From Nonomuraea antri (GTDB taxonomy: Bacteria > Actinomycetota > Actinomycetes > Streptosporangiales > Streptosporangiaceae): DNA of 64,000 nt. The stretch covers positions 1-64,000 of the forward strand of contig NZ_JABCPZ010000006.1 in assembly GCF_013283785.1 (NCBI RefSeq). The letters are read 5' to 3'. The first letter of the stretch is position 1; each line of letters opens with the position of its first letter. Under the pieces are notes generated by a model that was not told the origin of the DNA, did not search any database, and saw only the letters and a list, made by a program, of their open reading frames with translations. The position numbers were made by a program, and so were the translations under genes. Positions 1 through 64,000 of the stretch are shown one piece after another.

Positions 1-2634
1 GGGCGGGTCGCCGAGCTGGCCGCCGTCGAGACGCTGCTGGACGACGTCGCCGCGGGCGCGCCCGGCTTCGTGCTGATCACCGGCGAGCCGGGCATCGGCA
101 AGACCCGGCTGGCCGAGGAGGCCGTCGCGCGCGCCCAGGCCCGCGGCTTCCTGGTCGCCGTCGGCCGGTGCGCCGCCGTCGAGGGCGCGCCCGCGTTCTG
201 GCCGTGGACCACGCTCATGGAACGCCTGCTCGGCGAGCTGCCCGAGCTGCCCGCCGAGCTGCGGGAGGACCTGCCGGGCTCGGGCGCGGGCGCCGTGGCC
301 GACCCGGCGGGCGCGCGTTTTCGCGCCTACCAGGCGACCGCCCGGGTGCTGGCGGCCGCCGCAGCGCGCGGTCCCGTCGTGCTCGTGCTCGACGACCTGC
401 ACTGGGCCGACCGCTCGTCGCTGCGCCTGCTCGGCTACCTCGCCGAGACGCTGGCCGAGGGCCCGATCCTGATCCTGGGGACGGCCAGGGAGACGTCCGC
501 GGACAGCGCGCTGGCCGACGCCTTCGCCGCCCTGTCGCGCCGCCACGCGCTGCGGCTGGCGCTGACCGGTCTCGACCTGGCGGAACTGGTGGCGCTCGTC
601 CCGGCCGAGATGGCCGCGCCGGAGATCCTGCGGGTGCTGCGCGACCGTACCGACGGCAACCCGTTCTTCGTGGCGGAGCTGGTCCGCTTCATGGCGGCGG
701 GCGCCGACCCGCGCGGCGCGCTGCCGCTGGGCGTCAGGGACGTGGTGCTCGGCCGGGTGGCCCGCCTGCCCGACGTCACCGGCGAGGTGCTGCGCGCGGC
801 GGCGGTGGCCGGGCGCGAGTTCGAGGCCGCCGTGATCGCCGAGGCGGCGGGACTGTCGCTGGACGACACGCTCGACCGGCTCGAACCCGCCCTTCGTGCC
901 TCGATCCTGGCCGAAGGCCGTCCTGGACGGCTGCGCTTCACGCACGCCCTGGTGCAGGAGGCGCTGGCCGACGCCGTCGCGCCGATGCGCAGGGCCAGGC
1001 TGCACGCCGCGGTCGCGGCGGCGGTGGAGGGACGCGGCGCGGGACCCGCGTCCGACCGGCTGGCCACCGCCGCGCACCACTGGCTGCTCGCCGTGCCGGC
1101 GGGACACGCGCGGCGCGCCTGGCAGGCCGCCGCGGCCGCGGCCAGGCAGGCCGGCCGGCTGCGCGCCCACGACGTCGCCGCCGGGCTGCTGACCAGCGCG
1201 GTCGAGGTCGCCGACGGCGATCCGGACCTGAGCCGCGCCGAACGCGCCGACCTGCTGCTCGCGCTGGCCGACGCGCTGCTCGGCGCGGGCGACCCGGCCG
1301 GGCAGGTGCGGGCGCTGGAACAGGCCAGGCTGGTGGCACGCGAGGCGGGCGACCGGCGCAGGCTGATCGCCGCCGCCACCGGGTACGGCGGCAGGATCGT
1401 CCACCCCTGGTCACCGCTCGGACACTACGACCCCGAGCTGACCCGCGACCTGCGCGACCTGGCCGCGCGGCCCGATCTCGGCGACGCGGAACGCGCCAGG
1501 GTGCTCGGCCGCCTGGCCACCGCGGCCTACCACCGCCCAGGCGACACCTCGGCCGACTGTGAGCGGCTGAGCCGCGAGTCCGTCGAGCACGCCAGGCGCT
1601 GCGCGGACCCCGAACTGCTCGGCTGGGCGCTGAGCACGCGCTACGTCGCCCTGCTCGGCCCCGACACGCTCGGCGAACGGGTGACGGCGGCCGAGGAGAT
1701 GGTGCGGGTCGGCCGCGAGTCCGGCGACGACGAGATCCTCACCGTGGGCCTGACCTACCTGGGCGCCGCGCTGCTCGAAGCCGACCCGTCCCCGCGCGCG
1801 CCCGCCCTGCTGGACGAGGCGGGCACGCTGGCGGAACGGCTGCGCGTGCCGTTCGTGGGCGTGATGATCGGCTGGCTCAGGCTCGGCGTCGCCCTGCTCA
1901 CCGGCGACAGGCCGGCGGCCGAGCGGCTGTTCCGCACCACCGCCGAGCAGCACCGGCTGACCTCGATGTGGGGCGCGGAGGAGAACGTCCTGGGCGGGCT
2001 GCTGCTGATGGCCCTGTACGACCTGCGGCACGGCAGGCTGGACCCGGAGGTGGTCGCCGGCTTCCAGTCCTACGGCGGCGACGCGGGCAGCAGCCGGTGG
2101 GCGGCGCCGTTCCTGGTCGCGCTGGGCCGCGAGGAGGAGGCGCTCGCGCTGATCGGCCCGTGGCCCGGCCCGGACTCGGTGCCGCGCGACTTCCTCTGGC
2201 CGCACCAGGTGGCCCTGCTCGCCGACATCTGGTCGGGCCTGGGCGACCGGCGCGCCTGCGCCGACCTGTACGCCATGATCCTCCCGTACGCCGGCCGCAT
2301 GTCCCTGGCGGGGCTCGGCTTCCCGCTGTGGCCGCTCAGCCGTTCGCTGGCCGGGCTGGCCAAGGCGCTCGGCGACCTGGACGCGGCCGTGGAGCACGGC
2401 GAGCACGCGCTCGCCTCGTGCGTCGCGCTCGGCGCGGACAGCCTGATCACGCTGGTCGCCGCGGAGACCGCCGAGTCCAGACGGCTGCGCGGCGGCCCGG
2501 ACGACGCCGCCCGCGCCGCCGCGCTGGACCTGCTGTCCGCCGAGGCCGCCGCCCGGGTGGCGGCCAGGTCCGCTCACTCGGGGTGGTTGCCCGAGGCCGC
2601 GCCCGCGTCGAACGGCGTCGTGACGCCCTCGTAG
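1..2634 (+). CDS. Large signalling ATPase (AAA/STAND-like), 5' end outside window
   Basis: The reading frame is open from the first base, so the start lies upstream; 877 residues are visible. The first residues read like the GRxxEL entry of the AAA_16 ATPase module, followed by Walker A GEPGIGKT (about residues 28-35) and Walker B LVLDDLHWAD (about 127-136). The remaining 600 residues are Ala/Leu-rich helices typical of TPR-like sensor regions in LuxR- and SARP-type ATPases. There is no C-terminal LuxR helix-turn-helix: the protein ends in a 20-residue tail that runs antisense into the end of the multicopper oxidase gene. A DNA-binding or cyclase domain, if any, must be N-terminal and outside the window. 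Confidence 0.85.
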   Translation, partial: GRVAELAAVETLLDDVAAGAPGFVLITGEPGIGKTRLAEEAVARAQARGFLVAVGRCAAVEGAPAFWPWTTLMERLLGELPELPAELREDLPGSGAGAVADPAGARFRAYQATARVLAAAAARGPVVLVLDDLHWADRSSLRLLGYLAETLAEGPILILGTARETSADSALADAFAALSRRHALRLALTGLDLAELVALVPAEMAAPEILRVLRDRTDGNPFFVAELVRFMAAGADPRGALPLGVRDVVLGRVARLPDVTGEVLRAAAVAGREFEAAVIAEAAGLSLDDTLDRLEPALRASILAEGRPGRLRFTHALVQEALADAVAPMRRARLHAAVAAAVEGRGAGPASDRLATAAHHWLLAVPAGHARRAWQAAAAAARQAGRLRAHDVAAGLLTSAVEVADGDPDLSRAERADLLLALADALLGAGDPAGQVRALEQARLVAREAGDRRRLIAAATGYGGRIVHPWSPLGHYDPELTRDLRDLAARPDLGDAERARVLGRLATAAYHRPGDTSADCERLSRESVEHARRCADPELLGWALSTRYVALLGPDTLGERVTAAEEMVRVGRESGDDEILTVGLTYLGAALLEADPSPRAPALLDEAGTLAERLRVPFVGVMIGWLRLGVALLTGDRPAAERLFRTTAEQHRLTSMWGAEENVLGGLLLMALYDLRHGRLDPEVVAGFQSYGGDAGSSRWAAPFLVALGREEEALALIGPWPGPDSVPRDFLWPHQVALLADIWSGLGDRRACADLYAMILPYAGRMSLAGLGFPLWPLSRSLAGLAKALGDLDAAVEHGEHALASCVALGADSLITLVAAETAESRRLRGGPDDAARAAALDLLSAEAAARVAARSAHSGWLPEAAPASNGVVTPS

Positions 2635-4571
2635 GCCAGGTGGAAGGTCATGCCCAGCGCGGCGTGGCCCAGGTCGTGGCAGTGCGACATCCACAGGCCG
2701 GGATTGTCCGCCCGCAGCGCGACCACCCACACCTCGCCGGGTGCGACGTCGAAGGTGTCCATCCAGAGCGGCCCGGTGGCGGGCCGGCCGTCGCGTGAGA
2801 GCACCAGCACGTGGTGGCCGTGCGGGTGCATCGGGTGGGTGTCCTTGCCCCGGTTCACCACGGTGATCTTGATGAGCTCGCCCTCGCGTACGACGGGGGT
2901 GACGATGTCCGGCCACACCTGACCGTTGACCGTGTGCGCCAGCCTGGGGACGCCGTCGAGCAGGGTGAGCCGACGGTCGAGCACCCAGGTGATCTCCCGG
3001 TCGAAGTCGGCGGGCTGCGGCTGCGGCTTCCCTCCGTAGGCGGTGATGTCGAGCAGCGGCCCGGTGGCGGGCGGCGGCGTCGCGGGCGGCGGCGCGGCGG
3101 ACGCCGGACCCGGTGACAGCAGCAGGCCGGGGGCGGCGCGGCCGTCCACCGACAGCAGCACGGGACCGGGCGGCATGGTGAAGGTCAGGTCGTAGCGGCC
3201 GCCCGCGGCCAGCCGCAGCCGCTGGCCGCTCAGCGGGCCGGGGTCGCTCAGCTCACCGCCGTCCACCGCCGCCAGCCGGTACGTCACCCCGCTCAGCCCC
3301 AGCGTGGCGGGCACGTTGTCGGTGGCTGCGATCCGCAGCCTGACCGGGGTGCCCGGGGCCACCTGGAGCCCGGCCTGGCCGTCGGCGGGCGGACGGTCGT
3401 CCACGGCGAGAGTGGGCACGCCGCCGAGCGTGTGCAGGGCGACCGTGTGATCGGCGCCCGGCGGCCGGCCGGTGGGCGGATCGACGACCAGCATCCCGAA
3501 CAGCCCCATCCGCACCGCCGGGTCGGACATGTCGTGACTGTGGTACCAGTAGCTGCCCTGCTGCGCAGCCCGGAAGCGGTAGACGTGCTCGCCGCCCGGC
3601 CGTACGGCGTCCTGGGTCACCCCGGCCACGCCGTCGTCGCCCGCCGGGACGTGGTAGCCGTGCCAGTGCAGGGTGACGGCCAGGCCGGGCATGCGGTTGC
3701 GCAGGCGTACCTCGATCAGCTCGCCCTGCCTGACGCGGAGCGTGGGGCCGGGGACCCGGCCGTCGAACGTCCAGGCGGGCACCGCGCGTCCTGAGGTCAG
3801 CGTGACGGTGGCGGGCCTGGCGGTCAGCGTGAAGCGGCGCACCGGGCCGCCGGACGCGGGCTCGCGCAGCGCGGTCACCGGCACCTGCCGTCCCTGGGCG
3901 GCGGCCGGGGTCGCGTGGTGTGTGCCCAGGTTGAGCCGGTCGGGCAGGCGGCTCGACCACATGGACACACCTGCCCAGACCACACCGAAGCAGAGCAGAA
4001 ACGTCCCACCGGCGACAGCCAACCGCCGGGAACCCGGGACGCGGCCGGTCAAGACGGGCCCGGTGAGCACGGCGGCCACGGCGACCAGCCCGACGACCAC
4101 GCCCACCGGCAGCGGGCTGATCGGATAGGTCCCGATCAGCGACAGCGACACGCCGCCCAGCCCGCCGTAACCGGCGACCAGCACCGGCCAAGCCATGACG
4201 GGACCGACCGCGGGTCGTCCGGGCGCACCCACCTCGGCCGGCGCGGGCCGTCCGGGCAGGCTAGTCCTGACCAGCGCGGGCAGGGTGATCGCCGCCGCGA
4301 CCAGCCCCGGCAGCGCCACCAGCGGCACGGCCACCAGCAGCCGGTCGGCGGCGAACCACCAGCCGTGGCCGGCCAGGGCCACGCCCAGCGCCACCCGGGC
4401 CGCCGTCACCAGCACGGCGGCCCCGACCAGCGCCGCCGCCACCCGCGCGGTCCGCGGCGCGTGGTCGCGTGCCGCGCGGAAGGCGGCCACCCCCGCCGCC
4501 GGCCAGCAGCAGGCCACCCCGGCGAGCGCCAGGTTGTCCAGCGTCAGCAACCGGGCGACGACCTGGCTCAA
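2574..4571 (-). CDS. Membrane-anchored multicopper oxidase
   Basis: The 665-residue protein has about 240 N-terminal residues with five or six hydrophobic helices, then a laccase-like domain facing outside. All copper motifs are visible: HWHG (about 301), HSH (about 343), HPMHPHGHH (about 578) and HCHDLGHAALGM (about 628), so the T1, T2 and T3 sites look complete with a Met axial T1 ligand. It probably oxidises copper(I), other metals or phenolics with O2. I chose the TTG at 4571 because it overlaps the upstream stop as TTGA, giving translational coupling; the longer open frame upstream is only the shadow of that neighbour. Its 3' end overlaps the convergent ATPase gene by 61 bp. Confidence 0.9.
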   Translation of the reverse strand: MSQVVARLLTLDNLALAGVACCWPAAGVAAFRAARDHAPRTARVAAALVGAAVLVTAARVALGVALAGHGWWFAADRLLVAVPLVALPGLVAAAITLPALVRTSLPGRPAPAEVGAPGRPAVGPVMAWPVLVAGYGGLGGVSLSLIGTYPISPLPVGVVVGLVAVAAVLTGPVLTGRVPGSRRLAVAGGTFLLCFGVVWAGVSMWSSRLPDRLNLGTHHATPAAAQGRQVPVTALREPASGGPVRRFTLTARPATVTLTSGRAVPAWTFDGRVPGPTLRVRQGELIEVRLRNRMPGLAVTLHWHGYHVPAGDDGVAGVTQDAVRPGGEHVYRFRAAQQGSYWYHSHDMSDPAVRMGLFGMLVVDPPTGRPPGADHTVALHTLGGVPTLAVDDRPPADGQAGLQVAPGTPVRLRIAATDNVPATLGLSGVTYRLAAVDGGELSDPGPLSGQRLRLAAGGRYDLTFTMPPGPVLLSVDGRAAPGLLLSPGPASAAPPPATPPPATGPLLDITAYGGKPQPQPADFDREITWVLDRRLTLLDGVPRLAHTVNGQVWPDIVTPVVREGELIKITVVNRGKDTHPMHPHGHHVLVLSRDGRPATGPLWMDTFDVAPGEVWVVALRADNPGLWMSHCHDLGHAALGMTFHLAYEGVTTPFDAGAASGNHPE

Positions 4572-5047
4572 CGCCCCGACCCCAGCCGATCGCCCGCCAC
4601 CGGCCCGGCATCCGCCACCGGCCCGGCATCCGCCGTCCTGACCAGGGCCCCAGCCGCGCGGAACGCGGCGATCACCGCCCACAGCAGCACCAGCCCGAGC
4701 AGCGCGTGGAACCCGAAGACCACGTTGCTGCCCGTCGTGGTCACCCCGGGAACGTCGGCCAGCAGGTCGGCCAGCGGGAACACCGCGAAGAGCTGCGCCA
4801 CCACCACCCCGAGCGGGACGAGCGCGAGCCCGACGAGCCTGCCGCCCGCCCTGGCCAGGCCCGCGACGACGGCGACCACCACGGACAGGATCGGGATCAC
4901 CATGGTCCCGTTGATGATGTGCGGCACGATGGGGCCGGTCATGGGCGCCGGCTGCGGCCGGTGGAACGCGCCGAACGTGGCCAGGTAGAACTGCACCACG
5001 ACCGCCGCGACCTGCAGGGCGGCGAGTACGTACAGGGTCTTGCGCAC
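4568..5047 (-). CDS. Small four-helix membrane protein coupled to multicopper oxidase
   Basis: This 159-residue protein has about four hydrophobic segments (near residues 5-25, 48-68, 75-95 and 110-130) with a conserved-looking HIINGTM stretch after the first. It resembles the DUF6220-type membrane proteins of actinomycetes, but I am not certain of the family. Its TGA overlaps the TTG of the oxidase, so the two are made together and may form a complex; a heme- or quinone-binding role is possible from the His residues in membrane segments but is inference. A GGAGGGAA Shine-Dalgarno lies just upstream of the ATG. Confidence 0.75.
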   Translation of the reverse strand: MRKTLYVLAALQVAAVVVQFYLATFGAFHRPQPAPMTGPIVPHIINGTMVIPILSVVVAVVAGLARAGGRLVGLALVPLGVVVAQLFAVFPLADLLADVPGVTTTGSNVVFGFHALLGLVLLWAVIAAFRAAGALVRTADAGPVADAGPVAGDRLGSGR

Positions 5048-5179
5048 CGGAGTTCCCTCCTTCTCGGGACAGGGCGTTCACGATGCGCCTGCGGGCTTGG
5101 CGCGGGCTTGGAACGGCCGCCAAGCGAAACCCAAACGGGCGCGGCGAGTGTGGGGGCGAAGGAAAGGAGGGGACCTGCG

Positions 5180-5866
5180 ATGGCAGACGTCCCGCAGATC
5201 CGGCTTCCCGGCCAGGCCGCCGCCGCCCCCGGGCCGCTGGACATGACCAACATGTACTTGGCACACCACGGCTTCCGCCGCGACCTCGGCCGCCTGGTCA
5301 CCGCCGTGTGCGAGGTGAGCCCGCGCGACCGCGACAGGATCGACCGGCTCAGGAAGCAACTCGCCTGGGTGCTGTTCGTCCTGCACCATCACCACCGGGC
5401 CGAGGACCTGACGGTCTGGCCGCTGCTGCGGGCGCGGGCCGCCGAGGCCGCCGAGGTCATGGACGCGATGGAGGCCGAGCACGCCGAGGCGGCCAAGTGG
5501 ATCGCGGAGTGCGAGAGCGCGTTCGCGGCCTTCGCCCGGGAGCCGTCGGAGCCGGGCCGGGCCGAGCTGGCCACCGCGCTGCGCGCGCTCGCCGACACGG
5601 TCGGAGCGCACCTGGCCCACGAGGAGACGATGGCGATCCCGCTCATGCAGGCCCACATCTCCGCCGCCGAGGACGCGCGGGGCCACCGCGACATCCAGCG
5701 CCAGTACGGCCCCAGGCAGATGTTCACGCTGCTCGGCTGGCTGATCGACGGCCTGCCCGACGACGCCGCCGACCGCCTGCGCAGCCAGGCCCCGCCCCCG
5801 ATGCGGCTGCTGGCCGCCGTCGCCGGGTTCTGCTACCGGCGGCGTACGTCCGGGCTGTGGTCCTGA
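5180..5866 (+). CDS. Hemerythrin-domain protein
   Basis: The 228-residue protein is all-helical with the His/Glu pattern of a hemerythrin HHE domain: a His pair in MYLAHHGF (about residue 30), the HHHHRAED stretch (about 73-80), a MEAEHAEA helix, and HLAHEET (about 150). Such domains bind a di-iron centre and carry or sense O2, NO or metal. The ATG at 5180 follows an AAAGGAGGGG ribosome site by 7 bases; the open frame continues upstream but is antisense to the membrane protein gene. It is divergent from the oxidase operon, sharing a 132-bp promoter region, which suggests a common oxidative or metal stress response. Confidence 0.85.
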   Translation: MADVPQIRLPGQAAAAPGPLDMTNMYLAHHGFRRDLGRLVTAVCEVSPRDRDRIDRLRKQLAWVLFVLHHHHRAEDLTVWPLLRARAAEAAEVMDAMEAEHAEAAKWIAECESAFAAFAREPSEPGRAELATALRALADTVGAHLAHEETMAIPLMQAHISAAEDARGHRDIQRQYGPRQMFTLLGWLIDGLPDDAADRLRSQAPPPMRLLAAVAGFCYRRRTSGLWS

Positions 5867-5894
5867 CCCGGCCCCCGATCGGACGGGTCAGGAC
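5860..5894. terminator. Bidirectional hairpin between convergent genes
   Basis: GTCCTGACCCG and CGGGTCAGGAC form a perfect 11-bp stem around a 13-base loop, between the stop codons of the convergent hemerythrin and DUF418 genes. A second copy of the CGGGTCAGGACC arm follows directly. No T-run is present, as is usual for actinomycete terminators. Confidence 0.65.
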
Positions 5895-5902
5895 CAGGCG
5901 GG

Positions 5903-7045
5903 TCAGGACCAGTTGGTGATGCGGCGCAGCCCGTACTCGACCGGGCCGTGGCGGTGGCGGCGCAGCCACAGCGCGCTGAACGTCGCCAGCACCGCGTAGA
6001 TCACCGCCGCCACCCCCATCACCGCGATCGGCGAGAGCCGGCCCGCCAGCGCCAGCCCGTACCCGGTGAAGACCAGGCAGGAGAGCACCGACTGCCCGAT
6101 GTAGTTGGAGGCGGCCATGTGCCCGGCGGGGGCGAGCACGCGCGCCACCGCGGGGACGCGCCTGACCAGCCGCACCAGCGTCGCCACGTACGCGGCGGCC
6201 AGCAGCAGCGAGGTGAGCGTGTTCACGGCCAGTCCGAGCGTTTCCAGCGCGCCGGAGGAGCCCGACGTCCAGGCGAAGAAGATCCCGCTGGGGATGCCGA
6301 CGCCGAACCCCACCCACTGCACCCTGGACAGCGACCGCGGCTCCTCCAGCAGCCGCGACTTGCCCGCCGCCAGGCCGAACAGGAACATGGCCAGCGCCGT
6401 CGGACCCTGGAAGAGCCAGATCATGGCCACGAGCTGCGGATAGAGCTCCGTCTGCAGTCGCAGGAAGTCCAGCGGGCCGGCCGTGGCCAGGTCGAGTGCC
6501 CTGGCGGCGGCCGCGGTGTCGACCGGCGGGACCTGTCCGGCGGCCGGGTCGAGCAGGCTCAGCCCGGCCAGCGCCAGCCAGAGCAGCGTCAGCAGGCCGA
6601 TGATCACCGATCCGACGATGACGGCCGTGCGCGGCTTGATGTTCCTGAACAGCAGCAGCACCAGGCCGAGCGCCGCGTACAGGGTCAGGATGTCGCCGAT
6701 CCAGAACAGGAACCCGTGCAGCAGGCCGATCGCGAGCAGCGCCAGGCAGCGGCGCACGGTACGCGCCCGCACGCTCGCCCCGGCCCGCTCGGCGGCCCGC
6801 ATCTGCAGCGTGAACGAGTAACCGAACAGGAAGGAGAAGATGACGTAGAACTTGGTCAGCACGAAAGCCGTGATGCCGAACGCGACGGGGCCGTCCGAGA
6901 TGGGCGACTGGCCCACCACGGCGTGCCCGGGGTCGGCGAGGAACCCGATGTTGGCGACGAGGATGCCCGCCAGCGCGAACCCGCGAACCGCGTCGACCTC
7001 CACGACACGGGCCGTGGAAGGGGGCGGGGAGACCGTCAGTGACAT
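5903..7045 (-). CDS. DUF418-domain (YeiB-like) integral membrane protein
   Basis: The 380-residue protein starts with the VDAVRGFALAGILVANI signature of the YeiB/DUF418 family, has about ten transmembrane segments, and ends with the GPVEYGLRRITNW motif that marks the DUF418 C-terminus. Members are probably transporters or acyltransferase-like membrane proteins; substrates are unknown. It starts at an ATG at 7045 and faces away from the lanthipeptide operon terminus, with 90 bp between. Confidence 0.85.
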   Translation of the reverse strand: MSLTVSPPPSTARVVEVDAVRGFALAGILVANIGFLADPGHAVVGQSPISDGPVAFGITAFVLTKFYVIFSFLFGYSFTLQMRAAERAGASVRARTVRRCLALLAIGLLHGFLFWIGDILTLYAALGLVLLLFRNIKPRTAVIVGSVIIGLLTLLWLALAGLSLLDPAAGQVPPVDTAAAARALDLATAGPLDFLRLQTELYPQLVAMIWLFQGPTALAMFLFGLAAGKSRLLEEPRSLSRVQWVGFGVGIPSGIFFAWTSGSSGALETLGLAVNTLTSLLLAAAYVATLVRLVRRVPAVARVLAPAGHMAASNYIGQSVLSCLVFTGYGLALAGRLSPIAVMGVAAVIYAVLATFSALWLRRHRHGPVEYGLRRITNWS

Positions 7046-7135
7046 GTCTCCGACGCTAGGCAGCGGCCCGGTGACGCCACATCGAACCTTGGTCTATCCG
7101 GGCTCGACCAAAGGCCCGTCAAAGCCTCGTGCTGC

Positions 7136-8485
7136 CTACGCGTGCAGGGTTTGGGCGTGCCGGAACACGCCGCCGGGGTCGTGGGCCGCCTTCAGCCGCC
7201 GCAGTCTCGGCAGGTTGCCGCCGTAGTAGGCGCGCGCCCAGTCGGTCAGGTCGGCGTCCGGGTAGTTGGGGTAGACGCCGCCGGCCCACGGCGACAGGTG
7301 TGCCCAGGAGCGGCGCAGCCACGCGTGCGCGTCCAGCCTGCGCTCGTCGGCGGCCCGGAATCCCACCTGCACGGACTGCTTGAGCAGGAAGCGCGGCCCG
7401 CGATGGACGAACGCTGTCGCGTCGGGCGCGACCCGGCCGATGGCACCGCCCCACGGGACGAACTCCAGGTCCCTGATCTCGCCGTAGACGCGGTCGGCGG
7501 CCAGCCGGTGCAGCAGGTCCTCGATCGCCGCGCGGGGCAGCGGCCGGTCGAAGAAGGCCGACTTGTTCAGCCGCAGCCCGGGCCGCTCGCCCGGCGGCAG
7601 CTCCGTAACCGCGCCCGCGCCGCCGTCGGCGTAGTCGTGGTGACAGGCGGCCGCGGCGCCCTCCAGCCGGGTGAACTCGAGCCTGTCCCGGCCGAGCCCG
7701 GCCAGGTCGGCGAGCTCGGCCACCAGCTTCGCCGCCGCCTCCGCCGGGCCGGCGACGACGCCGAAGAGCACCGCGTAGGGCGGTTCGTCCGGTTCGTCGC
7801 CGACGACGACCGCGATCTCCAGGTTGACCTCGTCCGGCGCGTCCGGGGCCCAGTGCTGCCAGGCGTCGACGAGATCGGCGGCCCGGTCGTACCCGCAGAT
7901 CGCCCGCACGGCCGTGATCGGCACGACGGGCCTGGTACGCAGGGTGATCTCGGTGACCACGCCGAAGTTGCCCGCGCCCGCGCCGCGCAGCGCCCACAGC
8001 AGGTCGTCGTCCGCGTCCGCGCACCTGCCGTCGGCCAGGACCACCCGGGCGGCGAGCAGGTGGTCGGCGCCGAGCCCGTACAGGCGGCTGAGCACGCCGT
8101 ATCCGCCGCCGAGCACCGCGCCGGTGACCCCGACCGTCGGGCACCAGCCGCAGGGGACCAGGCGTCCTTGCTCGGCCAGGCGCGCGGCCAGCTCGCCGAC
8201 CCGCACACCGGGGCCCACCCGGACGCTGTCCCGGCCGATCTCGATCGTCCTCATCGCGCCGAGGTCCACGAGCAGTCCGGAGGTGGAGGAGTGCTCGGCG
8301 AAGCTGTGGCCGCCGCCGCGCAGGGCGAACGGCAGGCAGCGGGCGCCCGCCAGCGCCAGCGCGCCGACCACGTCCGCCTCCGAGTCGCAGCACGCCACGG
8401 CGACGGGCAGCTCCTCGACGAGCGTGCCGCGAAAGGCCTTGCGCCGCTCCTGGTAGCCCGGCTCGCCCGGTCGGATCAGCTTCAT
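7136..8485 (-). CDS. BBE-like FAD-dependent oxidase, last gene of the lanthipeptide operon
   Basis: The 449-residue protein has an N-terminal PCMH FAD domain with RGGGHS (His for covalent flavin) and CGWCPTVGVTGAVLGGGYG, where the Cys matches the second covalent site of bicovalent berberine-bridge-type oxidases. The C-terminus has the BBE motif (YPNYPD, then YYGGN and a DPGGVF end). It would oxidise an alcohol, amine or C-H bond using O2. The ATG at 8485 overlaps the transporter stop as ATGA, so it belongs to the lanthipeptide operon and is a candidate tailoring enzyme; flavoenzymes of this class are not usual lanthipeptide partners. Confidence 0.88.
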   Translation of the reverse strand: MKLIRPGEPGYQERRKAFRGTLVEELPVAVACCDSEADVVGALALAGARCLPFALRGGGHSFAEHSSTSGLLVDLGAMRTIEIGRDSVRVGPGVRVGELAARLAEQGRLVPCGWCPTVGVTGAVLGGGYGVLSRLYGLGADHLLAARVVLADGRCADADDDLLWALRGAGAGNFGVVTEITLRTRPVVPITAVRAICGYDRAADLVDAWQHWAPDAPDEVNLEIAVVVGDEPDEPPYAVLFGVVAGPAEAAAKLVAELADLAGLGRDRLEFTRLEGAAAACHHDYADGGAGAVTELPPGERPGLRLNKSAFFDRPLPRAAIEDLLHRLAADRVYGEIRDLEFVPWGGAIGRVAPDATAFVHRGPRFLLKQSVQVGFRAADERRLDAHAWLRRSWAHLSPWAGGVYPNYPDADLTDWARAYYGGNLPRLRRLKAAHDPGGVFRHAQTLHA

Positions 8486-10347
8486 CGGCGCTCCGATTCG
8501 CCGGTCTGCAGTGCGTACAGCTCGGCGTAGCGGCCGCGCAGCGCCAGCAACTCCTCGTGGGTGCCTTCCTCGGCGATGCGCCCGCGATGCAGCAGGCAGA
8601 TGCGGTCGGCGTGCCTGACGCTGGTCAGCCGGTGGGTGATGAGCAGCACCGTACGCTCTCCGGCGATCTTCCGCAGCGTCTCGTAGACGGCGTACTCGGC
8701 CTTGGCGTCCAGCGGGGCGGTCGGCTCGTCCCAGATCAGCACCGGGCCGTCGCGGAAGAGGCCGCGGGCCACGGCCAGGCGCTGCCACTGGCCCGCCGAC
8801 AGCTCGTGGCCGCCTCTGAACTGCTTGGACAGCAGCGTCTGCCAGCCCGAAGGCAGGTCGGCGACCAGATCGTCGGCCGCCGCCAGCACCGCCGCCGCGC
8901 GCAGCGCCCGATCCTCCGGGTCGTGCCGGTCGTGACGCCCCATGCGGACGTTGGTCCTGGCGTCGTGCGGCCAGCGGACCGGGTGCTGCGGCACCAGGAC
9001 CACCCGGTCGGCCAGCGAGTCGGGGTCGAGCTCGCCGGTGTCCAGGCCGTCCCAGCGGACGCTGCCGCTGGTCGGCCGGTAGAGCCCGGCCAGCACCCTG
9101 GCCAGGGTGGTCTTGCCCGAGCCGTTCTCGCCGACCAGCGCGATCGTCTGGCCCGCGTGGATGGTCAGGTCGATCTCCCGCAGCGCCGGGCCGGGGCTGC
9201 CGGGGTAGGTGAAGGTCACGCCGTGCAGGGTGATGCGTTCCGGGGAGCGCGGCGCCGCCGTCCCGCCGGCCGGTCGGCCCCTGGACGCGGCGTCGGCCAG
9301 GAAGTCGTGGTAGTCGGCCACGTACAGGGACTGCTCGAACAGCTGGTTGGCGGCCTGGGCGAGCTGACGCAGCGCCGCCGCGGCGACCCGGACGGCGATC
9401 ACCGCGGTGCCCGCCGCGGCCGCCGCGATCCAGCCGGCGTGCAGCATCAGCCCGAGCACGGTGAGCACCCCGGTCAGGGCCAGGCCGCCGGCCGCGCGCC
9501 CGGCGAGGCCGACGCGTGCCATGGACAGCCCGACCCTGGTCTCCTCACGCCGCAGCACGTCGGCCGCCTGGCGGTACTCGGCCAGCACGTACGGCTCGGC
9601 CTGGCAGGCCCGCAGCTCGCCGGCCGGTTCGCGTTCTGTGGCCAGCCCGCCGAGCAGGTCCACCCGCCGGTTCAGCGTGACCATGCTGCGCATGCCCGCG
9701 TAGCCGAGCCTGGCCGCCTTCAGCACCGCCCACGCCTCCGGCACCACCCCGGCCAGCAGCAACGGGACGAGCAGCGGATGCAGCACGGCCAGCCCGGCGG
9801 CCGCCGCAATCACCCCGCAGGCCGCGCCGAGCAGGTCGATGACGTTGCCGACCGCGCGGTCGAGGTGGAACAGGCCCCGGTCGCGGGCCCGGTGCAGGCC
9901 GTCGTAGAAGTCCACGTCGTCGAAGTCGGCCAGTTGCACGCCGAGCGCGGCGGCGAACAGCCGTTCCTCGGCCGCCCGGCGCAACGCCGGCTCAAGCCGG
10001 GCCCTGGCCAGCTCCACCGCCCCGGTGGCCGCGCCGCGCACCGCCACGATCGCGGCCAGCAGCACCAGGTCGGGCAGCGCCGCCACGAGCTGTTCCGGCG
10101 CCGCGCCCGAGGCCAGCAGCTCGTCCAGCACCGACGTGGTGGCCAGCAGCCCACCGGCGGTGGCCAGGCCCGCCGCGACCTGGAGCGCCAGGACGGTCAG
10201 CGCCGACCACCGCCCGCACTCCCACACCAGCCGCAACACCGGCGCCATCAGCGCGGGCAACCGCCGCAGCGAGCGCCGGGGACCGTCCTGCCTGTCCAGA
10301 TGCCAGTACGGAGTGGCCAGCTCCTCCTCCGCCTCCACGTCGCTCAC
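8482..10347 (-). CDS. lanT: ABC exporter (permease-ATPase fusion) for the lanthipeptide
   Basis: The 621-residue half transporter has five or six membrane helices in the first 330 residues, then an ATPase with Walker A GENGSGKTT (about 405), signature LSAGQWQRLAVARG (about 515) and Walker B VLIWDEPTAPLD. It lacks an N-terminal C39 peptidase domain, so unlike many type 2 LanT proteins it cannot cut the leader itself; a separate protease must do so. Starts overlap at both ends by ATGA (with lanM upstream and the flavoenzyme downstream), so the three are translationally coupled. Confidence 0.9.
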   Translation of the reverse strand: MSDVEAEEELATPYWHLDRQDGPRRSLRRLPALMAPVLRLVWECGRWSALTVLALQVAAGLATAGGLLATTSVLDELLASGAAPEQLVAALPDLVLLAAIVAVRGAATGAVELARARLEPALRRAAEERLFAAALGVQLADFDDVDFYDGLHRARDRGLFHLDRAVGNVIDLLGAACGVIAAAAGLAVLHPLLVPLLLAGVVPEAWAVLKAARLGYAGMRSMVTLNRRVDLLGGLATEREPAGELRACQAEPYVLAEYRQAADVLRREETRVGLSMARVGLAGRAAGGLALTGVLTVLGLMLHAGWIAAAAAGTAVIAVRVAAAALRQLAQAANQLFEQSLYVADYHDFLADAASRGRPAGGTAAPRSPERITLHGVTFTYPGSPGPALREIDLTIHAGQTIALVGENGSGKTTLARVLAGLYRPTSGSVRWDGLDTGELDPDSLADRVVLVPQHPVRWPHDARTNVRMGRHDRHDPEDRALRAAAVLAAADDLVADLPSGWQTLLSKQFRGGHELSAGQWQRLAVARGLFRDGPVLIWDEPTAPLDAKAEYAVYETLRKIAGERTVLLITHRLTSVRHADRICLLHRGRIAEEGTHEELLALRGRYAELYALQTGESERR

Positions 10348-13202
10348 TCCAGGTCCGGCAGCAGGACGGAAGGCAGCCGGCAGTCCGGGTGCATGCGCAG
10401 CAACTGGTAGGCCACGCCGCCCAGGCCGGGCAGCAGGCCGGGGGCGAAGGCGTCCCTGGCCAGGCCGCTGACCGGGCCGTTGGCTTCGAGGCTGCCCAGG
10501 ATGTGCGCGGCCATCCGGTCATGCTCGACCGGTGCGACCCCGGCCGCGCGGGCGTGCTCGATCACCTCCCAGGAGCCGAGGTCGCCGTGGCAGAGCGTGT
10601 GGTTCCAGCCGGTGCCGTCGGCCCAGCAGGACGCGGCGGCCCGCTTCAGCCTGTCGCGCCAGACCTTGCCGTCTTCCGCGTGGGCCAGCTGGTCGGCGGC
10701 GACGATCCCGACCCCGCCGGCGCCGTGGCACCAGGCGGCGGCGGTCAAGCCGTCGCCGCGCAGGTCCACCCAGCCGTGCTGGTCCTGGTCGTAGAGCGTG
10801 TCCTCGTAGGCGAACGCCGACTCGGCCAGCCGCCGGAACTCCGGTCGAGCCGAAGCCGGGGTCGCGGTCTGTTCCGCGGCTGCCAGCCGTGACAGCGCCC
10901 AGCCGATGCCGGTCGCGCCGTGCGCCAGCCCGCCGAGGCCCTGCGGGAAACGCGGGCTGGGCCAGCAGACCCCGCCGGGCCGGTACTCGGCCAGCCCCGC
11001 CAGCCGGGTGCCGATCGAGCCCGCCAGCTCGGCCCACCGCGCTTCGCCGGCGCACTCGCCCAGCCGCAGCAGCGGGACGATCGCCCCGGCCATGCCGGAG
11101 AGCAGGTCGTAGCCGTCGTCGGCGTCGATCGCGTCGGGGAGCAGCCCGGCCAGCGCGCGGGCGCGTTCCAGCGCCTCGTCCCCGGCCGCGCCGAGCGCCC
11201 GCAGTTGCAGCCAGCCCCACACCTGGGAGGCGATCCCGAGGTAGGCGCCGGGCGGTTCAGGCCGCGTCCTGATGTCCTCGCGCCGCTTGTCCGCGTCGCT
11301 GTCCTCCATGCGGCGGATGGTGGTCAGTACCGCCCGCAGGAGTCCGGGCAGCTCGTCGATCGGCTCGGCCCGGCCCGCCTCGACCTCCTGGAGGTAGCCG
11401 GTCAGCAGGATCGCCACGCCGTGCGCGCCGCCGTACAGGTCGGCGGCCAGCGGTTGCACGGCCCAGCCGGTCGGACTCAGCACCGGGGTGATCCAGGTGA
11501 CCGTGCCGTCCGCGCCGCGTACCGCGCTGTCCAGCACGCCGCGCAGGACCCCGGCCGCCGCCGCCCGCCGCCGGGGCTCCAGATCCTCGGTCCGGATCAG
11601 CCCGGGGGAGAGCTGCGCGTCCTCCGGCATCCAGCCCTCGTTGAGGTACGCGCTGACCAGGGCAGCCTGCGCCACCCGGCGATCCAGGCCGTGGTCACGG
11701 GCGCGCCAGCGCGACACCGCGTCGGCGATCAGGTCGAGCTCGGGCCCGCACCGCGTGTCGCCCGGGCCGCGCAGCACGCCGACGCGCGGCGTGGTGTCGA
11801 ACATCGGGATGTCGCCGTGGCACAGCTCGTCCACCTCGGCGGCGATGACGGCCGCGTCGCCGGGCGCGCCCGGCACGTTCTGCGACATCCTGGCCAGCAG
11901 CGCGGCGGCCTTCGCCCGGGCCGGCGCCTCGTCGTGCAGCGCGACCGGGTGCCAGAGCATGCGGCTCAGCTCGGCGTACGACTCGGTGGAGCGCAGCACC
12001 GCGCGCACCGGGCAGTCGGCGAACGGCGCGAGCAGCGGCTCCAGCTTGCCCGACCGGTCCAGCTCGGTCAGGCGGCCGTCGAGCTCGTCGAACCCGGCGA
12101 TGATCACGTCCCAGTAGCTGCCGAGCACCGGCTCGGGGCTGGGATGGTTGGCGGCGGGCGGCAGTTCCACCCGTTCGGTGCCCATGCGCGGGCTGTCGGT
12201 GCCCGCGTCGAGCACCACCGGCAGCTCCACCTCCGGCTGCTGGCCGGGCAGCGCGCCGACGGCCGAGACGTCCACGCCCCGCCAGCCCAGCGCCACCCCG
12301 CGCCCGGGGAGCAGCCCGGTACGCATCACGGACGTGTCCACCAGCTCCACCGCCAGGTCGACGGCCTGGCCGTAGCCGGAGGGCCGCGCGGTGGCGTGCG
12401 GGGTGAACAGGCTCTCGCAGTCGACGACCACCGGGTGCGGCCCGGCCGCGATGAGGTTCTCCGCGTGCAGGTCGCTGCCGCCGAGCAGGCGCATCAGCGC
12501 CAGCCAGTGGCCCATGCCCCGGTAGAACGCGCGCAGCTCTGTGGCGTCGGCGCAGTGGCGGTGCTCGATGTGCTCGGCCCAGCCGTAGCCGTCCCTGGTC
12601 ACCACGGCGGGCACGCGCATGGTGGATTCGCCCAGGTGGGGCAGCAGTTCGGTGAGCGCGGCGTCCACGGCCAGCGAGCGCGGCTTGTAGACGACCCGGC
12701 CGTCGGCGGCGTGCAGCGAGATGACGGTCTGCCCGCCCCGGTGACTGTCCCCTGCGCCGAACTCGACGCGTTCGAGCTCGCCTTCGGGAGCTCCGGGCAG
12801 GACGGTCATCGCCCGCCGATCGGCGGCGAACCGCTCGGCGAAGTGGCCGGCGGCCGTGCAGCGGTGGGCGATCAGCGTCGTGAGCCTGTCCACCATGCCC
12901 GGGTACGGCCCGTTCATGGCGTCCCAGAAGGCGGGCTCCGCCACGCTCCGCTTCCACTCCTCCCACCGGGCGGCGGGGTCGGCGGCGGTCAGGCGGCCGG
13001 AGATCCTGGCGGCGTTCAGTTCTAGCACCAGCACTCTGGTGATCTTGCGGCGGACGTCCTCGTCGACGGATCGGGCGGCGCCGGCCAATATCACGGCGCG
13101 CTCGGCCGCGGCGAGGCCGGTGAGCGCCCCCAGCCGGGCCTCCAGGTCGGCCAGGGCCGGTCCGATCAGTGGGTCCAGCGGAGGGTCGAACTCACCGGCC
13201 AT
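10344..13202 (-). CDS. lanM: Type 2 lanthipeptide synthetase LanM
   Basis: The 952-residue enzyme has the DUF4135 dehydratase domain (GDSHRGGQ near 165, VVYKPRSL, GGSDLHAENLIA near 245) that phosphorylates and eliminates Ser/Thr, and a LanC-like cyclase domain in the C-terminal third with zinc ligands in WCHGAGG (about 823) and LCHGDLG (about 869). Length and domain order are normal for LanM. It follows the precursor gene by 16 bp and overlaps the exporter by ATGA. A companion protease, a second LanM and an obvious immunity protein are missing from the locus. Confidence 0.95.
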   Translation of the reverse strand: MAGEFDPPLDPLIGPALADLEARLGALTGLAAAERAVILAGAARSVDEDVRRKITRVLVLELNAARISGRLTAADPAARWEEWKRSVAEPAFWDAMNGPYPGMVDRLTTLIAHRCTAAGHFAERFAADRRAMTVLPGAPEGELERVEFGAGDSHRGGQTVISLHAADGRVVYKPRSLAVDAALTELLPHLGESTMRVPAVVTRDGYGWAEHIEHRHCADATELRAFYRGMGHWLALMRLLGGSDLHAENLIAAGPHPVVVDCESLFTPHATARPSGYGQAVDLAVELVDTSVMRTGLLPGRGVALGWRGVDVSAVGALPGQQPEVELPVVLDAGTDSPRMGTERVELPPAANHPSPEPVLGSYWDVIIAGFDELDGRLTELDRSGKLEPLLAPFADCPVRAVLRSTESYAELSRMLWHPVALHDEAPARAKAAALLARMSQNVPGAPGDAAVIAAEVDELCHGDIPMFDTTPRVGVLRGPGDTRCGPELDLIADAVSRWRARDHGLDRRVAQAALVSAYLNEGWMPEDAQLSPGLIRTEDLEPRRRAAAAGVLRGVLDSAVRGADGTVTWITPVLSPTGWAVQPLAADLYGGAHGVAILLTGYLQEVEAGRAEPIDELPGLLRAVLTTIRRMEDSDADKRREDIRTRPEPPGAYLGIASQVWGWLQLRALGAAGDEALERARALAGLLPDAIDADDGYDLLSGMAGAIVPLLRLGECAGEARWAELAGSIGTRLAGLAEYRPGGVCWPSPRFPQGLGGLAHGATGIGWALSRLAAAEQTATPASARPEFRRLAESAFAYEDTLYDQDQHGWVDLRGDGLTAAAWCHGAGGVGIVAADQLAHAEDGKVWRDRLKRAAASCWADGTGWNHTLCHGDLGSWEVIEHARAAGVAPVEHDRMAAHILGSLEANGPVSGLARDAFAPGLLPGLGGVAYQLLRMHPDCRLPSVLLPDLE

Positions 13203-13218
13203 GTGCTTCCGTCCCGGC

Positions 13219-13407
13219 TCAGCAGCAGTAACGGGTGCGGGAGGCCGAGCAGGCGGTTCCGCACTTGCCTGAGTAGCCGGGTCCGGTCATCGTGATCTCG
13301 GACTCGATGTACATGCCGGGCAGCAGCGGGCCCACCGGGCTGTCCGGCTCGTCGCCGGCCCTCCAGGCGGCGATGATCTCCTCGGCCCTCTCGAGGGTGA
13401 CGGTCAT
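13219..13407 (-). CDS. lanA: Lanthipeptide precursor peptide
   Basis: The 62-residue peptide begins at the ATG at 13407, 7 bases after GGGAG; the longer frame to 13455 lacks a ribosome site. The leader is acidic and helical (MTVTLERAEEIIAAWR) and runs to about residue 40. The putative core from T41 holds T41, S46, T51, S54, S56, T58 and C49, C53, C61, C62, ending in a CC pair; four Cys and six Ser/Thr allow up to four (methyl)lanthionine rings. There is no double-Gly cut site, in line with the missing C39 peptidase; the LLPG stretch at 28-31 is in the leader. The core does not match nisin, mersacidin, cinnamycin or labyrinthopeptin patterns that I know. Confidence 0.88.
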   Translation of the reverse strand: MTVTLERAEEIIAAWRAGDEPDSPVGPLLPGMYIESEITMTGPGYSGKCGTACSASRTRYCC

Positions 13408-13500
13408 GCTTGCTCCCTTCTCGGACTTGGCGTCATCGTGCGATGGGGGCTTCATGACCGGTAGCCGCCATAACTGCGCACTTGACAGGACATTCCGGAT

Positions 13501-14142
13501 ATGAGACAGACAGGCGTGATCACCCTTTCTGTAGTCGACGATGACCGGATGCTCATCGAAGGCCTGGCCGCCTGGCTGGCCGGGGTACCCGACATCCGGC
13601 TGACCGGCCGCGCCGCCACCGTCGCCGAACTGCTCGAAACCGAGCGGTCACCGGCCGACGTGGTGCTGCTCGACCTGCTGCTCGCCGACCGCTCCGACCC
13701 CGTGCAGAACGTCCGCACCCTGGTCGGACGAGGCCGGCGCGTACTGGTCGTGAGCGTGGTGACCTCGGGCGACGTGGCCAGGCAGATGATCGACGCGGGC
13801 GCCGGCGGATACCTCACCAAGGACCACGACCTGGCCGCGCTCGTGGCCAAGGTGCGGGAGGTGGCGAAGGAGGAAGTGGCCATCTCCCGCGAACTGGCGC
13901 TCGGCTGGCTGGCCGACCGCGACGGCGACCGTCCCGTCCTGTCCCCGCAGGAGCGGGCGGTGCTGCTCGCCTACGCCTCCGGCATGACGCTCACCGCGGC
14001 CGCCCGCAGCGCCGGGGTGCAGCCGGGAACCGCCAAGAACTACCTCGAACGGGTCAAGGACAAGTACCGCAAGGCGGGACGTCCGGCGTACACGAAGCTG
14101 GAGCTCGCCACCCGTGTCAGAGAGGACGGCCTGGCCACGTGA
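13501..14142 (+). CDS. LuxR/NarL-type response regulator beside the lanthipeptide operon
   Basis: The 213-residue protein has a receiver domain (acidic DDD near residue 13, phosphorylated Asp in VVLLDLLL near 58, Lys in GYLTKDHD near 105) and a C-terminal helix-turn-helix starting LSPQERAVLLAYASGMT. The recognition part (TAAARSAGVQPGTAKNYLERVKDKY) is an unusual version of the GerE fold seen in a subset of actinomycete regulators. It is divergent from lanA with a 93-bp gap and convergent with the sensor kinase, which it overlaps by 26 bp, so it probably controls the lanthipeptide operon. Confidence 0.85.
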   Translation: MRQTGVITLSVVDDDRMLIEGLAAWLAGVPDIRLTGRAATVAELLETERSPADVVLLDLLLADRSDPVQNVRTLVGRGRRVLVVSVVTSGDVARQMIDAGAGGYLTKDHDLAALVAKVREVAKEEVAISRELALGWLADRDGDRPVLSPQERAVLLAYASGMTLTAAARSAGVQPGTAKNYLERVKDKYRKAGRPAYTKLELATRVREDGLAT

Positions 14143-15430
14143 GCTCCACGCACACGCCTTCACCCGGCGCCGTGATGACCTCCGCGCCGCCGCCCACCTC
14201 GCGCAGCCGACCGACCACGGAGGAGCGCAGCCCGTAGCCCGGCTCGACCCGGGCGGGGTCGAAGCCCTTGCCGCGGTCGACCACCCGGACGGTGATCACG
14301 CCGTCCACGGCGACGGCGGTCAGCCAGGCCTCCCGCTCACCGGAGTGCCTGGCCACGTTGTTGAGCGCCTCCGCGCAGGCCTCGGCCATGGCCATCGCCA
14401 CCTCGGCGGGCGGGCCGCCGTGCCTTGCCCCGTGCGAGGCTTCGGGCGGATCGGCGGTCGAGACCGCGGGCGAGTCTTCGCCCGGGAGTGCCTCGGCGGC
14501 GTAGTGCACGCACAGGCCCAGCCCGGCCGCCCTGGCCACGGCCCTGGCCAGGCCGTTGCTCAGCCCGGTCGCCGGGCCTGCCGCGTCCTGCCTGATCAGC
14601 GTGCGCACGTAGGCCGCGTCGGCCGCGCACCTGCGCCGGACCTCCTCCGTATGGTGATCGAGCCCGCCGCGCGCGATCGCGGTCAGCGTGGCCAGCACGG
14701 TGTCGTGCAACTGCCGGTAGTGCGCCAGCCTGGCCTGCTCGGCGACGCGCTCGGCGACCCGTTCCGCCTCGGCCGCCAGCCGCTGCTCGGCCAGCCGGTC
14801 CAGGCGCGTGGCCTGGGCGGCCAGGTAGCGGCGGATGAAGAACACGATCACCGCGAACCACACGTAGCTGTTGAGCCGCACGGCCAGCTCCAGCCCGGCG
14901 GGGAAGCGCTCGCCCAGGTCGCCGGCGTGCGCGATCGCGTAGACCCCGACGGGCGGCAGCAGCGCGGTGATCTGGATCGGCCGCTCGCACACCGCGCCGA
15001 TCAACGCCCCGGTCGCCAGCAGGGCGTGCGAGGACCAGTTCGTTATGCACGAGGTCGACGCGGGCACGCAGACGTCGGTCACCCCGATCATGAACACGCA
15101 GGTGGCCAGGACGTCGATCAACACGGCCCTGATGGGGAACCAGCCGCGCCGCGCGACCCAGTGGAACAGCACCACGTTCCAGGCCAGGGCCAGCGTGAGC
15201 AGCACCGCGTTGCGCGCCGGGGAGGAGAAGAGCACTTCGTGCGAGAACAGGCTCGCGCACGCCGGCAGCAGGTAGCTGAGCCGCTGCAACAGCAGCAGCA
15301 TGGCGACGAATCTGCGTACCCGCTCGCCGCTCGGCATGGAGGCCAGGAACAGCGGATCGCGCCACCCGAGCGAGCCCCGCCCGCGCGGTGCGGGCTGCTC
15401 GGCGGGGTTGTGCCCGGGTGATGGCTGCAT
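14117..15430 (-). CDS. Sensor histidine kinase (HisKA_3 type)
   Basis: The 437-residue protein has about six transmembrane helices in the first 190 residues, a coiled dimerisation helix, the phosphoacceptor His in YRQLHDTVLATL (about 240), and an HATPase domain with N-box EALNNVARHSG (about 350) and DRGKGFD (about 395). No extracellular sensing domain is present, so the signal is read by the membrane part. It probably phosphorylates the convergent response regulator, whose 3' end it overlaps by 26 bp. Confidence 0.85.
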   Translation of the reverse strand: MQPSPGHNPAEQPAPRGRGSLGWRDPLFLASMPSGERVRRFVAMLLLLQRLSYLLPACASLFSHEVLFSSPARNAVLLTLALAWNVVLFHWVARRGWFPIRAVLIDVLATCVFMIGVTDVCVPASTSCITNWSSHALLATGALIGAVCERPIQITALLPPVGVYAIAHAGDLGERFPAGLELAVRLNSYVWFAVIVFFIRRYLAAQATRLDRLAEQRLAAEAERVAERVAEQARLAHYRQLHDTVLATLTAIARGGLDHHTEEVRRRCAADAAYVRTLIRQDAAGPATGLSNGLARAVARAAGLGLCVHYAAEALPGEDSPAVSTADPPEASHGARHGGPPAEVAMAMAEACAEALNNVARHSGEREAWLTAVAVDGVITVRVVDRGKGFDPARVEPGYGLRSSVVGRLREVGGGAEVITAPGEGVCVELTWPGRPL

Positions 15431-15570
15431 GTGAAGCGACGCCCTTCTACGGAGCCGGCTTCAAAGATCCACCGTGGCCGGTGGGGATCTCAAGGGCAGG
15501 CCGGATACGGACGTCCGAGTTCCCGCAATAGCGTCCGCTCCCTGCCCCCGGCATGCCGCCGTTCGATCAG

Positions 15571-15630
15571 GACGTGATCAGTGCGCTCAGGATGTGATCA
15601 GTGCACTCCGGACGCGATCAGTGCTCAGTG
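15571..15630. repeat. Three imperfect 20-bp direct repeats at the 3' end of folE
   Basis: Units GACGTGATCAGTGCGCTCAG, GATGTGATCAGTGCACTCCG and GACGCGATCAGTGCTCAGTG follow one another; the last runs over the folE stop codon. Each contains TGATCA or CGATCA followed by GTGC. The role is unknown. Confidence 0.7.
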
Positions 15631-16362
15631 CACTCCGGTGAGCGCGAAGAACTCCTGCCTGGTGGCCGGGTCGTCGCGGTGCAGGCCGAGCAGCGCGGAG
15701 GTGACCGTACGGGCGCCGGCGGCCCGTACCCCGCGCAGCGACATGCACAGGTGCTCGGCCTCGAGCACCACCGCGACGCCCTTGGCGTGCAGGTTGCGCT
15801 GCAGGCAGTCGGCGACCTGCTGGGTCAGCCGCTCCTGGACGTGCAGGCCGCGCGCGTAGTGCTCGACCACCCTGGCCAGCTTCGACAGCCCGACGATCCG
15901 CTCGGCCGGCAAATAGCCGATGTGCGCCACGCCGTGGAACGGCAGCAGGTGGTGCTCGCACAGCGAGCGGAACGGCACGTCGCGGACGAGGACCAACTCG
16001 TCGTAGCCGCCCTCGTTCGGGAAGGTGGTGAGGGTGAACGGTTCGGGTTCGAGCAGTTCGGCGAACGCGCCGGCGACCCGTCTTGGGGTGTCGCGCAGGT
16101 GCGGGGACTCCACGTCCTGCCCGAGCGCGGCCAGCAGGCGGCGTACGGCGTCGGCGGCGGCGTCCAGGTCGATCGGCGCGACCTCGCGCGCCAGCCGCAG
16201 ATGCGGCACCCGATGGGCTTCCGCATGAGCCACCCGATCGGCCGCCACCCGATCGGCCGCCACCCGATCGGCCGCCACCCGATCGGCCGCCGCCAGTTCG
16301 GCGGCGATCAGGTGGTGGTCCGCTTCCGCGCGCGGGTTCGCCGTGTCCACGTGCCGGTTCAC
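15625..16362 (-). CDS. folE: GTP cyclohydrolase I
   Basis: The 245-residue enzyme makes 7,8-dihydroneopterin triphosphate from GTP, the first step to folate and to pterins or deazapurines. Family motifs are all present: DTPRRVAGAF, the zinc ligands in SLCEHHLLPF (about 135) and the third Cys in AEHLCMSLRG (about 207), GLSKLARVVE and RLTQQVADCL. The N-terminus is extended by an ADRVA repeat coded by four perfect 15-bp tandem repeats. The ATG overlaps the upstream DoxX-like stop as ATGA. Folate genes are not nearby, so this may be a second folE serving a special pterin or a stress response. Confidence 0.95.
   Translation of the reverse strand: MNRHVDTANPRAEADHHLIAAELAAADRVAADRVAADRVAADRVAHAEAHRVPHLRLAREVAPIDLDAAADAVRRLLAALGQDVESPHLRDTPRRVAGAFAELLEPEPFTLTTFPNEGGYDELVLVRDVPFRSLCEHHLLPFHGVAHIGYLPAERIVGLSKLARVVEHYARGLHVQERLTQQVADCLQRNLHAKGVAVVLEAEHLCMSLRGVRAAGARTVTSALLGLHRDDPATRQEFFALTGVH
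16231..16290. repeat. Four perfect 15-bp tandem repeats inside folE
   Basis: CACCCGATCGGCCGC occurs four times without change at 16231, 16246, 16261 and 16276, with degenerate flanking copies. On the coding strand it gives repeats of A-D-R-V-A in the N-terminal extension of FolE. The perfect identity and unit length divisible by three point to recent in-frame slippage. Confidence 0.9.
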
Positions 16363-16790
16363 CGCGATCCCGGACGGTGGGCGGCGGCGGCCAGACGCGC
16401 CAGGCAGAGCGCGCCGAGCAGCAGCCCGAAGTCGCGCAGCGCCACGTCGTAGAAGTTCCCGAGCAGCAGCAGGTTGACGATGATGCCGCCGAGCCAGGCG
16501 GCCACGAGGTAGCCGCCGAACCTGGGCAGCACCGCCACCACCAGCCCGGCGACGATCTCGATGACCCCGACGGCCAGCATGGCCTGGTGCGCGGTGCCGG
16601 GGACGATGCCGTCGATGGCCGGGGCGAGGTACTGGTCCCAGTCGGTGAGCATCCCGGCGAACTTGTCGAGCCCGAACAGGATCGGGGCGACGGTGAACCC
16701 GATGCGCAGGAGCCAGAACCCCTGCAGGGCCGGGTCGGCCTTCACCTGCTCCAGCGACGGGACGGATCTTGATACGGCGTTTCCTGCCAT
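16359..16790 (-). CDS. DoxX-like four-helix membrane protein
   Basis: The 143-residue protein has four hydrophobic segments and the LRIGFTVAPILFGLDKF entry and VGVIEIVAGLVVA middle typical of DoxX-like membrane proteins. I chose the ATG at 16790 because AAGGAG lies five bases upstream. Its stop overlaps the folE start as ATGA, so it is the first gene of a two-gene operon under the promoter and operator at 16800-16867. Some DoxX proteins work in redox or sulfur metabolism; its role with folE is unknown. Confidence 0.8.
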   Translation of the reverse strand: MAGNAVSRSVPSLEQVKADPALQGFWLLRIGFTVAPILFGLDKFAGMLTDWDQYLAPAIDGIVPGTAHQAMLAVGVIEIVAGLVVAVLPRFGGYLVAAWLGGIIVNLLLLGNFYDVALRDFGLLLGALCLARLAAAAHRPGSR

Positions 16791-16799
16791 GACGACTCC

Positions 16800-16867
16800 T
16801 TCTAACGGATACAAATCTTGACGTTAGAACTGAGGTCGCATTTCGTCAATACATGTGTCCGTTAGAA
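16800..16867. promoter_or_regulatory. Operator and divergent promoters between DoxX-folE and SufR-like regulator
   Basis: TTCTAACGGATACA (16800-16813) and TGTGTCCGTTAGAA (16854-16867) are inverted copies matching at 13 of 14 bases. A third half copy CGTTAGAA lies at 16822-16829. A minus-strand promoter TTGACG (16849-16844) with 17-bp spacing to TAACGT (16826-16821) drives the DoxX-folE operon, and its -10 lies in the third copy. A plus-strand -10 candidate TAGAAT (16863-16868) lies in the second arm, so a regulator bound here would control both sides. Confidence 0.75.
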
Positions 16868-16899
16868 TGGGAGCGTCATCAGGAACCGGGAGGCAAGCG

Positions 16900-17775
16900 A
16901 TGTCCGAGGCGTCCGACGACCGCGACGCGTCCGCCGCCGACGCTTGTGCCACCGATGCGTTCGCCGCCGACGTGGCGAGCGTCGCGGCGCTGAGCGAGCC
17001 CGTGCGCCAGGCGCTCTACGCCTACGTGGTGGCTCAGGAATACCCGGTGAGCAGGGAGAACGCGGCCGAGGGCGTAGGGGTCGCGCATCACGTCGCGAAG
17101 TTCAACCTCGACAAGCTGGTCGCCGAGGGGCTGCTCGACGTGGAGTACAGCAGGCCGCCCGGCCGGGGCGGGCCAGGCGCCGGGCGTCCGGCCAAGATGT
17201 ATCGGCGGGCCGCGCGCGACATCGCGGTCACCCTGCCCGAGCGCCGCTACGACCTCGCCGGCCAGGTGCTGGCGGAGGCGGTCACCATCGCCGCCCGCGA
17301 CGACGTGCCCGTCCAGGCCGCGCTCAGCACGGCCGCCAGGTCCGCAGGCCACCGCATCGGCGAAACCGCCGCCGCCCGCCGGGAGGCCGCTCCTGATCGC
17401 GAGGTCGGTACGCGGCAGGCCGTGGCCGACACGCTGGCCCGTCACGGTTACGAGCCGCGCGCCGGACACGAGGGTCTCGTCCTGGCCAACTGCCCCTTCC
17501 ACCGGCTGGCCCAGAGCTACACCGAACTCGTCTGCGGCATGAACCTCGACCTGATCGACGGCGTCATCGAGCGCCTGTGCCCGGGCAGTCTGCGCGCCCG
17601 GCTGAACCCCGGCCCAGGCCGATGCTGCGTCACCATCGACGGCGAGGTCTCAAGCCCGAACGCACCCGGTGCCCTCGAACTCGGCCTCCAGGGGAGCGTA
17701 GGTGACCCGCAGGCAGACGTAGTTTCCGGCGGCAGGTCCCGACCAGACGAGCACCGGCACGTCGACGAACCCTGA
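16900..17775 (+). CDS. SufR-like Fe-S transcriptional regulator
   Basis: The 291-residue protein has an N-terminal winged helix-turn-helix of ArsR/SufR type (about residues 20-95) and four Cys positions in its C-terminal half, C198, C212, C227 and C242/243 (spacing C-x13-C-x14-C-x14-C). This matches the cysteine layout of SufR proteins, which hold an iron-sulfur cluster and repress suf genes. The ATG at 16900 follows GGGAGG by six bases. About 48 residues after the last Cys look unnatural and are antisense to the secreted-protein gene, so the original C-terminus has probably been extended. No suf genes are near; the visible target is the divergent DoxX-folE operon. Confidence 0.82.
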   Translation: MSEASDDRDASAADACATDAFAADVASVAALSEPVRQALYAYVVAQEYPVSRENAAEGVGVAHHVAKFNLDKLVAEGLLDVEYSRPPGRGGPGAGRPAKMYRRAARDIAVTLPERRYDLAGQVLAEAVTIAARDDVPVQAALSTAARSAGHRIGETAAARREAAPDREVGTRQAVADTLARHGYEPRAGHEGLVLANCPFHRLAQSYTELVCGMNLDLIDGVIERLCPGSLRARLNPGPGRCCVTIDGEVSSPNAPGALELGLQGSVGDPQADVVSGGRSRPDEHRHVDEP

Positions 17776-17934
17776 GCCGGTGCAGCCGGGGCTCGACAAC
17801 GTGTACCCGGCGCCGCTCGGCACGGCCGTGGCGATGAGGCAGAGATAGCCTGGCGCCGCCTGCGCGGGCGACGCCAGGACCGAGCCGGCCAGCAGGGCCG
17901 CACCGGCGATCGCGGCGAAGCGTTTGACGGTCAT
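17650..17934 (-). CDS. Small secreted protein with four cysteines
   Basis: The 94-residue protein has a classical signal peptide (MTVKRFAAIAGAALLAGSVL, cleavage after AQA at about 26) and a mature part of 68 residues with Cys at about 32, 51, 74 and 91, enough for two disulfides. I do not recognise a family. Its last 126 bp overlap the 3' end of the SufR-like regulator on the other strand. Confidence 0.7.
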   Translation of the reverse strand: MTVKRFAAIAGAALLAGSVLASPAQAAPGYLCLIATAVPSGAGYTLSSPGCTGSGFVDVPVLVWSGPAAGNYVCLRVTYAPLEAEFEGTGCVRA

Positions 17935-18020
17935 GTGCTGGACGGTACGAGCCGCCCCCGCCTGCTCCTAGATGCCGCCTGTCACCACCGGCTGTGGATT
18001 TCCCACACCGGTGTCACCGC

Positions 18021-18521
18021 CTACGGCAGGTTCAGCTCGTAGACCTTGACGGCCATCGGCCCCGCCGGGTCGTAGACGACCCGGACCGCCAGCCGGCCCT
18101 TGCCCAGCAGCTTCCACAGGTCGATGGGGTAGCACTTGACCGCGCCGAAGCCCTTCTTGGTGTACTTGTCGTGCGGGTAGCCGGCCGCCCGCTTGCCGCA
18201 CTTCTTGTTGATCTGGCGGAAGTCGAGCCCCTCCGTGTAGTCGATCTTGATGGGCTTGCCGGTCTTCTTGCCCAGGTCCCAGCCCGGCAGCCCGCTCTCG
18301 CCGATCTCGCCGAGCGTCGCCTTGTGCGGGGTGAGGATCATCGCGGAGTTGCCGGACTTCTTTGCCCATCCGTACACCGTCTTGAGCCCGGCGGTGGCGT
18401 GCGTGCTCGCGGCGGTGGCGTGCGTGCCCGCGGCGGTGCCGGTGGTCGCCTGGGCGGCGGGAGCGAGGGCCGAGGCCGCCAGGAGGGTGGCGGAGGCCAT
18501 TCCGATCAGTTTGCGGATCAT
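18021..18521 (-). CDS. Secreted basic protein of unknown function
   Basis: The 166-residue protein starts MIRKLIGMASATLLAASALAPAAQA, a clear signal peptide; the ATG at 18521 is preferred, though an in-frame ATG at 18539 (MGRSGS) is possible. A short THATA repeat follows, then a Lys- and aromatic-rich domain with two Cys (about 117 and 135) in KKCGKRAAGY and GAVKCYP. It is likely extracellular; no family recognised. It lies just after the other small secreted gene on the same strand. Confidence 0.65.
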   Translation of the reverse strand: MIRKLIGMASATLLAASALAPAAQATTGTAAGTHATAASTHATAGLKTVYGWAKKSGNSAMILTPHKATLGEIGESGLPGWDLGKKTGKPIKIDYTEGLDFRQINKKCGKRAAGYPHDKYTKKGFGAVKCYPIDLWKLLGKGRLAVRVVYDPAGPMAVKVYELNLP

Positions 18522-18600
18522 AGATCCGGATCGTCCCATGAACCGTGCTTCCGAGGGGATCACGGATGGAACGTTCCCCGCCTCGGGCGCACCCGGGGGC

Positions 18601-19029
18601 TCAGCTCGCCCGGCAGTACACGTGCGTACCGGGTTCCCGTTCCGCGCGAGCCAGGTCGGCGAGACTCCGCAGGATGAGCGCGGCGGCGTCCGGCTCGATC
18701 GCGATTCCGTCGGCGGACTTCTCCTCGGCCCACCACGACGCCAGCGCGCGCACCTCGGGATCGGTCGCCGCGGCGAGGGCCTCCACCAGGGCGTCGGAGA
18801 GCAGGAAGACCGCCGCCCCCGCGTCGTTCTCCGCGACGACCTCGGGGAGATCGCGCTCCACGAGCGACTCGAACGACACCCCCGTGAGGCGGGCCTGCCA
18901 GTCCAGCAGCGCCTCCTCGGCGTCGAAGTTCCCGAAGGAGAGTGCGCGCGAGGACGCGTCAGGGTCGTGGGTGAGCGCGTCGGCGGCCCGCTCGTCCCGT
19001 GCTGCGAAGAACGTGACGATACTGCTCAT
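18601..19029 (-). CDS. Hypothetical acidic cytoplasmic protein
   Basis: The 142-residue protein starts at the ATG at 19029, 5 bases after GGAGAG; the open frame upstream of this is only the shadow of the VOC gene. It is acidic and helical (MSSIVTFFAARDERAADAL at the start) with no membrane segment. It is reminiscent of DUF1877-like small proteins, but this is weak. It sits 46 bp downstream of the VOC gene on the same strand and may be cotranscribed. Confidence 0.6.
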   Translation of the reverse strand: MSSIVTFFAARDERAADALTHDPDASSRALSFGNFDAEEALLDWQARLTGVSFESLVERDLPEVVAENDAGAAVFLLSDALVEALAAATDPEVRALASWWAEEKSADGIAIEPDAAALILRSLADLARAEREPGTHVYCRAS

Positions 19030-19075
19030 CCGGCTCTCCATCTGGACGTGAGCACACCTGCCGCGGATCTCGATC

Positions 19076-19426
19076 TTATTGGGCGTTCTGATCCGTGGAC
19101 TGGTCCATGACGTAGATGGTCGCGCCGCCCGGGTCCTGGTAGGTGGCCTGGAAGCCGCCGGGGATCTCCGTGGGGGCTTCGAGCACGGCCAGTGCCTGCG
19201 GGCGAGCGGCGTGGAAGTCCTCGACGCTGTCGACGATGAACACCGGCCCGACCGGCGCCTCGGGGTCGTGGGCGTCGAGCATGATCTGCACGTCGGTGCC
19301 CGGAAGTGCGAGCGCGACGGTCGTGTCACCCTCGCGCCAGTTCTCGGTGAAGCCGAGGCCGTCGCGGTAGAGAGCGAGCGAGGCCTTCAGGTCGGAGGTG
19401 GGGACGAACAGGAACTCGAGCTTCAC
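19076..19426 (-). CDS. VOC (glyoxalase/bleomycin resistance) family protein
   Basis: The 116-residue protein has the two beta-alpha-beta-beta-beta halves of a VOC domain (start KLEFLFVPTSDLKASLALYRD; end GGFQATYQDPGGATIYVMDQ). The pattern is like the antibiotic-binding or dioxygenase-like branch; metal ligands are not complete, so it may bind a small molecule rather than catalyse. It is divergent from a TetR regulator with an operator in the 57-bp gap, so it is probably that regulator's target. Confidence 0.85.
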   Translation of the reverse strand: MKLEFLFVPTSDLKASLALYRDGLGFTENWREGDTTVALALPGTDVQIMLDAHDPEAPVGPVFIVDSVEDFHAARPQALAVLEAPTEIPGGFQATYQDPGGATIYVMDQSTDQNAQ

Positions 19427-19463
19427 GGCACATCCTTCCGGTCGTAACTGGATTTACCCAGAG

Positions 19464-19478
19464 CATAACGGCATTATG
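19464..19478. promoter_or_regulatory. Candidate TetR operator between VOC and TetR genes
   Basis: CATAA-cggca-TTATG is a perfect inverted repeat of five-base arms ending six bases before the GTG start of the TetR gene, in the only AT-rich patch of the divergent gap. It is short, so moderate support. Confidence 0.5.
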
Positions 19479-19483
19479 TACGG

Positions 19484-20017
19484 GTGCGCGAATGGATTCC
19501 GGTTTCGACATCCCCAAGAGGCAGGCTCGTGCTCGCCGCGGCCAAGGAGTTCGGGGCACGCCCGTTCGACGAGGTGACGGTCGCCGAGCTGGCGGCGGCC
19601 GCGAAGGTCACCACGGGGGCGCTCTACCACCACTTCGGCAGCAAGCTCGGGCTGTACACCGTCGTGCGCGAGGACGTCGAACGGCGGCTGCTGGACCGGA
19701 TGGAAGGCGCCATGGCCGCCACGGGACCGGGGCCGGACCACTCGGCGGCCGTGACGTCCGCCCTGCTGGTCGGGCTGGACTTCGCGGTGCGCGAGAACTT
19801 CCTGCGCATCCTGGGAGAGCCGCCGCAGGACACCGAGCCCGACCGGCTGGCCGAGCTGCTCGAACGCAGCGCCGCCCCGTCCTCGGCTTCGACGCCGCCG
19901 CTGCTCGGGCGGCTGCTCGCGGCGGCCTGGCGCGCGGCGTTGACGGCGGTGGCGGAAGGCGCGGAGCCGGCACACGCCCGCGCCGCCCTCGCCGCCTTCC
20001 GCCTCCACACGCTCTGA
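19484..20017 (+). CDS. TetR-family regulator
   Basis: The 177-residue protein has the TetR N-terminal helix-turn-helix (FDEVTVAELAAAAKVTTGALYHHFGSK, about residues 28-54) and a short helical ligand domain. The start is a GTG at 19484, immediately after the palindrome, and no Shine-Dalgarno is visible, so the mRNA may be leaderless. Divergent from the VOC gene, it probably represses both genes. Confidence 0.85.
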   Translation: MREWIPVSTSPRGRLVLAAAKEFGARPFDEVTVAELAAAAKVTTGALYHHFGSKLGLYTVVREDVERRLLDRMEGAMAATGPGPDHSAAVTSALLVGLDFAVRENFLRILGEPPQDTEPDRLAELLERSAAPSSASTPPLLGRLLAAAWRAALTAVAEGAEPAHARAALAAFRLHTL

Positions 20018-20077
20018 CCTGCCCGATACCGCCGCGCGTCGTCCCACGCCGGTTCGTCCGGGCGGCCGGTCACGTCC

Positions 20078-20171
20078 TGTGCGGCGGCGGGGGTCGCCGC
20101 CCCGGTCAGCAGCGCGGCCGCCGGCGCCGCGACTCCGACGCGCCGTATGGCCCTGGGGTACAGGTGTTCAT
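20078..20171 (-). pseudogene. Remnant of a secreted serine hydrolase signal peptide
   Basis: On the minus strand this stretch codes LLTGAATPAAA, nearly the same as LLTGAATPATA in the signal peptide of the serine hydrolase at 51477-52628, with an identical run of about 20 bases. Both lie directly downstream of a copy of the same small helical protein. An ATG at 20171 is out of frame and the rest of the hydrolase is gone, replaced by the TetR gene end. This looks like the broken end of a duplicated block. Confidence 0.6.
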
Positions 20172-20214
20172 GATTCCTCGATTCGCTGTCGTGCTCGGGT
20201 CGGGGCGTCTCGGG

Positions 20215-20616
20215 TCAGGCGGCGTCGATGGCTTCAGTGATTTTGCGTGCCATCTCGGTGGCGGTGGGGTTGGGGTTGCCCTGGCCGGCGGCTTCGATGG
20301 CGATGAGGATGGTGCGGCGGAAGTTGTCGGCCTCGTCCGGGGCCTGCTGCTTGAGCAGGCCCACGGACTCGGTCAGGGCCGGCAGCACCAGGTCGGCCAG
20401 CTCGGCGACCGTCTTGCCCCACTTCACGCCCTTGGGCGCCTTGGCCAGCACGTGCCCGACCGCGCCGGTCGCGGACATCAGCGCGATGGAGCCCTCGGTG
20501 GCGGCCTTGTGGGCCGAGTTCCCGGCGCTGGCGGCGGAGATCAGGGAGACGGCGCCCCACGCGGCGGTGCGGAGGGTGAGCTTGTCCTGGTCGGTGAGGG
20601 CGATGGCGGTGATCAT
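20215..20616 (-). CDS. Small helical protein, copy 1 of a duplicated family
   Basis: The 133-residue protein starts at the ATG at 20616, seven bases after GGAGAG. It is nearly all helix, soluble, and opens DQDKLTLRTAAWGAVSLISA. It is about 85 percent identical by eye to copy 2 (52655-53050), including a long run at the C-terminus (TATEMARKITEAIDAA). I do not recognise the family. The two intact copies and one decayed copy in this window suggest a mobile or selected small gene. Confidence 0.75.
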   Translation of the reverse strand: MITAIALTDQDKLTLRTAAWGAVSLISAASAGNSAHKAATEGSIALMSATGAVGHVLAKAPKGVKWGKTVAELADLVLPALTESVGLLKQQAPDEADNFRRTILIAIEAAGQGNPNPTATEMARKITEAIDAA

Positions 20617-20868
20617 GTGATGCTCTCCTTCGATCGTCATGACGAGCGGTCGCCCGGCCGGCCTCGTGGCCGCCTTCGTTCAACCGCTCACATCACTTAC
20701 GATCTCCGGGCGCTCTGATACGCGGCCGTCGCCGTACTGACGCGGCCGCTGACACGAGTGGCGTGACATCAGCGCGCGAGGGAGTCGGGTTCCGGGCGGG
20801 CATCACGTCGAACGGCGCCGCGCGCCCAGGTGCGAGCCCGACTGACGGCCGCCCCGGTGGACGCCGCG

Positions 20869-21513
20869 TCAGCGGGACTCGCCGGCTCCGCGACCCGCCG
20901 CCCGGCGTCGGCGGCGGTGTCGGATCACGATCGCGGCCACGGTGAACAGCACCAGGATCGCGAGCAGCGCCCAGGAGAACCGTCCCAGAAGCCGCTCCAG
21001 ATGAGTGGCCGACGCCCCGGCGAACGCGCCCAGGCCGACGTACACCCCCGACCACAACAACGAGCCCGTCAGCGAGGCGGGGAGGAACCGCCGGTACGGC
21101 ACCCGCGCCGCCCCGGCGGCGGCGGGCGTGAGCGTGCGGACGATCGGAATCAGCCGGGTGACGAACACCGCCGCCGCGCCGTGTCGGTGGAGCGCGGCGG
21201 TCGCGCGATCCCAGTGACGCACGCCGAGCCGGCGCACCACCCGGGTGTCGCGCATGCGACCGGCGTACCTGCGGCCGAGGCCGTAGCCGACGTGGTCGCC
21301 GGCCGTCACCCCCAGCGCCACGATCAGCAGCATGGCGGCGAACCGCACGGGGGTCGTGGCGGCGACCCCGAGCAGCAGCACCCCGGTCTCTCCCGGGACG
21401 ACCGAGCCCACCCCCAACCCGGACTCGGCGAACGCCATGACCCCGGCCACCAGCCCGAGCAGGGGGAAGGGCAGGTCGCCCAAGGCCCGAACGCCGTCAA
21501 TGATCCAGTCCAC
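20869..21513 (-). CDS. DedA-family membrane protein
   Basis: The 214-residue protein has the DedA/SNARE-associated pattern: ESGLGVGSVVPGETGVLLLG early, GDHVGYGLGRRYAG, and the Arg-containing FVTRLIPIVRTLTPAAAGAARVPYRRF, followed by membrane helices and a basic tail. DedA proteins are membrane lipid or undecaprenyl-phosphate flippases or transport proteins. The start is taken at the GTG at 21513 after a G-rich ribosome site, as the longer frame has no membrane character. The 252-bp stretch before the small helical gene holds no gene that I can support. Confidence 0.85.
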   Translation of the reverse strand: MDWIIDGVRALGDLPFPLLGLVAGVMAFAESGLGVGSVVPGETGVLLLGVAATTPVRFAAMLLIVALGVTAGDHVGYGLGRRYAGRMRDTRVVRRLGVRHWDRATAALHRHGAAAVFVTRLIPIVRTLTPAAAGAARVPYRRFLPASLTGSLLWSGVYVGLGAFAGASATHLERLLGRFSWALLAILVLFTVAAIVIRHRRRRRAAGRGAGESR

Positions 21514-21568
21514 CCCGTACCCCCCGGCTTCACATGATCCCAGCAGCCTGGCGGAACCGGGACAAATG

Positions 21569-22333
21569 TCAGTTACGTGGTCCGAGGAACAGGCCGCCAC
21601 TGGCGTCGACGACCTGGCCGGTGATCCAGCGGGCGGCGTCGGAGGCGAGGAACGCGACCACGTCGGCGACGTCGCCGTCCTCGCCGAGGCGGTCGAGCGC
21701 CGTCGATCCGGCGATGAAGTCGGCCAGGCCCGGCGCCTCGAAGACGGCGGCGTTGGCGGGAGTCCGGGTGGCGCCGGGGGCGACCGCGTTCACCGTGATC
21801 CCCCTGACCCCGAGCTCGTTGGCCAGGGTCAGGCTCATGGTCTCGATCGCGCCCTTGGTCATGGCGAAGGACGTCTGGGCGGGGTTGGCCATGCGGGTCG
21901 CGACGGACGAGATCGTGATGATCCGGCCGCCGTCGCGCAGCAGCGGCAACGCTCGCTGGATGATGAAGTACGGCGCCCGCACGTTCACCGCGAAGAGGTG
22001 GTCGAACTCGGCCCGGGTCGTGACTCCCAGCGGGCCGGCGGGCTGCGCGGCCGCGTTGTTGACGACGATGTCGAGCGGCCGTCCGGCCAGGCCCGACTCG
22101 ACGCCCGCGAAGAGCTTCTCGACGTCGCCGTCCGTGCCCAGCTCCGCCTGGACGGCGAAGGCGGTTCCGCCGCCGCGCTCGATCTCGGCGACCGTGGAAG
22201 CCGCGCCGTCCTCGTCCGTGCCGAAGTGCACGATCACCGTCGCCCCCGCAGCTGCCAGCCGGGTCGCGATCGCCCGGCCGATGCCGCGCGACGCGCCGGT
22301 CACCAGGGCCGTCCTGCCGATCAGATCGCTCAT
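21569..22333 (-). CDS. SDR-family oxidoreductase with Tyr-to-Phe change
   Basis: The 254-residue protein is a classical-length SDR: TGASRGIG (about 12-19), NNAAA (about 90), ISSVATR with the active Ser (about 140) and VNAVAPGATRTP. At the place of the catalytic Tyr the sequence reads F-A-M-T-K, so Tyr is Phe while Lys is kept. It may still bind NAD(P) but a normal SDR mechanism needs the Tyr. The ATG at 22333 follows GGGAG. Divergent from a TetR regulator with two palindromes between, it is the likely regulated gene. Confidence 0.85.
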   Translation of the reverse strand: MSDLIGRTALVTGASRGIGRAIATRLAAAGATVIVHFGTDEDGAASTVAEIERGGGTAFAVQAELGTDGDVEKLFAGVESGLAGRPLDIVVNNAAAQPAGPLGVTTRAEFDHLFAVNVRAPYFIIQRALPLLRDGGRIITISSVATRMANPAQTSFAMTKGAIETMSLTLANELGVRGITVNAVAPGATRTPANAAVFEAPGLADFIAGSTALDRLGEDGDVADVVAFLASDAARWITGQVVDASGGLFLGPRN

Positions 22334-22356
22334 GTCGCCTGCTCCCATCTGTTAGT

Positions 22357-22401
22357 GACTACCAACTTGGTAGTCTCTATCAAGGTGGTAGTGTCTACCA
22401 C
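22357..22401. promoter_or_regulatory. Two palindromic operators and leaderless promoter for TetR/SDR
   Basis: GACTACCAA-c-TTGGTAGTC (22357-22375) is a perfect 19-bp palindrome and GTGGTAG-tgt-CTACCAC (22385-22401) is a perfect 17-bp palindrome with the same TGGTAG core. The second one touches the ATG at 22402. TTGGTA (22367) with 16-bp spacing to TAGTGT (22389) would start transcription at or next to the ATG, so the TetR mRNA is probably leaderless and the operators cover its promoter. Confidence 0.85.
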
Positions 22402-23016
22402 ATGCCTGATCAGCACTCAACCCTGCGAGCGCGCCGACGAGCCCAGACACAGCGGGCGATCCAGGCGCACGCGATACGGCTGTTCAGCGAGCGCGGTTAC
22501 GACACCACGACCATGAACGACGTCGCCGAGGCCGCCGGGGTGTCACCCATGACCGTCTACCGGCACTTCCCCACCAAGGAGGACCTCGTCCTGGTCGATC
22601 AGGTCGGTGCGCTCATCGCCGAGCGGATCGCCGCCTCGCCCGCGGATCGGCCCCTGGTCCGGCGCATCGGCGGCGCGCTCGTCGACGTGGCAGCCGCTCT
22701 GACCGGCGACGGCATGGCGGCGGATCGGGAGTTCCTGCTCGTCCGCCTGCGGCTCATGATCTCGACGCCCGCCCTGCGCGCCAAGCACCTGGACAACCAG
22801 TACGCACTCCAGCAGGCCATCGTCGGCGCCCTGGGGGACGAGGCCGCCGATCCCGATACGGCGTTCCAGGCCGAGGCGGCGGCCAGCGCCTGCCTGGCCG
22901 CCCTGCACACGGCGCTGGTGCGCTGGGCCGCGGACGACGGGCGGAGCGACCTGCCGCACCTGATCGGCACGGCGCTCATGGCCGTCTTCGGCGACGACGT
23001 CGTCGGCCGCCCGTGA
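22402..23016 (+). CDS. TetR/AcrR-family regulator
   Basis: The 204-residue protein has a standard TetR helix-turn-helix (YDTTTMNDVAEAAGVSPMTVYRHFPTKEDLV, about residues 33-62) and a C-terminal ligand domain. It has no ribosome site, as the operator runs to the ATG. It should repress itself and the divergent SDR gene. It is followed 49 bp later by the tRNA-like RNA, which is probably a separate unit. Confidence 0.9.
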   Translation: MPDQHSTLRARRRAQTQRAIQAHAIRLFSERGYDTTTMNDVAEAAGVSPMTVYRHFPTKEDLVLVDQVGALIAERIAASPADRPLVRRIGGALVDVAAALTGDGMAADREFLLVRLRLMISTPALRAKHLDNQYALQQAIVGALGDEAADPDTAFQAEAAASACLAALHTALVRWAADDGRSDLPHLIGTALMAVFGDDVVGRP

Positions 23017-23065
23017 TGTCGGTAATGACCATGGAATGCCGGTGCGCTTCGCTAAGCTCTCCAAC

Positions 23066-23142
23066 GGCAAGGCTGTAGCGCAGAGGTCGTCGCGCCTTAC
23101 AGCGGGTTGGAGGACGTCGGTTCGAATCCGACCAGCCTTGCC
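23066..23142 (+). ncRNA. tRNA-like RNA with aberrant anticodon region
   Basis: GGCAAGGCTG (23066-23075) pairs perfectly with CAGCCTTGCC (23133-23142), a 10-bp stem that contains a 7-bp acceptor stem. It is followed by T8 A9, a D-arm (GCGC, loop AGAGGTCGTC, GCGC; 23078-23095) and a perfect T-arm (GTCGG, loop TTCGAAT, CCGAC; 23116-23132). Between D- and T-stems there are only 20 bases (23096-23115), fewer than the minimum for position 26 plus anticodon arm plus variable loop, and no 5-bp anticodon stem forms. CCA is not encoded. A -10 candidate TAAGCT (23053-23058) ends seven bases before the first stem base. This is tRNA-like, not a translating tRNA, and sits 20 bp before the SDR-LRR-ankyrin-MoxR-VWA genes. 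Confidence 0.65.
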
Positions 23143-23161
23143 CCGAATCGTGGGGGTGTGG

Positions 23162-24628
23162 ATGCCGTTCGTCGAGCCCGGCCCGGCCGTGGCGCCGCCG
23201 GCCGGCTCGGGAGCCCGCCCCGACCTGGCCGAGATCGAGACGTGCCTGCGGGTGCTGGCCCAGGCCCGCGCGGCCGATCCGGCCGACGCCCGATGGGCCG
23301 ACGTGCACGAGGCGGCGGCGCAGCTGTACCGGGCGGGGAAGAAGACCAGGAAGGCGGCGCGGCACGCCGAGCGCAGGCGGCACGACCACGAGGCCACGGC
23401 GGCGTCGGCGCGTTACCGGGAGCAGGACCCGGCCCCCGTCCCGGAGGCGGCGTCCACGGACCGCCGGGATCCGGCGGGTGTCGCGGAGGCGGCATCGACG
23501 GGCCTGCTGATGGGCACGCGACGCTGTTACGTCTGCAAGTCCGCCTACCAGCGGGTCCATCCGGACTACCACCTGCTGTGCCCGGAGTGCGCCGAGGAGA
23601 ACCTGGCCCGCCGGCACGCCCGCTGCGATCTGCGCGGCCGCCGTGCGGTCGTGACCGGAGGGCGGGTGAAGATCGGCTTCCAGCTCGCGCTGAAGCTGCT
23701 GCGCGACGGTGCGGACGTCCTGGTCACCACCCGCTTCCCCCGGGATGCCGCCCGCCGGCTCGCGGCCGTGCCCGACGCCGGGGACTGGCTGGACCGGGTG
23801 CACGTCCACGGGGTCGACCTGCTCGACCTGGCGGCCGTCGCGGGGCTGCTGGAGTCCGTCCAGCGGCGGTTCGGCCATCTCGACATCCTGGTCAACAACG
23901 CGGCCCAGACGATCCGCAGGCCCGCCGCCTACCACCGGGAGGTACGCGCCGCCGAGCGCGTGCCGTTGAAAGGCCTGGCGACCCGGATCGACGTATCAGA
24001 CCTGACGGCCGTGCCCGCCGCCGGCGCGCGGCTGGAGCTCGCGCCCGCGGACGACACCCGCCGGGCCGTCCAGCGGCGGGACGCCGTGGAGGCGCTGTTC
24101 CCCGCAGGCCGGACCGACGAGACCGGCCAGCCGCTGGACCTGCGCGACCGCAACAGCTGGAGCCTACGGCTGCACGAGGTCGACCCGGCAGAATGGCTGG
24201 AGGTCCAGCTGGTGAACTCGTTCGCGCCGTTCCTGCTGACGTCCAGGCTGCGCGGTTCGCTGGAGGCCTCGCCGTGGCCGGACCGGTACGTCGTGCAGGT
24301 CTCGGCGATGGAAGGCAGCTTCTCCCGCGCGCAGAAGACCGTCCGCCACCCGCACACCAACATGGCCAAGGCCGCACTGAACATGCTGACCCGCACCGCC
24401 GCCGCCGACTACGCGGCCTCGGGCATCCACATGAACAGCGTCGACACCGGCTGGGTCACCGACGAACGCCCGCATCCCGACAAGAGCGCGCAACGCGAGG
24501 CGGGGTTCCGGCCGCCGCTGGACGTCATCGACGGCGCCGCCCGCGTCTACGACCCGATCGTGCGCGGCGTGGGCGGCGACCGGGTGTCCGGCCTGTTCTT
24601 GAAGGACTACCGACCGGTGGATTGGTGA
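23162..24628 (+). CDS. Zinc-ribbon SDR-like protein, first gene of the MoxR-VWA locus
   Basis: The 488-residue protein has about 110 charged N-terminal residues, a four-Cys zinc ribbon (CYVC at 122-125, CPEC at 140-143), then an SDR domain: AVVTGGRVKIG (about 162), NNAAQT (about 246), a Ser in VQVSAMEGS and MNSVDTGWVTDE. The catalytic Tyr position reads Thr (T-N-M-A-K), so normal SDR chemistry is doubtful. I chose the ATG at 23162 after GGGGG; a GTG at 23156 is possible. The frame open through the tRNA-like RNA upstream is not coding. The stop overlaps the LRR start as TGATG. Confidence 0.85.
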   Translation: MPFVEPGPAVAPPAGSGARPDLAEIETCLRVLAQARAADPADARWADVHEAAAQLYRAGKKTRKAARHAERRRHDHEATAASARYREQDPAPVPEAASTDRRDPAGVAEAASTGLLMGTRRCYVCKSAYQRVHPDYHLLCPECAEENLARRHARCDLRGRRAVVTGGRVKIGFQLALKLLRDGADVLVTTRFPRDAARRLAAVPDAGDWLDRVHVHGVDLLDLAAVAGLLESVQRRFGHLDILVNNAAQTIRRPAAYHREVRAAERVPLKGLATRIDVSDLTAVPAAGARLELAPADDTRRAVQRRDAVEALFPAGRTDETGQPLDLRDRNSWSLRLHEVDPAEWLEVQLVNSFAPFLLTSRLRGSLEASPWPDRYVVQVSAMEGSFSRAQKTVRHPHTNMAKAALNMLTRTAAADYAASGIHMNSVDTGWVTDERPHPDKSAQREAGFRPPLDVIDGAARVYDPIVRGVGGDRVSGLFLKDYRPVDW

Positions 24629-25761
24629 TGATGGAGCCGACGCCCGTACGCTGCCCCGCGATCGAGCACGCCGACGTGCCGCCGGCCGCTCTCGCGGACC
24701 TGGATCCGCTGGTCGCCCGGCTGGCCGCGGCGACCCCGGTGGCGGCCGACGAGACCTTCCCGCTGGGCACCCTGCGGCCGGACGGCCGGGTCGACCTGTG
24801 CAAGCAGGGCCTCGGACCGGCCGGCACGGCCCGGCTGCTCCCGGCCGCGGTGGCCTCGCCGCACGCCGTCCACCTGCTGCTGGGCACGAACGCCATCGGG
24901 AACGACGGCGCCAGGACCATCGCCGACGCGCTCGTTCCCGGCCACCGCGTGCGGACCCTCTACCTCGGCTGCAACCGCATCGCCGCGGCAGGCGCCGCGG
25001 CGCTCGCCGACCGGCTGGCCACGGACACCACCGTGCGCGCCGTGTGGCTCAAACGGAACCCGGTGGGCGACGACGGAGTTCGCGCACTCGCCGCGATGTT
25101 GCGCCGCAACACCACGATCCGCACGCTCGACCTGGTCAACACCGGGCTCACGCGGGAAGGGCTGCACGCGCTGCTGACGGTGCTCGCCGAGCGGCCGAAC
25201 CCGGTAGAACGGCTGTTCCTGGGCGGCAACGGGCTGGGCGCGGAGTCCGGCGACCTGCTGGCCGCGCTGATCAGCGACGCCGGGGTGCGCGAGCTCTACC
25301 TCCCGGCCAACCACCTCGGCGACGCCGGTGCGGCCAGGCTCGCGGCCGTGGCCGACCCGGCCCGGCCGGTGCGCCTGGGCCTCGGCGGCAACGGCATCGG
25401 ACCGGCGGGCGCCCGCGCGCTGGCCGGCGCGCTCGGCGGCATCGAGGCACTCGATCTCGGACGTCCGCCGTCGGAGCGCAGCCTCGGCGCGCCCGCCAAC
25501 GAAACCGGCGACACGGGCGCGGCCGCGCTGGCCGAGGCCCTGCCCGGCAGCCCGCTCCGACGGCTGGAACTGCGCAGGACCGGGATCACCGGCCGTGGCG
25601 CCAAGGCCCTGCTGGCCGCCATCCCCGACGACACCCGGCTGGAATACGTCGGGCTCGGCCCCGGCGTGCCCCGCCGGACGAAGCGGGCGCTGGCGCCGCG
25701 GCTCCGTCCCGCCGACCGGACACATCCGGACCTGCACGCGATCGGCAGCCTCTACCGATGA
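24628..25761 (+). CDS. Leucine-rich-repeat protein (ribonuclease-inhibitor type)
   Basis: The 377-residue protein has about eight or nine LRRs of 27-29 residues, with units such as VRTLYLGCNRIAAAGAAALA and VRELYLPANHLGDAGAARLA, the pattern of RI/NLR-type repeats. It has no signal peptide and no nuclease, protease or NTPase domain; it is likely a binding or sensing subunit acting in the cytoplasm. ATG at 24628 overlaps the SDR stop; GTG 24625 or ATG 24631 are alternatives. The stop overlaps the next start as ATGA. Confidence 0.88.
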   Translation: MMEPTPVRCPAIEHADVPPAALADLDPLVARLAAATPVAADETFPLGTLRPDGRVDLCKQGLGPAGTARLLPAAVASPHAVHLLLGTNAIGNDGARTIADALVPGHRVRTLYLGCNRIAAAGAAALADRLATDTTVRAVWLKRNPVGDDGVRALAAMLRRNTTIRTLDLVNTGLTREGLHALLTVLAERPNPVERLFLGGNGLGAESGDLLAALISDAGVRELYLPANHLGDAGAARLAAVADPARPVRLGLGGNGIGPAGARALAGALGGIEALDLGRPPSERSLGAPANETGDTGAAALAEALPGSPLRRLELRRTGITGRGAKALLAAIPDDTRLEYVGLGPGVPRRTKRALAPRLRPADRTHPDLHAIGSLYR

Positions 25762-27629
25762 GCGCGACGCCCCCACCGGCTCGACCGGCGTCCGATTCGT
25801 ACCCGCCGCACGAGGCGGCGCGGTTACGGCGGATCCGGCGGTACGCGGTGCCACCGTGGATGATCGACCGGGCGACCGAGCGACGGCTCGCCGGTGACTG
25901 GCGTGGCGCCTGCGCCGCCGCGAACGTCGACGTCACCTTCGACCTGGCCGACCTCGCGAACAGCCATGGCGACGCCGTCGCCGCGGCGATCGAGGACGAC
26001 CTGCGCCACTTCGCCCCGGACCTGCTGCGCTGGCACCTGCCCCGGCTGGACCGGGGACGCATCACGATCGTGCCCGACCAGGTGATTCTCCTGGGACGGC
26101 CGGGCGACGATCCGGACGCGCCCTGCCTGTACCTCCGGACGCCCCGCTGGATGGCCCACGGCCCGCAGCGGCTGCGGCTGCAGGTGGGAGAGGTCCATCG
26201 CCAGGAGATCTATCTGGAGACCGACTGGACCTACAGCGCGTTCTGGCGCAACGTCGTCCAGGACTGGAGTTCCTCGCGTCACCTGTGGGACGCGCGCCAT
26301 ACCGGTGAGCTGCGAGAACGCTGCGGCGGAGACAAGGCGCGGGCGCCGTTCCTGCACGGCGACGGCACCCCGCGCGGTGCGGGCGAGCTGCCCGCGGCCG
26401 ACCCGGGACACGGCGACCCGGCGGCGTTCGCCGAGTGGGTCACGCTGCTGCACGAACGCGGCGAGGTCGAAGCGGCGTTCGCGGCCGCCGGCATCGAGCT
26501 GGACACCGCGCTCGTCGCGGTCGAGCCCTACTACGAGCTGGAACCCCTCGATCCGCGCGACGTGCTCGCGCGGATGCCCATCGACGTGGCCCGGCTGGCG
26601 TCGGAGGTCCGCCGCCTCGCGGCCGCGACGGGAACCGGCCGTTTCTGGCTGCCCTACCGGCAGTACGCGGCGATCCTCTTCGAGACCGACGGCCCCGATT
26701 CCGAGACCGGCGGGCCCGGTTTCGAGCCCGGCGGCCCCGATGCGGGGTTGCGCGTGCGGTTCGTCGAGTTCGAGATGGGCACGGAGCCGGCGGACCTGGT
26801 GCTCCCCGAGGCGTGCTGGCGCCGCCTGCCCGACCTCGACCTGCTGCGCGACGGCCACCCGCCGGAGCGGCTGCATCCGCTCGTCCACGAGGCGCTGTTC
26901 CCGGACCGGGCCCTGGACGAGGCTCCCCCGGACGAACCGGAACCCCCGCGGCCGGTCCGGGTCCGCTGCCGCGGCGAGTGGCACGAGGTGTCCTTCCGCG
27001 ACGGCGTCCTGCACATTCCGCACAGCGAGCAGGAGCAGCAGCGGGAGAGCGCCATGCGGGTGTTCGGCGGCGCGATCGCCGGTTGCTTCGCCGCGCGGCA
27101 CGCCTGGACGTCAGGAACAGGACGGCTGCCCAAAGCCCTGCGCCAGCAGCGAAGCGAGCTGTTCACCCGGGCGCAGCACGGCGACCTGCCCGGAGTCCTG
27201 CGGCTGCTGGACGCCGGCCTGGACCCGCGCGTCCGTGACGACCGGCAGCGCACCCTGCTCCACCTGCTGCACCTGCTCGACCCCGGCGTCGACCCGAGCG
27301 TGCGCGGCACTCTGCGGCAGGAGGCGGCGCACCGGCTGCGCCACCTCGGCCACGACGGCCTGCTCGGCCGGCTGCTGGCGGCGGGCCTGGACATCGACGC
27401 CACGGACGAGAGCCGGCGCACGCCGCTGTTCGCCGCGATCTGCGGAGACGGCTCGGTGGCGCTCATCGAGGCGCTGCTCACCGCGGGGGCCAGGATCGAC
27501 CTCTGCGGTGAGATCCACGACGAGCCCGTCTCGCTGCACCGCCTGATCAGCTGGCTCGAACGCGACGACCTGCACTTCATCGTCGACCGGATCGAACGCG
27601 AGCATCCGGAGCTCGCCGAGGAAGAGTGA
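25758..27629 (+). CDS. Large protein with C-terminal ankyrin repeats
   Basis: The 623-residue protein starts as ATGA inside the LRR stop. The first 450 residues form no domain I can name; they are acidic with several Trp-rich stretches (WTYSAFWRNVVQDWSSSRHLW near 160). From about 470 there are ankyrin-like repeats (ELFTRAQHGDLPGVLRLLDAGLD; LLGRLLAAGLDIDATDESRRTPLFAA; ALIEALLTAGARIDL). It may be a scaffold joining target and AAA+ machine. A 73-bp gap separates it from the MoxR gene. Confidence 0.8.
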   Translation: MSATPPPARPASDSYPPHEAARLRRIRRYAVPPWMIDRATERRLAGDWRGACAAANVDVTFDLADLANSHGDAVAAAIEDDLRHFAPDLLRWHLPRLDRGRITIVPDQVILLGRPGDDPDAPCLYLRTPRWMAHGPQRLRLQVGEVHRQEIYLETDWTYSAFWRNVVQDWSSSRHLWDARHTGELRERCGGDKARAPFLHGDGTPRGAGELPAADPGHGDPAAFAEWVTLLHERGEVEAAFAAAGIELDTALVAVEPYYELEPLDPRDVLARMPIDVARLASEVRRLAAATGTGRFWLPYRQYAAILFETDGPDSETGGPGFEPGGPDAGLRVRFVEFEMGTEPADLVLPEACWRRLPDLDLLRDGHPPERLHPLVHEALFPDRALDEAPPDEPEPPRPVRVRCRGEWHEVSFRDGVLHIPHSEQEQQRESAMRVFGGAIAGCFAARHAWTSGTGRLPKALRQQRSELFTRAQHGDLPGVLRLLDAGLDPRVRDDRQRTLLHLLHLLDPGVDPSVRGTLRQEAAHRLRHLGHDGLLGRLLAAGLDIDATDESRRTPLFAAICGDGSVALIEALLTAGARIDLCGEIHDEPVSLHRLISWLERDDLHFIVDRIEREHPELAEEE

Positions 27630-27702
27630 ACGCCGCCGGCGCGCCCGCTGAACGAAACGCCGTCAGCGCACCCGCTGCGCGACGGGGAAGGACGAGCGAC
27701 AC

Positions 27703-28905
27703 GTGAACATCACCGACGAGGACTCCGCGCCGGATCCGCTGGCGACGGCCGACGAGCTGGTGCGGCGGCTCGCCGCCCAGCGAGCCGAGCCGGCCGCGAA
27801 CCCGCAGCTGGAGGCGCTGTCGCTCGCGGTGTCCGCGAACCTGCCCGTGTTGTTGTGGGGCGAGCCGGGCATCGGCAAGTCCGCCGCGCTCCAGCAACTG
27901 GCCGCCGGGCTCCGCGTCCCGCTGGAGACGGTGATCGCGAGCGTGCACGAGCCGTCCGACTTCGCCGGCCTGCCGATCATCGGCGACGACCCGGCCACCA
28001 CCGGGGTGCCGATGGCCCCGCCGGACTGGGCGGTGCGGCTGACCTCGGCCGGGCGCGGCGTGGTGTTCTTCGACGAGCTGTCCTCCGCTCCGCCCGCCGT
28101 CCAGGCGGCGCTGCTGCGGGTCGTGCTCGAACGCCGGGTCGGCAGCCTGCCGCTCCCCGAGCAGGTGCGGGTGGTCGCCGCCGCCAACCCGCCGTCCAGC
28201 GCCGCCGACGGCTGGCACCTCAGCCCGCCGCTCGCGAACCGGTTCGTCCACCTGCAGTGGACGCACGACCCGCGGACGGTCGCCCGCGGCATGGCGGGAA
28301 CCTGGCCGGCCGTGCGGTTGCCGCTGATCGACCCGGCCCGGATGTCCAGCGCGGTCGCCCGGGCCCGCGGGGTGGTCTCCGGGTTCCTCACCGCCCGGCC
28401 CGGCCTGGCCCACCACCTGCCCGGCGACGCGGAGGGCCGGGGTCGCGCCTGGCCGTCGCCGCGTACCTGGGAGATGGCGCTGCGCCTGCTGGCGGTCGGG
28501 TACGCCGCCGACGCCGACCAGAAGGCGGTCGCCGCGGCGGTGATCGGCGCGGTGGGCGACGGCGCGGGGCTCGAACTGCTGAACTACCTCGAACAGCTCG
28601 ACCTGCCCGACCCGGACCGGGTGCTGGCCAACCCGGACGCCTTCGCCCTGCCGAAGCGCGGCGACCGGCAGCTCGCCTTCCTGACGGCCGTCGTCTCGGC
28701 GGTGCAGAGCGACCCCACCAGGCGGCGCTGGGAGGCCGGCTGGACGGTGCTGGCCAAGGCGGTCGACGCGGGCGTACCCGACGTCGCGGCCCGGGCCGCC
28801 GCGGATCTCGCGGCGCTGCGCGACACCGACTGGCCGGTGCCGAGCGGCATCGACGCGTTCCTCGACCTGCTCCAGCTCTCCGGCGCGCTGCCCGGCGCCC
28901 ACTGA
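27703..28905 (+). CDS. MoxR-like AAA+ ATPase
   Basis: The 400-residue protein has Walker A GEPGIGKSA (about 54), Walker B VVFFDELSSAPP (about 122), sensor 1 VVAAANPP (about 160) and the arginine region of the MoxR branch. MoxR ATPases work with VWA-domain partners to remodel or activate proteins by ATP hydrolysis. The start is GTG at 27703 with GGAAGGA about 9 bases upstream. Its partner gene follows after 6 bp. Confidence 0.92.
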   Translation: MNITDEDSAPDPLATADELVRRLAAQRAEPAANPQLEALSLAVSANLPVLLWGEPGIGKSAALQQLAAGLRVPLETVIASVHEPSDFAGLPIIGDDPATTGVPMAPPDWAVRLTSAGRGVVFFDELSSAPPAVQAALLRVVLERRVGSLPLPEQVRVVAAANPPSSAADGWHLSPPLANRFVHLQWTHDPRTVARGMAGTWPAVRLPLIDPARMSSAVARARGVVSGFLTARPGLAHHLPGDAEGRGRAWPSPRTWEMALRLLAVGYAADADQKAVAAAVIGAVGDGAGLELLNYLEQLDLPDPDRVLANPDAFALPKRGDRQLAFLTAVVSAVQSDPTRRRWEAGWTVLAKAVDAGVPDVAARAAADLAALRDTDWPVPSGIDAFLDLLQLSGALPGAH

Positions 28906-28911
28906 TCGCTC

Positions 28912-30087
28912 ATGGCCGAATTCGACCAGGTCAAGCTGCTCGCTGCGCGGTACCGGGCGGCGAGCGACCGGCCGTACCTGGCCGCGGCGCTCTACTCCCT
29001 GACGGTCGTGCCGACCGGCGCCGTGTCGACGATGGCGGTCGACCGGCACTGGCGGTGCTACGTGTCACCGGAGTTCGTCGCCGCGACGTCCGTGCCGGAG
29101 CTCGCGGGCGTGTGGATCCACGAGCTGGCTCACGTGCTGCGCGACCACCACGGACGCGCCGACCGGCTCACGGCCGCCGACCAGCGCGACCGGTTGCGCG
29201 TGAACGTCGCCCAGGACTGCGAGATCAACGACGACCTGCTCGCCGACGGGCTGACCCTGCCGGAAGGCCGGGTGGAGCCGGCTGCCTTCGGGCTGGCGAC
29301 CGGACGGCTGTTCGAGGAGTATCTCCTGGGACTGCCGCCGTTCACCCGCGGCTCCGACTGCGGCTCTGGCGCGCACGGCGTACCTGGCGATTGGGAGATC
29401 GCCGGAGAGCGCGGGCCGGGCGGCGTCAGCACGGTCGAGGCCGAGGCGCTGCGCCGGCACACCGCCGAGGCGATGCGCGCGCACCGGCGCAACCGCGGCA
29501 GCCTCCCGGCCGGCTGGCAACGCTGGGCGGAGCAGATCCTGGAGCCCACGGTCGACTGGCGTCGCGTGCTCGCCGGCGCCGTGCGTGAGGCGGTCGCCTG
29601 GGCCGCAGGGGCGGTCGACTACACCTACCACCGCCCGTCGCGCCGCACCGGCGCGCTGCGCGGCGTCGTGCTGCCCAGCCTGCGCCGTCCGGTGCCGGCC
29701 GTCGCGATCGTCGTCGACACCTCGGGCTCCATGGGCGAGGACGACCTCGCCGAGGCGCTCGCCGAGGTCACCGGGGTGCTGCGGGCCGTGGGCGTCGGCG
29801 GCAACCGGGTCAGCGTGCTGGCCTGCGACGCGGACGTGCACACCGCCGCCCGGGTGACGTCCGCGCAGCAGGTGAACCTGGCCGGCGGGGGCGGCACCGA
29901 CATGCGGGTCGGCATCAGGGCCGCACTCGCCCTGCCGGAACGGCCCGGCGTGGTGATCGTGCTGACCGACGGCCACACGCCGTGGCCGGAGGCGCCGTCG
30001 TCGGCCCGCGTCATCGCCGCGCTCATCGGCACCGCCCCGCCGGCCCCGCCCGCCTGGGTCGAGGCCGTCAGGGTGGGCGCCGGGTGA
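28912..30087 (+). CDS. Metallopeptidase-like and VWA-domain protein (DUF2201 type)
   Basis: The 391-residue protein has a zincin motif HELAHVLRDHH (about 68-78) in its N-terminal half and a VWA domain in the C-terminal half with an intact MIDAS (DTSGSM about 268, GGTDM about 330, LTDGH about 350). This is the DUF2201 layout, which is commonly paired with MoxR ATPases. It would be the effector or adaptor moved by the AAA+ ring. It is the last gene of the run; an opposite-strand gene follows after 10 bp. Confidence 0.9.
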   Translation: MAEFDQVKLLAARYRAASDRPYLAAALYSLTVVPTGAVSTMAVDRHWRCYVSPEFVAATSVPELAGVWIHELAHVLRDHHGRADRLTAADQRDRLRVNVAQDCEINDDLLADGLTLPEGRVEPAAFGLATGRLFEEYLLGLPPFTRGSDCGSGAHGVPGDWEIAGERGPGGVSTVEAEALRRHTAEAMRAHRRNRGSLPAGWQRWAEQILEPTVDWRRVLAGAVREAVAWAAGAVDYTYHRPSRRTGALRGVVLPSLRRPVPAVAIVVDTSGSMGEDDLAEALAEVTGVLRAVGVGGNRVSVLACDADVHTAARVTSAQQVNLAGGGGTDMRVGIRAALALPERPGVVIVLTDGHTPWPEAPSSARVIAALIGTAPPAPPAWVEAVRVGAG

Positions 30088-30097
30088 CCGCCGTACG

Positions 30098-30913
30098 TCA
30101 GGCCAGGTCGAGAACCGGGATCAGCTGCTCCTCCTCGTACGTCAGATGCGCTTCCAGCTCGTCGACCAGCCGTTCGACCTCGGCCCGCACCTTCAGTGGA
30201 TCGTCACCGGACAGGGCCTGCCGCAACTCGTCCAGGAGCACGGTGATGCGCTCGTGCTCCTCGGCCAGCCGGCGCAGGGTGGGCGCGAGCGCGGGATGCC
30301 GCTCGGCCAGGTCGGGGAACAGCATGACGTCCTCGCCCGTGTGGTGATGGTGCAGCCCCTGGCAGACGGTCAGGCAGTTGATCCTGAGCTGCGCGCCCAG
30401 GCCCGGCCGTCCGGAATCGGACAGCTCCTTGCGGATCAGCGCGAGCTCGCGGCGGAAGCCGTCGTGCACCAGCTTGAGGTACGCGCCGCCGGACGGCGCG
30501 TTGTCACGGGGCGGACCTGTGACGCGAAGCGCGACGACCGGGGTGGTGCCGGCCCGGTGGTCGTCCCGGTAGTCGGCCCGGTCGGGGTCGCCTTCCGCGG
30601 CGCGGGCGAGCACCGCGTCACGCTCGGCGCCGGCCAGGACCTCGGCCTCGACGTCGAAGACGAGGACGCCGGTCTCGACGGTGGCCTGCGGCTCGGCCCG
30701 CAGATCGTGGTACCAGGCCGGCGCTTGCGCCGCTTCGGAGATGACCAGCATGCGCTCGACGCCGTCGGGCAGGTAGGCGAGCGCGGTCGTGCGCGGCTCG
30801 CCCGAGGCGGCGTCCGTGGTGGTGAGCAGGAGCAGTCTCGTGCCCTCGAACCGGCCGCCGACCTGGCCGTGGCCGGCGCGGAACTCCTCGATGACGTGCT
30901 GGGTGAAATCCAT
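30098..30913 (-). CDS. DUF385-type flavin/F420 reductase fused to hemerythrin domain
   Basis: The 271-residue protein joins an N-terminal split-barrel of the deazaflavin-dependent nitroreductase family (residues 1-140: LLLLTTTDAASGEPRTTALAYL and APAWYHDLRAEPQATVE are typical) to a C-terminal hemerythrin HHE domain (145-271: LHHHHTGEDVMLF, EEHERI, HLTYEEEQLIP). The first part would use F420H2 or flavin; the second binds di-iron and O2 or NO. Such fusions occur in actinomycetes. The ATG at 30913 lacks a strong ribosome site. Confidence 0.85.
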   Translation of the reverse strand: MDFTQHVIEEFRAGHGQVGGRFEGTRLLLLTTTDAASGEPRTTALAYLPDGVERMLVISEAAQAPAWYHDLRAEPQATVETGVLVFDVEAEVLAGAERDAVLARAAEGDPDRADYRDDHRAGTTPVVALRVTGPPRDNAPSGGAYLKLVHDGFRRELALIRKELSDSGRPGLGAQLRINCLTVCQGLHHHHTGEDVMLFPDLAERHPALAPTLRRLAEEHERITVLLDELRQALSGDDPLKVRAEVERLVDELEAHLTYEEEQLIPVLDLA

Positions 30914-31438
30914 TCTTCTCCATGGGTGGGTTCCTGCATTTCGGTACCGAATGGAGAAGAAGACGGCGGGCCGCGGGCCCGCTCGGCGATCAAGCGCCGG
31001 CCGGGTGACTCTCTCGTGCGTGGCCCAAGGCCGACCCGGCAGTCACGCAGGTGACGCTACTTCATCACGATATTCACCGTAAAGGGCTTGCGGAATCGCG
31101 GCTTCGACCCGCCGTCGAGCTGCTGATCGGCGGACCCGCGCGGCCAGGGACGAGCCCGGCTCCCGGCAAGGGTGCCTGCCGGGCATCTTCGTGTCGCGCA
31201 AGCCCACGCCGCTGCAGGAGGGCGAGAGTCGGCTGCGCTGGGCGGCCGAGGCGGGCGACGCCGAGGCCGCGCGGTCACTGCGCGGCGCTCCCGACGATCC
31301 CGGCGCTCCCGACGAGCCCGGCGCCCCGGGATGGCGGTGGCGGCTCGGACAACGGCGGCTCGCCCGATCCGGCCGGCCGGGCGCCCGGCAGCTGGTGACA
31401 CACCGCCGCCCCCCGAAAGCAGCGGTTACGGTCGATTC
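30914..31438. other. Gap of 525 bp with a possible decayed frame
   Basis: No intact gene can be supported. On the plus strand from the GTG at 31191 a frame reads ESRLRWAAEAGDAEAARSLR, which looks like the start of a Sel1/TPR-type repeat, followed by a low-complexity GAPDEPGAP stretch; it may be a decayed fragment. A hairpin CCCGGCA/TGCCGGG with an 8-base loop lies at 31162-31183. Confidence 0.4.
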
Positions 31439-32569
31439 ATGAGGATCATCGCCGTAGAGGACCATTGGCCCGAGTACGGAACGATCGTCGTCAGGGACAC
31501 TTCCGACGTCGATCCGGCCTCCAGATCCCTGCCCGGGCTGCCCCTGCTCGACGAGCACGCCGTGGAAACGCAGCCCGCAGGAACGATCGCCAAGGCAGGC
31601 GACGGATGGTTACAGGCGTCGGCTCGCGACGCGCGCCATCAGGTGCGCCTGGAACTGCACAACGGCCCTCCCGCTCAGGACGAGCCCTGGCACGACGTGG
31701 TCGAGACCCCGTATCACGCAAACACCGGCTCCGTGATGCTGACCACCGTGGACCACAGCGAAAGCTACGCCGATCGGCCGCTCCGGCTCGGCGCACCGGG
31801 CATGTACCGGGTCCGCGTCTCCTGCCGCAGGACCCCGCCGGAGACTTTCGGGTTCGAGGCGTCGGCGGGCGACCTCTGGCGGATGCAGTTCTGGGCGGCC
31901 CCCGGCCCCCCTCGGCCGCCCCGGTGGCTCGCGCGGAGCAGGCCCGCGGTCCAGCCTGGACGCACCGGTTGGGAGTCCGTTCTCGGGCTCGCGGGCAAGG
32001 AGGTGCTGCATGCCGTACTGGTCGCGGCGGCCGCCGGTGACGCCACCGAGGAACGGATCGCCGCCACCTATCAGCCCTGGTCCAGCAGTTCCGGCGACTG
32101 GAGCGCCCCGCTCTTCGAGGACGTCTCGGAATACGCCCGCCAACTGGGCGTGCCCGCACCGGCCACGCGGCGGGACCTGCTCCCGCTCCTGGCGGCGGCC
32201 GGCCTCGTGATCGCCGAGACCACCGAGGACGTGACCCGCTACCGCCCCGCAGAAAATCCCCCGCGGGTGGAGGAGGTGTTGCGCCTGCCGGACGAGCAGG
32301 TGACCATGATCCGGCGTCAGGACGCGTTCAGCCGCTACACCTCATTCACCGCCGACCTGGCCGCCGTGGCGGCGTGGAGCCCGGGCTGCACCGTCTCGGC
32401 GACGCCGGAAGAGCTCGCCCAGCAGCTCCTGGCGACGGAGGAGGAGATTCACGGGGCGATCCGCTACGGCGTCGAACGTGGACTACTGCGCAGCGACTCC
32501 GGTGATGAGGGCACGTTCACGGTGCTGCCACGTCTTCCGCCGCAACCCGAGGTGGGCAGGAGAGTCTGA
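31439..32569 (+). CDS. Unknown two-part protein (beta-sandwich-like plus helical)
   Basis: The 376-residue protein starts at the ATG at 31439; no ribosome site is seen, but TACGGT lies seven bases upstream as a -10 for a leaderless mRNA. The first 150 residues are beta-rich and end PGMYRVRVSCRR, resembling ComJ-like beta-sandwich proteins; the rest is helical and ends in what may be a winged helix (TPEELAQQLLATEEEIHGAI). No catalytic motif seen. It is convergent with the next gene, 12 bp away. Confidence 0.65.
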   Translation: MRIIAVEDHWPEYGTIVVRDTSDVDPASRSLPGLPLLDEHAVETQPAGTIAKAGDGWLQASARDARHQVRLELHNGPPAQDEPWHDVVETPYHANTGSVMLTTVDHSESYADRPLRLGAPGMYRVRVSCRRTPPETFGFEASAGDLWRMQFWAAPGPPRPPRWLARSRPAVQPGRTGWESVLGLAGKEVLHAVLVAAAAGDATEERIAATYQPWSSSSGDWSAPLFEDVSEYARQLGVPAPATRRDLLPLLAAAGLVIAETTEDVTRYRPAENPPRVEEVLRLPDEQVTMIRRQDAFSRYTSFTADLAAVAAWSPGCTVSATPEELAQQLLATEEEIHGAIRYGVERGLLRSDSGDEGTFTVLPRLPPQPEVGRRV

Positions 32570-32580
32570 AGCCGGGCAGA

Positions 32581-33393
32581 TCATAGCCGGAGATTTCGAG
32601 CGGCATCGGCTTCCAGGGCCGCCAGGCGGGCGCGAGCGCCGGTCAGCAGGTCGGCGTGCTCGATGTCGTCAGGACGTTCGGCGGCGACGGCCTCGTACAG
32701 CGCGACCTTGCGGCGGGCCAGGCCCAGCTCGGCGGCGCGCCGCTGGTACTCGGCTGGCTGCGCGCCTTCCTGAGCGCGCAGCAGGTCGGTGGCCTCGGCG
32801 ACGAGCGCGGCCTGTTCGGCGATGGTCGGCTCCGCGTGGCCGGGCGGCGGCTGGCCGGGCTCGGCGGTCCGGCGGGGGCCGGGGGTCCGCGGGGATCCGG
32901 CGGAGGGCCGGTCGCCCGGCTCGGGCGGCGGGTGCAGGAAGCGGTTCAGGCGGGCCAGGGCGGCGTCCGGATCGGCGAGCTCGCCGATCTGGTCGAAGGC
33001 GCGTTCGGGGATCAGCCAGGCCATCAGCGCCGCCCGGCGGAAGACGGTCTCGGCCGCGCCGTAGCGTTCGTGCGCGGCCTGCTTGCTGATCTCGCCGAGC
33101 TGTTCGCCGATCATCTCCCAGGACGTGCCGGCGAGACGTTCGGCGATGACGGCGTTGCGGAGAATGCCACGGGCCTGTTCGAGCAGCCGCCAGGCCGCCC
33201 CGGCCAGCTCGCCCGGCCGGTGGGCGGCCGGCTCGCCCGGCTGGTGGATGGCCTGTTCGCCTGGCTGGTGGGCGGCCAGCCTGCCGCGCGCGACCAGGGC
33301 GCGGTAGCCGTCTGAGGCGTCGGCGGCCTCGTGGGCGACTGCCAGCCGGGCCAGCGCGGCCCGGGACAGGGTGTGCTTTCCGGCCTCACTCAT
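32581..33393 (-). CDS. Hypothetical protein with a helix-turn-helix
   Basis: The 270-residue protein contains TSWEMIGEQLGEISKQAAHERYG (about 88-110), which reads as a helix-turn-helix of the type seen in small actinomycete DNA-binding proteins. Before it there is a short HQPGE/HRPGE repeat (about 42-64) and after it a Pro-rich linker (about 150-185) and a helical C-terminus. Target unknown. Confidence 0.65.
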   Translation of the reverse strand: MSEAGKHTLSRAALARLAVAHEAADASDGYRALVARGRLAAHQPGEQAIHQPGEPAAHRPGELAGAAWRLLEQARGILRNAVIAERLAGTSWEMIGEQLGEISKQAAHERYGAAETVFRRAALMAWLIPERAFDQIGELADPDAALARLNRFLHPPPEPGDRPSAGSPRTPGPRRTAEPGQPPPGHAEPTIAEQAALVAEATDLLRAQEGAQPAEYQRRAAELGLARRKVALYEAVAAERPDDIEHADLLTGARARLAALEADAARNLRL

Positions 33394-33562
33394 GCGTCAA
33401 GCGTCCCCTGACGACTCCGGGCCGTCAAGGAAATCCTGACGACTCGGACCGGCGTGTGCGTGCCCTGCGCGCCCCTGAGCGCAGGGACCGCGCGGCTCGT
33501 TGACCAGGGAGATGCCGGGGGTGTCCGCGTCGCGAGGACGGCGGTGCCGAGCGACGTGCCGG

Positions 33563-34441
33563 CTAGCTCTTCTTCACCGAAGGAAGCAGGTCCGTCCATT
33601 CAGTGGTCACGGAGATGTACTCGTCGGACCACGCCACGTCTCCGTCGCCGGCCAGAACCAGGTTCGCGCGGACCACCCGGGCGGTGTCGGGATCGACGAC
33701 CAGCTCGATGGGCTTGCTCCCGCCGTCGGGGTCGGGCAGGCGCAGGTGCTGGCCGCCGTCGACCGGGCCCTCGTTCTCCACTCCGGGCGTCGCGGCGAGC
33801 GCCTTGAACGCCGCCGCACGGACGTCCGAGGGCGCCGGCAGCTCCGTGATCAGCGCGAGCAGGGGATGGGTGGGGACACCTCGCTGCTCGGAGGTGGTCA
33901 TGTCCCTCTTGTCGCCCTTGCGGTCGATGATCCACTTCTTCAGCGCCTCCGGATCCGTCGGCAGCTTTTCGAGCTCTTCGAAGCTGACCTTGGCGCCCTT
34001 GAGACGGAGCGTCTTCCAGTCCGCCACGACGGCGTCCGGGGCGTCCCCCGGCTCGCCCCTGGACCAGCGCTTGCCGTCGCGCCTGGTCCAGCTCTCGATC
34101 GGGGGGATCTCCGTCTTCGACCACCGGGTGGTGACGTGCCAGTACGTCCCCGAGCCCTGGGGCGTGCGTTCCGCGCTGACGGCGGCCATGAGCAGGACCT
34201 CCTTGCCCGTGAACCGCTCCGTCGCGGCAGGCGCGCGGTCGTTCGCGGGCATCCCGGTGGCGAGCACGACCGCGGCGGCGGCCCCCGCGGCGATCAGGGC
34301 GCCTGCCGGGATGAACCAGTGCATTCGAGACCGCGACCGCGACCGGGCCCGGTGCAGGAGTCGGGCCCTGCTGCGCTCGGCCGCCCCTGCGGACGGACCC
34401 GGCTTGGCCAGCAGGGCGGCGATGTCGTCGAGGTCGTTCAT
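33563..34441 (-). CDS. CU044_5270-family membrane protein, likely anti-sigma factor
   Basis: The 292-residue protein has a short cytoplasmic N-terminus, one membrane helix (MHWFIPAGALIAAGAAAAVVL, about 40-60) and a 230-residue extracellular part. This layout and position right after an ECF sigma gene, overlapped as ATGA, fit the actinomycete CU044_5270 family, which takes the place of an anti-sigma factor. It probably holds the sigma factor at the membrane until a signal arrives. Confidence 0.8.
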   Translation of the reverse strand: MNDLDDIAALLAKPGPSAGAAERSRARLLHRARSRSRSRMHWFIPAGALIAAGAAAAVVLATGMPANDRAPAATERFTGKEVLLMAAVSAERTPQGSGTYWHVTTRWSKTEIPPIESWTRRDGKRWSRGEPGDAPDAVVADWKTLRLKGAKVSFEELEKLPTDPEALKKWIIDRKGDKRDMTTSEQRGVPTHPLLALITELPAPSDVRAAAFKALAATPGVENEGPVDGGQHLRLPDPDGGSKPIELVVDPDTARVVRANLVLAGDGDVAWSDEYISVTTEWTDLLPSVKKS

Positions 34442-35007
34442 CGGGTCGTCTCCTTGTCGATGATGGCGTGGATCTTGGCGCGGGCCCGGCTGAGCCGCGA
34501 GCCCACCGTGCCGATGGAGATGCCGAGTGCCTGGGCGATCTCCTCGTAGCTGAGCTGGCCCAGGGCCAGAAGCAGCAGCACGTCGCGCTCGCCGCCGTTC
34601 AGCGAGGCGAGGGCCCTGGCCAGGTGCGGCTGCATGCGCTGGGCGGCCACGGACGTGACCACCCGGTTCTCGTGTCCTTCCACGACCGGGACGGGATCCA
34701 GCCGGGCCAGCGCCTTGTAGTGGCGGGCCTCCTTGCGGCGATGCCTGGCGACCAGGTTCGTGGCGAAGCCGAACAGCCAGGGCCGCAGACCTCCCCTCTC
34801 CGGGTCGAACCGGTCGCGACGGTCGAACGCCAGCAGGAACGTCTCCGCGGTGATGTCCTCGGCCACCTGCGTGTCCAGGCGACCCTCCACATACCGGTAA
34901 ATGTCGTGGAAATACCGGTCATGCACGGCGGTGAACAGCTCAGGGTCGCGCCGGTAGCCGGCGACCAGCTCGGCATCGGTCACCCGCTCGCTCACGTCGG
35001 CGGTCAC
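34438..35007 (-). CDS. ECF RNA polymerase sigma factor
   Basis: The 189-residue protein has sigma region 2 (VAEDITAETFLLAFDRRDRFD; RPWLFGFATNLVARHRR) and region 4 (LSYEEIAQALGISIGTVGSRLSRAR). The start is GTG at 35007 with GGAG eight bases upstream. It is coupled by ATGA to the likely anti-sigma gene, a standard pair. Confidence 0.93.
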   Translation of the reverse strand: MTADVSERVTDAELVAGYRRDPELFTAVHDRYFHDIYRYVEGRLDTQVAEDITAETFLLAFDRRDRFDPERGGLRPWLFGFATNLVARHRRKEARHYKALARLDPVPVVEGHENRVVTSVAAQRMQPHLARALASLNGGERDVLLLLALGQLSYEEIAQALGISIGTVGSRLSRARAKIHAIIDKETTR

Positions 35008-35286
35008 GTGGCCGTCTCCGTCATGAGTGCGCCTTCCTCGTGGTCAGTGCTTTCTCCCATACTTCGCCGAAGGCCCGGCCCTTCTTCCCGGCGTCACGCC
35101 ACGGCCCGGCTCGCGTCTCCTACGACGGGAAATGTCATGGTGTAGTACGGCGTTTACTCAGCGTGGCGGCTCGGGTAGGGCAGTCATCGACTGCCGAGGC
35201 GGGTTCATGACCAGGGGTGATGGTGGCCGCTCAACGGGGTGCGCCGCCGTCCCTACCTGGTGCGCCGGACGATGAGAGGAAACCGC

Positions 35287-35370
35287 ATGCTCGATCGGCT
35301 CGCCGGTCTCGGCGCCACCGTACCTGAGCCGCCGGATCATGATCTGCCCGCCTCGGTGAGGATGAGCTGA
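35287..35370 (+). CDS. 27-residue ORF coupled to the dehydratase, possible RidA remnant
   Basis: ATG at 35287 follows GAGAGGAAACCGC, a good ribosome site, and the TGA overlaps the dehydratase ATG as TGATG. The peptide LDRLAGLGATVPEPPDHDLP resembles the start of RidA-family proteins (LxxLGxxLPEPPxP), which are common beside such dehydratases. It is either a truncated RidA gene kept for coupling or a leader peptide. The rest of the 361-bp gap (35008-35286) holds no further gene. Confidence 0.45.
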   Translation: MLDRLAGLGATVPEPPDHDLPASVRMS

Positions 35371-37139
35371 TGCCGTCCGCGGAACGCCCCGAAGGCGGCC
35401 TGCGCAGCCAGGCCTGGTGGGACAACGCGGGCAATCCGGAGATGACGGCGCTCTACCTCGAACGTTTTCTCAACTTCGGGCTGACCCCGTCCGAACTCCG
35501 GTCCGGCCGGCCGATCATCGGCATCGCCCAGACGGGCAGCGACCTCGTCCCCTGCAACCGTCACCACCTCGCACTCGCCGACCGGGTCAGGGACGGCATC
35601 CGCGACGCCGGCGGCGTCCCCATGGAGTTCCCCGTCCACCCGTTGCAGGAGACCGGCAAGCGGCCGACCGCCGCGCTGGACCGCAACCTCGCCTACCTCG
35701 GCCTGGTCGAGGTGCTCTACGGGTATCCGCTCGACGGGGTCGTCCTGACGACGGGCTGCGACAAGACCACCCCGGCGTGCCTGGCCGCGGCGGCGACGGT
35801 GAACATCCCGGCGATCGTCCTGTCCGGCGGGCCCATGCTCAACGGCTACCACCAGGGCGAGCGGATGGCCGCCTCGGGCTCGGGGCTGGTGATCTGGCAG
35901 TCGAAGCGGCTGCTGGCCACCGGGAAGATCGACTACAACGAGTTCATGGCGCGCGTGTGCGCCTCCGCGCCCAGCATCGGCCACTGCAACACCATGGGCA
36001 CCGCGCTGTCGATGAACTGCCTGGCCGAAGCGCTGGGCATGTCGCTGCCCGGCTGCGCGGCGATTCCCGCCCCGTACCGCAGGCGGGCGCAACTGGCCTA
36101 CGAGACGGGCCGCCGCGCGGTGGAACTCGTCGACGAGGGCCTCACGCCGCGCGCGATCATGACGATGCGGGCCTTCGAGAACGCGATCGTGGTCGCCTCG
36201 GCCATCGCCGCGTCCACCAACGTGCCCATCCACGTCAACGCCATCGCCAGGCACGCCGGGGTGCCGCTGACCATCCAGGACTGGCAGCGGGCCGGAGCCG
36301 ACGTCCCGGTGCTGACCGACGTCGCCCCGGCCGGGAAGTTCCTCGGCGAGGACTTCTACCGCGCCGGCGGCGTGCCCGCCGTCATGCGGTCGCTGCTGGC
36401 GGCGGGGCGGCTGCACGGCGACGTCGTGACCGTCTCCGGCCGCACCGTGGCCGAGAACTTGGCCGACGCACCGCCCGCGGACCCGGAGGTCATCCGTCCC
36501 TACGACGACCCCGTGGCCGCGCGCGGCGGGCTGCTCATCATGACGGGCAACCTGTTCGACTCCGCGGTCATGAAGACCTCCGTGCTCACCGACGACGTCC
36601 GCGGCGTCGCGGACTACCGCGCCGTCGTCTTCGACGGGCCCGAGGACTACCACGCCCGCATCAACGATCCCGACCTCGGCCTGGACGAGGACTGCATCCT
36701 CGTCATCCGCTACACCGGGCCGATCGGCTACCCGGGATCGGCCGAGGTGGTGAACATGGAGGTGCCCGCCTCGCTGCTCCGGCTGGGCATCACGACGTTG
36801 CCCACGCTCGGCGACGGCCGCCAGAGCGGCACCTCGGACGCGCCGTCCATTCTCAACGCCAGCCCGGAGGCCGCGGCCGGCGGCAATCTCGCCATCCTGC
36901 GCACCGGTGACCGCATCCGCATCGACCTCGACCAGGCGCGCGTCGACGTCCTGCTGCCGGAGGAGGAGATCGCCGCGCGCTGGGCCCGGCACACGCCGCA
37001 GGTCTTCGATAACCAGACGCCGTGGCAGGAGATCTACTGCGCCACGGTCGGCCAGCTGGACAGCGGCGGCTGCCTGGAACTCGCCCTGGCATACCAGGAC
37101 ATCGTGCACACCAAAGGGATGCCCCGTGACTCGCACTGA
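35370..37139 (+). CDS. IlvD/Edd-family dehydratase
   Basis: The 589-residue enzyme is an Fe-S dependent dehydratase of the IlvD/Edd family: Cys in [12 protein letters not shown] (about 129-139), [10 protein letters not shown] (about 206) and the late [13 protein letters not shown] (about 450). Length and context (next gene a 2-hydroxyacid dehydrogenase) favour a sugar-acid dehydratase such as arabinonate or xylonate dehydratase rather than the IlvD of valine synthesis, but substrate cannot be read. It overlaps the next gene by 14 bp. Confidence 0.88.
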
Positions 37140-38127
37140 CCCCAGAGGCGTCATCATGATCGCCGATTCCGACTTCGGCGAGGTGGACCTCGAACGCGAG
37201 ATCGTCGAGGACGCCGGATTCGAGCTGCTCGCCGCCCAGTGCAAGAGCGAGGACGAGGTGATCGAGAAGGGCCGGGACGTCGACGGCGTCCTGACCCAGT
37301 ACGCCCGGATCGGCTCACGCGCCATCGACGCGTTCACCCGGTGCCGGGTGATCGCCCGCTACGGCACGGGCGTGGACATCGTCGACGTCGAGGCCGCGAC
37401 CAGGCGGGGCATCCAGGTCACGAACGCGCCGAACGAGTGGTGCGCCGAGGAGGTGGCCGACCACGCCGTCGCGCTCTGGCTGGCCGCCGCACGCAAGATC
37501 TGCGCCTACGACCGGGCGACCCGGCAGGGCGTGTGGCGGTGGCAGAGCGGCGAGCCGATCCAGCGGCTGCGCGGGCGGGTGTTCGGGCTGCTGTCGTTCG
37601 GCGCCATCGCCCAGCTCATCGCCGAACGGGTACGGGCGTTCGGCGTCGAGGTGTGGGCGCACGACCCGTTCCTCGACGAGTCCGAGCTGCGGTCGCGCGA
37701 CGTGCTGCCGGTCTCCTTCGACCGGCTCGTGGAAGGCGCCGACTACCTGGTGATCCAGGCGCCGCTCACCCCCGAGACCCACCACACCTTCGACCGGGCG
37801 ACGCTGCGCAGGATGAAGCCGTCCGCCGTCCTCGTCAATACCGCGCGCGGCCCGATCGTGGCGGACGCGGCGCTGCACGAGGCGCTCACCGAGGGCTGGA
37901 TCGCCGGCGCCGCACTGGACGACCTGGAAGAGGAGCCCGCGAAGCAGCGCGACTGGCGCCCGCGCAACCCGCTGTTCACGCTGCCCAACGTGATCGTCAC
38001 CCCGCACGCCGCCTACTACTCCGAGGAGGCGGTCGCGACGGTGCGGCGCGTCGCGGCGGAGGAGGCCGTCCGGGTCCTGACCGGGCAGGGCGCCCGGTAC
38101 CCGGTCAATTCCGTACCGCCGCGCTGA
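37126..38127 (+). CDS. D-isomer 2-hydroxyacid dehydrogenase (CtBP-like)
   Basis: The 333-residue protein has the catalytic Arg (VNTARGPIV, about 235), a Glu in DDLEEEP and the His in TPHAAYY (about 288). The NAD-binding loop reads FGLLSFGAIA rather than GxGxxG, with Ser at the second Gly; this is a known kind of change in some CtBP-like members but worth noting. GTG at 37126 follows AAAGGGA and overlaps the dehydratase by 14 bp. Together they probably act on a sugar acid and its 2-oxo product. Confidence 0.87.
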   Translation: MTRTDPRGVIMIADSDFGEVDLEREIVEDAGFELLAAQCKSEDEVIEKGRDVDGVLTQYARIGSRAIDAFTRCRVIARYGTGVDIVDVEAATRRGIQVTNAPNEWCAEEVADHAVALWLAAARKICAYDRATRQGVWRWQSGEPIQRLRGRVFGLLSFGAIAQLIAERVRAFGVEVWAHDPFLDESELRSRDVLPVSFDRLVEGADYLVIQAPLTPETHHTFDRATLRRMKPSAVLVNTARGPIVADAALHEALTEGWIAGAALDDLEEEPAKQRDWRPRNPLFTLPNVIVTPHAAYYSEEAVATVRRVAAEEAVRVLTGQGARYPVNSVPPR

Positions 38128-38158
38128 CCGCCGAGGTCGGCGTGGGCGGCGTCGGCGG

Positions 38159-38449
38159 TCAGGTAGCCGGATCGCCGTCGTGGTGGCGGCAATCGGCTTC
38201 CCAGCGAGCGAGCCGTTCCGCGATCCAGGCGTCGTCGTGCACCTGACGTCCGGTGCCGCCATGCCGTACGACGCCGGGTCTCTCCGGATCATGTGTCAGG
38301 TCGAACCCGTGGAGATGTTGCAGAGCCGCGCGGACCATCGGTTCGCGGCCGTCGGCCAGCGCCTGCCGGCGTTCCCGCACGTCCGGACGAGTCGGGGGGA
38401 CGGCGGCGGCGTGCCCGGCTCGGCCGGCGCCGGTCTCTGCCCGGTCCAT
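38159..38449 (-). CDS. Small hypothetical protein downstream of GlxA gene
   Basis: The 96-residue protein starts best at the ATG at 38449 (CGGAG five bases upstream), 11 bases after the GlxA regulator stop. The C-terminal half (ALQHLHGFDLTHDPERP, HDDAWIAERLARWEADC) has the look of a real coding sequence; no family is recognised. It is probably cotranscribed with the regulator. Confidence 0.5.
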   Translation of the reverse strand: MDRAETGAGRAGHAAAVPPTRPDVRERRQALADGREPMVRAALQHLHGFDLTHDPERPGVVRHGGTGRQVHDDAWIAERLARWEADCRHHDGDPAT

Positions 38450-38459
38450 CACACTCCGA

Positions 38460-39452
38460 TCATGCCTCACCTGCGGTGAACCGCTCCCGATAGGCCGCGG
38501 GCGTGACGCCGAAACGTTCCCTGAACAGCCGGTGGAACGTCTCGACCGAGCCGAGCCCGACCGCGTTCGCGATGGCCTTGAGCCCGTTGCCGGTGTGGAC
38601 GAGCTGCCGCGCGGCGGCGTCGAGCCGGACCGACTCCACGTACTGCGCGGGCGTCACCCCGACCTGCTGACGGAACAGCCGCGAGAAGTGCCGGACGCTG
38701 AGGTTCGTCCGGCGGGCGAGCGCGTCGTTGGACAGGTCCTCGGTGAGATGTCCGGGAATCCACGCCTGCAGGCGGGCGACCTGGGCGTCCGTGGCCGACG
38801 GGTACGCCAGGAGCTCGCTGAACTGGCTCTGGCCACCCGGCCGCCGCATGTACATGACGAGCCACCGGGCGACCCGGCGGGCCAGCTCGGCATGGTGGTC
38901 GTGGGCGACCAGGGCGAGCGCGAGGTCTATCCCGGTGGACACGCCCGCCGACGTCCAGACGTGCTCGTCCCGCACGTAGATCGCGTCGGGCTCGACGCGC
39001 ACCTCGGGATGCTCGGCGGCGAGCTGGGCCGCCGTGGCCCAGTGCGTCGTCGCCCGGCGTCCGTCGAGCAGCCCGGCGGCGGCCAGCAGGTGCGCTCCCG
39101 CGCAGACCGATGCGATGCGCGCCGCGTCCCGCGCGGCGCGGGCGGCCAGCCACCCCACGAGCGGCTCGGCGACCAGCGCCTGCACCCCGCCCGCGCCGAA
39201 CCTCAGGCCACCCGGCACGACGAGGGTCCCGATCTCGCGCGGCAGGTCCTCCCACGCGACGTCGGCCGCGATCGAGGCGCCCCCGGCGCAACGAACGAGC
39301 CCGGCCCGGGGACCGGCGACCAGGGTCCTGTAGCCGGGCGGGTCGCCGTTGAGCAGGCGGTCGGCGGTGGAGAACACCTCGAGCGGACCGGCGACGTCGA
39401 GGAGCTCCACGCCGTCGTAGACGGTGATCACGACGAGGTGCGCGGCGGCCAT
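38460..39452 (-). CDS. GlxA-family transcriptional regulator (DJ-1/PfpI plus AraC)
   Basis: The 330-residue protein has an N-terminal DJ-1/PfpI domain (VVITVYDGVELLDVAGPLEVFS; active-site-like Cys in IASVCAGAHLLAAAG, about 113) and two C-terminal AraC helix-turn-helix motifs (SNDALARRTNLSVRHFSRLF and LKAIANAVGLGSVETFHRLF). The ATG at 39452 begins the DJ-1 domain; the frame upstream covers only the repeat tract. It is divergent from an HD-hydrolase gene, a pairing common in actinomycetes, and probably activates it. Confidence 0.9.
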   Translation of the reverse strand: MAAAHLVVITVYDGVELLDVAGPLEVFSTADRLLNGDPPGYRTLVAGPRAGLVRCAGGASIAADVAWEDLPREIGTLVVPGGLRFGAGGVQALVAEPLVGWLAARAARDAARIASVCAGAHLLAAAGLLDGRRATTHWATAAQLAAEHPEVRVEPDAIYVRDEHVWTSAGVSTGIDLALALVAHDHHAELARRVARWLVMYMRRPGGQSQFSELLAYPSATDAQVARLQAWIPGHLTEDLSNDALARRTNLSVRHFSRLFRQQVGVTPAQYVESVRLDAAARQLVHTGNGLKAIANAVGLGSVETFHRLFRERFGVTPAAYRERFTAGEA

Positions 39453-39478
39453 GCCGCCCACCTTCGCAGGACCGCTGA

Positions 39479-39504
39479 CCTGTCCGCAACGACAGGAACA
39501 TGTC
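39479..39504. promoter_or_regulatory. Candidate operator of the GlxA regulator
   Basis: CCTGTC-cgcaac-GACAGG (39479-39496) and the overlapping GACA-ggaaca-TGTC (39491-39504) form two nested inverted repeats just upstream of the GlxA gene start, in the divergent gap to the HD gene. Confidence 0.5.
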
Positions 39505-39505
39505 A

Positions 39506-39715
39506 GATCCGGACGCGACTGCCAGCCATGGGCTGGATGCGACTGCGATGCCGCAGCCATGCGCTGGACGTGATGGCGCAGCCATGGCCGGACGTGATGG
39601 CGGTGCCGCAGCCGTGGGTGGACGTGACTGCGGTGCCGCAGCCATGGGCTGGACGTGACTGTGGTTCCGCAGTCGCGTCCGGACATGATGGCGGTGCCCC
39701 GGCCATGGCCGGATC
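39506..39715. repeat. Seven imperfect tandem repeats of about 30 bp
   Basis: The tract is built of degenerate copies of (A/G)CGTGA(C/T)GGCGGTGCC followed by GCAGCCATGGGCTGG (unit about 30 bp; one copy shortened to 24), filling the 345-bp divergent gap between the GlxA and HD genes. Each unit carries a CAGCCATGG core that is nearly its own inverted repeat. Frames run open through it but no real protein is evident. Confidence 0.85.
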
Positions 39716-39797
39716 TGACATACCCGCGTCCTTGCAGACACAATTCGTGCCGCCGACGATGGTGACCGTTCAACTCCTCCGAAGAACGGACCCACCG

Positions 39798-40382
39798 ATG
39801 ATCCCCGCGATCCCGCAGACGCCCACGAGCCGGGCGGCCGCCGACCTCGCCGCCGAGGCCGCCCCCGGCTACCTGCTCAACCACAGCTACCGCACCTACC
39901 TGTTCGGCCGATGCCTCGTCCCCGAGCCCGACGTCGACGAGGATGCGGCCTTCGTCGCCGCAATGATCCACGACCTCGGCCTCACCGACGCCCACGCCGG
40001 CGAGAGCGAGTTCGACCGCGTCGGCGCCGACCTCGCCTGCCGCTTCCTCGAAGGACGCGGATGGGACCGCGAACGCATCCACCTGGTCGAGGAGGCGATC
40101 CTGCGGCACACCAACCTGGTGGCCGAGCAGGTGCCGCTGTTCCGGCTGATCCAGGCGGGCGCGGCCGTCGACGTCGCCGGACTCGGCCGGGAAGGGCTCG
40201 CGCCGGACGATCTCGCCGGAATCTTGAACGCCTACCCGCGGCTCGACTTCGTGTCGAGGATGCGCAAGAGCTTCCTCGACGAGGTCCACCGGCATCCGGA
40301 CGGCGCCTTCGCCCACCTCGAACGGGTCGCCGCGCTCTCCGACCGGTTCGCCGGCAACCCGATCGACGCTCCGACCTCTTGA
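39798..40382 (+). CDS. HD-domain hydrolase (cyanamide hydratase-like)
   Basis: The 194-residue protein has the HD signature (LNHSYRTYLFG about 30-40; MIHDLGLTD about 55-65) followed by ILRHTNL (about 100), as in cyanamide hydratase-like HD proteins of fungi and actinomycetes. Metal-binding His and Asp are intact. The ATG at 39798 is preferred; an in-frame ATG at 39759 exists. It is the likely target of the divergent GlxA regulator. Confidence 0.8.
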   Translation: MIPAIPQTPTSRAAADLAAEAAPGYLLNHSYRTYLFGRCLVPEPDVDEDAAFVAAMIHDLGLTDAHAGESEFDRVGADLACRFLEGRGWDRERIHLVEEAILRHTNLVAEQVPLFRLIQAGAAVDVAGLGREGLAPDDLAGILNAYPRLDFVSRMRKSFLDEVHRHPDGAFAHLERVAALSDRFAGNPIDAPTS

Positions 40383-40403
40383 GCCCTCACCGGTTGGGGC
40401 GCG

Positions 40404-40413
40404 TCAGTACTGA
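40404..40413. promoter_or_regulatory. TCAGTACTGA palindrome between convergent genes
   Basis: The 10-base palindrome, extended to GTCAGTACTGAC (40403-40414), lies in the 39-bp gap between the HD gene and the DUF6461 gene. The same 10 bases recur at 61849-61858 and 63711-63720. It could form a small hairpin or be a protein-binding site. Confidence 0.4.
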
Positions 40414-40421
40414 CTCAGACG

Positions 40422-40988
40422 TCATCGATAGGGGTCGAGATGATCGCAGGGACCGATCAGGGCGGCCCCGGCATAACGGGCAGGGGACAGGTGGACGCCC
40501 GTGACCCGTTCGGCAAGCGCGAGAGCCCGGGAGACGGCGTCGCCGGGTAACTCGGGCAGTTCGCCGTCGACATCCATGCCGAGGACTTCGATCTCCGCCT
40601 GCAGCCGGTCGGGATCGGAACCACTCCGCTCGGGATAGCCGTAGAGATCGAACGTCGTGATCAGCTCGCCGTCGACGCAGTAGGTGAAACCGTCGTCGTC
40701 CGAGGTCGCGAACACCGAGGCCGCGACCGTGCCCACGGACAGCCGGTCGGCCTGGTCGTGGACGATCCCCGCCCAGCCGACTTCGATCAGCACGGTCCCC
40801 GCATCGGTGCCGTAGGCGGCGACACCGAACCCGGACTCACCCAGCGGGCCAGGGGTGATGCCGAGCCGCCGCAGCGCGTCCTCGGGGGACAGGCCCCGTA
40901 CGAAGCCGACGTAAAGCCACGTGTCATCGGCATCATCGGTGAACTCCCGGTAGAGCCACTCGTAGGTCGTCGCCGTCGCGCCGCTCAT
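40422..40988 (-). CDS. DUF6461-like protein
   Basis: The 188-residue protein starts at the ATG at 40988 after GGGAAGG. The WLYVGFVRGLSPEDALRRLGI stretch (about 17-37) is the signature of DUF6461-type actinomycete proteins. Small, acidic, cytoplasmic; these proteins often occur as scattered paralogs and their role is unknown. The following 221-bp gap holds no gene. Confidence 0.7.
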   Translation of the reverse strand: MSGATATTYEWLYREFTDDADDTWLYVGFVRGLSPEDALRRLGITPGPLGESGFGVAAYGTDAGTVLIEVGWAGIVHDQADRLSVGTVAASVFATSDDDGFTYCVDGELITTFDLYGYPERSGSDPDRLQAEIEVLGMDVDGELPELPGDAVSRALALAERVTGVHLSPARYAGAALIGPCDHLDPYR

Positions 40989-41209
40989 CCACGTGCCTTC
41001 CCTGTCGGTCTCCTTGGTGATCCTGACAGAAAGGACCGACAACGCCGCCCGATGTGGCAGCGGCGAAAGCCACACCAGGACCAGTCAGCCGGTGCGGCGA
41101 GCAGCCACCTTCCGGGATGAGTCCGACGGACCAGCGACGAACAGCGGCGGCAGCAGTACCTGGCAGGGTGGTGGTGCGTGGGAAATGGGCGGATTGCGGC
41201 GCATGTGGG

Positions 41210-41770
41210 CTAGTCGTTCTGCGTGGCCTCGCGGAGTCGCGCCACGGCGAGCTGGGCCGCGGTCCTGGTCAGCGTGGGGTCGAATTCACCCACGTTGCCA
41301 TCGTGCTCCAGCGCGATCACGACGTTCCCGACCCGGATGATCACGATGTCGATCGCGACCATCATGCCCGACATGTCGGCATCCGGCTCCAGCTTGCTGC
41401 TCGCGAGCCCGCTGCGGAACTTGATGCCATAAGCACCGTCACCGAGCCCACCGATCGACAGCTTGCGAATGATCTCCCTGGAAGCGCTGGTCTTGATCGT
41501 TGTCTTGCGGCAATGCCGGACCACGGCCTTGGCCGCACGTTCCAGGGCGGCGAGCTCCCGTGAGGTGCCGCTCACGATGTACTCGCTGATCCCCTCCCAT
41601 CTGTCCGTGTGCTTCAGCGCCGTCGAGACCTTGGTCCGATAGACCGGGACGAGATCCTTGACGGCCCTGGCACAGGGTTTCGTGTGGGCGAATTCAGGGC
41701 GCTGAAGCCCTCTGGTGCGAAATCCGCGGCGGGCGAACTCTTCTCCGAGGTCATCGGGTGCGAGAAGGGC
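41210..41770 (-). pseudogene. Sensor-domain protein lacking its N-terminus
   Basis: On the minus strand the frame from LLAPDDLGEEFARRGF to the stop reads like the extracellular sensor-type domain of actinomycete lipoproteins, with C-A-R-A early, a HCRK later and the closing VVIALEHDGNVGEFDPTLTRTAAQLA. A signal peptide or lipobox should precede it, but upstream the frame continues as a basic, unnatural sequence to 41884. Either the 5' end has been lost or the protein has become cytoplasmic. Base composition becomes AT-richer from about 41750. Confidence 0.55.
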
Positions 41771-41886
41771 CCAAAAAGATCTACAAAATTTCCTGTCACA
41801 CCTTTTCGCTTCGGGACTCTTGGCATTCGTACGGGCCAGTCGACGACTGCCCGACCGAGCCCGGAACAGGCGAAAAGGAGACATTC

Positions 41887-42051
41887 ATGACCATTGGGTC
41901 AGTAGTCGAGGCGTTAACCGCTAGCCTCATTTCGGACATTCTTCTTTCGGTTCTCTGGTGGTTCGCCAGCCGGCAGACAGATTTCCGTAGAAGCCGCCGT
42001 AAAAGGCGATCCTCCTGCATGCTGAAGCGAGGGAGGCGAAACGATGTCTGA
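41887..42051 (+). CDS. Small one-helix membrane protein
   Basis: The 54-residue ORF starts at ATG 41887 after AAAAGGAGA, a strong ribosome site. It has one hydrophobic segment (VEALTASLISDILLSVLWWF, about 7-26) and a basic tail, so it would sit in the membrane with the tail inside. Its stop overlaps the next start by 8 bp, suggesting coupling with the sigma-like membrane protein. Confidence 0.6.
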   Translation: MTIGSVVEALTASLISDILLSVLWWFASRQTDFRRSRRKRRSSCMLKRGRRNDV

Positions 42052-43705
42052 ATCGGAGATCTTCGACCGCCGCGACGAAGGAATCGACGAACTGCAGCGA
42101 TACGTGCAGAAGATCATCCGGCGCAGGCTCCCGGACTTCCCGGACGACATCGACGACCTCGCGCGCGAGGTGCTGGTCGCCGTCCGCGCCCGCCTCGCGG
42201 CCGGCGCCACGATCGTTAACGTACGAGGCTACGCTGCGGCGAGCGCGCGGAACGAGTGTGCTTCGTTCCTGAAAAAGAAGGAACAAGAACGAAAGGCGCG
42301 GCCCGTCTCCGCCTGGCCCCCTGTCGCGACAGAGGGCTCCGATGCCCTCGACGTCCTCGACCGTGCCATCGATCCAGGAGAGCGGGTGCATGCCGGCCAC
42401 ACGCGGAAACGGACGGAAGAGGCGCTGCTCCTCCTGCCGGAGGACGTCGAGAAGGAGGCTCGGGCGGCGTTCGCGAAGGAGCTCGAGGGTCTGTCGTCCG
42501 CGCCGCGGCGCACGGTCAACGAGCGCCAGGCCCGAAGCCGGCTGAAATGGCCGATCAGGGCCGCTGCGCGCGTTCTGCTTCACGTCGAGCTGGACGGCAA
42601 GGTCAGCGTCGACGGCGAGACCACCTGCGCTGGATTCAAGAAGATCGTCTCCTGCGCACACGGTCAGCGCCTCGCCGCTCAGGACGGCCGCCTGTCAGTC
42701 GATCACTTGAAGGAGGTCGTCAAGCACTTCCGGCAGTGTCCGTGCTCGGCGCTGGAAGTGAAACGCATCCGCGAGGGCATGCGGGACAGCACGTTCCTGG
42801 TCATAGCCGGTGCCGCCGACGAGATCACCGACGAGTTCGAACTGGTCAGCTCCGAAGGACGCCTGCCGCGGCCCCGGCCGCCGCGTTCTCGTCCTGCTCG
42901 ACATCCGGCTCGCGCCACTCAGCGGCGGCTGGGTACCCGGCCGGTGCGCGGGCGCTCGTACAAGGGGCAAGCCCTGACGTTTTGGACGCTGCTGTTCATG
43001 CTGGCTGCCGTGCTGCTGACGGTTCAGCCGCAGGCGAGGGAACTGGCGTCCGCGCTGTTCCCCTCCCTGCCCGGTGAGCGACCTGCGGCGGCCGGGCAGG
43101 AGGGGCAGAAGAGGAAGACCGGGCCGGGGAGATCTCGTAAGAAAGGCGACCCTCCCGTTGCGACCAAGCGGCCAGGGAAGTCGAGTGTCAAGCGGCCCAA
43201 GGATCGGCAGCCGGCCGCGAACGTCCATGAACAGCCCGAACAGGCACAACCCGAACTAGCACAGCCTGAACAGGCGCAACCCGAGCTAGCACAGCCTGAA
43301 CAGGCGCAACCCGAGGAGGCGCAGCCTGAACAGGCACAGCCCGAGCAGGCGCAGCCCGAAAAGAAGCCCGAAGTGGTGGAGGCCCAGCCGGTGCTGCCGG
43401 AGCAACAACCGCAAAGCCAGCCGGTGGTCGCCACCCCCACCTACACGCTGACCACCCGTGTGACCGGCACCGACGCCTACCTCGTCGTCAGGGCCGATGG
43501 CAAGAAGCTGGGCATCTGCGCACAATCCGGCAACGCCGTCCAGGAATGCTCGTGGCAGGTGGCCAAGGACACGAAGGTGACGCTGACCGCCCCCGCCCAC
43601 ACCACGGAGTGGAGGCAGGGCCCCTGCTCAGGGCAAGCCTTGACGTGCGGCTTCACCATGAGCGTGGCGACGCTGGCCGAGGTGTACCTCTCCGTCCCGG
43701 GCTGA
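42044..43705 (+). CDS. Sigma-like cytoplasmic domain fused to a membrane helix and exported repeat domain
   Basis: The 553-residue protein has an N-terminal helical domain (about 1-100) that looks like sigma region 2 (DDLAREVLVAVRARL, VNVRGYAAASARNECASFLKKK), a Cys-containing middle (about 200-235), one membrane helix (LTFWTLLFMLAAVLLTVQP, about 310-328), a Lys/Pro-rich stalk with an AQPE repeat and a 90-residue C-terminal beta domain with three Cys. The ATG follows GGGAGG. Similar sigma-like and anti-sigma fusions exist in actinomycetes, but I do not know this one. It would carry a signal from the cell surface to transcription. Confidence 0.75.
   Translation: MSESEIFDRRDEGIDELQRYVQKIIRRRLPDFPDDIDDLAREVLVAVRARLAAGATIVNVRGYAAASARNECASFLKKKEQERKARPVSAWPPVATEGSDALDVLDRAIDPGERVHAGHTRKRTEEALLLLPEDVEKEARAAFAKELEGLSSAPRRTVNERQARSRLKWPIRAAARVLLHVELDGKVSVDGETTCAGFKKIVSCAHGQRLAAQDGRLSVDHLKEVVKHFRQCPCSALEVKRIREGMRDSTFLVIAGAADEITDEFELVSSEGRLPRPRPPRSRPARHPARATQRRLGTRPVRGRSYKGQALTFWTLLFMLAAVLLTVQPQARELASALFPSLPGERPAAAGQEGQKRKTGPGRSRKKGDPPVATKRPGKSSVKRPKDRQPAANVHEQPEQAQPELAQPEQAQPELAQPEQAQPEEAQPEQAQPEQAQPEKKPEVVEAQPVLPEQQPQSQPVVATPTYTLTTRVTGTDAYLVVRADGKKLGICAQSGNAVQECSWQVAKDTKVTLTAPAHTTEWRQGPCSGQALTCGFTMSVATLAEVYLSVPG
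43241..43360. repeat. Four 30-bp tandem repeats coding AQPE units
   Basis: Units begin at 43241, 43271, 43301 and 43331 and have the form CAGGC(A/G)CAACCCGA(A/G) plus a variant half, each 30 bp and in frame. They code alternating A-Q-P-E-Q/L repeats of the exported stalk. Confidence 0.85.
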
Positions 43706-43874
43706 GCACCTGCCGAGGACGTCACGGCCCTGGCTCTCCCGTCCGAGGGCTAGGGCCTGCAGAAGCCCACTGACCAGCAGAAACCATGCCGACCGTGGCG
43801 CCGTGACCAAGGTGCCCGCGGTGTGACGTCACTTGACACGATCATCTGGACAAGATCTTCTGGCGAGTACTCTT

Positions 43875-43907
43875 GGGGGTACGGCAGGCTTTGCCCGCCG
43901 TACCCCC
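43875..43907. terminator. Strong hairpin downstream of the AQPE protein
   Basis: GGGGGTACGGC (43875-43885) pairs with GCCGTACCCCC (43897-43907), an 11-bp perfect stem, continued inside by GGC-ttt-GCC after one mismatch. It lies 170 bp after the gene stop in a 323-bp gap that holds no gene I can support. It may be a terminator or an attenuator before the SDR gene. Confidence 0.65.
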
Positions 43908-44028
43908 TTGGAGGCGGTCAACGCCCAGTTGCGCCGAAGTTTCCTGGAACACAAGCGATTCCCGCGACGGTCCTTGAAGTTCGAAGGACGCGTTCGGCCG
44001 ATGAGCGATTCGCGTGATGGGAGAGCGG

Positions 44029-44877
44029 ATGATCGCGTTGGTGACCGGCGCCAATCAAGGTCTGGGCCTGGCCCTGGTGCGTGGCCTGTGCCAGAGCTTC
44101 CCTGACGGGACGATCTATCTGGGCGCCCGCGACGAGGGACGCGGATCGGCGGCGGTGGAGTCACTGCGCGCCGAAGGACTCGCGCCGGAGCCGGTCTTGA
44201 TCGACGTACAGGACGACCGGTCCGTGCGTGAGGCCGCACAGCTGGTCGCGGACCGGCACGGCGGGATCGACGTGGTCATCTCGAACGCGGCCGCTCGCAT
44301 CTCTCCCGATGTGCCCGACTCCGAGCAGGTGCGGGCATTCGTCGACACCAACAATCACGGCGCGCATCGAATGATCGAGGCTTTCGGCCCCCTGCTCAAT
44401 GACGCCGCCCGGTTCCTCGTGGTGGCCAGTTCGTTCGGCACGCTGGACAGCCTGTCGCCACGGCTGTGGCATCACTTCGACGTCGACCACATGACCCTGC
44501 GGGATCTGGCCCAGGTCATGGACGACTACGCGACCGAGGTCGAGGCGGGCCGGGCGGGCGAGGCGGGCTGGCCGAGCTGGATCAACCCGCCGTCCAAGAT
44601 CGGGCAGGTGGCGGCGGTGAAGATCGCGGCACGTGAATGGGATCGCCGTCGCGGCATCTTGATCAATGCGGTCTGTCCGGGGTTGGTGGACACCGAGGCG
44701 TCACGCCCGTGGTTCACCGATTGGACCGGAGTGCTCACCCCTGACGAGGCCGCCGTGGACGTCCTCTGGCTGGCCACGCTTCCAGCCGGCACGCAGGGGC
44801 CGTACGGGGAACTGGTCCAGCGCAGGAAGGTGCTGCCGTTCCGCCCTGAGCATGGACCCGATGCCAAGGATTCATGA
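44029..44877 (+). CDS. SDR-family protein (carbonyl reductase-like) without the catalytic Tyr
   Basis: The 282-residue protein has TGANQGLG (about 6-13), SNAAA (about 88), a Ser in VVASSFG (about 132) and INAVCPGLVDTEA. The YxxxK site reads N-P-P-S-K, so Tyr is Asn. In its C-terminal half it follows the carbonyl reductase layout with a long insert before this site. ATG at 44029 (GGGAG five bases upstream) is preferred to 44014 or 44017. Confidence 0.82.
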   Translation: MIALVTGANQGLGLALVRGLCQSFPDGTIYLGARDEGRGSAAVESLRAEGLAPEPVLIDVQDDRSVREAAQLVADRHGGIDVVISNAAARISPDVPDSEQVRAFVDTNNHGAHRMIEAFGPLLNDAARFLVVASSFGTLDSLSPRLWHHFDVDHMTLRDLAQVMDDYATEVEAGRAGEAGWPSWINPPSKIGQVAAVKIAAREWDRRRGILINAVCPGLVDTEASRPWFTDWTGVLTPDEAAVDVLWLATLPAGTQGPYGELVQRRKVLPFRPEHGPDAKDS

Positions 44878-45183
44878 CGATCCCCCGCGCGGAGGGACCG
44901 CACGACCGGTACGCGGATACGACCCCGCGCGCGCCGCTCCACAGCGACTCGCCCGGGGGCCGGACGGAAGCAGCAACGCTCGCGCCGGACGGAAGCAGCA
45001 ACGCCCTCGCCCCCATGACGGGTCGCCGAGCAGACCGAGGACGAGCGGCCGCCGTGCGCACGATGACATCGGAGCGCAGTGCGCGCGTGCTGAACCGGGT
45101 GTTTCGCCGCCACAAGCCGGTCCAAGGATGACCACGGGGGATGAGTGAGCCGATGAGCGTCGCACCTGCCCGTCCTGGAGACG
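44878..45183. other. 306-bp gap with a 25-bp tandem duplication
   Basis: No gene can be supported. GCCGGACGGAAGCAGCAACG occurs twice in a row, at 44959 and 44984, a perfect tandem duplication of 25 bp with its trailing bases nearly the same. An 85-residue plus-strand frame (44874-45131) crosses it but has no natural composition. Confidence 0.5.
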
Positions 45184-45933
45184 TCAGCTCTCGACGTCGA
45201 ATTCGAGTTCGTCGTACCGGCGCGCCGCGATCTGCTCCGGGGTCCCCGAGACGAGGGTGATGCAGCCGTCCCCGAAGTCCGTGCTCTCCGGAATGGAGAG
45301 GAACAACGTCCTTCCGCGGCCTTCCACCGGGTTGTGAAAGGCACGGGAGTAGCCGCCGAGCTGGATGTCGTATCTCCACCGGACGTCGGGAACCTCCCCG
45401 ATCGCGTCGATCAGCTTGGTCACGAGGCGGGCCCGCTCGGCGTCGCCCCCGGCGTAGTCGGCCGCTTCCGCGACCTGAGCCCAGCGGAGATCGACGGGCC
45501 TGGTGAGGCCAGGCACCGCGTAGAGCGGGAACGGCTCGTGAGAAGTCTGCTGCGAGTGTCGTTCGACGGTCTCGGTACCCGGCGGCAGATGGATGACGAC
45601 GCCGTCCTCCGGATCGTCGGTGATTTCGGCGAGAACGATCAGGTGGCCGTCGGCGGGAAAGTCGATGTCGAGGACGCCCGCGGGTAAGGCGGCGCAGTCG
45701 ATGGTCACCACGTGCGGCCGGTACGAGGGCACGTCCACGTCCTCGGGCAGATGGGGAACCCCCAGGGCCCGGGCGGCCGGACGGGCGTCCTTCTTCAGCT
45801 CTTCCGGCAGTTCGCCGAAGGGGGAGAGGTAGACGCAGGGCCGCAGGAGGCGGATGAACGCCTCGGTCACCGACTCGGGCAGTGCAAGGGCCCGGCCGGC
45901 GTCGAGGACGGCTTCACGCACGCGCGAATTCAT
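45184..45933 (-). CDS. DUF1963-like protein
   Basis: The 249-residue protein has the YwqG/DUF1963 layout: an early PHLPEDVDVP, a central beta sheet, LGGYSRAFHNP (about 205) and a C-terminal FGDGCITLVSGTPEQIA. The ATG at 45933 follows AGGGTGG. The function of this family is not known; members are often found near toxin-immunity and phage defence regions, but nothing here shows that. Confidence 0.75.
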   Translation of the reverse strand: MNSRVREAVLDAGRALALPESVTEAFIRLLRPCVYLSPFGELPEELKKDARPAARALGVPHLPEDVDVPSYRPHVVTIDCAALPAGVLDIDFPADGHLIVLAEITDDPEDGVVIHLPPGTETVERHSQQTSHEPFPLYAVPGLTRPVDLRWAQVAEAADYAGGDAERARLVTKLIDAIGEVPDVRWRYDIQLGGYSRAFHNPVEGRGRTLFLSIPESTDFGDGCITLVSGTPEQIAARRYDELEFDVES

Positions 45934-46045
45934 GGACGCCACCCTGCCATGCGCCACTGACATCCCCCGCGTCCCGGTCGGCCATGATCGACGCTGCTCC
46001 GCGAGCGCACCCCGGCCGGGTCACGCCGATCGTGGACGGATCTCG

Positions 46046-46630
46046 TCATACGGCCTGACCCCGGATGCCCTGGATCGCGATGTCCAGCAGCCGATCCGCC
46101 TGCTCGCCGTCGTCGTGATGCTCGGTGGCCAGCGAGATGGCGTTGATGAGCGCGAGCAGGTCCTCGGCGCGAATCCCGGGCCGGACGGCGCCTGCCTGTT
46201 GTGCTCGTCGCAGCAGGCCGCGCACCGCATTGGTGATCATCGCCTGGCAGCCTTCGTTCTGCTCCAGCAGGTCGGCGTCCCGGCCGTCCTGCAGCAGTGA
46301 GGCGGCCAGGCCGCGACTGGCGCTCGCGTAGGCGTTGAGGTCGCCCAGCCAGGCCAGGAGCGCGGGGCCCGGCTCGTTCTCCGCGGCGCGTCGGGCCGCC
46401 ATGGCGCACAGGTCCTCGACGCGGTCGTGGAAGACGGCTTCGAGCAGGGTCCGGCGGGAGGGGAAGAGGCGATGCAGCGTCGCCGATCCCGTCCCGGCTT
46501 GGCGAGCGATCTCCTTCAGAGCGGCGCCGGCGCCGTCACGCGCGAAGACGTCCCGGGCCGCGCTGACGATGCGGTCGTAGTTGCGCTGGGCGTCCGCACG
46601 CAGGGGCCGTCGCTGTGCGGCGTGGGGCAT
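46046..46630 (-). CDS. TetR/AcrR-family regulator
   Basis: The 194-residue protein has a TetR helix-turn-helix (GAALKEIARQAGTGSATLHRLFPSRR, about 35-60) and a helical ligand domain. It is divergent from an MDR oxidoreductase gene with a 27-bp perfect palindrome in the 103-bp gap. It probably represses both genes. Confidence 0.9.
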   Translation of the reverse strand: MPHAAQRRPLRADAQRNYDRIVSAARDVFARDGAGAALKEIARQAGTGSATLHRLFPSRRTLLEAVFHDRVEDLCAMAARRAAENEPGPALLAWLGDLNAYASASRGLAASLLQDGRDADLLEQNEGCQAMITNAVRGLLRRAQQAGAVRPGIRAEDLLALINAISLATEHHDDGEQADRLLDIAIQGIRGQAV

Positions 46631-46650
46631 GGCCTCCTCCAGGTTTTGAC

Positions 46651-46711
46651 AAGTGGGCTGGCGCTCCGGTTAGAGTAGCCGAGTCATAAGTGGGCTGCGA
46701 GCCCACTTATG
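46651..46711. promoter_or_regulatory. 27-bp palindromic operator plus half-site
   Basis: CATAAGTGGGCT-gcg-AGCCCACTTATG (46685-46711) is a perfect inverted repeat with 12-base arms. A further AAGTGGGCT half-site lies at 46651-46659, close to the TetR gene start, so the regulator may bind at two places. Confidence 0.88.
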
Positions 46712-46733
46712 TTCCGACCGACTGGGAGAGATC

Positions 46734-47687
46734 ATGCGCGCCGTCCAATACACCCGTTTCGGCCCTCCCGAGGTGCTGGACGTCCACGATGTGCCCACGC
46801 CCCGGCCTGGGCCGGGAGAGGTGCTCGTCGAGGTCCGCGCCGCGAGCGTGGACGCCGGAGAGGCCGCCTTCCGCGCCGGCAGAATGCGCGCCGTCGCCCG
46901 CGCCCGATTCCCCCGCGGCCTGGGAGTCGACTTCACCGGCCGCGTCGCCGCCGTGGGTTCCGGGGTGCACGCCTGGCGGGAGGGAGAGGAGGTGTGGGGG
47001 CTGATGCCGCACCTCGTCTTCGGCGCCATCGCCGACTACGTCGCCGTCCCCGAACAGCGGCTCGCCCGCGCGCCCAAGAACCTGAGCCTGCTGGAGGCCG
47101 CCGCCCTGCCCTCGTCGGGTACCACCGCACTGACCGCCCTGACCGACAAGGCCGGCCTCACCAGCGGCGAACGGCTCCTGGTCCGCGGCGCCGCGGGCGG
47201 CGTCGGCAGCATCGCCGTACAACTGGGCAAGGCGCTCGGCGCCCACGTCACGGCGCTCGCCGGCGCCCGCAACCTCGACTGGGTCACCGAACTCGGCGCC
47301 GACGCGGCCCTGGACTACCGCACCACCCGGCCGCAGGACCTCGGACAGTACGACGTGATCCTCGACCTCGTGGGCACCGACCTCGGGGCCTACCAGGCCC
47401 GGCTCACCCGGCGCGGCCGCATGGTCGCGCTCGCCTTCGACCACGACCGCATCCTGACCTCCCTGGTCACCACTGGGCTGCGGGCCGCACTCTCGCCCCG
47501 GCGCATGAAGATCTTCAGCAACAACCCCTCGCCCGAGCGGATGGCCGAGCTCACCGCCTCCGCCGAGGCGGGCAACATCCGTCCGGTGATCGACACCGTC
47601 TACCCGATGGACGAGGTCGCAGAGGCGCACCGACGACTCGAAGCCGGCGGCGTCCGCGGAAAGCTCATCATCGACCTGCAGCGCTGA
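46734..47687 (+). CDS. Zinc-free MDR-family quinone oxidoreductase
   Basis: The 317-residue protein is an MDR of the quinone reductase type: GROES-like N-terminus (PEVLDVHDVPTPRPGPGEVLV), no zinc-ligand cluster, ALPSSGTTALTAL and the NADPH site GAAGGVGSIAVQLGKALG (about 158-175). It probably reduces quinones or enones with NADPH. The ATG follows GGGAG. It is controlled by the divergent TetR protein. Confidence 0.92.
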   Translation: MRAVQYTRFGPPEVLDVHDVPTPRPGPGEVLVEVRAASVDAGEAAFRAGRMRAVARARFPRGLGVDFTGRVAAVGSGVHAWREGEEVWGLMPHLVFGAIADYVAVPEQRLARAPKNLSLLEAAALPSSGTTALTALTDKAGLTSGERLLVRGAAGGVGSIAVQLGKALGAHVTALAGARNLDWVTELGADAALDYRTTRPQDLGQYDVILDLVGTDLGAYQARLTRRGRMVALAFDHDRILTSLVTTGLRAALSPRRMKIFSNNPSPERMAELTASAEAGNIRPVIDTVYPMDEVAEAHRRLEAGGVRGKLIIDLQR

Positions 47688-47738
47688 CCCCTGCGCGAAC
47701 CCCGCAGGACAAGCAGTTCGGTACCGAAGCCCGGACGC

Positions 47739-47880
47739 GAGCCCCACGACCGGGCCCTGCGCGACCTCGTCGGTGAGTCGTCCACGCTCAGCACCGAGTT
47801 CCGCACCCAGTGAGCTGTCCACGACGGCAGCAAGCGGCTGTGGCATCCGCAGGTCGGTGACCTGGAACTGGCCTGCCCAG
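47739..47880 (+). pseudogene. Fragment of an XRE regulator (MmyB-like C-terminal domain) with in-frame stop
   Basis: The frame reads EPHDRALRDLVGESSTLSTE, then FRTQ, a TGA stop at 47811, then AVHDGSKRLWHPQVGDLELA. This matches the end of the MmyB-like ligand domain of XRE regulators (DLVGELS...FRTRWAxHD...HPxVGDLEL), with the conserved Trp codon changed to a stop. No helix-turn-helix part remains. The whole 231-bp gap is this remnant plus flanks. Confidence 0.7.
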
Positions 47881-47918
47881 GTCCAACCGGACGGTGTACG
47901 GTCGCACCAGCTACGTCG

Positions 47919-48830
47919 TCAGCCGTTCCTTCCCCTGGACGACCAGTTCGACACGATCGATGATGGCCGGATCTGGCCGTCGCGCGCGGCCCGCCGCAGC
48001 AGAGGGACGGTGGGCACCAGGCAGATCAGCAGGGCGAGCAGGCTGGCCTCGGGTCCGAACGCGCCGCCGGTCAGCGCGGACGGGCCGGACAGCGTGACGT
48101 TCAGCAGGCCATCGGGCGGCATGGCCGACCCGGAGATCGTGACGCCGAAGATCCCGGTCTGGGTGAAGTTCCAGGCGAAGTGCAGGCCGATCGGCAGCCA
48201 CAGGGACCGAGTGGCGACGTACGCGGCGGTCATCAGGAACCCGCCCGTCAAGGCGATCGAGAGCGCACCCCACAATGTGGCGTTGGGGTTGACCAGGTGC
48301 AGCGCGCCGAACAGCAGCGTGGATACGACCAGCGCGCTCACCGTGCCGATGCGTTCCTCCATGATGCGGAACAGAACCCCGCGGAACAGCAGTTCCTCGG
48401 CGACCGCGACGCCCGACATCATGCCGGCGGCGCCGATGAGCCCGCCGACGGAACCCCAGGACACCTCCTGCCAGCCCCCGAACATCGCGATCAGCGCCAT
48501 CAATCCGGCGAACAGGCCGAACCCGAGCAGCGTCCCGCGCCACAGCTGCGCCCGGCTGCCCGGCTTCTGCAGTTCGGGGATGTCGGAGCGGAGTTCGACG
48601 GTTCGGCAGAGCCATCGGTAGCAGGCCACGGCGGCGACGGCCAGGCCGATCCCCACCGGCAGGGCGAGGATCGGGATGGGCGAGACGACCTGGTTGATCC
48701 CGGCGATCGCGGTCATCACCCCGAACATGGCGACCAGCAGGACGGGAAGGCGGAACCGGCGCAACCGGCGCCGGCCCGCCGAAGGGGCGGCCTGCGGGAG
48801 GGGGTCTGCCGGGTGATCCGTGGACGCCAT
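47919..48830 (-). CDS. CPBP-family intramembrane metalloprotease
   Basis: The 303-residue protein has about eight membrane helices and the Abi/CPBP motifs: EELLFRG (about 146), FGALHLVNP (about 175) and HFAWNF (about 217). The Glu pair, His and last His/Asn are intact. These enzymes may process prenylated or small membrane peptides. The ATG at 48830 is taken after GAGAGGA. Confidence 0.88.
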   Translation of the reverse strand: MASTDHPADPLPQAAPSAGRRRLRRFRLPVLLVAMFGVMTAIAGINQVVSPIPILALPVGIGLAVAAVACYRWLCRTVELRSDIPELQKPGSRAQLWRGTLLGFGLFAGLMALIAMFGGWQEVSWGSVGGLIGAAGMMSGVAVAEELLFRGVLFRIMEERIGTVSALVVSTLLFGALHLVNPNATLWGALSIALTGGFLMTAAYVATRSLWLPIGLHFAWNFTQTGIFGVTISGSAMPPDGLLNVTLSGPSALTGGAFGPEASLLALLICLVPTVPLLRRAARDGQIRPSSIVSNWSSRGRNG

Positions 48831-48990
48831 GATCACGTTCCTCTCGATCGAGTCGCCGCGGCGATTTCCGCGACCTCAGCGAGACTAGGAAGCGGCGCGG
48901 GGCATGCCATCCCACCGGAACGGACATTCGCTGTAGCTCTCACGGGGGATGGCAGCACGGCGGAACCAGCCTGCGCCGTAAACTTGCCCG

Positions 48991-50307
48991 GTGTTCGCGA
49001 ACGTCGTCCGTTCTGTCCGCTCCTGGCGAGACTTCTGGCGAACTCGCTCCGCCTTCGCCAAAGACAGCGTGCTCGCGGCGTCGCTCACACTGCTGGGATT
49101 CGTACCGACACTGTCGGCCATCGCGGCGCGGATCGGCGATCTCGCCGAGCGGCCGTCCGACGCGTCGGCCCTGGTGCTGACCGTGGCGCAGTCCGCACCA
49201 CTGGCCGTACGCAGCCGATGGCCGGCGGTCTGCCTGGCGGTCACCGGCACCGCCTTCGCACTGCACCAGGCGCTGTCCTACCCGCCGACCTTCGCCAGCA
49301 TCGGGCTCTATCTGGCGGTGTACGCGGCCGGAGCCCATCAGGTGCGGTTCCGTCACGGCCTCGCCGCGGCGTCGACCGCCGGCTATGCCGTGCTGGCGGT
49401 GGTGCTGCACAGCCTGGGATCGCCCAGCCGGGTTCAGGATTTCGTGGCGTTCTACCTGACCTTGGCGGTGGTCTGGACGGCCGGCGGGGTGATGCGCCGA
49501 TGGCGGGCGGAGGAGGCCGAGCGCCGACGGCTCAGCGCGGACGTGGCCAGGGCCGCGGAGCGGGCACGCATCGCCCGCGAACTGCACGACGTGGTCACGC
49601 ATCACGTGACCGCCATGGTCGTCCAGGCGGACGCGGCACAGTTGACGACCGGCACGACGGCGGGGTTAGCCGCGATCAGCGACAGCGGACGGCGGGCGCT
49701 GACGGAACTGCGCCACCTGCTCGGCGTACTGGAAGCCACCGGCGAGCCGGGCACCGCGAACGACGCCAGAGGTGAGTGGGACAGCGCGAACGACGCCAGA
49801 GGTGAGTCGGGCAGCGCGACCATAGCCACAGGCGGGTCGGGCAGCACGGCCATGGCCGCCGGCGGGCCGGGCGGCGCGGACCGCGCGCCGACGCTGGCCG
49901 GAATCGCCGGCCTGGTGGAGAACGCCCGCCTGTCCGGCCAGCCCGCCGAGCTGGCCGAGCACGGCGAGCGGCGGCCACACGCCGGGGACGTCGAGCTGGC
50001 CGCCTACCGGGTGGTGCAGGAAGCGCTCACCAACGCGATGAAGCACGCGCCAGGCCGCCGCACCACGGTCACGCTGCACCACCATCCCGATCACCTCGCC
50101 ATCGAAGTGACCAACGACGGACCCGCCGCACCCGACGGACCTGCCGTGGCCGCCGTACCTGCCATGCCCGCTGTGCCGTCGGGCGGGCGCGGGCTGGACG
50201 GGCTGCGCCGGAGGGTGCGTCTGCTCGACGGCGAACTGGTCACCGGGCAGCGGCCCGACGGCGGGTTCGGCGTACGTGCCCGCATCCCCGCCAGGAGTGA
50301 GACATGA
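48991..50307 (+). CDS. Sensor histidine kinase with repeat insert, probably leaderless
   Basis: The 438-residue protein has about five membrane helices, the phosphoacceptor in ARELHDVVTHHVTAMV (about 195) and HATPase motifs EALTNAMKHAP (about 345) and GRGLDGLRRRV (about 395). Between the dimerisation helices and the ATPase lies a 45-residue Gly/Asp/Ala linker made of tandem repeats. The GTG at 48991 stands seven bases after TAAACT, a good -10, with no ribosome site, so the mRNA is likely leaderless. It overlaps the response regulator as ATGA. Confidence 0.9.
   Translation: MFANVVRSVRSWRDFWRTRSAFAKDSVLAASLTLLGFVPTLSAIAARIGDLAERPSDASALVLTVAQSAPLAVRSRWPAVCLAVTGTAFALHQALSYPPTFASIGLYLAVYAAGAHQVRFRHGLAAASTAGYAVLAVVLHSLGSPSRVQDFVAFYLTLAVVWTAGGVMRRWRAEEAERRRLSADVARAAERARIARELHDVVTHHVTAMVVQADAAQLTTGTTAGLAAISDSGRRALTELRHLLGVLEATGEPGTANDARGEWDSANDARGESGSATIATGGSGSTAMAAGGPGGADRAPTLAGIAGLVENARLSGQPAELAEHGERRPHAGDVELAAYRVVQEALTNAMKHAPGRRTTVTLHHHPDHLAIEVTNDGPAAPDGPAVAAVPAMPAVPSGGRGLDGLRRRVRLLDGELVTGQRPDGGFGVRARIPARSET
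49741..49880. repeat. 30-bp tandem repeats inside the sensor kinase gene
   Basis: Units start at 49741, 49771, 49801, 49831 and (partial) 49861; the first two share GCGAACGACGCCAGA. Each is ten codons and begins G-(E/G)-(P/S/W)-(G/D). They code the linker between the histidine helix and the ATPase domain. Confidence 0.85.
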
Positions 50308-50990
50308 CCGACACCCCGATCAAGGTTCTCGTCTGCGAGGACCAGGAGCTGGTGCGAGCCGGCTACACCGCCATTTTCTCCGCCCAGCCCGACATCGACG
50401 TGGTCGGCGAGGCCGCGGACGGCCGGGCAGCGATCGAGGCGGCGCGACGGCTGAGCCCGGACGTCATCGTGATGGACATCCGGATGCCCATCCTGAACGG
50501 CATCGAGGCCACCCGGCAACTGGCCGGCCCCGGCAACGCCGTTCCGGCGAAGGTGCTGGTCGTCACCACGTTCAACGTCGACGAGTACGTGTACGAAGCG
50601 CTCAAGGCTGGGGCCAGCGGCTTCCTGCTCAAGGACACGCCGCCGGCGGAGCTGATCAAGGGCGTGCGCACCATCGCACGTGGCGAGTCGCTGCTGGCTC
50701 CCGCCGTCACCCGCTCGCTCATCGGCCACTTCGCCGACCGCCTCCGTCCCGCCGACACCTCCAGACCGGCCAGGGAGGAGGTCGTACGGGCGCTGACCCC
50801 GCGCGAGCTGGAGGTGCTCGAACAGGTCGCCGCCGGACTGTCGAACGCGGAGATCGCCGCGAAACTGTTCATCACTTCCGAGACCGTGAAGACGTACGTG
50901 TCACGCATCCTGGCGAAACTGCACTTGCGTGACCGCGTACAGGCGGTTGTACTCGCCTACCGGGTGGGACTTGTCTCGAACACGTACTGA
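50304..50990 (+). CDS. NarL/LuxR-type response regulator
   Basis: The 228-residue protein has a full receiver domain (CEDQ near 11, VIVMDIRMP with Asp near 58, GFLLKDTPP near 110) and a LuxR helix-turn-helix (LTPRELEVLEQVAAGLSNAEIAAKLF). It is coupled by ATGA with the sensor kinase gene. A possible target is the divergent CPBP gene or a distant locus. Confidence 0.93.
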   Translation: MTDTPIKVLVCEDQELVRAGYTAIFSAQPDIDVVGEAADGRAAIEAARRLSPDVIVMDIRMPILNGIEATRQLAGPGNAVPAKVLVVTTFNVDEYVYEALKAGASGFLLKDTPPAELIKGVRTIARGESLLAPAVTRSLIGHFADRLRPADTSRPAREEVVRALTPRELEVLEQVAAGLSNAEIAAKLFITSETVKTYVSRILAKLHLRDRVQAVVLAYRVGLVSNTY

Positions 50991-51476
50991 ACGGTGCGGA
51001 AGGGCGACAAGAGAGCCTTGAAGAGGGCGGTCCACGACTCTTTGCAGCCCTAGGTTGGACGTCTTGGAAAGTCCTCCGTGATCAGCGGTTGACGTGTTGG
51101 ATGTCGTCGCTGATTTTCAGAGGATGCGCAGGCGGTGGCACCACTGCGGCAGAGCGATCGCCTGCTCGATATAAGGGCTTCGGATGGCAGGTCGGGCACT
51201 TCGCCGAGAAGGCGACGGCCGCCGGGGGCCTGAGTGGGGTGAATCCCAAGGGCAACGGTGCGCAGAATCCGGTCCTGGCGCGAAGGGGCAATACCCGCAA
51301 CGCCTCTGCCCAGGGCCAGATTCGCAGGGATGTCGTGATCGCGGCCGGTGGGCGAGTTGCCAAGCCCGCCAACGCGGGCCCGGCTTCGACTGCTTCCGCT
51401 CCGCAGCGCCCCGACGAGGGTGCAGAGGCGCCATCGGGAACGCGGAAGTGATGCTCGTAGATGGCGTCCGGTCCGA
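50991..51476. other. 486-bp gap without a supportable gene
   Basis: A plus-strand frame of 120 codons (51089-51451) ends near the serine hydrolase stop, with a fairly normal third-base bias from about 51180 on, but it has no ribosome site and no family I recognise. It may be a decayed gene. No strong hairpin or operator stood out. Confidence 0.4.
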
Positions 51477-52628
51477 TTATCGAGTCGGCGTGTTGCAGAA
51501 GACTTCCTTGACGAGCTCGTCCAGCAGTTTCTGGAAGTCCTTGACGGGGCCGCGGGTGGCGGAGTCGATCCAGGTCACTGAGCCGGTCAGGGTGGTTTTG
51601 CCGTCGGGGGTGCTGTACATGAGGGCGCCGTAGCCGTGGGGTGGGCTGCCGTTGTGCTGATAGACGGTGCCGCAGCCGGGGCCGAGGTCTTGTGCGAACA
51701 CTCCGAGCCCGTAGTTGAGCTTCCCGGACGGTTCGCGCATCTCCGCCAGCAGCGCGGGTGGCAGGAGTTTGCCGCTGTTCAGTGCGGTGAAGAAGGTGGT
51801 CAGGTCGTGGGTGGTGGAGATCAGGTCGCCGGCGCCGGCGAGCAGGGACAGGTTCTGCCGGGAGATGTCGTAGGTCTTGCCTTGGTAGCTGTAGTAGGCG
51901 TGCGCGTAGGGGCCGGGGAGTTGTGTGCGGTTGCCTGCCTGCCGGGTGGCCGTCATGCCGAGCGGTCGCAGGATCCGCAGTTCCAACTGCTCGGCGTACG
52001 ACCGGCCGGTGAGTTTTTCGATCAGGAGCAGGGCGAGGGTGTAGTTGGTGTTGGAGTAGTTCTGGTCGGTGCCGGGTTCGAACCTGGCCGGCTTGGACAG
52101 CGCCAGGCGCACCAGCTCTTCCGGCTGGTAGGTGTGGAAGCGGTTGTTCAGCCAGGCGTCACCGGTGGCGGGGATGCCGGGGGCGACGGTGCCGTCGTCG
52201 TAGTATTCGCCGGTGTAGTTGAACAGGCCGCTGGTGTGCTGGAGCAGCATTCTCACGGTGATGCGCGGGTCCAGGCCGAGGTCGGGCAGGTGGCCGGCGA
52301 CCGGGTCGTCCAGTGCGATCTTGCCGTCGGCGACGAGCTGGAGGACGAGGGTGGCGGTGAAGGGTTTGATGACGCTGCCGGTCCAGAACCGGCCGTTCGT
52401 CGATGGTTTGGCGGGGTGGCCGAGTTTGCTCACTCCGGCGCTGTCGGCCCACTCGCCCCGCTGGTCGTTCACGCGTAGTTGCACTCCGGTGAAGCCGGCG
52501 TCGATGAAGGCTTGCATGGCCTGACGCAGTTCGGGCCGGTCCGGCGCGGTGGCGGTGGCGGGGGTCGCCGCCCCGGTGAGCAGGGCGGCGGTGAGCGTGG
52601 CGGCGCTGAGGATCTTGGTGGTTTTCAT
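51477..52628 (-). CDS. Secreted serine hydrolase (beta-lactamase/D-Ala-D-Ala carboxypeptidase family)
   Basis: The 383-residue protein has a signal peptide (MKTTKILSAATLTAALLTGA, cut after ATA) and penicillin-binding type motifs: SxxK in TGSVIKPF (about 90), YSN in NYSNTNY (about 195) and HNG in YQHNGSPPHGY (about 323). It may trim peptidoglycan or an ester or peptide. It lies 26 bp after small helical protein copy 2; a remnant of the same gene lies after copy 1. Confidence 0.9.
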   Translation of the reverse strand: MKTTKILSAATLTAALLTGAATPATATAPDRPELRQAMQAFIDAGFTGVQLRVNDQRGEWADSAGVSKLGHPAKPSTNGRFWTGSVIKPFTATLVLQLVADGKIALDDPVAGHLPDLGLDPRITVRMLLQHTSGLFNYTGEYYDDGTVAPGIPATGDAWLNNRFHTYQPEELVRLALSKPARFEPGTDQNYSNTNYTLALLLIEKLTGRSYAEQLELRILRPLGMTATRQAGNRTQLPGPYAHAYYSYQGKTYDISRQNLSLLAGAGDLISTTHDLTTFFTALNSGKLLPPALLAEMREPSGKLNYGLGVFAQDLGPGCGTVYQHNGSPPHGYGALMYSTPDGKTTLTGSVTWIDSATRGPVKDFQKLLDELVKEVFCNTPTR

Positions 52629-52654
52629 GGGTGCTCGTTCCGGTGTTCTGGGGG

Positions 52655-53050
52655 TCAGGCGGCGTCGATGGCTTCGGTGATCTTGCGTGCCATCTCGGTG
52701 GCGGTGGGGTTGGGGTTGCCGTGGCCGGCGGCTTCGATGGCGACGAGGATGGTGCGGCGGAAGTTGTCGGCCTCGTCCGGGGCCTGCTGCTTGAGCAGGG
52801 CGGCGGAGGCGGTCAGCGCGGGGAGGACGTGGTCGGCCAGCTCGGCGACGGTCTTGCCCCAGTTCACGCCCTTGGGTGCCTTGGCCAGGACGTGTCCGAT
52901 CAGGCCGGTGGCCGAGGTGAGCGCGATGGAGGCTTCGGTGGCGGCCTTGTGGGCCGAGTTCCCGGCGCTGGCGGCGGAGATCAGGGAGACGGCGCCCCAT
53001 GCGGCGGTGCGGAGGGTGAGCTTGTCCTGGTCGGTGAGGTTGATGGTCAT
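52655..53050 (-). CDS. Small helical protein, copy 2
   Basis: The 131-residue protein starts at ATG 53050 (MTINLTDQDKLTL), with GGGAG about 11 bases upstream. It is nearly identical to copy 1 (20215-20616); differences cluster in the middle (GLIGHVLAKAPKGVNWG; HVLPALTASAALL) and at the N-terminus. DNA identity is also high, so the duplication is fairly recent. It sits between the MFS pump and the serine hydrolase, all on the minus strand. Confidence 0.75.
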   Translation of the reverse strand: MTINLTDQDKLTLRTAAWGAVSLISAASAGNSAHKAATEASIALTSATGLIGHVLAKAPKGVNWGKTVAELADHVLPALTASAALLKQQAPDEADNFRRTILVAIEAAGHGNPNPTATEMARKITEAIDAA

Positions 53051-53127
53051 GATGGTGAACTCCCGTTTCGGATTGGTTTGTCGTGCTGTCGAGGTCAAAG
53101 GTCGCGGATCATGCTGATACGGGCCGG

Positions 53128-54603
53128 TCACCGTACTGACGCGAGTTCTGACACGGCCTCAGGGCGCGACGGCGAGCTGACCGCGCGACCGCGCAGGAGG
53201 AACAGCGCCAGTACGGCGGCGCCGAGCACCCCGGCGGCGGCCCCGAGGAACGCGGTGGACATGGCCGCGTCGTAGGCGTGACGTGCGGCGTCGGCCAGCG
53301 ACGGGTCGGCCACGGCGGCGGCGACGGAGCGGCGAGCCGCCTCCGGCGCGGTGGCCGGCATCGCCGAGGAGAAACTGCTGGTGGCCAGGCTGCCCAGGAT
53401 GGCGACGCCGAGCGCGGCGCCGGCCTGCTGGATGGTGTCGTTCAGGGCCGAACCGACCCCGGCCTGCTCGGTCGGGACCGCGCCCATCAGCGCGGCGATC
53501 GCCGTCGGCCCGGCCAGGCCGCTGCCCGCGCCCAGCACCACCTGGGCGACGGCCAGGCCCACGAAGCTGTCGGGAGTCGAGAGACCGAGCACGGCGAACC
53601 CGCCGGCCATCACCAGCATGCCGAGCACGGCGGTGGTGCGGTTGCCGAGCTTGCCCCCGAGGGCCGCGCCGAGGCCGTTGAAGGCCACCGAGGCGATGAC
53701 CATCGGGATGAAGGCCAGTCCGGCCTGGGCGGGCGTGTAACCGAGGACGAACTGCATGTACTGCGTCAGCACCAGCAGCATGCCGCCGCTGCCGATCTGG
53801 ACCAGCGTGAGCGACAGGCTGCCGCCCGAGAAGTCACGGTCGCGGAAGAGCTTGAGCGGGACCATCGGGTGCTCGGTACGCAGTTCCCAGCCGATGAAGG
53901 CGGCCAGGGCGACGACAGCGACGATCAGCGGGATCCAGGCGATGCCGTGCGCGAGTTCATTGATCGTCCAGACCAGGGCGGACATGCCGATCACGGACAG
54001 GACGGCGCCGACCGGGTCGGGCTTGGCGGCGGAGCCCTTGGATTCGGGCATGAGGGTCAGAGCGGCCACGATGGCCAGCAGCGCGACGGGGACGTTGATC
54101 CAGAAGACCGCCTCCCAGCCGAGCGAGGCGATCAGCGCGCCACCGGCGACCGGCCCGCCGATCAGGCCGAGGACGGCGAAGGCGGCCCCGGCGGCCATGG
54201 CCTTGCGGCGTTCGGCCTCGTCGGGGAAGACGACCATCAGGATCGACAGGGTGTTGGGCATGATCATCGCGCCGCCGACGCCCATCGCGACACGGGCCGC
54301 GATCAGCTGCCCGGGATCGGCGGCGAAGGTGGCGGCCAGCGACGCGGCCCCGAAGAGCACCAGGCCGATGACCATGAGCTTGCGCCGGCCGTACCGGTCG
54401 GACAGGGATCCGGCGGTCAGCAGCAGGCCGGCGAAGACCAGCATGTAGGACTCCAGGATCCACTGGATGTCCTGCGAGGTGGCGCCGAGATCGCCCGCCA
54501 GGGCGGGCACGGCGACGGTGAGCGCCATGTTGTCGATGACCAGGACCAGCGTGCTCAGGCAGAGCACGATCAGGATCAGCCAGCGACGGGGATGTGGTTG
54601 CAT
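53128..54603 (-). CDS. DHA2-family MFS drug efflux transporter
   Basis: The 491-residue protein has 14 hydrophobic segments and MFS motifs: SLSDRYGRRKLMVIG (motif A, about 62), MGVGGAMIMPNTLSIL (motif C region), and PVAGGALIASLGWEAVFWINVP (about 150). This is the EmrB/QacA type. It would export hydrophobic drugs with proton antiport. It ends in a basic tail. The ATG is at 54603, 76 bp after the decayed copy 3. Confidence 0.92.
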   Translation of the reverse strand: MQPHPRRWLILIVLCLSTLVLVIDNMALTVAVPALAGDLGATSQDIQWILESYMLVFAGLLLTAGSLSDRYGRRKLMVIGLVLFGAASLAATFAADPGQLIAARVAMGVGGAMIMPNTLSILMVVFPDEAERRKAMAAGAAFAVLGLIGGPVAGGALIASLGWEAVFWINVPVALLAIVAALTLMPESKGSAAKPDPVGAVLSVIGMSALVWTINELAHGIAWIPLIVAVVALAAFIGWELRTEHPMVPLKLFRDRDFSGGSLSLTLVQIGSGGMLLVLTQYMQFVLGYTPAQAGLAFIPMVIASVAFNGLGAALGGKLGNRTTAVLGMLVMAGGFAVLGLSTPDSFVGLAVAQVVLGAGSGLAGPTAIAALMGAVPTEQAGVGSALNDTIQQAGAALGVAILGSLATSSFSSAMPATAPEAARRSVAAAVADPSLADAARHAYDAAMSTAFLGAAAGVLGAAVLALFLLRGRAVSSPSRPEAVSELASVR

Positions 54604-54669
54604 ACGTTCGGCTTTCTCTGCGTGACGGGGAGTGATCGAATGTGACCCGGCGACGTCCCATGGAGGGGG

Positions 54670-54861
54670 AATCAGGCGTCAGGTCGGCCACGGTGGGCCT
54701 CGGCTCTCCCCGGGTGGCGGCCAGGACGGCGCGGCGGAAGACGCCGGTCTCGCCGGGGCCTGCTTCTCGAACAGCCTCATGAAGGCGTTCACGGCAGGCG
54801 GCACCCGGTCGGCGAATTCGGCCACGGTGCGGGCGTCCCGGTGGTCAAGCGTGATGGACAT
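54670..54861 (-). pseudogene. Decayed third copy of the small helical protein
   Basis: From ATG 54861 the frame reads MSITLDHRDA, then RTVAEFADRVPPAVNAFMRL, then FEKQAPARP, matching KTVAELADxVLPAL....LLKQQAP of copies 1 and 2, but about 60 residues in the middle are missing. After KQAP the frame shifts: in the next frame GVFRRAVLAATRG follows, matching NFRRTILVAIEAAG. So it has an internal deletion and a frameshift, and the C-terminal TATEMARKITEA part is gone. Confidence 0.7.
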
Positions 54862-54951
54862 GACGGTGTTCTCCTTGAGATCAGTCATGAAAGGTCATGC
54901 GCGCAGGCGGTGACGATCGCCGTAATGGCGCTTCAGCCAGGCGGCCTTCCG

Positions 54952-56001
54952 TCAGGTGGCGAACGCTTTCGCCGCTTCCGCGCCCTTCGCCTGGTTCTCG
55001 GCGATGTACGGACGCAGTTCGCGCTCGTACGCGGGAAACGCCGCCGTATGGTCGCCCGCCGTCTCCATCAGACGGGCCGCCAGCAGATGGGCACCGATCA
55101 GCGCCTGGGAGGCGCCCATGCCCGTCGTCGGCGCCGCGCAGTACGCGGCGTCCCCGACCAGGACGACGCGGCCGCATGACCAGCGGTCCATGATGATCTG
55201 GCAGGCGGAGGAGAAGGAGAAGTCGGGAGCCAGCCGCATCTCCTTCAGCAGCCGCGGCACCTCCCAGCCCACGCCGGCGAAGCGCTCGCGGACCAGGCGT
55301 TCCTGCGTGTCGCGGTCGAGCCTGTCGACGTCGGGGGAGTGGGTGGCGACCCACAGGCTCACGGTCATCCTGTTCGGGTTGCCGGCGCTGAACAGGTGGA
55401 CGCACCTGCCCGGCGCGCGGTACAGCAGGCTCTCGCGGTCGAGTCCCAGCCGGTTGGCCGTGGTGAAGCCGACGCCCGACATGCCCAGGTGCCGCACGAA
55501 GTCGCGATGGGGACCGAAGACGTGGCGGCGCACGTTGGAGTAGACGCCGTCGGCTCCGATCACCAGGTCGAACCTGCGCCCGGCCGCCCTGGCGAAGGCG
55601 ACGCCGACGCCGTCCTCGTCGTGGTAGATCGCGGTGATCGAGTCGTCGAAGACGTAGGAGACGTCGTCGGCGGTGCTGCTGTGCAGGATGCGCGTCACAT
55701 CGGCCTTGAGCACCTCCAGGTCGCCGGCGACCGTCCTGACGGGCAGCTCACCGGCCGGCTTCCCGTCGGCGTCGATCAGCGCGATCGCGCCCATCTCCGT
55801 GGCGTGGTCACGCATCTGCGACAACAGGCCCATGCCGTCCAGGACGCCGATCGCGGCGCCGCGGAAGCCGGCCGCGTGGCCGGCGCCGCGCAGCGCGGCG
55901 GCGCTCTCCACCACGGTCACCGCGTAGCCCTGCCGATGGAGCCAGTACGCCAGCGACATGCCCGCGACACCCGCGCCCGAGATCAGCACCTCTCCGCTCA
56001 T
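54952..56001 (-). CDS. FAD-dependent monooxygenase (PHBH type)
   Basis: The 349-residue protein has the FAD motif LISGAGVAGMSLAYWLHRQG (about 5-24), the middle VIGADGVYSNVRR (DG motif, about 153) and GRVVLVGDAAYCAAPTTGMGAS (about 272). This is a group A aromatic hydroxylase-type enzyme, likely acting on a polyketide or antibiotic. The ATG at 56001 follows AGGAG. It is divergent from the SARP/AfsR regulator, 70 bp apart. Confidence 0.9.
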   Translation of the reverse strand: MSGEVLISGAGVAGMSLAYWLHRQGYAVTVVESAAALRGAGHAAGFRGAAIGVLDGMGLLSQMRDHATEMGAIALIDADGKPAGELPVRTVAGDLEVLKADVTRILHSSTADDVSYVFDDSITAIYHDEDGVGVAFARAAGRRFDLVIGADGVYSNVRRHVFGPHRDFVRHLGMSGVGFTTANRLGLDRESLLYRAPGRCVHLFSAGNPNRMTVSLWVATHSPDVDRLDRDTQERLVRERFAGVGWEVPRLLKEMRLAPDFSFSSACQIIMDRWSCGRVVLVGDAAYCAAPTTGMGASQALIGAHLLAARLMETAGDHTAAFPAYERELRPYIAENQAKGAEAAKAFAT

Positions 56002-56071
56002 GTGCGCTCCTGTCCTGTACGTCATGAGACCTGGGGAAATACTGAATGAGGGCGTTGATACATTCGCCCAT

Positions 56072-58861
56072 ATGACCTCTATGCGTTTTTCACTCCTGGG
56101 CCCGGTGGAGGTCAGCACCGAAGAGCACACGCTGGGGGGAGCGCCTCGGCATCGCGCGATGCTCGCCTACCTGCTGCTGCACGCGGGACGCACGGTGAGC
56201 ACGGACCAGCTGATCGAGGCGATGTGGGGCCCGACTCCACCGGACACGGCCAAGGCCCAGGTCCAGGCGTCGGTGATGGTGATACGCCGGATGTTGCGCG
56301 CGGCGCAGGCCGAGGACGTCGTGCGGACGCGTCCCGCCGGCTATGCCGCGGTGCCGGAGCCGGGGCAGGTGGACGTCCACGAGTTCAGGCGGCTGGCCGC
56401 GGGCGACAGCGAGGAGATCCGTCAGGCGCTGGGGCTCTGGCGCGGGCAGGCGCTGTCCGACGTGCAGGCCGACTACGTGCCCGCAACCAGGGCCCTGCTG
56501 GAGGAACAACGGCTGACGGCCGTCGAACGGCTGGCGGAGCTGGAACTCGCGGCCGGGCGGCATGCCGAACTGCTCGACGAGCTCGCCGCGGAGGTGGCCC
56601 GCCACCCGCTCAGAGAGCGGCTGCGCGGGCAGTACATGCTGGCGCTGCATCGATCGGGACGTCAGGCGGAGGCGCTGCGGGCCGCGCGCGACTACCGGGC
56701 GACCCTGGCCGAGCAGCAGGGGCTGGACCCCAGCCGGGAGTTCACGGCCGTCGAAGAGACGGTGCTGAGGGACGACCGTCCCGCGGTGGTGAGTTTCCTG
56801 CCGTACGACGTGCCCGACTTCGCCGGGCGGCGAGCCGAGCTCGACCGGCTCACCACGCTGCCCGACGGGGTCAGCGTGGTGACGATCGACGGCATGGCGG
56901 GCATCGGCAAGACCACGCTGGCCGTTCACGCGGCGCACCTGCTCGCCGAGCGTTTCCCCGACGGCGGGCTCTTCGTCGACCTGCAGGCCCACACCGCCGG
57001 ACGTGATCCCGTCGATCCCGGCGAGGCGCTGGAGATCCTGCTGCGCCAGCTCGGCCTGCCCGCGGAGCGCATACCGCCGGGGACCTCGGAACGTGCCGCG
57101 CTGTGGCGTGGCGAGTTGTCGGGGTTGCGCGCCCTGGTCGTCATCGACAACGCCGCCGACGCCCAGCACGTCCGGCCGCTGCTGCCCGGCGGTTCCGGCA
57201 GCATGGCCGTGATCACGAGCAGGCGCAGGCTGATCGACTTGGACGGCGCCCACGCCTTGTCCGTCGACGTGCTCTCGGAGCGCGACGCGGTCGAGCTGTT
57301 CACCGGCGTCGTCGGGCCGCGAGCGCGGCAGGAGCCCGCCGCCGTCGCCGAGGTCCTGCGCCTGTGCGGGTTCCTGCCGCTGGCCGTGCGCATCGCCGCC
57401 GCGCGGTTGCGGCACCGTCTCCGCTGGACGGTGGACTACCTCGCCGCCCGGCTCCGCGACCAGAGCCGCCGCCTGGACGAACTGGCCACCGCGGAACGGG
57501 GGGTCGCGGCCGCCTTCGCGCTGTCGTACGAGCAGCTGAGTTCCGATCATCGCCGCATGTTCCGCCTGCTCGGCCTGCACCCCGGCCAGGACATCGACGC
57601 CTACGCGGCCGCCGCGCTCGCCGACCTGAGCGTCACGCGGGCCGAGTCGCTCCTGGAGGACCTGCTCGACGCGCACATGCTCCTCCAGCAGGAACCGGGC
57701 CGCTACACCTTCCATGACCTGCTGCGCGACCACGCCAGGTCAGCGGCCGGCCAGGAGGAGCAGGACGACGCCGGAAAGGCCGCCCTGACCCGGCTCTTCG
57801 CCTTCTACACCCACGTCACGGGCATGGCCGCCGACCTCAAGTACCCGGACCGGGCACTGCCGGTTCCGTACGAGCCGCCGCCGCGCCTGCCGACGCCGCC
57901 CCTGTCCGGCCGCGCCGAAGCCATGGCCTGGCTGGACGCGGAACTGCCCGTCCTGCTGGCCGTCGGTGCGTACGCGGCGGAACACGGCTGGCACACGCAC
58001 GCCTTCTTCCTGTCCACGACCCTGTTCCCGTACCTGGAGGAACGCGGCCGCCGCGGCGCCGCTCTCACCCTCCATCTGCAAACCCTCGCGGCAGTACGGC
58101 GGGCGGGAGACCGGCGCGGCGAGGGCCGCACCCTCGCCGACCTGACCAGAACCCACCACGCCATGGGCAACGTGGACCAGGCCGTCCAGTACGCCTTCGA
58201 GGCCATCACCACCTGCCGGGCCGCCGGTGACCCGGAGGGCGAGGCGGTGGGACATCACTACCTGGGTCACTCGCTCGAACGCCAAGGCGACCTTCATGAC
58301 GCCCAGGACCACTACCAACAGGCGCTGCACCTCTTCCAGGCGGCGGACAACCGCGTCGGCACGGGCGTCCTCCTGATAGACGTGGGCCGGATCTACGGCC
58401 ACCTGGGCAAGCCCGACCTGGCCCGCGACCACCTGGAGCAGGCCCAGCGGATCCACCACGAGATCGGCAGCCCGGTGGGCCTGTGGAACACCCAGCTCTC
58501 CCTCGGTGACCTCCACCGTGACCAGGGCGAGCACGACGCCGCCCGCCACGCACTCGAGCGCGCCTACGCGATCAGCCGCGACCTCGGCCCGCACCTGCAG
58601 GCCGAGACGCTCAACGCTCTGGGCGCCGCCGCCCACGCCATGGGCGACCACGATCAAGCGCTCCTCGATCACGACGCCGCACTCGCCCTGGCCACGGAGG
58701 TCGACGATCCCCACGAAGCCGCCCACGGCCACCTCGGCCTGGCCAAGGCCCGTCACGCGCTCGGCCACACCGCCCTGGCCCGTACCCACGCCCAAGCAGC
58801 GCTCCTCCTGCTCGAAGAACTCGGCCACCCCGCCGCCGACACCGCCAGAGCCCTCCTGTGA
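56072..58861 (+). CDS. SARP/AfsR-type regulator (BTAD, NB-ARC, TPR)
   Basis: The 929-residue protein has an N-terminal OmpR-like helix-turn-helix (about 1-95), a BTAD domain (95-245), a STAND ATPase with Walker A GMAGIGKTT (about 273) and a LVVIDNA Walker B (about 362), then TPR repeats from about 690 (ALGRxGxxxxA type units GHSLERQGDLHDAQDHYQQA, IYGHLGKPDLARDHLEQA). It has the usual AfsR length. ATG at 56072 is used; GATACA lies about nine bases upstream and there is no ribosome site, so it may be leaderless. Confidence 0.92.
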   Translation: MTSMRFSLLGPVEVSTEEHTLGGAPRHRAMLAYLLLHAGRTVSTDQLIEAMWGPTPPDTAKAQVQASVMVIRRMLRAAQAEDVVRTRPAGYAAVPEPGQVDVHEFRRLAAGDSEEIRQALGLWRGQALSDVQADYVPATRALLEEQRLTAVERLAELELAAGRHAELLDELAAEVARHPLRERLRGQYMLALHRSGRQAEALRAARDYRATLAEQQGLDPSREFTAVEETVLRDDRPAVVSFLPYDVPDFAGRRAELDRLTTLPDGVSVVTIDGMAGIGKTTLAVHAAHLLAERFPDGGLFVDLQAHTAGRDPVDPGEALEILLRQLGLPAERIPPGTSERAALWRGELSGLRALVVIDNAADAQHVRPLLPGGSGSMAVITSRRRLIDLDGAHALSVDVLSERDAVELFTGVVGPRARQEPAAVAEVLRLCGFLPLAVRIAAARLRHRLRWTVDYLAARLRDQSRRLDELATAERGVAAAFALSYEQLSSDHRRMFRLLGLHPGQDIDAYAAAALADLSVTRAESLLEDLLDAHMLLQQEPGRYTFHDLLRDHARSAAGQEEQDDAGKAALTRLFAFYTHVTGMAADLKYPDRALPVPYEPPPRLPTPPLSGRAEAMAWLDAELPVLLAVGAYAAEHGWHTHAFFLSTTLFPYLEERGRRGAALTLHLQTLAAVRRAGDRRGEGRTLADLTRTHHAMGNVDQAVQYAFEAITTCRAAGDPEGEAVGHHYLGHSLERQGDLHDAQDHYQQALHLFQAADNRVGTGVLLIDVGRIYGHLGKPDLARDHLEQAQRIHHEIGSPVGLWNTQLSLGDLHRDQGEHDAARHALERAYAISRDLGPHLQAETLNALGAAAHAMGDHDQALLDHDAALALATEVDDPHEAAHGHLGLAKARHALGHTALARTHAQAALLLLEELGHPAADTARALL

Positions 58862-58918
58862 CGCCCCCGTCGTCACCGATGATCTGATCGGCCGTCGATG
58901 CGCCGGTGGCAAAGGTCA

Positions 58919-60670
58919 TCACTTGTCCCGTCTCGGGAACACCTCGTAGCCGGGGGTGAGGACGCGCCCCGGGTCGTACGCCCGCTTGGCGGCGGCGAGC
59001 CGGTCCCACGCCGGACCGAAGTGAGCCTGCCAGTCGCGGGCGGACATCGGCAGGGCGCTGACCGGGTTGAGCGTGCCGCCCGCCGCGATGACCCGCTCGT
59101 ACACGGCACGGTTGTCGGCCACCATGCCGGCCACCAAGCGAGCGGGGCCCGGTGCCGGGATTCGCATGAGGTTCATCGTGAACGCGACCGGCTCCGCGGG
59201 GAGCCGGAACATCGGGCTGCGCACGGCGTCCGTCCGCAGCGGCAGGATCGAGACGACGCCGTGATCGCCGAGGTCGCCGACGGTGAGCCCGGCGAGCGTC
59301 TCGGCCAGGACCGCACCCGCGCGGGACGCACCGACGAAGGTGAACAGCCAGGGGTGCGGGGAATCCCAGCGCCCGGCGTCGCGCAGCGTGTTCTCCAAGG
59401 CCGTGAACCGGTCGGTGTAGGCGCGGTAGTCGTGTGTGCCGATGGTCGCCTTCGCGCGGTCGTCGGCGAGTCCCGCGAGCATGGCGTCGTCGTCGGGCGC
59501 CACGTCGGAGAACAGCGCCGACCCGTCGACGAGGTAGGTCCAGCCGCCTTCCCGGCCGGGGACGGCGAAGCCATGGAGGTAGTCCCACCTGGCCTCGTCG
59601 AGGAGCCGGCGCTGGTCGGTGAGCATCGTGCCGAGGTCGGAGTAGACGAGCTGGTACCTGCGGACGGCCGCGGGTGCCGCCGTCAGCCGCAGGGTCGCCC
59701 GCGTGATGATGCCGACCTGGCCGAGTCCGGCGCGTACGGCGTCGAACAGGTCCTGGTGCTGGTCGGGTGAGCAGGTACGGGCGATTCCGTCGCCGGTGAC
59801 GACCTCGAGTGCGAGCACCGAGTCGCTCAGGACGCCGTGCCGCCAACTGGTGCCGCCCACGCCGCCGACGGTGACGGTGCCGCCGATCGTCAGGTCCAGG
59901 TATTCGGGGAGGACCGGTGGGGTGCGGCCGTCGCGGAGCGCGGCTGTGAGGACGTCGCGCCAGGTCGCGCCCGCGTCGACGACGATCCGGTCCACGTCGA
60001 CGTGGTGGATCGTGTTGTGTCCGGACAGGTCGATGACGGCGCCGCGACCGACCTGGGCGCGGCCGTACACCGAGTGCCGCGCGCCCTGGGCGGCGACCTG
60101 CTTGCCGGCGCCGGCCGCCCACCGTACGACGGCGGCGACGTCCGCGGCCGAGCCGGGGCGGAGCACCGCCTCGGGGACGGTGCGCACGACGTGGCCGAAG
60201 TCGGCCGCGGCCCGCTCGCGAGCGGCCGGGTCGCGCACGAGCTCGCCGTCGAGCGGCGGCTCGCCGAGGTCCTGCGGGTACCAGCGGAGTTCGACGGTGT
60301 TGCCGTCGGGGTCGCGGACGTAGACCGACCGGCCGTCGCCACGCGCGCCCGAGCGGACGACCGGGCCCTGGACCACGTCGAGCACCCCGGCGTCGATGAT
60401 CGCCGGCCAGTCGAGCGGCGCCACGACCAGGCAGATGTGGTCCACGTTGGACTCACCGCGCGGACGCTCGACGAGGTCGATGATGGTGGCCGCGTTGATC
60501 CGGACCGAGGGGAAGGAGACCTGGCCGCGCCGCCACTCCTCGACCCGCTCCGCGTCGAGGCCCAGGACGTCGCGGTAGAACCGCAGCGAGCGGTCGACGT
60601 TCCCGACGTTCAGGACGATGTGGTCCAGTGCCGTCACGCGGATCGCCCGGCCGTGCGTGCTGGTGTTCAC
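58919..60670 (-). CDS. VOC domain fused to cytokinin-oxidase-like FAD oxidase
   Basis: The 583-residue protein joins an N-terminal VOC (glyoxalase) domain (about 10-130: LDHIVLNVGNVDRSLRFYRD; HICLVVAP; DPDGNTVELRWY) and an FAD oxidase (about 150-583) with GARHSVYGRAQ (covalent flavin His, about 203), TIGGTVTVGGVGG and AYDPGRVLTPGYEVF at the end, as in cytokinin dehydrogenase-like enzymes. It would oxidise a small molecule after binding or isomerising it in the VOC part. It is 13 bp after the MFS gene, on the same strand. Confidence 0.87.
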   Translation of the reverse strand: MNTSTHGRAIRVTALDHIVLNVGNVDRSLRFYRDVLGLDAERVEEWRRGQVSFPSVRINAATIIDLVERPRGESNVDHICLVVAPLDWPAIIDAGVLDVVQGPVVRSGARGDGRSVYVRDPDGNTVELRWYPQDLGEPPLDGELVRDPAARERAAADFGHVVRTVPEAVLRPGSAADVAAVVRWAAGAGKQVAAQGARHSVYGRAQVGRGAVIDLSGHNTIHHVDVDRIVVDAGATWRDVLTAALRDGRTPPVLPEYLDLTIGGTVTVGGVGGTSWRHGVLSDSVLALEVVTGDGIARTCSPDQHQDLFDAVRAGLGQVGIITRATLRLTAAPAAVRRYQLVYSDLGTMLTDQRRLLDEARWDYLHGFAVPGREGGWTYLVDGSALFSDVAPDDDAMLAGLADDRAKATIGTHDYRAYTDRFTALENTLRDAGRWDSPHPWLFTFVGASRAGAVLAETLAGLTVGDLGDHGVVSILPLRTDAVRSPMFRLPAEPVAFTMNLMRIPAPGPARLVAGMVADNRAVYERVIAAGGTLNPVSALPMSARDWQAHFGPAWDRLAAAKRAYDPGRVLTPGYEVFPRRDK

Positions 60671-60683
60671 GTGTTCGCCTCTC

Positions 60684-61868
60684 TCAGGCGTGCGCGGCGT
60701 CGCGGTGCGAGCCGAAGGCGGTCAGCAGCGCGGTCACCGTCAACGCGACGCCGAACCACACCGCGCCCGTGGTCCCGAAGCCGTCCGCGAACAGTCCGCC
60801 CAGCAGCGCGCCGAGTGCGATCGAGATGTTGTAGCCCATGGTGTTGAGCGACATGGCGGCCTCGAAGGTGTCCGGGGCGGCGGCGAGCATCATGTTGACC
60901 TGGCAGAGGTTGGCGGCGCCGAAGGACACCCCCCACACCACCACGGCGACCGCCAGGCCCGCCGGGCTGCCGCCGATCGCCAGGAGCAGCAGCAGCGCGG
61001 CGACGAGACCGGTGCAGGCCACGACGAACGTCGCGCGCATGTTCCTGTTGACCGTGTGCCCGGCGACGAAGTTGCCGACCGCGCCGCCGACCCCGAAGAC
61101 GATCAGCAGCCCGGTCACCCACGCCGCCGACAGCCCGGCACGCTGCTCCACGAAGGGGCGGATGAACGTGTACGCGCCGAAGTGCCCGAGCACGTACAGC
61201 GCGACAGTGATCATCACGACCCGCAGCCGTACGTTCCGGATCGGCAGCGTGAACACCTCACGCACCGGGATGGCGCTCTGGGACGGCAGCGACGGAAGCG
61301 TGAGCACGACGGCGAGGAGCGCCGCCAGGCTCAGACCGCTCCAGATGAGGAACGTGGTGCGCCAGTCGGTGAGGCTCTCGATGAACGTGCCCAGCGGCAT
61401 GCCCACGACGGTGGCGATCGACATGCCGGAGAGCACCACCGCTGCGGCCTTGCCGGCCTTCTCGCCGGGGACGAGCCGCATCGCCATGGCGACGCCGATC
61501 GCCCAGAACACGCCGTGCGCGAATCCGGTGACGAGCCGGGCGCCCAGGACGATCGGGAAGTTCGGCGACACGGCCGTGACGAGGTTGCCGAGTGCCATGA
61601 TCGCCAGCAGCGTGGCGAGGAGGGCACGGCGGTTCACCCTGCGGCTCCACGCGACCAGGAACGGCACCCCGACGCCCGCGGAGATGCCGTACAGCGTCAC
61701 CATCATGCCCGCGAGGCTGACGGAGACGGACAGTCCCGCGCTGACCGGGGTGAGCAGTCCGACGGGCATCAGCTCGGTGGTGACGAAGACGAACAAGCTC
61801 GCGGTGATGGCCGCGACGCCCAGCCACGCCCGGAACTGCGAGCGCGGTTCAGTACTGACGGTGGTCAT
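60684..61868 (-). CDS. MFS transporter (DHA1 / AraJ type)
   Basis: The 394-residue protein has 12 hydrophobic segments with motifs TTELMPVGLLTPVSAGL (about 29), GARLVTGFAHGVFWAIG (about 109) and GMPLGTFIESLTDWRTTFLIW (about 157), as in sugar and drug efflux pumps of the DHA1 family. It is cotranscribed with the VOC-FAD oxidase and divergent from a LysR regulator, so it probably exports the oxidase substrate or product. The TCAGTACTGA motif lies in its fourth to seventh codons. Confidence 0.9.
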   Translation of the reverse strand: MTTVSTEPRSQFRAWLGVAAITASLFVFVTTELMPVGLLTPVSAGLSVSVSLAGMMVTLYGISAGVGVPFLVAWSRRVNRRALLATLLAIMALGNLVTAVSPNFPIVLGARLVTGFAHGVFWAIGVAMAMRLVPGEKAGKAAAVVLSGMSIATVVGMPLGTFIESLTDWRTTFLIWSGLSLAALLAVVLTLPSLPSQSAIPVREVFTLPIRNVRLRVVMITVALYVLGHFGAYTFIRPFVEQRAGLSAAWVTGLLIVFGVGGAVGNFVAGHTVNRNMRATFVVACTGLVAALLLLLAIGGSPAGLAVAVVVWGVSFGAANLCQVNMMLAAAPDTFEAAMSLNTMGYNISIALGALLGGLFADGFGTTGAVWFGVALTVTALLTAFGSHRDAAHA

Positions 61869-62002
61869 GCGTGTCCTTATGAAGGTTCCCGTACGAGCGG
61901 GGGAGAAGTGCGAGAGCAGGAGAAGCCGGGTTCGCGGTCACGGCCCCGGAGTGACGACGGTGGTGACGACCCCGTCCACGACTCGAGTCTCGCGGTGCGC
62001 CC

Positions 62003-62056
62003 ATCAATGAGTCCAACGCAATGTTGTCACTCCAGCGATGCCGAACCATCATTGAT
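62003..62056. promoter_or_regulatory. Candidate LysR binding sites between MFS and LysR genes
   Basis: ATCAATGA (62003-62010) and TCATTGAT (62049-62056) are inverted copies, 38 bases apart, in the 190-bp divergent gap. The second site ends two bases before the LysR start codon, so binding would cover that start and the divergent promoter. Confidence 0.6.
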
Positions 62057-62058
62057 CC

Positions 62059-63003
62059 ATGGAGCTCCAGCAGATGCGTTACGTCCTCGCCGTCGCCGAG
62101 ACGAACAGCTTCACCCGGGCGGCGGAGCAGTGCCTGGTCGTCCAGTCGGCGTTGAGTCGCCAGATCGCGAGCCTCGAACGGGAACTGGGCGCGCGGCTGT
62201 TCGATCGCACCAGCCGCCATGTGCGCATCACCCCGGCAGGGAGGGCTTTCGTGGCCGCGGCCCGTGAGAGCCTCAACGCCGCGGAGCGGGCGATCGCCGA
62301 CGTCGCGGCGGCGACCGGCGAGGTGCGCGGCAGGCTCGCCCTCGGCCTCATCCCCACCGTGGCCGCCGTCGACATCCCGGACGCGCTGAGCCGGTTCCGC
62401 GACAGATATCCCCAGGTCCAGCTGAACATCCGCATCGGCGGCAGCGACGAGCTCACCGAGCAGGTCAGGCAGGGCAAGATCGAAGTCGCCTTCCTCGGGT
62501 TGCCCACCAGCGCGCGACCGGTGGGCGTCAACAGCCGCGAACTCGCCCGCGACCGGCTGGTCGCCGTCGTCGCCCCTGACCACCCGCTGGCGGGCGAGCC
62601 GGCCGTCGACCTCGCCCGGCTCTCCACCGAGACCTTCATCGACCTGCCGCCGCACTCGGCCGCGCGGGCGCAGTCGGACGAGGCGTTCGCCGCCGCGGGT
62701 CTGAGCCGTGAGGTCGCGTTCGAGGTCACCACCGCGGACTTCATGATGGCCCGGCTCGTACGGAAGGGGCTGGCGATCGCGCTGCTGCCCTCGGCCTACG
62801 TCCCCCAGCTGACCGGTCTGGCCACCATCGAGATCACCGACGCGCCCATGCGCGTCGAGTACCTCATCTGGAGCGGCGTCGGACGCACCCCGGCGGCGAC
62901 CGCCTTCCTCGACCTGCTGGACCTGCCCGACCCGCGGACGGAGAGTCGCCGGAGACCGCTACCCCTTGGAACAGATCGTCCAGGGACTAGAGACGCTCGA
63001 TGA
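62059..63003 (+). CDS. LysR-family transcriptional regulator
   Basis: The 314-residue protein has the LysR helix-turn-helix ([24 protein letters not shown], about 18-41; [14 protein letters not shown]) and a two-lobe effector domain. The start is ATG at 62059, two bases after a binding-site half, and no ribosome site is seen, so it may be leaderless. It is divergent from the MFS/VOC-FAD operon. Its last 17 bp overlap the DUF1905 gene, tail to tail. Confidence 0.93.
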
Positions 63004-63280
63004 GTCGTACGGTCACGGTGTCCCCGGCGCCCTTGCCGAGGGCACGGCGCAACGGGGCGGCGATGGGGAGCTTGTGGGTGCCGTCGCCGAGAGCCATGAA
63101 CGAGCTGGTGAACGGATGGCCGTCGACCTCGCCGGTCACCTTGACGAGACCGCGGGTGCCGAAGTAGGTGGCCGAGTCGGCCATGACGACATAGGTCCAT
63201 CCGGCCCTGGCCGGGCTCCGCACGAGCGTGGCGGTGAACTCGCGGTCGAGCGGTCCGGACTTCGGGTGGTCGGCGTTCAT
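62987..63280 (-). CDS. DUF1905-domain protein
   Basis: The 97-residue protein is a single DUF1905 domain ([51 protein letters not shown]), a small beta barrel of unknown function. It starts at ATG 63280 after AAAGGAA. It is 30 bp after the membrane protein gene and is likely cotranscribed under the TetR operator. Confidence 0.88.
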
Positions 63281-63310
63281 GATGGTTCCTTTCGGGTTGT
63301 CGTCGGGTTG

Positions 63311-63697
63311 TCAGTGCAGGACGCCGAGCACGGCTCCGATGAGCAGCAGTTTCAGCAGCCAGTCCCCGGCGTGCAGGACGGCGGTGACCACCGGCACGCG
63401 CTCCCACAGCACCGAGCCGGTGAGCAGGATGACCGGGAAGCCCAGCCACGCGACGAGAGCCAGCAGCATCGCCGAGGGCCAGCCCAGCAGGTTCGCCTGT
63501 GCCGCGATCCAGGCGAACACGCCGGCGACGAGGGCGGTGCGCAGCAACTCCACTGCTGCTTTCCACGGCACCGGACGTCCCCGGTCGAGCGCCGCATCAC
63601 CCAGCCGGCGCCGCTCGAACGGCGTGGCCAGGGCGTAGTAGACGGAACTGACGATGAATGCCGCTATCGCGGACAGGGCGATTCCCAGAGCGAGCAT
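63311..63697 (-). CDS. DUF1761-type membrane protein
   Basis: The 128-residue protein has four hydrophobic segments; the first (ALGIALSAIAAFIVSSVYYALA) with its YYAL and the later GWPSAMLLALVAWLGFPV fit DUF1761-type proteins. It is divergent from the TetR gene with an operator array in the 74-bp gap; AAAGGGG precedes the ATG. Confidence 0.78.
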   Translation of the reverse strand: MLALGIALSAIAAFIVSSVYYALATPFERRRLGDAALDRGRPVPWKAAVELLRTALVAGVFAWIAAQANLLGWPSAMLLALVAWLGFPVILLTGSVLWERVPVVTAVLHAGDWLLKLLLIGAVLGVLH

Positions 63698-63710
63698 CTT
63701 GGCACCCCTT

Positions 63711-63761
63711 TCAGTACTGATGGGTACTATATTTTTCGGGTTATAGTACTGTCAAGTACTA
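63711..63761. promoter_or_regulatory. AGTACT operator array for the last TetR gene
   Basis: The gap holds TCAGTACTGA (63711-63720), GTACTATA (63724-63731) pairing with TATAGTAC (63742-63749), and TAGTACT-gtca-AGTACTA (63744-63761), the last arm touching the ribosome site AAGGAGG. Four AGTACT-like cores are spread over 51 bp, so two or more dimers may bind and cover both promoters. Confidence 0.85.
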
Positions 63762-63771
63762 AGGAGGTCGG

Positions 63772-64000
63772 ATGTCGGCAGAGGCACGAACGCGACCACG
63801 CGGGCGCCCAGGCGGCAGTGGCGGCGCGGACCTGCTGGCGATCGCCCGCGACGTGTTCCTCACCCGGGGATATCCCGGGGCGACGATGGATCAGGTGGCA
63901 GCCCAGGCCCGGATCTCGAAACAGACGCTCTATCGCGAGTACCCTTCGAAGGAGCGGCTGTACGCGGCGGTGGTCCGTGACTGGGTCGACCGCGGCTACG
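63772..64000 (+). CDS. TetR-family regulator, 3' end outside window
   Basis: The visible 76 residues hold the TetR helix-turn-helix (YPGATMDQVAAQARISKQTLYREYPSKERLY). The ATG at 63772 follows AAGGAGGT by three bases. It is the likely user of the AGTACT array and probably represses the divergent DUF1761/DUF1905 genes. Confidence 0.92.
   Translation, partial: MSAEARTRPRGRPGGSGGADLLAIARDVFLTRGYPGATMDQVAAQARISKQTLYREYPSKERLYAAVVRDWVDRGY

Follow-up and report, generated by a model that had tools for sequence, protein, structure and literature searches.

A tRNA-shaped RNA family with a variable anticodon arm, usually encoded just ahead of an uncharacterised operon in actinomycetes

Many soil actinomycetes carry a tRNA-shaped RNA that is usually encoded just before the same uncharacterised protein genes. 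The copy described here lies in the window, by which we mean the whole stretch of DNA that was analysed (64,000 nucleotides of Nonomuraea antri, positions 1 to 64,000 of contig NZ_JABCPZ010000006.1); it is a member of a conserved family and not a decayed tRNA. Variation in these RNAs is concentrated in the anticodon arm, which is relaxed rather than absent. Because the anticodon end varies, the rest is kept and the same genes follow, the RNA is probably the partner of a protein and not an ordinary tRNA. The reading that we prefer, and consider probable, is that it is a dedicated tRNA mimic serving an SDR-LRR-ANK-MoxR-VWA system. The parts of the RNA and the genes of the operon are collected in Table 1.

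Table 1. Features of the RNA and of the operon that follows it (window positions)
Feature	Position	Strand	Evidence
-10 box TAAGCT, 7 nt ahead of first stem base	23053..23058	+	conserved TANNNT spacing
tRNA-like RNA, 77 nt	23066..23142	+	sequence reading, ARAGORN, Rfam, RNAfold, family model R1
Closing stem, 5' strand, 10 bp (7-bp acceptor and three outer pairs)	23066..23075	+	double-sided changes at 10/10 pairs
D-arm with G18G19, near-invariant	23078..23093	+	family alignment
Anticodon-arm remnant, 16 nt, no canonical stem	23095..23110	+	parsed copies, folding
Variable loop AGGAC	23111..23115	+	192/193 parsed copies (parser permitted few alternatives)
T-arm, loop TTCGAAT	23116..23132	+	99.6% of cells paired in alignment
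Closing stem, 3' strand, sealing positions 73-75	23133..23142	+	covariation
SDR-family protein, N-terminal Cys-rich (CxxC...CxxC) segment	23162..24628	+	PF00106; synteny
Leucine-rich-repeat (LRR) protein	24628..25761	+	PF13516, detected in longer enclosing frame
ANK protein, conserved N-terminal domain of ~450 aa and ankyrin repeats	25758..27629	+	domain matches, alignment, model
MoxR-type AAA ATPase	27703..28905	+	PF07728
VWA protein with DUF2201 metallopeptidase-like domain	28912..30087	+	PF13203, PF09967

The tRNA-like RNA in the window

The first-pass annotation, made by reading the letters, had described a 10-bp closing stem, a D-arm and a T-arm with the loop TTCGAAT, and had counted 20 bases from D-stem to T-stem. 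All of these can be found in the sequence as described, the D-arm in the form GCGC...GCGC with a stem of 4 bp, with one refinement: in tRNA numbering, the D-stem consists of 3 bp and a C13.U22 mismatch. Bases T8 and A9 are present, and so are the tRNA elbow bases G18 and G19 and a T-loop that fits TTCGANT, so that the D- and T-arms are those expected of a tRNA. A canonical anticodon stem of 5 bp, with a 7-nt loop and U33, cannot be drawn for the 16-nt arm of this copy. The remnant scarcely folds here (-0.7 kcal/mol), and hairpins are seen at this place in many relatives.

The RNAfold energy of the complete RNA is better than that of shuffled sequences (z -3.1, with 2/200 shuffles equally low). 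The unconstrained minimum-energy fold, at -36.2 kcal/mol, retains the closing stem and the T-arm and loses the D-arm, and the fold with the closing stem, 4-bp D-arm and T-arm has an energy of -29.3 kcal/mol, in which tertiary contacts are not counted.

ARAGORN labels the window RNA tRNA-Cys(aca), and the Rfam tRNA model matches it with 41.4 bits, skipping the anticodon arm as a local gap. The Nonomuraea antri genome has 67 matches to the tRNA model, 65 of them over the cut-off, and the window RNA is the second weakest. With a covariance model of the family itself (R1), it scores 90.3 bits, and the next score among the matches listed genome-wide is 66.0; the RNA is single-copy within its own genome.

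Another RNA in this genome, at L234:500-578(-) (C134:14699-14777), is called as 'tRNA-Ala(agc)' and scores 66 bits with R1; it combines an ordinary D-arm with a 10-bp closing stem, GGCTTCGCCG/CGGCGAAGCC. Its 17.9-kb contig contains weak TetR- and VWA-domain matches only, together with three weak phage matches, and the operon is absent from it.

Family definition and distribution

An 87-base query covering the RNA matches 67/298 genomes of the same taxonomic family. Ten of the 67 were dropped before counting, their matches being merely 22-43-nt pieces, which leaves 57 genomes with more than a short piece. An exact pattern search of genome_contigs finds the RNA in at least 118 stretches, and 22 actinomycete genus names occur among the matches listed, including Streptomyces, Kitasatospora, Actinomadura, Nonomuraea, Nocardiopsis, Actinoplanes, Catellatospora and Dactylosporangium. 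Among named loci, one from Nonomuraea (L163) is closely related to the window locus; the RNA is present there, and the SDR and LRR proteins are 82% and 89% identical, respectively.

Copies were parsed with a regular expression, and those that do not fit it are omitted; the resulting set holds 193 copies (144 distinct sequences), with some contigs represented twice. The D-arm is largely fixed by the search pattern and the parser, as are the variable loop and a portion of the T-arm, and the constancy of these three parts is therefore partly by construction. The closing stem, for which the parser requires at least 6/10 pairs, and the anticodon arm are left far freer. Model R1 also detects ordinary tRNAs (up to 54.9 bits for those of its own genome). 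For this reason the R1 survey, which includes matches at 60-72 bits and returns matches in 394/394 genomes, is no measure of distribution.

A phage origin finds no match, either in viral_contigs with the exact pattern or in phages. Five Streptomyces plasmids match the RNA query, one of them across 80% of its length; for three of the matching plasmids, an incomplete gene table lists no annotated MoxR or VWA product at a distance of up to 9 kb.

Selection on the closing stem and on the promoter position

An alignment of 54 copies (53 distinct) was used to look for the compensating changes that the first-pass annotation had proposed as a check. They are found throughout the closing stem: each of the ten pairs has changed on both sides, and across the 53 distinct sequences the share of paired cells is 96.8%. 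For the T-stem this share is 99.6%. The D-stem is almost invariant and therefore carries little information on selection, and the inner three pairs of a canonical anticodon stem fail in 25-26/53 sequences. The three outer pairs that extend the acceptor stem are complete in 86 of the 105 distinct gene-proximal copies, as compared with 0/42 ordinary tRNAs of the same genome (30 of its 67 tRNA-model loci, giving 42 distinct genes). CCA is encoded in 29/193 copies, and the pairs at positions 73-75 covary.

All 77 bases of the RNA are identical in two genomes from other genera. In the same comparison, LRR, MoxR and VWA have 71-80% identity at third codon positions, and the flanks of the RNA agree at 20-34 of 60 nt (ungapped). 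The copy at L035, 95% identical to the window query, was excluded from this comparison of RNA with codon positions.

The position of the promoter-like box is conserved as well. The motif TANNNT lies 5-9 nt upstream of the first stem base in 127/143 distinct copies, compared with 0-2/143 in ten control windows; one of the 144 distinct copies, with <80 nt of upstream sequence, is omitted from the count. By class, the box precedes 100/104 gene-proximal, 17/20 array and 8/16 solitary copies, the remainder being at contig edges. Since TANNNT precedes 17/20 array copies, most of these have a -10 box of their own. The proposal that TAAGCT sets the start at the first stem base thus gains support from a placement that is conserved family-wide, and transcription would begin at that base.

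One feature of the window copy, the missing canonical anticodon arm, would suit a decayed tRNA kept by chance. We give this explanation almost no credence: it is excluded by the covariation, the 77/77 identity across genera, the conservation of the promoter and the operon linkage described below. The earlier claim that the RNA is kept by selection in a tRNA shape, and is not decaying, is borne out by the cross-genus identity, the covariation and the conserved promoter placement.

Linkage to the downstream operon

In 144/193 parsed copies, the RNA lies at most 600 nt upstream, on the same strand, of an SDR (66), LRR (49), ANK (28) or MoxR (1) gene. Of the others, 27 have a further copy behind them, 17 are solitary and 5 are at contig edges. 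The parsed copies come from the genome_contigs stretches and from forty regions of 12.5-19.5 kb that were selected by their RNA matches; in 37 of these regions the RNA adjoins one or more of the SDR, LRR, ANK, MoxR and VWA genes on the same strand, and in the other three (L068, L070 and L071) none of the five is beside it. The arrangement is not fixed. The RNA can be found with the ANK gene alone (L036, L039, L043 and L065), as three successive RNA-ANK units (L038) and in the order RNA-SDR-LRR-RNA-RNA-ANK-RNA-MoxR-VWA (L040). The same linkage is common among the named genome_contigs stretches (at least 118), where several copies are without such a gene.

Co-occurrence was counted across genomes, and shared ancestry is ignored in both p-values given here. 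In the 298 genomes of the family, 57 have the RNA, 44 have a strong ANK match and 42 have both (p=6.5e-36); from an initial 68 ANK genomes, the 24 whose E exceeds 1e-80 were dropped beforehand. In 150 genomes of a Streptomyces-like genus, 20 have the RNA, 16 have ANK and 16 have both (p=3.5e-18), and a reversed-pattern control in these genomes gives 0. Within loci, RNA and ANK copy numbers are weakly correlated (Spearman 0.40, p=0.012, 40 loci). This weak correlation speaks against the partner reading, as do the 17/193 solitary copies, the 15/57 RNA genomes without a strong ANK match and the preference of the energy model for a fold that loses the D-arm.

The N-terminal Cys-rich segment of the SDR protein, CYVC...CPEC, resembles a zinc ribbon. 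In L085, L105, L115, L152, L180 and other Streptomyces loci, a spacer of ~108 nt between the RNA and the LRR start looks alike when compared by eye and contains apparent hairpins, possibly a second regulatory element.

An RNA placed in this way could instead be a cis-acting 5' leader on the operon mRNA, controlling its processing, stability or translation, for example by titrating a tRNA-binding factor. The 144/193 copies directly 5' of a same-strand gene, with a -10 box set for the first stem base, would suit such a leader, as would the ~108 nt that many Streptomyces loci have alike between the RNA and the LRR start. We nevertheless judge it distinctly unlikely, since tandem copies mostly have their own -10 box (17/20 in arrays), solitary copies exist and, according to the available part of PMC9262613, the RNA alone has effects in S. 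coelicolor, which points to an RNA acting in trans.

A PADLOC search of the five operon proteins gives no confident known defence family: SDR, LRR and VWA are unmatched, MoxR matches the RtcR and IetA models weakly and the ankyrin part of ANK also matches weakly. The ANK protein was modelled from an alignment of 32 sequences (pLDDT 88.6, pTM 0.89). Its ankyrin part is plain, and the structure matches listed for the whole model are ankyrins only. Predicted alone, residues 1-450 give a pLDDT of 88.3 and a pTM of 0.84. Searches of the PDB with this predicted domain find no match, the best values being an E of 1.6 in Foldseek and a Z of 2.9 across 73 residues in VIA; they are no proof of a new fold.

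In 24 genomes there are weaker and shorter relatives of the ANK N-terminal domain, and 22 of these genomes lack the RNA. In G016, G100, G212 and G247, frames of 428-471 aa match the domain weakly, with E of ~1.3e-46 to 1.9e-48.

The smallest unit seen, an RNA followed by an ANK gene and sometimes repeated (L038), brings to mind an RNA antitoxin, in which RNA repeats would neutralise the ANK protein in the fashion of a type III toxin-antitoxin system. RNA arrays do precede the protein gene, and ANK is sporadic (44/298 and 16/150 genomes). This explanation seems very improbable to us, given the large size and the repeats of the ANK protein, its usual company of partner genes and the 22/24 genomes with the weaker N-terminal relatives that have no RNA.

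The variable anticodon arm

There are 110 distinct anticodon arms across the 143 distinct copies. For stem and U33 counts we used the 17-nt arms, leaving out other arm lengths. Among LRR-proximal copies (mostly Streptomyces), a 5/5 canonical stem occurs in 0/32 and U33 in 1/32, and the triplet at 34-36 is ATC in 20, TGC in 4, AGC in 3 and TTC, GGC, GTC, ACC or AAC once each. SDR-proximal copies have the 5/5 stem in 14/31 and U33 in 8/31, tandem (array) copies in 8/15 and 6/15, and solitary copies in 5/10 and 4/10. Full 5/7 anticodon arms that also have U33 occur in some relatives, several arms fold instead into short hairpins with 5-nt loops, and tandem copies display differing arms on one shared body. 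The same body carries anticodon loops of Trp(CCA) or Cys(GCA) type in solitary copies away from the operon (L109, L113, L148, L088 and L138).

The claim of a missing anticodon arm therefore holds for the window copy and fails for the family, in which the arm is relaxed and some relatives have it in full. Relatives with a real arm, which the first-pass annotation had named as grounds for refuting its reading, were found in part, among SDR-proximal and array copies with 17-nt arms, some of them with U33.

One member of the family has been published. The available text of PMC9262613 describes it, from Streptomyces sp. SPC6, as a decoding tRNA, tRNA-Asp-AUC, with C33 and an imperfect anticodon stem. 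There it is reported to be constitutively expressed, with an abundance equivalent to that of tRNA-Asp-GUC, to be present in small-RNA sequencing (in SPC6, 48,557 reads at position 34), to rescue the expression of a 6xGAT reporter, which was read as GAU decoding, and to have effects when inserted alone, with its native promoter, in S. coelicolor. The same text gives its occurrence as 32/4649 streptomycete genomes, states that other organisms lack homologues, and places a cluster of leucine-rich, large, MoxR and unknown proteins 3' of it. This was the sole paper describing a member that our literature search found; tRNA-Asp-AUC is also mentioned in the parts of PMC11721673 and PMC11747395 that were available. 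The published forward qPCR primer matches the window exactly, and among the loci compared both primers match L171, L118, L150 and L092, the last of which has AGC and not AUC as its triplet.

The report of no homologues elsewhere, as it stands in the available part of PMC9262613, is contradicted by our survey, and the triplet drifts. The 6xGAT result stands as evidence for decoding by the SPC6 copy. Together with the tRNA-Asp-GUC-like abundance (PMC9262613, as available), it speaks for the view that these are genuine, if odd, tRNAs that decode codons, with an operon link that reflects hitch-hiking, for example from an old integration site. ARAGORN and Rfam both call a tRNA, and some copies, solitary or in arrays, have a canonical arm, U33 and a triplet of Trp, Cys, Asp or Ser type. 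We think this view unlikely: it has to accommodate LRR-proximal copies with eight triplets, U33 in 1/32 and no 5/5 stem in any of 32, as well as a 3' end paired by covarying bases, and a single integration hardly explains linkage across different gene orders, RNA-ANK units and arrays. The RNA may be non-translating, as the first-pass annotation supposed; against a role in translation speak the covarying bases that seal its 3' end, the C at position 33 and the shifts of the triplet. Our survey thus broadens, and partly disputes, the account of tRNA-Asp-AUC as a decoding tRNA in the available part of PMC9262613.

Proposed role and significance

If the RNA is a dedicated mimic with a protein partner, its parts can be assigned as follows. 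Contacts between the D- and T-loops would fold it into an L, and the paired 3' end (positions 73-75) would prevent an ordinary role as aminoacyl acceptor. The constant body may be bound by a protein of the operon, for which the linkage makes the ANK N-terminal domain the likeliest candidate, and MoxR and VWA would form an ATP-driven remodelling pair that acts on the complex. Freed from decoding, the anticodon arm could be presented to a lineage-specific partner. At a guess, the RNA would most likely stand in for tRNA and so bait or sense agents that handle tRNAs or attack them.

The function of the system is thus something we infer, and its bait or sensor step is a guess. A more explicit version, tentative and in our opinion rather unlikely, is a sensing system with tRNA decoys: one to six copies of a constant body with differing anticodon arms, held by ANK and served by a MoxR-VWA motor, so that enzymes that attack or hijack tRNAs would strike a decoy first and set off a response.

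The analysis defines a tRNA-shaped RNA family that is widespread in actinomycetes, Streptomyces among them, and the uncharacterised operon of several proteins that is its probable partner. It also recasts a published 'new tRNA' with which antibiotic yields have been raised; should the RNA serve a protein and not decode, another cause would be needed for those effects. Finally, it offers a compact test case in which a tRNA body would be retained for a non-translational use and the anticodon arm set free.

Comparison with known systems

The first-pass annotation had likened the RNA to Y RNAs, a kinship that did not hold up. No YrlA covariance-model match to the window RNA is listed at E up to 10, and none of nine proteins scanned around it matches TROVE. 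The one TROVE match of the genome is on another contig (C444; the window is on C547), and family model R1 gives the genome's own YrlA-like RNA 25.5 bits, compared with 90.3 for the window RNA. Y RNA membership was rejected on these grounds. Ro60 itself has a VWA domain. YrlA with Rsr/Ro60 (PMC8394870, available part) is like the window RNA in that its two ends pair in a stem and that it has D-, T- and acceptor arms. The YrlA-like RNA of this genome also resembles it in position, directly 5' of a partner gene. The two RNAs thus have a common plan; membership is not supported.

The YrlA-like RNA on C444 (L233:3734-3837) scores 42.6 bits with Rfam, where the gathering score is 69, and a TROVE/Ro60 open frame starts at about 3899, directly after it. 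ARAGORN calls a tRNA-Ile on a stretch that overlaps this RNA.

In type III toxin-antitoxin systems, tandem RNA repeats precede a protein gene; the present family differs in that its units are tRNA-shaped and its operon encodes several proteins. Another tRNA-like gene outside translation is tRNA-Other of Bacillus cereus (PMC3399842, available part), which differs in that it is a pseudo-tRNA, has a Trp anticodon and probably belongs to a larger regulatory RNA, and for which that part describes no operon-linked family.

A MoxR ATPase adjoining a VWA protein is also found in MoxR-VWA ternary conflict systems and in NorQ/NorD-type chaperone pairs, as described in the available parts of PMC7159879 and PMC9976466, respectively. 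The bpMoxR match in our operon is weak, at 18.7 bits, and lies below the curated cut-off of 27. In the available part of PMC7159879, the terms small RNA, tRNA, ncRNA and non-coding appear in entries of the reference list only.

The closest known counterpart is tRNA-Asp-AUC (PMC9262613, as available), which belongs to the same family as the window RNA by sequence and by the gene cluster 3' of it. To that description the present survey adds 22 genus names, changing triplets, a sealed 3' end and arrays, and the operon, there a neighbouring cluster, is read here as the functional partner of the RNA.
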